Source: a bacterium
GTDB taxonomy: Bacteria; Desulfobacterota; DSWW01
DNA: 5,726 nt
Reading direction: 5' to 3'
Assembly: GCA_030609865.1 (NCBI GenBank)
Contig: JAUWSZ010000206.1
Location: 1 to 5,726, forward strand
In this document: positions 1 through 5,726 of the stretch, piece after piece
How positions within the stretch are numbered: the first letter of the stretch is position 1
Layout of the letters: every line of letters starts with the position of its first letter
Translations under genes and position numbers: made by a program
Notes under the pieces: generated by a model
Told to the model about the DNA's origin: nothing
What the model saw: the letters and a program-made list of their open reading frames with translations, nothing else
Databases searched by the model: none

Positions 1-191
1 GGAGCAACCCCCAGTGGCAGGATAATTTCTAGTTAGTTTCAAGGATTATGTGGGCTACTGGATTGGGCTCGATGGGGGGGTGAGCGAAGGCGGGGTAGGC
101 AACCGGGGAGGGCCCGGCACGCGGGCAACACCTTGGGTTGTGGTCTTCTGTTGGCCGGCCATTCGAGGGTAGCGTAGGTCTTCCTGCCCTT

Positions 192-650
192 TCACTTCTT
201 CTTGAGTCTGTGCGGATTCACGGTCATGACCGGTGCGGTGGAATTCGTGACCACGTGTGAGGCCACGCTGCCGAACAGGATTCGGTCGAGCCCCTTGCGG
301 CCGTGGGTGCTCATGATGACGAGGTCGATCCCCTCCGAGTCGATGTATCTGACGATCTCCTCAGCCGGATCACCCGGAACGACCCTTGCCAGAGAGACAC
401 AGCAGTCTTTGAGGTGCTCTTCGACGAATTCGTCCAGGCGTCGTTTGCCGCCGGCGACGATCTTCTCTTCGAACTCAACGATGGACACGGGCGGCACATA
501 GATGGTGTCGTAGTACTTGAAGATGCGTGCCACGAAGAGCAGGTGCAGGTCGGCCTGAAAGGTCCTGGCCATCATGGTCACATGGGGAACGATCTCCGCA
601 GCAGACTCGGACAGGTCGACGGGAAACAAGATCCTCTTGAACATTGACAT
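192..650 (-). CDS. Universal stress protein, UspA family (single domain)
   Basis: This is a 152-residue cytoplasmic protein of the Usp fold, the usual length for a single-domain member. The N-terminus has the typical first strand and Asp (KRILFPVDLSE, residues 5-15). Near the C-terminus the nucleotide-binding signature is visible: Gly117, nine residues, then Gly127-Ser128, inside STHGRKGLDRILFGS (114-128). The first Gly of the classical G-2x-G-9x-G-S/T motif is Ser114, a common variant, so ATP binding is likely but not certain. It ends in three lysines. The start at 648-650 is supported by AGGAG on the minus strand (659-663), 8 bp upstream; the Met two codons later is too far from it. It lies 55 bp after the stop of the CoA-transferase/GNAT gene on the same strand, so it is probably the last gene of that transcript. 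Family members help cells survive starvation or other stress, but the ligand and partner cannot be read from sequence. Confidence 0.95.
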   Translation of the reverse strand: MSMFKRILFPVDLSESAAEIVPHVTMMARTFQADLHLLFVARIFKYYDTIYVPPVSIVEFEEKIVAGGKRRLDEFVEEHLKDCCVSLARVVPGDPAEEIVRYIDSEGIDLVIMSTHGRKGLDRILFGSVASHVVTNSTAPVMTVNPHRLKKK

Positions 651-705
651 GAACCTTTCTCCTCTTCATGTAGTTGGCCGTCTCAAACTTTCGTGGGACG
701 AGTCC

Positions 706-2610
706 CTAATCGTCTTCCTGTTGAGGAAACCCCTCGGCCGGATGCGGTGGCTGGGTCTCAAACGCAATGGTCAAGGTGTATACCCCGTATTCCATCTTGG
801 CCTTGATCGGCAGCCCGGACTTCTCGAAGACCTTCATCATCCCCTTGTTGGTGGCCAGGACGTCTGCGGTGAAGCCCTTGAGGCCCTGTTTTTTGGCCAG
901 CTGGATGAGCCGCTTGAAGAGATAGGTGGCGATGCCCAGCCCCTGGTATTCCTCGTCCACGATGAACGCCACTTCCGCATACGGACGATGCCGCTCGCGG
1001 ACGAATCTTGCCTCCGCAATGATGTGTCCTTCCCCGGTGTTGCTCACGAGCCCGACGATGGGCAGGGTCTGGCTGAAATCGACGTTCACGTATTCCTGCA
1101 TCTTGGCGTGGGGCATGGCCTTGATCGGGCTGAAGTAGCGATAGTAGACCGCCTCGTCGGAAAAGCGGTAGAAGAGGCGGCGCATTTCCTCTTCGTCCGA
1201 GGGCTTGATCGCCCGGAACCGAACTCCCACATCCCCTTTGAAGGTCTGCTTCGTGGCGATCTCTGCCGGGTAGAGGTGGGCCGACTCGACCAGGTAGATC
1301 TGGTCCTGGTAGAGGATTCTCTGCTCCTTGGCCTGTTCCACAAGACCGGGCCGGTCATCCGGATGGGCGATGTCGATCAAGGCCTGCGCCCTTTCCCTGA
1401 CCGTGCGTCCCTTCAGGTAGGCCACGCCGTATTCGGTGACCACCATGTCGATCGCCTCCCGAAGGCTGAACTCATTCGGGAACTCCTCCACAGAGATCCG
1501 GATGTTGGGTTCCCCTTTCAGGTTTTGGCTGGGCAGGGCGAACACCGCGCGCCCCCCCGGGGAAAGCTCTGCCCCATTCACGAAGTCCACGGCGTTTTCC
1601 GGTCCGGCAGCCACGTTCCCCTTTCCCACGTGGAGGGCGATTCGACCGGACAGGTCCACCTTGCGGGCAGGGAGTACGCAGACGAATCTCGCGTTACGGC
1701 CGATCTGGTTCGGGCTGAAGACCTTGTCAATACTCTGGAACTCGATGAGCGGGTTGCGGTTCAGCCAGGCCATCAGATCCGGGGTGCCGAGGCCATAGGA
1801 GGTCACGGACTTGCCCCGGAACATGTCCTTGTTCCGGTTCGTAACCGCACCGCTCTTGACGAGGTCCATCAGGGCGTCTGTGAAGAACGGCGAATGAACG
1901 CCCAGGTGGCGTTTGTGGACCAGATGGTTGCTCAGCGCTTCAAACAGGGGCCCGATCGAAAAGGCGATACAGCTCCCATCCTCGATCTCGGAGGCCACGT
2001 TCGCTGCGATCCGGTCGAAGACGTCGTGCATAGGCCAGCGATTGAAGTAGATCGGCTCCTCGGTTGCGCTCACGAGCAGGTCGAAATCCGAGATCGGGAC
2101 AAAGGTGTCCCCGAAGGTGATGGGCACCATTGGATTGATTTCACCCACGAGCAGAGAGGCCTTCTCCATGGCCTCCCGTGCCACGTCCACGGCCACCCCG
2201 AGGCTGCAGTAGCCCGCCTCGTTCGGGGGCGTGATTTGTACGAGGGCTACGTCGATGGGAATTTGACCGGAAGCGATCAGGCGGGGGATCTCTGAAAAGC
2301 GACTCGGGATCAGGTCCACACGGCCCGCTGTGATCGCCTCGCTGGCCACCCACCCCGAAAAAAAGGTCTTCAAGCGGTACTTCTGAGCAGAGAGTTCATC
2401 CAGGGAGATGGCATCGCTCAGGCTTATGACCTGGATCAATTCCAGGTCTTCCAGGTTCGCCGCCTCCGTTTCCATCAGGTGCTTCACGAGGGTTCGGGGT
2501 TCGGCCACACCCGTGCTCAGAAAGATGCTCATCCCCGCTTCTATCCTGTCGAGGACCCGCTCGGGCGGTACGGTGAGTTTCTCCCACTGTCTGTCGGTCG
2601 CATGGTGCAT
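706..2610 (-). CDS. Acetyl-CoA hydrolase/transferase-like protein fused to a C-terminal GNAT acetyltransferase domain
   Basis: This is a 634-residue cytoplasmic fusion. Residues about 10-450 match the acetyl-CoA hydrolase / 4-hydroxybutyrate CoA-transferase family: the TPPNEAGYCSLGVAVD block (127-142), GVHSPFFTDALMDL (237-250), VDFVNGAELSPGGRAVFALP (341-360) and the VTEYGVAYLKGRT block (391-403). Residues about 464-615 form a GNAT domain with the acetyl-CoA pyrophosphate loop QGLGIA (556-561) after strand AEVAFIVDEEY. Two oddities stand out. The position of the catalytic Glu in family members (HTE or HSE) is Pro241, and the usual GGQ.DF loop reads PENAVDF (337-343). Acyl transfer through a glutamyl-CoA thioester is therefore doubtful. 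The GNAT half looks intact and may acetylate a protein or small molecule, with the front half binding CoA or an acyl-CoA; that role is inference. The start has a good ribosome site (GAGAGGTGA, 2615-2623). It lies 161 bp after the HMG-CoA synthase gene and just before the Usp gene, all on one strand. The family call is firm; the reaction is not. Confidence 0.9.
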   Translation of the reverse strand: MHHATDRQWEKLTVPPERVLDRIEAGMSIFLSTGVAEPRTLVKHLMETEAANLEDLELIQVISLSDAISLDELSAQKYRLKTFFSGWVASEAITAGRVDLIPSRFSEIPRLIASGQIPIDVALVQITPPNEAGYCSLGVAVDVAREAMEKASLLVGEINPMVPITFGDTFVPISDFDLLVSATEEPIYFNRWPMHDVFDRIAANVASEIEDGSCIAFSIGPLFEALSNHLVHKRHLGVHSPFFTDALMDLVKSGAVTNRNKDMFRGKSVTSYGLGTPDLMAWLNRNPLIEFQSIDKVFSPNQIGRNARFVCVLPARKVDLSGRIALHVGKGNVAAGPENAVDFVNGAELSPGGRAVFALPSQNLKGEPNIRISVEEFPNEFSLREAIDMVVTEYGVAYLKGRTVRERAQALIDIAHPDDRPGLVEQAKEQRILYQDQIYLVESAHLYPAEIATKQTFKGDVGVRFRAIKPSDEEEMRRLFYRFSDEAVYYRYFSPIKAMPHAKMQEYVNVDFSQTLPIVGLVSNTGEGHIIAEARFVRERHRPYAEVAFIVDEEYQGLGIATYLFKRLIQLAKKQGLKGFTADVLATNKGMMKVFEKSGLPIKAKMEYGVYTLTIAFETQPPHPAEGFPQQEDD

Positions 2611-2645
2611 CGGTTCACCTCTCCCTGCTTTGCTTTAGCGGATGC

Positions 2646-2654
2646 ATTCTATCA
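2646..2654 (-). promoter_or_regulatory. Possible extended -10 promoter for the CoA-transferase/GNAT gene
   Basis: Read on the minus strand, this is TGA-TAGAAT: an extended -10 TG, one base, then a hexamer differing from TATAAT at one base. No good -35 box lies 16-18 bp upstream, which is tolerated for extended -10 promoters. The predicted start of transcription near 2639 would leave a leader of about 30 bases containing the ribosome site. It would let the fusion gene and the Usp gene be expressed apart from the HMG-CoA synthase gene. A chance match is possible. Confidence 0.35.
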
Positions 2655-2771
2655 CGAGATGAAGACAGAACGAAAATCGAGTGGAAGCCTGCGAGAGGAG
2701 GCTTACGGTCAGGACGAACCCGGTCGGAGGGAAGGGCCTGTTCGTGGGGGGGCGGAAACGGTCAGATTCGC

Positions 2772-3995
2772 TCAGACGTACTGGCGCTTGTGATCCTTGA
2801 AGCCGATGAAGGTGAACCGCGTGAAGGGGTCCTTGTGGGCCTCGACCTCCGAGGGGTGGTAGAGGGTCTCCGCGCCGCTTCTCGAATACCACTGGACATA
2901 CTGCTCGAAGGTGACCGACTTTCTCCTGTCCAGTTGCTCCTGAAACCGCATGCCCCGGATGATTTCGCTGAGTCCGGTCTTCAACTGGCAGAGGAAGAAC
3001 TCGGCCCCGCAGCCGCTCCCGTAGCTGAACACGCCCACCCGCTTCCCCTCCACCCGATCCCGTTCCGTCTCGAGCAGGCTGGCCAGCCCCATGTAGACCG
3101 AGCCGGTGTAGATGTTGCCCACCTCTCTGGCGCCCAGGAGTCCCGGCTCCACTTTGGCCGGAAAGGTCTCGGCATAGAGATCCTGCCGGGCCTCCGGGGC
3201 GAGGTCGACGTGTTCCGTATCGACGAAGTGACGGTGCGCCTTCTTGGCCATACCCGTGAAGGGCATGTGGTAGAGGATGTAGTCGAGGTGTTCGAGGAGC
3301 CGGCCCCGTGGGATGCCGACATTGGAACGGAAGTGAGAGACCGCCTCCTCCATGGCCTCGAGATAGCAGGCGATCGAGTACTTCCCGTCCACGATCGGGA
3401 CTCGGTGTCCGGTGGGCCTCCAGAAGTCGAACACGTCTTTCGAGAAGATTCCGTTTGTGCGCGTGTCGACCGAGAAGAGTCGTGGGTTCTTCTCCAGGAG
3501 AAGGGCGACCGCTCCGGCCCCCTGCGTGGGCTCACCCGGCGACCCGAAGGCGTACCGCGCCATGTCGGTCATGATCACCAGGGCCTTCTTCGAGTTGCCG
3601 TAGTTTCGGGCGATCCAGTCGATAGAGGTCACCATGCCGGCCGTACCGCCGTAGCAGGCGTGCTTGATCTCGTAGATGCGGCACCGGGAGCCGATCTTGA
3701 GCAGTCCCTGGACAAAACTCGCCACCGGTTTCGAGTGGTCCACACCGCTTTCGGTGCTGACCACGAGCTGATGAATCTCCTGGGGGTTCGTTCCCGTCTT
3801 ATCGAGAAGCTGCGCCGCTGCGTTGGCCGCCATGGTCACGGAATCCTCCCAGTTCGGGAGGATGGACATCTTGTGATTCCCAAGGCCCTCGCGGTACTTT
3901 TCCGGTGGCACCCCTCTTGCCTCGGCCAGTTCATCGTGGGGAAGGTAGAACTGCGGAATGTAGATGGCGATGTCGCTCACGCCCACGTCGATCAT
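2772..3995 (-). CDS. mvaS: Hydroxymethylglutaryl-CoA synthase (bacterial type)
   Basis: This 407-residue thiolase-fold enzyme should condense acetyl-CoA with acetoacetyl-CoA to HMG-CoA, the precursor of mevalonate. All three catalytic residues of the family are visible: Glu82 in STESGVD, nucleophile Cys114 in KHACYGGTAG, and His243 in YHMPFTGMAKKA. Other family blocks are intact: DMARYAFGSPGEPTQGAGAVA (144-164), DVFDFWRPTGH (187-197), GNIYTGSVYMGLASLLE (293-309) and FSYGSGCGAEF (323-333). Length and motifs resemble the bacterial MvaS of the Staphylococcus type (recalled, not aligned by computer). The start has GGAG 5 bp upstream (4001-4004). The gene is transcribed away from the UbiD/AcnX genes across a 143-bp shared control region, which ties it to the same pathway. 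A PksG-like role in polyketide beta-branching is the main alternative, but no acyl carrier protein, ketosynthase or enoyl-CoA hydratase gene is nearby. Confidence 0.95.
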   Translation of the reverse strand: MIDVGVSDIAIYIPQFYLPHDELAEARGVPPEKYREGLGNHKMSILPNWEDSVTMAANAAAQLLDKTGTNPQEIHQLVVSTESGVDHSKPVASFVQGLLKIGSRCRIYEIKHACYGGTAGMVTSIDWIARNYGNSKKALVIMTDMARYAFGSPGEPTQGAGAVALLLEKNPRLFSVDTRTNGIFSKDVFDFWRPTGHRVPIVDGKYSIACYLEAMEEAVSHFRSNVGIPRGRLLEHLDYILYHMPFTGMAKKAHRHFVDTEHVDLAPEARQDLYAETFPAKVEPGLLGAREVGNIYTGSVYMGLASLLETERDRVEGKRVGVFSYGSGCGAEFFLCQLKTGLSEIIRGMRFQEQLDRRKSVTFEQYVQWYSRSGAETLYHPSEVEAHKDPFTRFTFIGFKDHKRQYV

Positions 3996-4012
3996 GCTTA
4001 CTCCGGATTTGC

Positions 4013-4041
4013 TTGACCCCCCTCCCGAGCTTTCCTATACT
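4013..4041 (+). promoter_or_regulatory. Sigma-70-type promoter for the UbiD-AcnX operon
   Basis: The -35 box TTGACC (4013-4018) and the -10 box TATACT (4036-4041) are separated by exactly 17 bp. Each differs from the bacterial consensus at one base. Transcription would start near 4048, giving a leader of about 90 bases before the UbiD gene. The -35 box sits only 9 bp beyond the ribosome site of the divergent HMG-CoA synthase gene, so the HMG-CoA synthase mRNA must start inside or beyond this promoter and the two transcription units may interfere or be co-regulated. No clear operator palindrome was seen. Confidence 0.75.
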
Positions 4042-4094
4042 TTGCCTGGCCGCAGTTCAGGGAGAGGCCAAAAACAGGGAGGTTCTTCTCGGGG

Positions 4095-4133
4095 ATGTCG
4101 TCACAACCTTATGGTATGTCATCGAGCGAGTGA
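4095..4133 (+). CDS. Possible 12-codon leader ORF upstream of the UbiD-family gene
   Basis: The ORF encodes MSSQPYGMSSSE and stops 5 bp before the UbiD start codon. A strong GGGAGG (4077-4082) lies 12 bp before its ATG, somewhat far, whereas the UbiD start itself has only a weak, badly spaced ribosome site (GAAGG ending 2 bp before ATG). Ribosomes could load at GGGAGG, translate the leader and restart at the UbiD ATG. There is no run of one amino acid that would suggest classical attenuation. An ORF this short can arise by chance, so this is a suggestion only. Confidence 0.2.
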   Translation: MSSQPYGMSSSE

Positions 4134-4138
4134 AGGCA

Positions 4139-5443
4139 ATGGGACTCAGGCGTTTCATCGAGGCGTTACGGACTTCGGGCCGACTTACGTCGGTGGGGAA
4201 GACGGTCAGCAAGGACTTGGAGGCGGCGGCCGTCTTGAATGCGCTGGACGAAAGGCCGGTTCTGTTCGAGGCCGTCGGGGAATCGGAGTTCAAGGTCGTG
4301 GGGAACCTGTTCGGCACTAAACGGCAATTCGCAGACTACTTCGGAATCGAGCCTCACGAGTTGATCCCGAAGATCGTCCGGGCCATCGAGAATCCGACGA
4401 GGCCGGAGGAGGTGGATCGCGCCCCGTGCCAGGAGGTGGTCGAACAGGAGGTGGACCTGGACAGGCTTCCAATTCTTTTCCACTGCAAGGAAGACGGTGG
4501 AAACTACATCACGAGCGGTGTCTTCATCACGAAGAGCGGCGCGGGGATTCAGAATGTGGATTTCCACCGGGCCATGCAGATCGGCAGGGACCGGTTCAGC
4601 GTCCGGATCGTAAAACAGAGGGATTTCGACGCGCTCCTGAACGAGGACAAGACGTTGCCCGTTGCGGTCTGCGTCGGGAACGCTCCGAACGTCCTCCTTG
4701 CCGCGGCCACCTCGGTGCCGCTGGGCGTGAACGAGCTGGAGATCGCAAACTCGCTCGAGCCGCTCAAGGTGACGAAGCCGAAGACCTTTGAGGCATGGAT
4801 CCCTGCGGAATGCGAATTCGTCCTGGAGGGTGTCGTGAAGCTCGACGACAGGGCGCCCGAAGGGCCTTTCGTCGATCTGACGGACACCTACGACATTGTG
4901 AGGCAGGAGCCGGTGTTCCAGGTCACCTGCATCACCCATCGAAAGGATGCCCTCTGGCAGGCCCTGCTGCCGGGCAAGCGCGAGCACCAGATGCTGATGG
5001 GCATGCCCCGTGAGCCGACGATCTACAAGGAGGTGAATGGCGCGGGTGTGACCTGCCTGGACGTGAACGTGAATCCAGGCGGATGCAGCTGGCTGCATGC
5101 GATTATCAAGATTGACAAGAAGCGGGAAGACGACGGGAAAAGGGCGATCGAGGCCGGATTTCGAGGGCACAAGAGCTGCAAACACATTTTCGTGGTGGAC
5201 AGCGATGTGGATATCTACGATCCGTACCAGGTGGAATGGGCCATGGCCACCCGTTTTCAGGCGGATGTCGACCTGGTCGTGAAGGAGAGGGAGAAAGGGA
5301 GCAGCCTCGATCCGAGTGCTGATCCGGAAACAAGCTTTACGGTGAAGTGTGGTTTCGACTGCACAAAGCCGCTGGGGGAGCGGGCGAAGTATTTCGAACG
5401 TGCCGTGTTTCCCAAAATCGACCTGAAGAAGATCCTCGAATGA
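4139..5443 (+). CDS. UbiD-family prenylated-FMN decarboxylase, probable trans-anhydromevalonate 5-phosphate decarboxylase
   Basis: This is a 434-residue UbiD-family protein, slightly shorter than many members. UbiD enzymes use prenylated FMN, made by UbiX, for reversible decarboxylation of unsaturated acids. Visible family features: N-terminal GLRRFIEAL...GRL, DGGNYITSGVFITK (119-132), QNVDFHR with metal/phosphate-site Asn139 and catalytic Arg144, GVNELE with Glu199, IPAECEFVLEG (221-231), APEGPFVDLT with catalytic Glu241, and the C-terminal VVDSDVDIYDPYQVEWAMATR (352-372). Compared from memory with fungal Fdc1 (N168, R173, H191, E233, E277, E282), the His equivalent is Asp162 and the last Glu is Asp246. 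The reading frame is open upstream, but the ATG at 4139 fits the usual family N-terminus; GTG at 4130 is an alternative. It precedes an AcnX gene by 35 bp and diverges from HMG-CoA synthase, which points to the archaeal-type mevalonate step giving isopentenyl phosphate rather than ubiquinone or aromatic acid metabolism. Family assignment is firm; substrate is inferred from context. Confidence 0.9.
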   Translation: MGLRRFIEALRTSGRLTSVGKTVSKDLEAAAVLNALDERPVLFEAVGESEFKVVGNLFGTKRQFADYFGIEPHELIPKIVRAIENPTRPEEVDRAPCQEVVEQEVDLDRLPILFHCKEDGGNYITSGVFITKSGAGIQNVDFHRAMQIGRDRFSVRIVKQRDFDALLNEDKTLPVAVCVGNAPNVLLAAATSVPLGVNELEIANSLEPLKVTKPKTFEAWIPAECEFVLEGVVKLDDRAPEGPFVDLTDTYDIVRQEPVFQVTCITHRKDALWQALLPGKREHQMLMGMPREPTIYKEVNGAGVTCLDVNVNPGGCSWLHAIIKIDKKREDDGKRAIEAGFRGHKSCKHIFVVDSDVDIYDPYQVEWAMATRFQADVDLVVKEREKGSSLDPSADPETSFTVKCGFDCTKPLGERAKYFERAVFPKIDLKKILE

Positions 5444-5478
5444 GAGGATGGCGTCTTTGAATAGGTGAAAGCGGAATC

Positions 5479-5726
5479 ATGGAGCTGACGGAAGAAGAAA
5501 AGGCACTCCTTGCCGGTGAGGAAGGCCGCGCTGCGAAGAAGGCGATGGAGATTCTCGTGGCGCTGGGCAACATCTACGGAGCGAAGCGACTGATCGAGGT
5601 AAGAAGCGTTCAGATCGCGGGCGTGAGCTATGACAACTTGGGGGACGCCGGACTTGCCTTTCTTCAGGAGATGGCTGCGGACGGAAGGGCGAGGGTTCTT
5701 GCGACCTTGAACCCGGCCGGCATGGA
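5479..5726 (+). CDS. Aconitase X (AcnX) large subunit, N-terminal part; probable phosphomevalonate dehydratase; cut by window end
   Basis: Only the first 82 codons are present; the frame stays open at 5726. The N-terminus MELTEEEKALLAGEEG (1-16), the AMEILVALGNIYGAKRLIEV stretch (22-41), GVSYDNLGDAGLAFL (48-62) and TLNPAGM (76-82) match the AcnX (DUF521) large subunit. AcnX proteins are iron-sulfur dehydratases of the aconitase superfamily; the cluster cysteines and most of the active site lie beyond the window. Known members act as phosphomevalonate dehydratase in archaea or cis-3-hydroxy-L-proline dehydratase in bacteria. The UbiD-family gene 35 bp upstream and the divergent HMG-CoA synthase favour phosphomevalonate dehydratase, which would make the substrate of that decarboxylase. 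The start has AGGTGA (5463-5468) 10 bp upstream. It is probably cotranscribed with the UbiD gene. A small-subunit gene (DUF126) or domain is expected downstream but cannot be seen. Confidence 0.88.
   Translation, partial: MELTEEEKALLAGEEGRAAKKAMEILVALGNIYGAKRLIEVRSVQIAGVSYDNLGDAGLAFLQEMAADGRARVLATLNPAGM

Follow-up and report, generated by a model that had tools for sequence, protein, structure and literature searches.

Kanno et al. are said to have described, in 2024, an archaeal mevalonate pathway in Candidatus Promineifilum breve, a bacterium of the Chloroflexota. All 15 Chloroflexota genomes that we searched lacked Dxr and IspH, and 14 of the 15 carried AcnX. In Aeropyrum pernix and most other archaea, the pathway employs a two-subunit dehydratase (AcnX1/AcnX2) and the decarboxylase AMPD; a 2023 account (PMC10040528) described this archaea-type route as confined to archaea. 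According to Dellas et al. (2013), the haloarchaea/Roseiflexus-type pathway consists of a phosphomevalonate decarboxylase and isopentenyl phosphate kinase (IPK).

Our analysis of a window of 5,726 nucleotides (the whole stretch of DNA studied, from contig JAUWSZ010000206.1) leads us to conclude that three archaea-type (modified) mevalonate pathway genes are very probably present in it. Its bacterial source belongs to a class-level lineage, assigned by the title of one related genome to the Thermodesulfobacteriota, in which this route would replace the MEP pathway. As in the archaeal pathway, large and small dehydratase subunits and a UbiD-type decarboxylase share one gene block, mevalonate kinase (MVK), IPK, UbiX, and type 2 isomerase (IDI-2) are found in two related genomes, and the pocket and cluster residues are kept. 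The differences are (i) the bacterial host lineage; (ii) the bacterial type of the HMG-CoA synthase (HMGS); (iii) a fusion of HMG-CoA reductase (HMGR) resembling a terpene cyclase in its other half; (iv) the scattering of the genes over several contigs; and (v) an extra mevalonate-phosphate-decarboxylase-like protein. The Chloroflexota likewise have an archaeal route in a bacterium, but they belong to another phylum and form their own Asgard-side clade, whereas the focal lineage falls among DPANN. IPK and a similar decarboxylase in two related genomes (G001 and G002) recall the haloarchaea/Roseiflexus type, from which the focal lineage differs in having AcnX and UbiD additionally. Type I AcnX belongs to the same AcnX family but is a single chain, whereas the subunits are separate here and the pocket is of the mevalonate-phosphate type. 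We found no report of an archaea-type route in Desulfobacterota/Thermodesulfobacteriota in the literature searched, in which subscription papers were thinly covered.

Gene arrangement and promoter

Table 1. Positions of the pathway genes and the promoter in the window
Feature	Coordinates	Strand	Description	Evidence
HMG-CoA synthase (HMGS)	2772..3995	-	407 aa, complete, bacterial type	TIGR01835, PF08540, PF01154, residues
Sigma-70-like promoter TTGACC-17-TATACT	4013..4041	+	5' of ubiD, inside divergent HMGS-UbiD spacer	
UbiD-family decarboxylase	4139..5443	+	434 aa	PF01977, PF20695, PF20696, TIGR00148, archaeal-operon relatives, tree
AcnX large subunit	5479..5724	+	N-terminal 82 aa, runs off window	PF04412, structure 7cnr, phosphate pocket

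The gene block recurs with the same order and neighbors in three other assemblies (loci L001 to L003 of genomes G001 to G003; 82-90% DNA identity to the window), one of which is labeled Syntrophobacteria (Thermodesulfobacteriota), and the arrangement is therefore not a matter of chance. The HMGS, which the earlier note had called complete, scored 378.1 bits against the prokaryotic HMGS equivalog TIGR01835 (cut-off, 360.35 bits), its translation contains Glu82, Cys114, and His243 as that note had stated, and the best 23 homologues listed share 86-98% identity. The gene is divergent from UbiD-AcnX, so that the view of the three genes as one module holds for the genes themselves but not for a single operon with HMGS. 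The open frame of UbiD already covers position 4124, and the ATG at 4139 is the start that fits relatives of 434 aa. AcnX does follow after the 35 bp first noticed, but the window contains its first 82 residues only, about one fifth of the protein. The other window genes encode a CoA-transferase/GNAT fusion and UspA (Pfam-type profile matches), and third-position GC is 0.72-0.84 across all five genes.

A bacterial-style promoter had been proposed as well. Scanning for sigma-70-like promoters gave one, against a mean of 0.4 in shuffles, and for this reason proves little alone; the proposal gains its support from the conservation of the ubiD promoter, of which both hexamers are identical and the spacing is kept in the window, L001, L002, and L003 (four of four genomes).

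AcnX and its phosphate pocket

The AcnX fragment scored 100.9 bits against PF04412 (profile positions 1-83 of 400), and its nearest solved structure was 7cnr, of the archaeal type (E = 1.2e-24, versus 1.6e-07 for the hydroxyproline enzyme). Likewise, full-length AcnX large subunit from the kin matched 7cnr at E = 5.7e-97 versus 1.1e-60 for the hydroxyproline enzyme. In the numbering of T. kodakarensis AcnX, the 5-phosphate pocket is formed by the main chain of G48, V49, and S50 and the side chains of N53 and N79 (PMC8184944). The window protein has G48, V49, S50, N53, and N78, each of which is present in 75 of 75 relatives; more specifically, V49 and N53 occur in all 75 relatives versus none of five paralogues from the same phylum. 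In addition, the window AcnX has Ala47 and Ser50, and the small subunit, directly downstream of the large subunit in L001, has Val rather than Thr at the Val64 position and S-T-V in place of the S-C-T of the hydroxyproline enzyme.

L001 and L002 encode the whole large subunit, and in L001 the residues C118, C287, C344, E137, S138, S139, K363, and Y367 are each shared by 75 of 75 relatives. Phosphomevalonate dehydratases are characterized in PMC10040528 by the cluster cysteines of the A. pernix enzyme, three in number, and by the lack of a cysteine at the third site of type I. L001 follows this rule with C118, C287, and C344, accompanied by V346 (outside the window); the cysteines alone are no mark of function, because they are also present in five of five paralogues. 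The best NCBIfam model for the kin AcnX was a hydroxyproline dehydratase, matched well under its cut-off (282.9 of 700 bits). We reject a function as hydroxyproline dehydratase on the basis of the nearest structures and the phosphate-pocket residues; an affinity to those enzymes, which the earlier note had named among the outcomes that would refute its reading, is not what we observed. The window AcnX is predicted to be the large subunit of a type IIb phosphomevalonate dehydratase.

UbiD and its archaeal relatives

UbiD scored 359.5 bits against TIGR00148 (cut-off, 244.85 bits), in agreement with the family first assigned to it. Among the best 80 related loci kept, the UbiDs nearest to it belong to archaeal mevalonate operons (56-72%), 60 of the 80 loci are titled archaea, and the AcnX large subunit lies downstream on the same strand in 76; in two of the four remaining loci (L003 and L057) the contig ends inside UbiD. 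Close relatives of UbiD and AcnX occur together with MVK, UbiX, or HMGS in blocks of archaeal genes. An aromatic decarboxylase was considered and set aside on a comparison of scores: the nearest solved UbiD-family chains (6h6x, 6h6v, then AnInD) reached at most 250 bits, versus at least 606 bits for the best 120 homologues listed, and the UbiD tree was built without aromatic decarboxylases. Judging from its sequence, UbiD is a predicted prFMN-dependent trans-anhydromevalonate 5-phosphate decarboxylase.

UbiD and AcnX might act in sequence on some other substrate (e.g., a hydroxy acid derived from leucine or aromatic breakdown) and not in isoprenoid synthesis, as the CoA-transferase/GNAT fusion and UspA next to them could suggest, together with the other AcnX relatives (31-41% identity) present in 23 of the 297 genomes that we sampled in the phylum. 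However, the phosphate pocket is of the phosphomevalonate dehydratase type, the close relatives occupy the archaeal blocks just described, and the two most complete kin combine MVK and IPK with a lack of Dxr and IspH, which makes this reading very improbable.

Pathway genes in the kin genomes

Our whole-genome statements concern G001, G002, and G003, which the window's genome presumably resembles. The set is complete in G001 and G002 (HMGS, HMGR, MVK, both AcnX subunits, UbiD, UbiX, IPK, and IDI-2). HMGR, AcnX, and IDI-2 are present in all three kin, as is UbiX above cut-off, the G003 copy being a fragment (110.8 bits; cut-off, 108.9). MVK and IPK exceeded the cut-off in G001 and G002; neither did so in G003, which means little because that genome is fragmented. 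The small subunit (seen in L001), HMGR, and UbiX, which the earlier note had wanted traced in the genome, are consequently accounted for in the kin. In the kin, HMGR is joined to a second half that has the fold of a class II terpene cyclase, and the best NCBIfam model for this HMGR is one named degradative (356.8 bits; cut-off, 259.95). Some GHMP kinases of G001 and G003 score weakly as MVK; inspected by eye, they look like sugar/heptose kinases and galactokinases rather than phosphomevalonate kinases. The G001 bin measures 8.9 Mb and could be a composite.

The search for MEP genes in the kin covered Dxr and IspH, and neither exceeded the cut-off in any of the three genomes by profile search (each was positive in 9 of 14 named controls). 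Dxr was above cut-off in 280 of the 297 genomes drawn from the phylum, and 14 further genomes of the 297 had no Dxr above cut-off. Thus, the picture set out beforehand as contrary, MVK and IPK missing beside a complete MEP pathway, was not found. In the kin lineage the archaea-type route apparently takes the place of MEP, a replacement that we infer from gene content. Taken together, the genes and their order, the AcnX pocket and other active-site residues, the relatives of UbiD, the gene set of the kin, and the lack of Dxr and IspH in them support an archaeal-type mevalonate route in a bacterial lineage. That such a route is unusual in bacteria also stands, but with the precedent of one Chloroflexota bacterium and with an extra decarboxylase in two kin.

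If the enzymes have the predicted activities and the cell uses them in this way, HMGS would produce HMG-CoA, which HMGR, encoded elsewhere in the genome, would convert to mevalonate, and MVK would yield mevalonate 5-phosphate. AcnX, with both subunits and a [4Fe-4S] cluster, would dehydrate this to trans-anhydromevalonate 5-phosphate, from which UbiD, with prenylated FMN from UbiX, would remove CO2 to give isopentenyl phosphate; IPK and the type 2 isomerase would then provide IPP and DMAPP. Bacterial phosphomevalonate dehydratases could serve ATP-saving terpenoid production.

A putative second decarboxylase

A TIGR01240 decarboxylase was above cut-off in G001 and G002. Of the 20 genomes searched, 15 matched this model, and every one of these carries AcnX too. 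Among solved structures, 6n0x comes closest to the kin protein (E = 2.4e-76, against 9.2e-55 for the next different protein). The kin protein carries Val in place of the Lys of classical enzymes, and it retains a His for which the variant 6n0z has Met; with positions matched by eye via 6n0x/6n0z, L105 reads KYWGV and QGH, and L106 reads QGH. Mevalonate-5-phosphate decarboxylases, by the rule given in PMC11052028, are without the DMD lysine and with the PMD histidine. Since both complete kin have such a mevalonate-5-phosphate-decarboxylase-like protein, a second, ATP-using branch parallel to AcnX-UbiD is likely. The decarboxylase and IPK could yield isopentenyl phosphate without AcnX and UbiD, which may not be the sole way to this product. 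A definition of the pathway by the absence of another decarboxylase branch would not describe G001 and G002, and the place of that absence in the definition is debatable.

These matches and residues also fit a main route of the haloarchaea/Chloroflexota type (mevalonate-5-phosphate decarboxylase and IPK), with AcnX and UbiD as a second branch for anoxic or energy-poor conditions or as a relic. We regard this as unlikely, though worth serious attention: the alternative MvaD model of NCBIfam fell short for the kin decarboxylase (178.5 of 475 bits), and G003, an incomplete genome with AcnX and UbiD, had no TIGR01240 match. Relic status in particular is unlikely because the frames are intact (UbiD open to the contig limits in all four genomes, beside the full-length AcnX) and the promoter hexamers are kept in all four. 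A dual branch, if it exists, poses the question of when a cell would use the ATP-free, iron-sulfur branch.

Trees and origin

The search for relatives gave at least 595 matching stretches, of which 586 were confirmed; because the best 80 were kept, the trees show the closest relatives without most archaeal phyla. The UbiD tree comprised the window and 75 of the 80 loci, and the AcnX tree 75 loci and five outgroups; open frames of at most 380 aa (UbiD) or 330 aa (AcnX) were left out, and L003 is in neither tree. Within these 80 loci, UbiD and AcnX branch among DPANN archaea, apart from the Chloroflexota, whose separate clade falls on the Asgard side in both trees; the bootstrap of the AcnX tree had yet to converge (0.985), and its outgroups sit on long branches. 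In AU tests run after the trees were known, a single clade of Chloroflexota and the focal lineage was rejected for AcnX (p = 0.030) and not for UbiD (p = 0.104).

We tentatively suggest, at somewhat less than even odds, that the route entered bacteria at least twice: the Chloroflexota would have received it from the Asgard side, and one class of the Thermodesulfobacteriota, separately, from a donor resembling DPANN. In that class it would have displaced the MEP pathway, which almost every other member of the phylum retains, and been rebuilt as a chimera with a bacterial HMGS and promoter, an HMGR-terpene cyclase fusion, and both an ATP-free, oxygen-sensitive branch and an ATP-using one. If the route does exist in a second bacterial phylum, and with a different archaeal affinity, bacteria can exchange entire isoprenoid pathways, and this would bear on debates about the lipid divide and about how the mevalonate pathway originated.

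The similarity of UbiD and AcnX to DPANN sequences could also arise if binning or assembly had wrongly joined DNA of a DPANN archaeon to that of a bacterium, and two bins titled bacterial (L007 and L008), a separate group in the trees, do resemble DPANN contigs. We give this almost no credence for the window, as four assemblies, with 82-90% DNA identity, share the gene order and neighbors, the promoter is common to all four, and third-position GC is similarly high in every window gene; the six contigs apparently common, by length only, to the best 33 UbiD and best 25 HMGS matches suggest the same. L007 and L008 carry UbiX, UbiD, both AcnX subunits, HMGR, and archaeal-type HMGS and MVK (tblastn against each other). 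A thiolase was also noted by eye in their block.

Gene content of the window and type of AcnX

The five genes of the window are listed in the table below; the coordinates reported in the earlier note were correct. The HMG-CoA synthase (HMGS), divergent from UbiD-AcnX, passed the threshold set for prokaryotic HMGS in a profile search, and its translation carries the previously named Glu82, Cys114, and His243. The best UbiD start lies inside the open frame rather than at its beginning. The CoA-transferase/GNAT fusion also adjoins HMGS in L001, L002, and L003, the syntenic loci of kin genomes G001 to G003.

Features of the window and of further contig stretches (L085 to L106)
Feature	Location	Strand
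UspA	192-650	minus
CoA-transferase fused to GNAT domain	706-2610	minus
HMGS	2772-3995	minus
UbiD decarboxylase	4139-5443	plus
AcnX large subunit, first 82 residues	5479-5724	plus
HMG-CoA reductase (HMGR) fused to squalene-hopene-cyclase-matching half, 932 aa	L085:5351-8149	minus
Same fusion, 932 aa	L086:5592-8390	minus
HMGR-cyclase, CruF-like membrane protein, UbiA prenyltransferase, IDI-2 (same strand)	L085:2612-8149	minus
Same set	L086:2729-8390	minus
Extra stand-alone HMGR	L088:5613-6797	plus
Extra stand-alone HMGR	L089:6454-7620	plus
Mevalonate-5-phosphate-decarboxylase-like protein	L105:7654-8748	minus
Mevalonate-5-phosphate-decarboxylase-like protein	L106:745-1881	minus

In a structure-chain search, the closest solved chain to the window AcnX was Thermococcus kodakarensis AcnX (7cnr, E 1.2e-24), versus E 1.6e-07 for the hydroxyproline enzyme. 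The T. kodakarensis crystal study describes the 5-phosphate as held by Gly48, Val49, Ser50, Asn53, and Asn79 (PMC8184944). The window pocket reads G48, V49, S50, N53, and N78, the last matching Asn79 (the window is one residue shorter before it). Each of these residues is kept in 75/75 aligned relatives, and V49 and N53 occur in none of five paralogues of the same phylum. Where T. kodakarensis AcnX has Ala47 and Ser50, the window agrees (Ala and Ser); Asp and Ile occupy these sites in the hydroxyproline enzyme. In the full-length L001 AcnX, the cluster cysteines (C118, C287, C344) and E137, S138, S139, K363, and Y367 are likewise each present in 75/75 relatives; since equivalents of the three cysteines also occur in 5/5 paralogues, AcnX types are distinguished by the pocket rather than by these cysteines. 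The small subunit (AcnX-S) begins one base after the large subunit (AcnX-L) in L001, and carries S-T-V at the site of S-C-T in the hydroxyproline enzyme. The hydroxyproline-type AcnX raised as an alternative in the earlier note is thus disfavored by the predicted phosphomevalonate-type pocket and by 7cnr being nearest.

Pathway genes in kin genomes and across the phylum

L001, L002, and L003 align to most of the window at 82-90% DNA identity. Their genomes, G001 (8.9 Mb), G002 (4.7 Mb), and G003 (3.8 Mb; titled Syntrophobacteria bacterium), are the only samples of the focal class in the collection searched. We compared them with 17 other bacterial-titled genomes with related UbiD, and among these 20 genomes (two of which, G004 and G005, resemble DPANN archaea) the following were above cut-off: HMGR in 20, mevalonate kinase (MVK) in 18, isopentenyl phosphate kinase (IPK) in 16, AcnX in 19, type 2 IPP isomerase (IDI-2) in 19, and UbiX in 18. 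Dxr and IspH, the MEP genes searched for, reached cut-off in 0/20 each, the three kin included. The mevalonate-side genes listed for checking in the earlier note (HMGR, MVK, IPK, UbiX, and AcnX-S) were found in G001 and G002; in G003, HMGR is above cut-off, neither MVK nor IPK reaches it, and UbiX is a fragment. All route steps are encoded in G001 and in G002, each with MVK and IPK on one contig.

In a sample of 297 genomes from G001's phylum, Dxr was above cut-off in 280 (any match, 282), and those not reaching cut-off were G001 to G003 and 14 others. The L001 AcnX matched 26 of the 297, at ≥82% solely in G001 to G003 and at 31-41% in the remaining 23. Thus, the focal class stands out from its MEP-using phylum.

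The archaea-type mevalonate pathway is an already known kind; it costs one ATP fewer than the classical route, and Hayakawa (2018) reportedly described its chemistry of AcnX dehydration, UbiD-type decarboxylation, and IPK. A 2023 paper terms the pathway unique to archaea, and has a [4Fe-4S] AcnX pair dehydrating mevalonate 5-phosphate to trans-anhydromevalonate 5-phosphate, which a UbiD-type enzyme decarboxylates to isopentenyl phosphate for phosphorylation by IPK (PMC10040528). A 2026 paper, citing Kanno et al. 2024, states that some Chloroflexota encode an archaeal-type pathway (PMC13001223). Among the literature matches listed, we found no publication on this route in Desulfobacterota/Thermodesulfobacteriota. 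For the focal lineage we infer every step from sequence: AcnX-L/S would dehydrate mevalonate 5-phosphate to trans-anhydromevalonate 5-phosphate, UbiD would decarboxylate the latter to isopentenyl phosphate, and IPK would phosphorylate that product.

Origin of the UbiD-AcnX pair

In the best 80 loci of at least 586 confirmed UbiD relatives, a same-strand AcnX-L follows UbiD in 76 and AcnX-S is present in 75; HMGS (90-95%) and the CoA-transferase/GNAT fusion lie beside UbiD only in L001 to L003. The UbiD and AcnX trees both place the focal class among DPANN archaea (starred sets, n = 7 for AcnX and n = 14 for UbiD). Both are drawn from these closest 80 loci, and a closer archaeal donor could therefore lie outside this sample. 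Chloroflexota form a single clade on the Asgard side of both trees. Constraining the focal class and Chloroflexota together was rejected for AcnX (p 0.030) and not for UbiD (p 0.104); two separate entries are favored, not proven. A study of the bacterial mevalonate pathway argues for its horizontal origin, with Asgard archaea as probable donors (PMC11052028). The ubiD promoter hexamers are the same in 4/4 genomes (the window and three kin), and this conservation favors use by a bacterium.

L007 and L008, the loci of G004 and G005 (titled Falkowbacteria and Chloroflexota), carry a mevalonate block of archaeal appearance and fall with DPANN in the UbiD and AcnX trees alike; both genomes are likely mislabelled bins.

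Second decarboxylase and additional HMG-CoA reductases

Beside the AcnX-UbiD set, G001 and G002 encode a TIGR01240 decarboxylase, the mevalonate-5-phosphate-decarboxylase-like protein of L105 and L106, which is above cut-off together with AcnX in 15/20 genomes of the comparison. Its closest solved structure is 6n0x (E 2.4e-76; next different protein, 9.2e-55), which we take to be the Anaerolinea thermophila mevalonate-5-phosphate decarboxylase. The TIGR01240 protein has Val at the site of the classical Lys and retains the His that is Met in variant 6n0z. Isopentenyl phosphate may thus be reached by two branches, each ending in IPK.

In the HMGR-cyclase fusions of L085 and L086, the cyclase half lacks DxDD, with a consensus of DNES instead, and is assigned a class II terpene cyclase fold, which was examined on the relative P0245. 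Further fusions of at least 910 aa numbered 20 among 57 matches. The same-strand set around the fusion hints at a dedicated isoprenoid product. The extra stand-alone HMGRs belong to G002 and G003, and perhaps serve HMG-CoA or mevalonate breakdown. Judged by eye, their neighbors resemble a CoA ligase and an acyl-CoA dehydrogenase.
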